From Promethearchaeota archaeon (lineage in GTDB: Archaea > Asgardarchaeota > Lokiarchaeia > Sigynarchaeales > SOKP01): a stretch of DNA of 6,216 nucleotides. Below the pieces are notes generated by a model. That model was given only the letters and a program-made list of their open reading frames with translations. It had not been told where the DNA came from and made no database searches. The stretch is from the NCBI GenBank assembly GCA_019057975.1, contig JAHLWJ010000270.1, forward strand, positions 1-6,216, written 5' to 3'. Below, one piece after another: positions 1 to 6,216 of the stretch. Made by a program: the position numbers and the translations under genes. Each line of letters begins with the position of its first letter. The first letter of the stretch is position 1.

Positions 1-10
1 ATTTATAATT

Positions 11-1600
11 TTAGTTAGATAACAATAAACTTAATAATTGATCCACAGTAATACGATTTAAATAATTTTTATTTAAACAAGAGTTAATAGCATTATTTAA
101 TTTATAGCTTGGTGTATTTAATAAAAATGGTTGTTGGTAAATAATTGTTTGTAAAACTTCTTTTGTATCATTTACATTTACAAAGGGGTAATGGTATCTT
201 CCTGATGCAACATAATAAATGGTTGCACCTAATCCCCAAATATCAGTCACAAAATAAGATTTATCTTCAATTGTTTCAGGTGCCATAAAAACAGGAGTTC
301 CTGCTTTTCCATAACAACAAGTAAAAGATAAATCAGGCGTGCCTGTTCTACAAATTTTAGATTGACAAGCTAATCCAAAATCTACTAAAACTGGTTCATC
401 TTTTCTAATTAAAATATTTTGAGGTTTAATATCACGATGAATTAACCCTAAGTTATTGATATGTTTTATAGCTTCACATAATTTAATCATAATAGCCATC
501 AAATAAGCATAAAAGTAAGGTTTAGATTTATTTTGTTTGGCCCATTTATCTAAATCCATACCTTCTACATATTCCATTTCAATCAACATTTCACTTCTCA
601 TAGGGTCAAAGTGACTCGCATAATAACAAGCTAGATAAGGTTGACATCTAGGAGATGAAATTTTCACTAAATTATCGATTTCAATTTTAGTTTGATTTGC
701 TATTACCTGTCTTTCACTATATGTTCCTTTAATTTTTATAATTTTTAAAGCTATAATATTTCCAGTTGATTTAACTCTAGCTTTCCAAACCGTTCCTTGG
801 CCACCAGATCCTAATTTTCCTAATAATTCATAAGAGTTTACATTTCTTGTTTCTTGAGCTTGTAGATTTTCGTCAACTTGCATGATAGGTGTAGGTGGTG
901 TTCCTGGAGTTGCAATAATTCTTCTAGGAGAAGCAGGTAAAGGTGTTTTTTTGTAAAAAGGGCTCATGTCAGCAGGCGGCTTGGGGAGATTTCTTCTGGG
1001 TGTAATATCTTGAATAGGTGTTTTTATTACAGGTTTGACTTCTGGAATTCTTCTAGGTGAATCAGGTAAAACCAATTTTTCTTCAATATAACTAACTGGA
1101 TAAGGGGTTGGTTTGCCACTAAAAGGTCTCAGATTAGTCAAACTATCAACATAAGGAAAATCTAATTCTTCTTCAACATAACTAACTGGATAAGGGGTTG
1201 GTTTGCCATCATGGAAAGGTCTCCTAGGAGAAGCAGGCAAAACTATTCTTTTTTTAATATAACTATCTGGATAATGGTCTAAATTACCACTAAAAGGTCT
1301 CAGATTAGTTAAACTATCAACATAAGGAAAATCTAATTCTTCTTCGACATAGCTAACCAATGGTGTAGTTAATGACATTGTATCTGACACTAAAGCAGAA
1401 TTCAGATTCATAGGAGATGCTGGTAAAACTAAACTTTCTTCAACATAACTAACTGGAGGTGTAGTTAATGACATTGTATCAGAAACTAGAGCAGAATTCA
1501 AATTCATAGGTGAAGGAAGGCTTGAGTCAGTTATTTCATAACTAACTAAAGGGCTATTTAATTCCATTGCTTCAGATATGACAGGAATATTAAAAGACAT
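11..1600 (-). CDS. Ser/Thr protein kinase with repetitive SP/TP-rich N-terminal extension
   Basis: This 529-residue protein should transfer phosphate from ATP to Ser/Thr of viral or host proteins. The kinase domain spans about residues 257-527 and looks fully active. The glycine loop is GKLGSGGQGTVW (261-272), the ATP lysine is K286 (ALK), and the probable helix-C glutamate is E307. The catalytic loop HRDIKPQN has D390 and N395, DFG is 407-409, APE is 440-442, the DxWGLG motif begins at D453, and the subdomain XI arginine is R516. The activation segment is slightly long and carries C412, C417, C428 and C429. Residues 1-250 are low complexity: about 30-residue repeats with a core like SYVEExLVLPxSP start near 51, 83, 113, 140 and 170, followed by Pro-rich sequence with four [ST]PRR motifs (S124, S181, T200, S224). 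No membrane segment is seen. The start ATG lies 10 bp after the upstream stop and inside a hairpin loop. No AAAATTGA box was found just upstream, so its promoter is unclear. The kinase assignment is firm; the substrate is unknown. Confidence 0.95.
   Translation of the reverse strand: MSFNIPVISEAMELNSPLVSYEITDSSLPSPMNLNSALVSDTMSLTTPPVSYVEESLVLPASPMNLNSALVSDTMSLTTPLVSYVEEELDFPYVDSLTNLRPFSGNLDHYPDSYIKKRIVLPASPRRPFHDGKPTPYPVSYVEEELDFPYVDSLTNLRPFSGKPTPYPVSYIEEKLVLPDSPRRIPEVKPVIKTPIQDITPRRNLPKPPADMSPFYKKTPLPASPRRIIATPGTPPTPIMQVDENLQAQETRNVNSYELLGKLGSGGQGTVWKARVKSTGNIIALKIIKIKGTYSERQVIANQTKIEIDNLVKISSPRCQPYLACYYASHFDPMRSEMLIEMEYVEGMDLDKWAKQNKSKPYFYAYLMAIMIKLCEAIKHINNLGLIHRDIKPQNILIRKDEPVLVDFGLACQSKICRTGTPDLSFTCCYGKAGTPVFMAPETIEDKSYFVTDIWGLGATIYYVASGRYHYPFVNVNDTKEVLQTIIYQQPFLLNTPSYKLNNAINSCLNKNYLNRITVDQLLSLLLSN
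1030..1510 (-). repeat. Intragenic direct repeats encoding the kinase N-terminal array
   Basis: Three overlapping families of in-frame direct repeats are visible. About 71 bp at 1116-1186 recurs at 1287-1357 (171 bp apart) with three differences that I counted. A 28-bp block at 1091-1118 is identical to 1181-1208 (90 bp apart). About 53 bp at 1362-1414 recurs at 1458-1510 (96 bp apart) with a few differences. All offsets are multiples of three, so the reading frame is kept. The near identity at DNA level suggests recent duplication or slippage rather than ancient protein repeats. Confidence 0.9.
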
Positions 1601-1610
1601 TTTTAATATT
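1586..1610 (-). terminator. 3'-end hairpin of the nucleotidyltransferase gene, overlapping the kinase start
   Basis: Arms 1586-1595 (AATATTAAAA) and 1601-1610 (TTTTAATATT) are perfect 10-bp reverse complements with a 5-nt loop (1596-1600). On the minus strand the stem starts at the first base after the TAA of the nucleotidyltransferase gene (1613-1611). In mimivirus such hairpins mark mRNA 3' ends and polyadenylation sites. The loop contains the ATG of the downstream kinase gene. The structure is seen directly; its role is inferred from the family. Confidence 0.7.
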
Positions 1611-2243
1611 TTATATTTTTAATTTTTGTTTTTTAATAATATATCGAAAATCATTTTCAGGTAAATTTTTTGGAACATAAAACCGTAATTTGTTATAAGA
1701 AGAGTTGTTTTTCAAAGCTTCTATAAATTTTGTAGCTGATAAAACATGTGCTTCAGGTCTATCTATAATTAAGAAATCTGTTCTTATACCTTTTCTTTTT
1801 AATTTTGAAATAATATTTCTATATTTATATAATCTTTCCTTTTCTTCATATCTTAAATCTCCTGAATCTTTTTCATTACCTCTTAAATATATAACTACAT
1901 CAATATTTTCAATTTCATCTAAAACGTCATATATCCCATAAGCTTTCTTCAAGATAATTCTATCTTTTGGAAGTAATTTATTTATATATATATTCCATAT
2001 TTTTCTATTTAAATAATAAGGAACACCATGACGTGCTTCACTTCCAATTTGTGAAATATAATATTTAACATTTGGTAAATGAGAATATTTTTCTACTAGA
2101 GAAAAATGACCTCTTGTGGTTGGAGAAAAACATCCACGAAAGAATATAAGATATTTTTTATTTTCTTCAAATTTATAGTCATCATAATAAAATTTTGGTA
2201 TTTTATTATAATATATTATTTTTTCTTTATAATTTTGACACAT
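1611..2243 (-). CDS. HIGH-superfamily nucleotidyltransferase (NMN adenylyltransferase/cytidylyltransferase-like)
   Basis: This 210-residue protein probably joins a nucleotide to a phosphorylated substrate, as NMN adenylyltransferases and phage cytidylyltransferase-like proteins do. The N-terminal nucleotide-binding motif is RGCFSPTTRGH (36-46), matching GxFxPxTxGH with TRGH as the T/HxGH signature. A charged middle motif RGNEKDSGD (121-129) follows, then the C-terminal VLSATKFIEAL (167-177), which matches the SxTxxR region. The arginine normally closing that motif is I174 here, so activity may be altered. About 30 residues precede the first strand. The length is typical for a single-domain member. 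It is divergently arranged with the uridine kinase gene and has an AAAATTGA box on its own strand 65 nt before the ATG, which suggests early expression. The exact substrate (NMN, nicotinate mononucleotide, a phosphosugar or a phosphoalcohol) cannot be read from the sequence. Confidence 0.8.
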   Translation of the reverse strand: MCQNYKEKIIYYNKIPKFYYDDYKFEENKKYLIFFRGCFSPTTRGHFSLVEKYSHLPNVKYYISQIGSEARHGVPYYLNRKIWNIYINKLLPKDRIILKKAYGIYDVLDEIENIDVVIYLRGNEKDSGDLRYEEKERLYKYRNIISKLKRKGIRTDFLIIDRPEAHVLSATKFIEALKNNSSYNKLRFYVPKNLPENDFRYIIKKQKLKI

Positions 2244-2278
2244 AGATTTTAAATTATAATTTCCTACAAATAAAACAT

Positions 2279-2320
2279 TTTTAAAATTGATTTTATTTAA
2301 TTATTTTATCAATTTTAAAA
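2279..2320. promoter_or_regulatory. Divergent early promoter: two opposed AAAATTGA boxes in a 13-bp inverted repeat
   Basis: The mimivirus early promoter octamer AAAATTGA occurs exactly at 2283-2290 on plus, pointing to the uridine kinase gene 29 nt away. It occurs again at 2316-2309 on minus, pointing to the nucleotidyltransferase gene 65 nt away. Each octamer lies in a perfect 13-bp inverted repeat: TTTTAAAATTGAT at 2279-2291 and ATCAATTTTAAAA at 2308-2320, with a 16-nt AT-only spacer. The right arm ends on the A of the uridine kinase ATG. The motif is known for mimivirus early genes; use of this pair is inferred. Confidence 0.8.
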
Positions 2321-2907
2321 TGAATTCATATATTATAGGAGTATGCGGTGCTTCTTGTTCTGGTAAAACTCGAACAGTGAATTCAATTCTTAAATCTTTA
2401 AAAGAAAATGCTGTAGTTATTAGCCAAGATTCTTATTATTTTTCAGGTAATAGCAATACAAATTATGATATTCCTCAAAGTATTGATTTTGATTTATTAA
2501 TTTCTCATGTTAAAGAATTATTGCAAGGGAGAAGTATAAATTCTCCAATTTATGATTTTTCAACTCATTCGAGATTAAAACAAACTAAAAAAATAAATCC
2601 ATGTAAAATTATTATTTTAGAAGGTATTTTAATTTTTACACAGAAAGAATTATTAGATTTAATTAATTTAAAAGTTTTTATTTCAGCTTATTCAGAATTA
2701 TCTTTTTCTAGAAGATTAAAAAGAGATGTAGAAGAAAGAGGTAGAACAATTCAGGAAGTAACAACTAGATATTTTAAAGATGTTTTACCATCAACTAAAC
2801 AATATGTAGAACCAAGTGAAAATTTCAGTGATATTGTATTGAAAAATAATACAAATCAAAAATTTATAGGTTTACAGATTTTATTAGATCATATCAATAA
2901 TTTATAA
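2320..2907 (+). CDS. udk: Uridine/cytidine kinase family protein
   Basis: This 195-residue cytosolic P-loop enzyme should phosphorylate uridine or cytidine to UMP or CMP, the first step of pyrimidine ribonucleoside salvage. The Walker A is GASCSGKT (10-17). The substrate motif SQDSYY (35-40) carries the likely catalytic D37. YDFSTHSR (78-85) closely matches the YDFVSHSR of human UCK. EGILIF (101-106) is the strand ending in the Walker B-like acid. RRLKRDVEERGR (131-142) is the lid with its arginines, and LPSTKQYVEP (156-165) resembles the family's C-terminal PTKKYAD region. Length and motif order fit the family. I chose ATG at 2320 because the longer reading from TTG at 2287 would run through the promoter box and adds only AT-rich sequence before the P-loop. 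The gene converges on the oxidase-like gene, sharing a palindrome at their ends. A nicotinamide riboside kinase role is an alternative, since that enzyme belongs to the same superfamily, but the YDFxxHSR motif favours uridine kinase. Confidence 0.92.
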   Translation: MNSYIIGVCGASCSGKTRTVNSILKSLKENAVVISQDSYYFSGNSNTNYDIPQSIDFDLLISHVKELLQGRSINSPIYDFSTHSRLKQTKKINPCKIIILEGILIFTQKELLDLINLKVFISAYSELSFSRRLKRDVEERGRTIQEVTTRYFKDVLPSTKQYVEPSENFSDIVLKNNTNQKFIGLQILLDHINNL

Positions 2908-2924
2908 TTTTAAATTATAAATTA
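2898..2924. terminator. Bidirectional 3'-end palindrome shared by convergent genes
   Basis: Arms 2898-2910 (TAATTTATAATTT) and 2912-2924 (AAATTATAAATTA) are perfect 13-bp reverse complements around one central base. The palindrome contains both stop codons: the TAA of the uridine kinase gene (2905-2907) and the TAA of the oxidase-like gene on the other strand (2924-2922). Being symmetrical, it can form the same hairpin in both transcripts, matching the mimivirus polyadenylation hairpin rule. The function is inferred. Confidence 0.75.
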
Positions 2925-5003
2925 ATAAGGTTTATATGATGAATAAGAGAGAGAATCATCATAAGAAAGATTTCTTCTTGATTTATCGCAAGAAGAACTA
3001 TCATAACTTGATCTTCTTGAACTGCCAGAACTATCATAACTTGATCTTCTTGAACTATCATAACTTGAACTTCCATAGCTATCGTAACTTGATCTTCTTG
3101 AACTACCGGAACTTGATCTATCATAACTTGAGCAACTACATAAACTTACGCTCATACCACTTCCGCAACTACATGTGATTAAACTTTTAGTTAATTTTTC
3201 TAAAGAATAAGATAAATGGTTATTTGACCCAGAATCACGGATTACACTTTTACTAGATTTTGAATAAGATGGTTTAGTTAAACAAGATGAATAATCTCCA
3301 CTAGAATAAGATGAATAAGAATTTAAGTAACCAGAATAAGATGAATAATTCTTTCTATCACATTCAGCTATAATCTGAACAAACCCTGCTTGTCCTAAAC
3401 TAGACCGTGTTAACATACTAGAAGTGAATATCCATCCTCCTGATCTACATTCAGTTGGTTCTTTCCCATAAGCTACAATATCTCTTCCTTTAGATGAAAA
3501 TCTAACAGCTAATCTGACAACTGTCTTAGAGCGATCTCCACATGGTTTGGCTGGAATATAAATAGTATCTTTATTTTCTAATACTTTATTTATTTGTCTA
3601 TCTTTATCATCTTCACTGATATATAGTGTATCTAAATGTTGAAATGTGAATCCATGCAGATAAAAATTGTTAGCTAAATCTGATGTATTAGTTATTTCAA
3701 TAATATAAGTTCCATCTTCAATAACAATAGGTGCATCTTTTCTAGATAAACAATCAAAAGGGATTCCTTCTCTGCATTCTCTATAAGCAAAGAAATCTAT
3801 ATTTCCATCACAATCAGGCTCATAGTTACCGTAATATACAGGAATAACAGGAGTGCAATGATCTACCTTAATCTTTTTGATTTTCTTTAATTCTAAAGGA
3901 ACTTCTAACTGTTCTTCATCACAATGTTCATCTATCACCTTAAATGTAACTAATAATTCCTTTTCATCACATTTTTCAACATCAATTAGTTCACAATTTC
4001 CACATTCATCCTTTTCCACCTTTTGAATTCCTCTTGGGTTGGAAGTGTATAAACGAATATTATCATATCTGGGAACAAATACAACTTCAGCTCTTTCCCC
4101 TGTGGTTAAAACTAAACCATTATCTTCTTTAATTAAAATGGGCTTTTCTAATAATCCTTGATCTCCACCAATACGAATCATATCATGACCTTCTAGAGTA
4201 ATTTTCATAAATCTGTCTGTTGCACAATTCAATAAGTATAATCTAACTGGAACATCTTTAGTTAAAGTGATACACCCGTTATAAACACCGTTGGTCAACA
4301 AAACATTTCCTAAAATCCCGTTTACTTGTTGACTTGCCCTTTCGCATGGCTCTGTAGAAAAATCAATATCAACTTGATTAGAAGAGTCTAATTTTAGATC
4401 AGAAAAGGCTAAAATCTTATCAGTTCTAGGAAGAGAATAACATTCATCTTCGTCGTGATCTTTTACTAAAATTACCCCATATAATCCTTTCTGAACTTGT
4501 TCTCTAGAATTAACATCACTGTGATACCAATATAACCCTGCATTATTTAATTTAAATTTATAATCAAATGAATCACCAGGTTGAACAGGGAATTGAGAAA
4601 TTGAACTTCCATCCATGTTGGCAGGTGTCATTAAACCATGCCAGGTAATAGTGGTAGGTTCACAAATATCATTGAAAAAATGCACAACAAGTTCATCACC
4701 CTTCTTAGCTTCAATCAAAGGTCCTGGAAAAGATTTATTGTAATTATAAAGTTTTGTAGCATCTCCTGAAAGAATCTGCACTTCATTATCTGAAGCTGTC
4801 AAATTTACTTCCACTACATTTGGGTCACAAGAAATATTTTCAGCTACACTTGGATATTCAGCACACTTGCATTCTTCTTTAACTGTTTTTGAACTTTCTC
4901 TTGTCAAACACATTACCAAAATAACAATTAAAATAATAGCAATAGCTACAACAAGTATAATATACCAATATTGCCCGTCATTACTTTCTTGACATGAACT
5001 CAT
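2922..5003 (-). CDS. Membrane-anchored multicopper oxidase-like protein, copper ligands mostly lost
   Basis: This 693-residue protein has a 12-residue N-terminus, one hydrophobic segment at about 13-33, a Cys-rich ectodomain with the three-cupredoxin layout of multicopper oxidases, and a low-complexity tail. Family hallmarks include FPGPLIEAKKGD (92-103), WHGLMTPANMDG (121-132), PVQPGDSFDYKF (139-150) and GLYWYHSD (156-163) followed by GLYGVILV (173-180). Domain 2 covers about 190-320 and domain 3 about 380-547. The copper sites are eroded. HWH is TWH (T120, H122), HxH is HSD (H161, D163), and HPxHLHG is NNFYLHG (445-451). HCHIxxHxxxGM aligns without gaps to residues 527-538 (TSSMLTRSSLGQ), losing every ligand. 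Of 12 usual ligands only H122, H161 and H450 remain, so laccase-type oxidation is unlikely. There are 27 cysteines in total. Residues 550-693 are rich in Ser, Tyr and Arg. A structural or receptor-like role in the particle or membrane is inferred. The start ATG directly precedes the anchor. Confidence 0.88.
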   Translation of the reverse strand: MSSCQESNDGQYWYIILVVAIAIILIVILVMCLTRESSKTVKEECKCAEYPSVAENISCDPNVVEVNLTASDNEVQILSGDATKLYNYNKSFPGPLIEAKKGDELVVHFFNDICEPTTITWHGLMTPANMDGSSISQFPVQPGDSFDYKFKLNNAGLYWYHSDVNSREQVQKGLYGVILVKDHDEDECYSLPRTDKILAFSDLKLDSSNQVDIDFSTEPCERASQQVNGILGNVLLTNGVYNGCITLTKDVPVRLYLLNCATDRFMKITLEGHDMIRIGGDQGLLEKPILIKEDNGLVLTTGERAEVVFVPRYDNIRLYTSNPRGIQKVEKDECGNCELIDVEKCDEKELLVTFKVIDEHCDEEQLEVPLELKKIKKIKVDHCTPVIPVYYGNYEPDCDGNIDFFAYRECREGIPFDCLSRKDAPIVIEDGTYIIEITNTSDLANNFYLHGFTFQHLDTLYISEDDKDRQINKVLENKDTIYIPAKPCGDRSKTVVRLAVRFSSKGRDIVAYGKEPTECRSGGWIFTSSMLTRSSLGQAGFVQIIAECDRKNYSSYSGYLNSYSSYSSGDYSSCLTKPSYSKSSKSVIRDSGSNNHLSYSLEKLTKSLITCSCGSGMSVSLCSCSSYDRSSSGSSRRSSYDSYGSSSYDSSRRSSYDSSGSSRRSSYDSSSCDKSRRNLSYDDSLSYSSYKPY
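2994..3116 (-). repeat. Short in-frame repeats encoding the SRRSSYDS tail
   Basis: The 20-bp unit TAACTTGATCTTCTTGAACT (plus strand) occurs exactly at 3004-3023, 3037-3056 and 3085-3104, with partial copies at 3061 and 3124. Spacings of 33 and 48 bp keep the frame. On the minus strand it encodes the SRRSSYDS units at about residues 635, 651 and 662 of the oxidase-like protein. This is a low-complexity coding repeat rather than a CRISPR array, since the units are short, unevenly spaced and inside a gene. Confidence 0.88.
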
Positions 5004-5037
5004 TTAAATTTAATTTTTTATTGTTTATATTTTTTTT
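5004..5037 (-). promoter_or_regulatory. Possible AT-rich promoter of the oxidase-like gene
   Basis: The gap between the hairpin at 5038-5063 and the ATG at 5003 holds only A/T-rich sequence. On the minus strand it contains a TATA-like AAATATAAAC at 5032-5023, ending 19 nt before the ATG, and the start context is TTTAAATG. No AAAATTGA box is present, so late or intermediate expression is more likely than early. This is weak evidence because the whole region is AT-rich. Confidence 0.25.
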
Positions 5038-5063
5038 ATTTTTATTTTATTCAAAATAAAAAT
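5038..5063 (-). terminator. 3'-end hairpin of the 5064-5903 gene
   Basis: Arms 5038-5048 (ATTTTTATTTT) and 5053-5063 (AAAATAAAAAT) are perfect 11-bp reverse complements with a 4-nt loop (5049-5052). The stem begins at the base immediately after the TAA stop (5066-5064) on the minus strand. Position and form match the mimivirus-type polyadenylation hairpin. Confidence 0.75.
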
Positions 5064-5903
5064 TTAATTTTTCTTATAATTTGATTTTTTCTTATTATTA
5101 TCATACGCATGCATAAAAATAAGTGTTGTTTTCTGATTTTTATTTGCAGGATTCTTAATTCTAGTTTTCTTAGTCATTAGTAAAGCGAAAAGCGCATCAT
5201 TTGTATTTGGATTAAATGTAATAAAAACAATTCTACCTCCATTTTTAGAATCCACAAAGTTTACAGATGGATAATCTTTTCCTTGATTATCTGAAATATA
5301 AGCTGAAAAAATAGATTTAAAAGCTTCAACTGGAATCCAATCTGGAACTTTTCGAGAACAAATGCGGTTTTTAATCATGGTTTTATCAGGTTCTGTCGCA
5401 TAAGCTCTGCTAATTTCAAAATAACCAATTTGAGGCACATCTTCAGTTTCTTCCAATTCTTTTAAATGTTTGATTTGTTCTTCATCGTAATTATAACCTG
5501 GAATTGTAATTAATGGAGGCAATTCTTCTTTAATTTTTGGTTGAATTAAAGAATCTTGTTCCTCGATAATATCAATCCAACTTTTATCTCCATCAGATTT
5601 AACTGGGGTTTCAGGTGGTGTCCAATTTGGATCAAGATATTCTCTGATTCTTTCACTTCCATCTGGATTTCTTCCTAGAAGCATCCAATAAATTTTCGAA
5701 TCTGATACACGAATATAACCAAATCCAAAATATTTTCCATCACTGCCTACAATTAGATTAACTTTAAATTTACATTTTGTATTATAACCTAAAACTTTAT
5801 CTGCCTGTTCAATTGCTCCTGTTAAACATTCGGAAACCTGAGCTTCTGTAGCTACACCAGATTCTACGTAAAGAGTATGTTCATCATGCATACGAATAGA
5901 CAT
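5064..5903 (-). CDS. Uncharacterised protein, possible RRM-like halves
   Basis: I do not recognise a named family for this 279-residue protein. No signal peptide or membrane segment is visible. Residues 8-80 have a pattern recalling an RNA recognition motif: a first strand TLYVES (10-15), a helix around 18-38, then KYFGFGYIRV (57-66), which resembles the RNP1 signature. A linker rich in Pro and acidic residues covers about 90-155. The C-terminal part (about 185-245) has a helix from 190, YPSVNFV (211-217), GGRIVFITFNP (222-232) and DALFALLM (236-243), which could be a second beta-alpha-beta unit. The protein ends in a Lys/Asn-rich basic tail (268-279). An RNA-binding role is therefore possible but is only a pattern-level inference. 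The gene is divergent from the collagen-like gene (65 bp apart) and is followed by its own 3' hairpin, so it is probably transcribed as a single unit. The start ATG at 5903 fits the gap; M5 is an alternative start. Confidence 0.75.
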   Translation of the reverse strand: MSIRMHDEHTLYVESGVATEAQVSECLTGAIEQADKVLGYNTKCKFKVNLIVGSDGKYFGFGYIRVSDSKIYWMLLGRNPDGSERIREYLDPNWTPPETPVKSDGDKSWIDIIEEQDSLIQPKIKEELPPLITIPGYNYDEEQIKHLKELEETEDVPQIGYFEISRAYATEPDKTMIKNRICSRKVPDWIPVEAFKSIFSAYISDNQGKDYPSVNFVDSKNGGRIVFITFNPNTNDALFALLMTKKTRIKNPANKNQKTTLIFMHAYDNNKKKSNYKKN

Positions 5904-5968
5904 TTTATTATTAATTTTTAAAAACAGATTATTTTAAAATCATTTTTAAAAAATAATTAAATATAAAA
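5904..5968. promoter_or_regulatory. Divergent AT-only intergenic region with three TTTTAAAA palindromes
   Basis: This 65-bp gap separates two divergent starts and must hold the promoters of both genes. It contains TTTTTAAAAA at 5915-5924, TTTTAAAA at 5932-5939 and TTTTTAAAAAA at 5943-5953. Being self-complementary, these boxes could serve either strand. No exact AAAATTGA octamer is present on either strand, so the pair is probably not driven by the standard early box. The function is not shown by sequence alone. Confidence 0.4.
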
Positions 5969-6216
5969 ATGGATTGTAAAGACAATTGTAAATATCAATG
6001 CTGTAGTGGACCAAGAGGATCTAGAGGTTGCCCTGGAGAAAGAGGGAAAAGAGGCAAAATTGGACCAACTGGGATGACAGGTGCCACAGGAATTAAAGGA
6101 GATCCCGGTATGACTGGTCCAGCTGGAGGAGCTACTGGAGATAAAGGACCAGATGGAGATAAAGGAATGACTGGAGATAAAGGAATGACTGGTGCACAAG
6201 GAATGACTGGCGATAA
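5969..6216 (+). CDS. Collagen-like protein, 5' part (runs off window)
   Basis: The frame is open from ATG at 5969 to the window end, giving 82 complete residues without a stop. The first 13 residues form a short head with C3, C7, C11 and C12. From G14 on, the chain is almost pure Gly-X-Y, for example GPRGSRGCPGERGKRGKIG, with C21 within the repeat. One break occurs at GPAGGATGDK, where an extra residue shifts the triplet register. Three 18-bp units at 6155-6208 encode GDKGMT, GDKGMT and GAQGMT. Lysines often fall in the Y position, the place where collagen lysines are hydroxylated and glycosylated; mimivirus encodes such a hydroxylase (known for that virus, not seen here). Triple-helical collagen-like proteins are associated with mimivirus-like particle fibrils. 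Base composition is richer in G and C than the neighbours, as expected for Gly/Pro codons. There is no obvious signal peptide. Full length is unknown. Confidence 0.93.
   Translation, partial: MDCKDNCKYQCCSGPRGSRGCPGERGKRGKIGPTGMTGATGIKGDPGMTGPAGGATGDKGPDGDKGMTGDKGMTGAQGMTGD
6155..6208 (+). repeat. 18-bp tandem repeat in the collagen-like gene
   Basis: GGAGATAAAGGAATGACT occurs twice in direct tandem (6155-6172, 6173-6190), followed by a diverged third unit (6191-6208). Each unit encodes two Gly-X-Y triplets. This is typical of collagen-like genes expanding by slippage; the array may continue past the window end. Confidence 0.9.

Follow-up and report, generated by a model that had tools for sequence, protein, structure and literature searches.

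Can a protein that keeps the multicopper oxidase (MCO) fold still act as a copper enzyme when most of its copper ligands are gone, and if not, what might the fold be used for? This question is raised by an open reading frame on a 6,216-nucleotide stretch of DNA, hereafter the window, filed under a Promethearchaeota archaeon assembly (contig JAHLWJ010000270.1). A first-pass annotation had read the protein as an enzyme fold reused on a viral membrane or surface, or else as a remodelled metal site.

Results

The window protein has an MCO fold with three of twelve copper ligands

The gene lies at 2922..5003 on the reverse strand and encodes a protein of 693 amino acids with an ATG start. Its kinship with MCOs, already recognized in the first-pass annotation, is far from chance: we obtained matches to Pfam Cu-oxidase_3 (E 1.3e-30) and Cu-oxidase_2 (E 1.2e-5), and a PDB search matched entry 3zx1 at E 2.1e-31. 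The three-domain fold covers residues 45-547 (3363..4871, reverse strand) and is intact in the predicted structure. By fold and descent the protein belongs to the MCO superfamily, that is, to proteins built of cupredoxin domains with Pfam Cu-oxidase signatures. At the level of curated NCBIfam families, comprising CueO, CopA, ascorbate oxidases, laccase, FtsP, copper nitrite reductase and PhsA, all eight matches fell far under the cut-offs; the best was CueO, with 109.7 versus 525 bits, and FtsP scored 69.7 versus 581.

In a 73-row alignment, the 12 canonical copper positions correspond to T120, H122, H161, D163, N445, Y448, H450, T527, S528, S529, R533 and Q538 of the window protein. Following laccase structures, we take the type 1 ligands to be His at 445, Cys at 528, His at 533 and Met at 538, the type 2 ligands to be His at 120 and 448, and the type 3 ligands to be His at 122, 161, 163, 450, 527 and 529. 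On the reverse strand, motif I (residues 120-122, 4638..4646) reads T-W-H, so that the type 2 histidine is lost and the type 3 histidine kept. Motif II (residues 161-163, 4515..4523) reads H-S-D, with one type 3 histidine kept and the second turned into aspartate, and motif III (residues 445-450, 3654..3671) reads N-N-F-Y-L-H, in which the type 1 and type 2 histidines are lost and the type 3 histidine is kept. In motif IV (residues 527-538, 3390..3425), HCH...H....M has become T-S-S...R....Q. The window protein retains 3/12 ligands, H122, H161 and H450: the His-Cys-His(-Met) set of the type 1 site is replaced by N445, S528, R533 and Q538, and the trinuclear site keeps those three of its eight histidines.

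A profile-profile alignment of 21 rows of the clade described below against 22 rows with intact ligands (E 6e-127, 496 columns) was gap-free at all four motifs, which excludes misalignment as the cause of ligand loss. Together with the 73-row alignment, it bears out the motif changes that the first-pass annotation had listed (TWH, HSD, NNFYLHG and a ligand-free 527-538), and the residue numbers given there were correct. Its claim that every type 1 and type 2 ligand is lost, with H122, H161 and H450 as sole survivors, agrees with our ligand table. The reference motifs need a small correction that leaves the outcome unaffected, as the nearest relatives with intact ligands carry HPH, and mostly HNFHxHG or HPFHxHG, not HSH and HPxHLHG.

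Six copper ligands were lost before the clade spread

Relatives were sought among 5.8 billion proteins; the 7999 candidates sharing most words were scored, yielding 94 matches. The 73-row alignment contains the window protein and 72 of these 94 matches, with 22 left out. A tree was built from 70 of the 73 rows by a quick method without bootstrap, dropping the fragments P0022, P0069 and P0079 and excluding the ligand columns. The 37 closest matches (P0001-P0037) grouped with the window protein, and this clade (37 tree rows, the window protein and 36 matches, without P0022) received an SH-aLRT support of 100, with a stem length of 1.27 changes per column. The per-row ligand tallies also exclude P0022; across these 37 rows, two to six of the 12 ligands are retained. 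P0001 is a twin of the window protein (98-99% identity) with the same count of 3/12.

The next relatives, P0038-P0060, which we label cellular-type for their intact ligands, carry 12/12 ligands in 23/23 rows, as do the further cellular-type matches P0141-P0149 in 9/9. These bacterial-type MCOs, exemplified by the Marinicella marina protein P0049, resemble the window protein in the motifs around the ligands at 34-41% identity (P0038-P0060); they differ from it in their complete ligand sets and in N-termini that resemble signal peptides by eye. Bacterial genomes are rich in such relatives, found in at least 577 of 590 candidate stretches, with the best 80 among the matches listed. Thirteen cellular-type rows form the sister group of the clade, with weak support (81).

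We next mapped the ligand changes on the tree. Positions 120, 163, 445, 527, 528 and 538 each changed once, and all six of these ligands are absent from 38/38 clade rows. Therefore, three of the four type 1, one of the two type 2 and two of the six type 3 ligands were gone before the clade spread. Changes were repeated at 448 (five times), 529 (five) and 533 (nine), and all three of these ligands are lost in the window protein. Among the seven additional clade-like matches P0134-P0140, which entered the ligand tables only and four of which are without half the motifs, P0136, P0137 and P0139 retain just H122 and H161.

The loss is specific to the copper sites as judged from aligned columns, though the contrast is imperfect. 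We identified 90 columns that do not vary among the 23 cellular-type rows; of these, 60/78 non-ligand columns versus 4/12 ligand columns are retained in at least half of the clade rows, and the window protein itself retains 63/78 versus 3/12. The Fisher p of 0.004 for ligand versus non-ligand columns is descriptive only, as neither columns nor rows are independent. Ten of the 78 non-ligand columns are wholly lost in the clade; two of these ten are invariant histidines outside the copper sites, which correspond to positions 327 and 393 of the window protein.

Do these losses simply mark a gene decaying without function? Ligands are still changing within the clade, as decay would have it, but the proteins measure 458-768 amino acids across 38 rows (the shortest being a fragment), 63/430 scored domain columns are invariant in the clade, and the lost ligands have given way to near-fixed residues: N445 in 38/38 rows, S528 in 36/38 (otherwise Thr) and Q538 in 36/38 (otherwise Asp). 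We regard decay as extremely improbable. A working oxidase whose ligands are supplied by other residues is also highly improbable. All that speaks for it is the name FtsP/CotA-like multicopper oxidase that JGI attaches, at domain level, to 6/37 clade matches. Against it, 38/38 rows carry Ser or Thr instead of the type 1 Cys and Gln or Asp instead of the Met, the NCBIfam scores stay far below the curated cut-offs in 8/8 cases, and the aligned motif stretches hold no other conserved His, Cys or Met in or beside the places of the lost ligands. M530 of the window protein corresponds to Met in 5/37 clade rows and to Ile in 27. Judged by its residues, the clade cannot perform multicopper chemistry by the known mechanism, and copper oxidase activity of the window protein is very unlikely.

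Within the clade, P0031-P0036 form a short subgroup with Arg or Tyr at position 161, no tail and one to ten cysteines; they are possibly paralogues of the tailed form.

The clade carries a strong membrane anchor and, in most members, many cysteines and a serine-rich tail

The N-terminal membrane anchor noted at first pass was recovered as a helix at residues 13-35 of the model (4899..4967, reverse strand), with a Kyte-Doolittle 19-mer mean of 3.76. The corresponding 19-mer mean is 2.5-4.0 in each of the 37 clade rows with an N-terminus, compared to a range of -0.1 to 2.5 among the 23 cellular-type rows. Since 18/23 of the latter also exceed the usual mark of 1.6, the anchor is distinct in strength and not in presence. 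The N-terminal signals of the cellular-type rows look like signal peptides or lipoprotein signals by eye.

The window protein has 27 cysteines, the number counted before, versus one to five in cellular-type rows; at its 27 cysteine positions a single Cys was seen among the cellular-type rows, in one row at column 32. Within the clade, 12 of the 27 columns hold Cys in at least 23/38 rows, and 14 do so in at least 19/38. Because cysteine co-occurrence is confounded by descent, we drew no disulfide pairs from it.

The C-terminal tail (residues 549-693, 2925..3359, reverse strand) is rich in Ser and Tyr (39% and 12%) and mostly disordered, with model pLDDT below 50 at residues 577-599, 606-618 and 620-693. 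Its repetitive nature, seen at first pass, was confirmed by TRF, which placed tandem repeats of 24 and 33 bases within 2994-3131. The tail of P0001 is eight residues longer. In the 25 clade rows with the longer, Ser-rich form, Ser makes up 27-47% of the tail. A cysteine motif, C-x-CGSG...C-x-C, is conserved at residues 611-624 (3132..3173, reverse strand): each of its four cysteines occurs in 26-28/38 clade rows, and C-x-CGSG in 23/29 rows with a tail of more than 40 residues. The tail and cysteine gains are not universal, since P0031-P0036 are tailless and cysteine-poor.

The remaining histidines are unlikely to form a metal site in the window protein

We next considered whether the retained histidines could hold a single metal. 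Presumably H122, H161 and position 529 bind one type 3 copper and H450 the other. The trio H122, H161 and H529 is present in 22/37 clade rows, in 21/37 together with H450; taken singly, His occupies position 529 in 28/38 rows, H122 is kept in 36/37 and H450 in 36/38, and position 163 is Asp in 28/38. These counts leave room for a remodelled metal protein, in which one type 3 position would be kept as a three-histidine copper or zinc site, maybe with H448, H450 or D163, and would serve for binding or weak chemistry and not for multicopper oxidation. We consider this unlikely: the trio is broken in 15/37 rows, position 529 changed five times on the tree, and positions 161 and 529 rank only at the 43rd and 39th conservation percentile of scored domain columns. 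In the window protein the trio is broken because position 529 is Ser. A single-metal site thus appears possible in many relatives and unlikely in the window protein. The first-pass suggestion of a site formed by H122, H161, H450 and D163 is not supported for this protein, as its third trio histidine is S529 and H450 would sit on the other copper by the laccase-based assignment.

The retention of H122 and H450 nevertheless exceeds what plain neglect would leave, which counts against a pure pseudoenzyme. Two further histidines outside the 12 aligned copper ligands, H273 and H456, occur in 37/38 and 38/38 clade rows and in 16/23 and 19/23 cellular-type rows.

A neighbouring gene points to a pithovirus-like source

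The main evidence for a viral source is a cytidylyltransferase-like neighbour of 210 amino acids at 1611..2243 (reverse strand), the one neighbouring gene of giant-virus kinship. It is 41% identical to the Pithovirus LCPAC302 protein A0A481Z7Z2 (TM 0.86), which heads a list of 24 viral matches at E <=0.001. Its model has a mean pLDDT of 88 from 18 rows, and it contains what we take to be a T-x-GH-type motif. Its 39 database matches begin with the window's own protein. Since the neighbour so resembles the LCPAC302 protein, the window probably derives from a pithovirus-like giant virus. LCPAC302 is described as a pithovirus-like bin, recovered from sediments in the area of the Loki's Castle vent (PMC6401483). 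Contigs of equal size (9954 and 11001 bases) carry relatives of the neighbour and of the MCO protein, which suggests that the two genes stay together across relatives. The window has 29% GC and is 96% coding over six chosen genes on both strands, none of which (0/6) is preceded by a Shine-Dalgarno-like site.

Against this source, five scans of viral_contigs, with the MCO protein, the 21-row clade alignment, the 210-residue neighbour, its alignment and the uridine kinase, gave no relative; the intact cellular-type alignment as query found six loci there. PHROGs gave zero matches for 3/3 window proteins. Sixteen records of a phage collection matched remotely at 26-33% identity, none spanning 80% of the query. 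BFVD contained no close relative of the MCO protein. Two of its five matches at E <=0.001 bear MCO names, a Satyrvirus copper oxidase (16% identity, 1102 amino acids) and a Hyperionvirus multicopper oxidase (10%, 863 amino acids), and both are remote and longer than the window protein.

The 210-residue gene is separated by a divergent spacer of 76 bases (2244-2319) from a uridine kinase identified by Pfam. The spacer contains AAAATTGA, the early-promoter word of mimiviruses, at 2283-2290 on the forward and 2309-2316 on the reverse strand. It precedes the uridine kinase by 37 bases, assuming that the ATG at 2320 is the start, and the 210-residue gene by 73 bases. The word is not enriched in the window (3 observed vs 2.13 expected), and no copy precedes the MCO gene within 150 bases; only its position on both strands of the divergent spacer is suggestive. 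The Loki's Castle report describes motifs resembling AAAnTGA in most bins, located 20-40 bases upstream of genes (PMC6401483).

The other genes of the window comprise a protein kinase (11-1600, reverse strand) whose residues 257-524 match Pkinase at E 6.3e-38 and whose N-terminal part is repetitive and Pro/Ser-rich, a 279-residue protein (5064-5903, reverse strand) with no Pfam match at E <=1 and none in PHROGs, and a collagen-like Gly-X-Y reading frame with an 18-base tandem repeat (5969-6214, forward strand) that runs off the window.

Discussion

Starting from the computed fold, ligand loss, clade, order of loss, anchor, cysteines and tail, we find it reasonably likely that the protein is a copper-free pseudoenzyme of MCO fold that now serves as a scaffold or virion protein anchored in a membrane; the transfer with its direction, the absence of copper and the location are what we infer. 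The ancestor of a giant-virus group would have acquired a secreted MCO of bacterial type. On the clade stem, one His, the Cys and the Met of the type 1 site were lost, along with one type 2 and two type 3 ligands. The fold was retained, with a membrane anchor where cellular relatives have their signal peptide, and most members gained conserved cysteines and a disordered Ser-rich tail. Such a protein would bind no copper; its cysteines may form disulfides that cross-link the domain, and the domain may sit on a viral or virus-modified membrane. It might work through contacts, serving as a scaffold, a coat or a means of attachment.

Part of the first-pass proposal of an enzyme fold reused as a viral membrane or surface protein stands. 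The anchor and the ligand loss, with six losses clade-wide, support it, and the 41% identical neighbour, the coding density, the lack of Shine-Dalgarno sites and the low GC indirectly support a viral source; a place in or on the virion would be a further step, and a scaffold role is suggested by analogy. In its fullest form, which we offer as a tentative possibility, a giant-virus lineage would have taken up a bacterial-type copper oxidase, dismantled its copper sites along a single branch and turned it into a coat or attachment protein that is anchored in a membrane and braced by cysteines.

Viruses have reused other enzyme folds. Vaccinia D8 is an inactive membrane protein of carbonic-anhydrase fold, a parallel that we do not use as evidence. 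The GMC-oxidoreductases of mimivirus belong to an enzyme family other than MCOs. They are reported to make up the genomic fiber and, in the case of one of them, surface fibrils too; in qu_946 and qu_143, an enzyme fold serves a giant virus as a structural component, and a Cys-Pro-rich domain addresses it to the particle surface (PMC11042495).

The copper-free fold may instead work in the infected cell and not in the particle, anchored in the secretory or surface membrane and binding host partners, for example as a decoy, a receptor ligand or a chaperone-like protein. This possibility, which overlaps with the scaffold or virion protein and does not exclude it, is somewhat doubtful. An anchor with a large folded domain would suit it. 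Cedratvirus is a pithovirus relative; a search for the terms copper and oxidase in the main text on its particle proteome found them for amoeba proteins only, so the proteome, as far as that text extends, lends no support to a particle role and agrees with a role in the cell (PMC12724359). Against this stands the single precedent of mimivirus, a giant virus in which a reused oxidoreductase fold makes up parts of the particle (PMC11042495).

Among cellular proteins, the closest parallel is SufI, described as a metal-free MCO fold and proposed scaffold in bacterial division (PMC2661564). The window protein fits SufI-like copper-free MCOs as a kind and not as an orthologue, sharing the fold and the loss of most copper residues. 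SufI/FtsP of Escherichia coli (PDB 2uxt, 2uxv) is a Tat substrate of the septal ring, whereas the window protein is membrane anchored, Cys-rich and tailed. Because the nearest rows to the clade, in a tree of the clade and its matches without SufI, have all ligands, its loss appears independent of that in SufI. Insect MCORP and plant SKU5 are likewise MCO relatives that lost most copper residues, and recombinant Tribolium MCORP is reported to have had very little copper and no detected oxidase activity (PMC4203857). Both retain two type 2 histidines, whereas the clade lost one on its stem and often the other, and both are cellular, in contrast to the viral reading of the clade.

Copper-free MCO folds have thus already been described in cells; their occurrence as a viral clade appears to be new, and we found no description of a copper-free viral MCO in the accessible parts of the giant-virus and MCO literature, mostly open papers. 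Giant-virus MCO genes have been read as aids to iron uptake (PMC7162819; repeated in PMC9270025). If our reading is true, some of the giant-virus 'multicopper oxidases' that domain matches have placed among the iron-uptake enzymes may instead be structural proteins of virion or membrane. A domain search would call the clade multicopper oxidases, as JGI does for the six matches above, a warning against metabolic claims drawn from domain matches. The ordered series from 12 ligands in cellular-type proteins to six and then two within the clade would trace an enzyme fold becoming a non-enzyme in a virus, with intermediates that can be tested.
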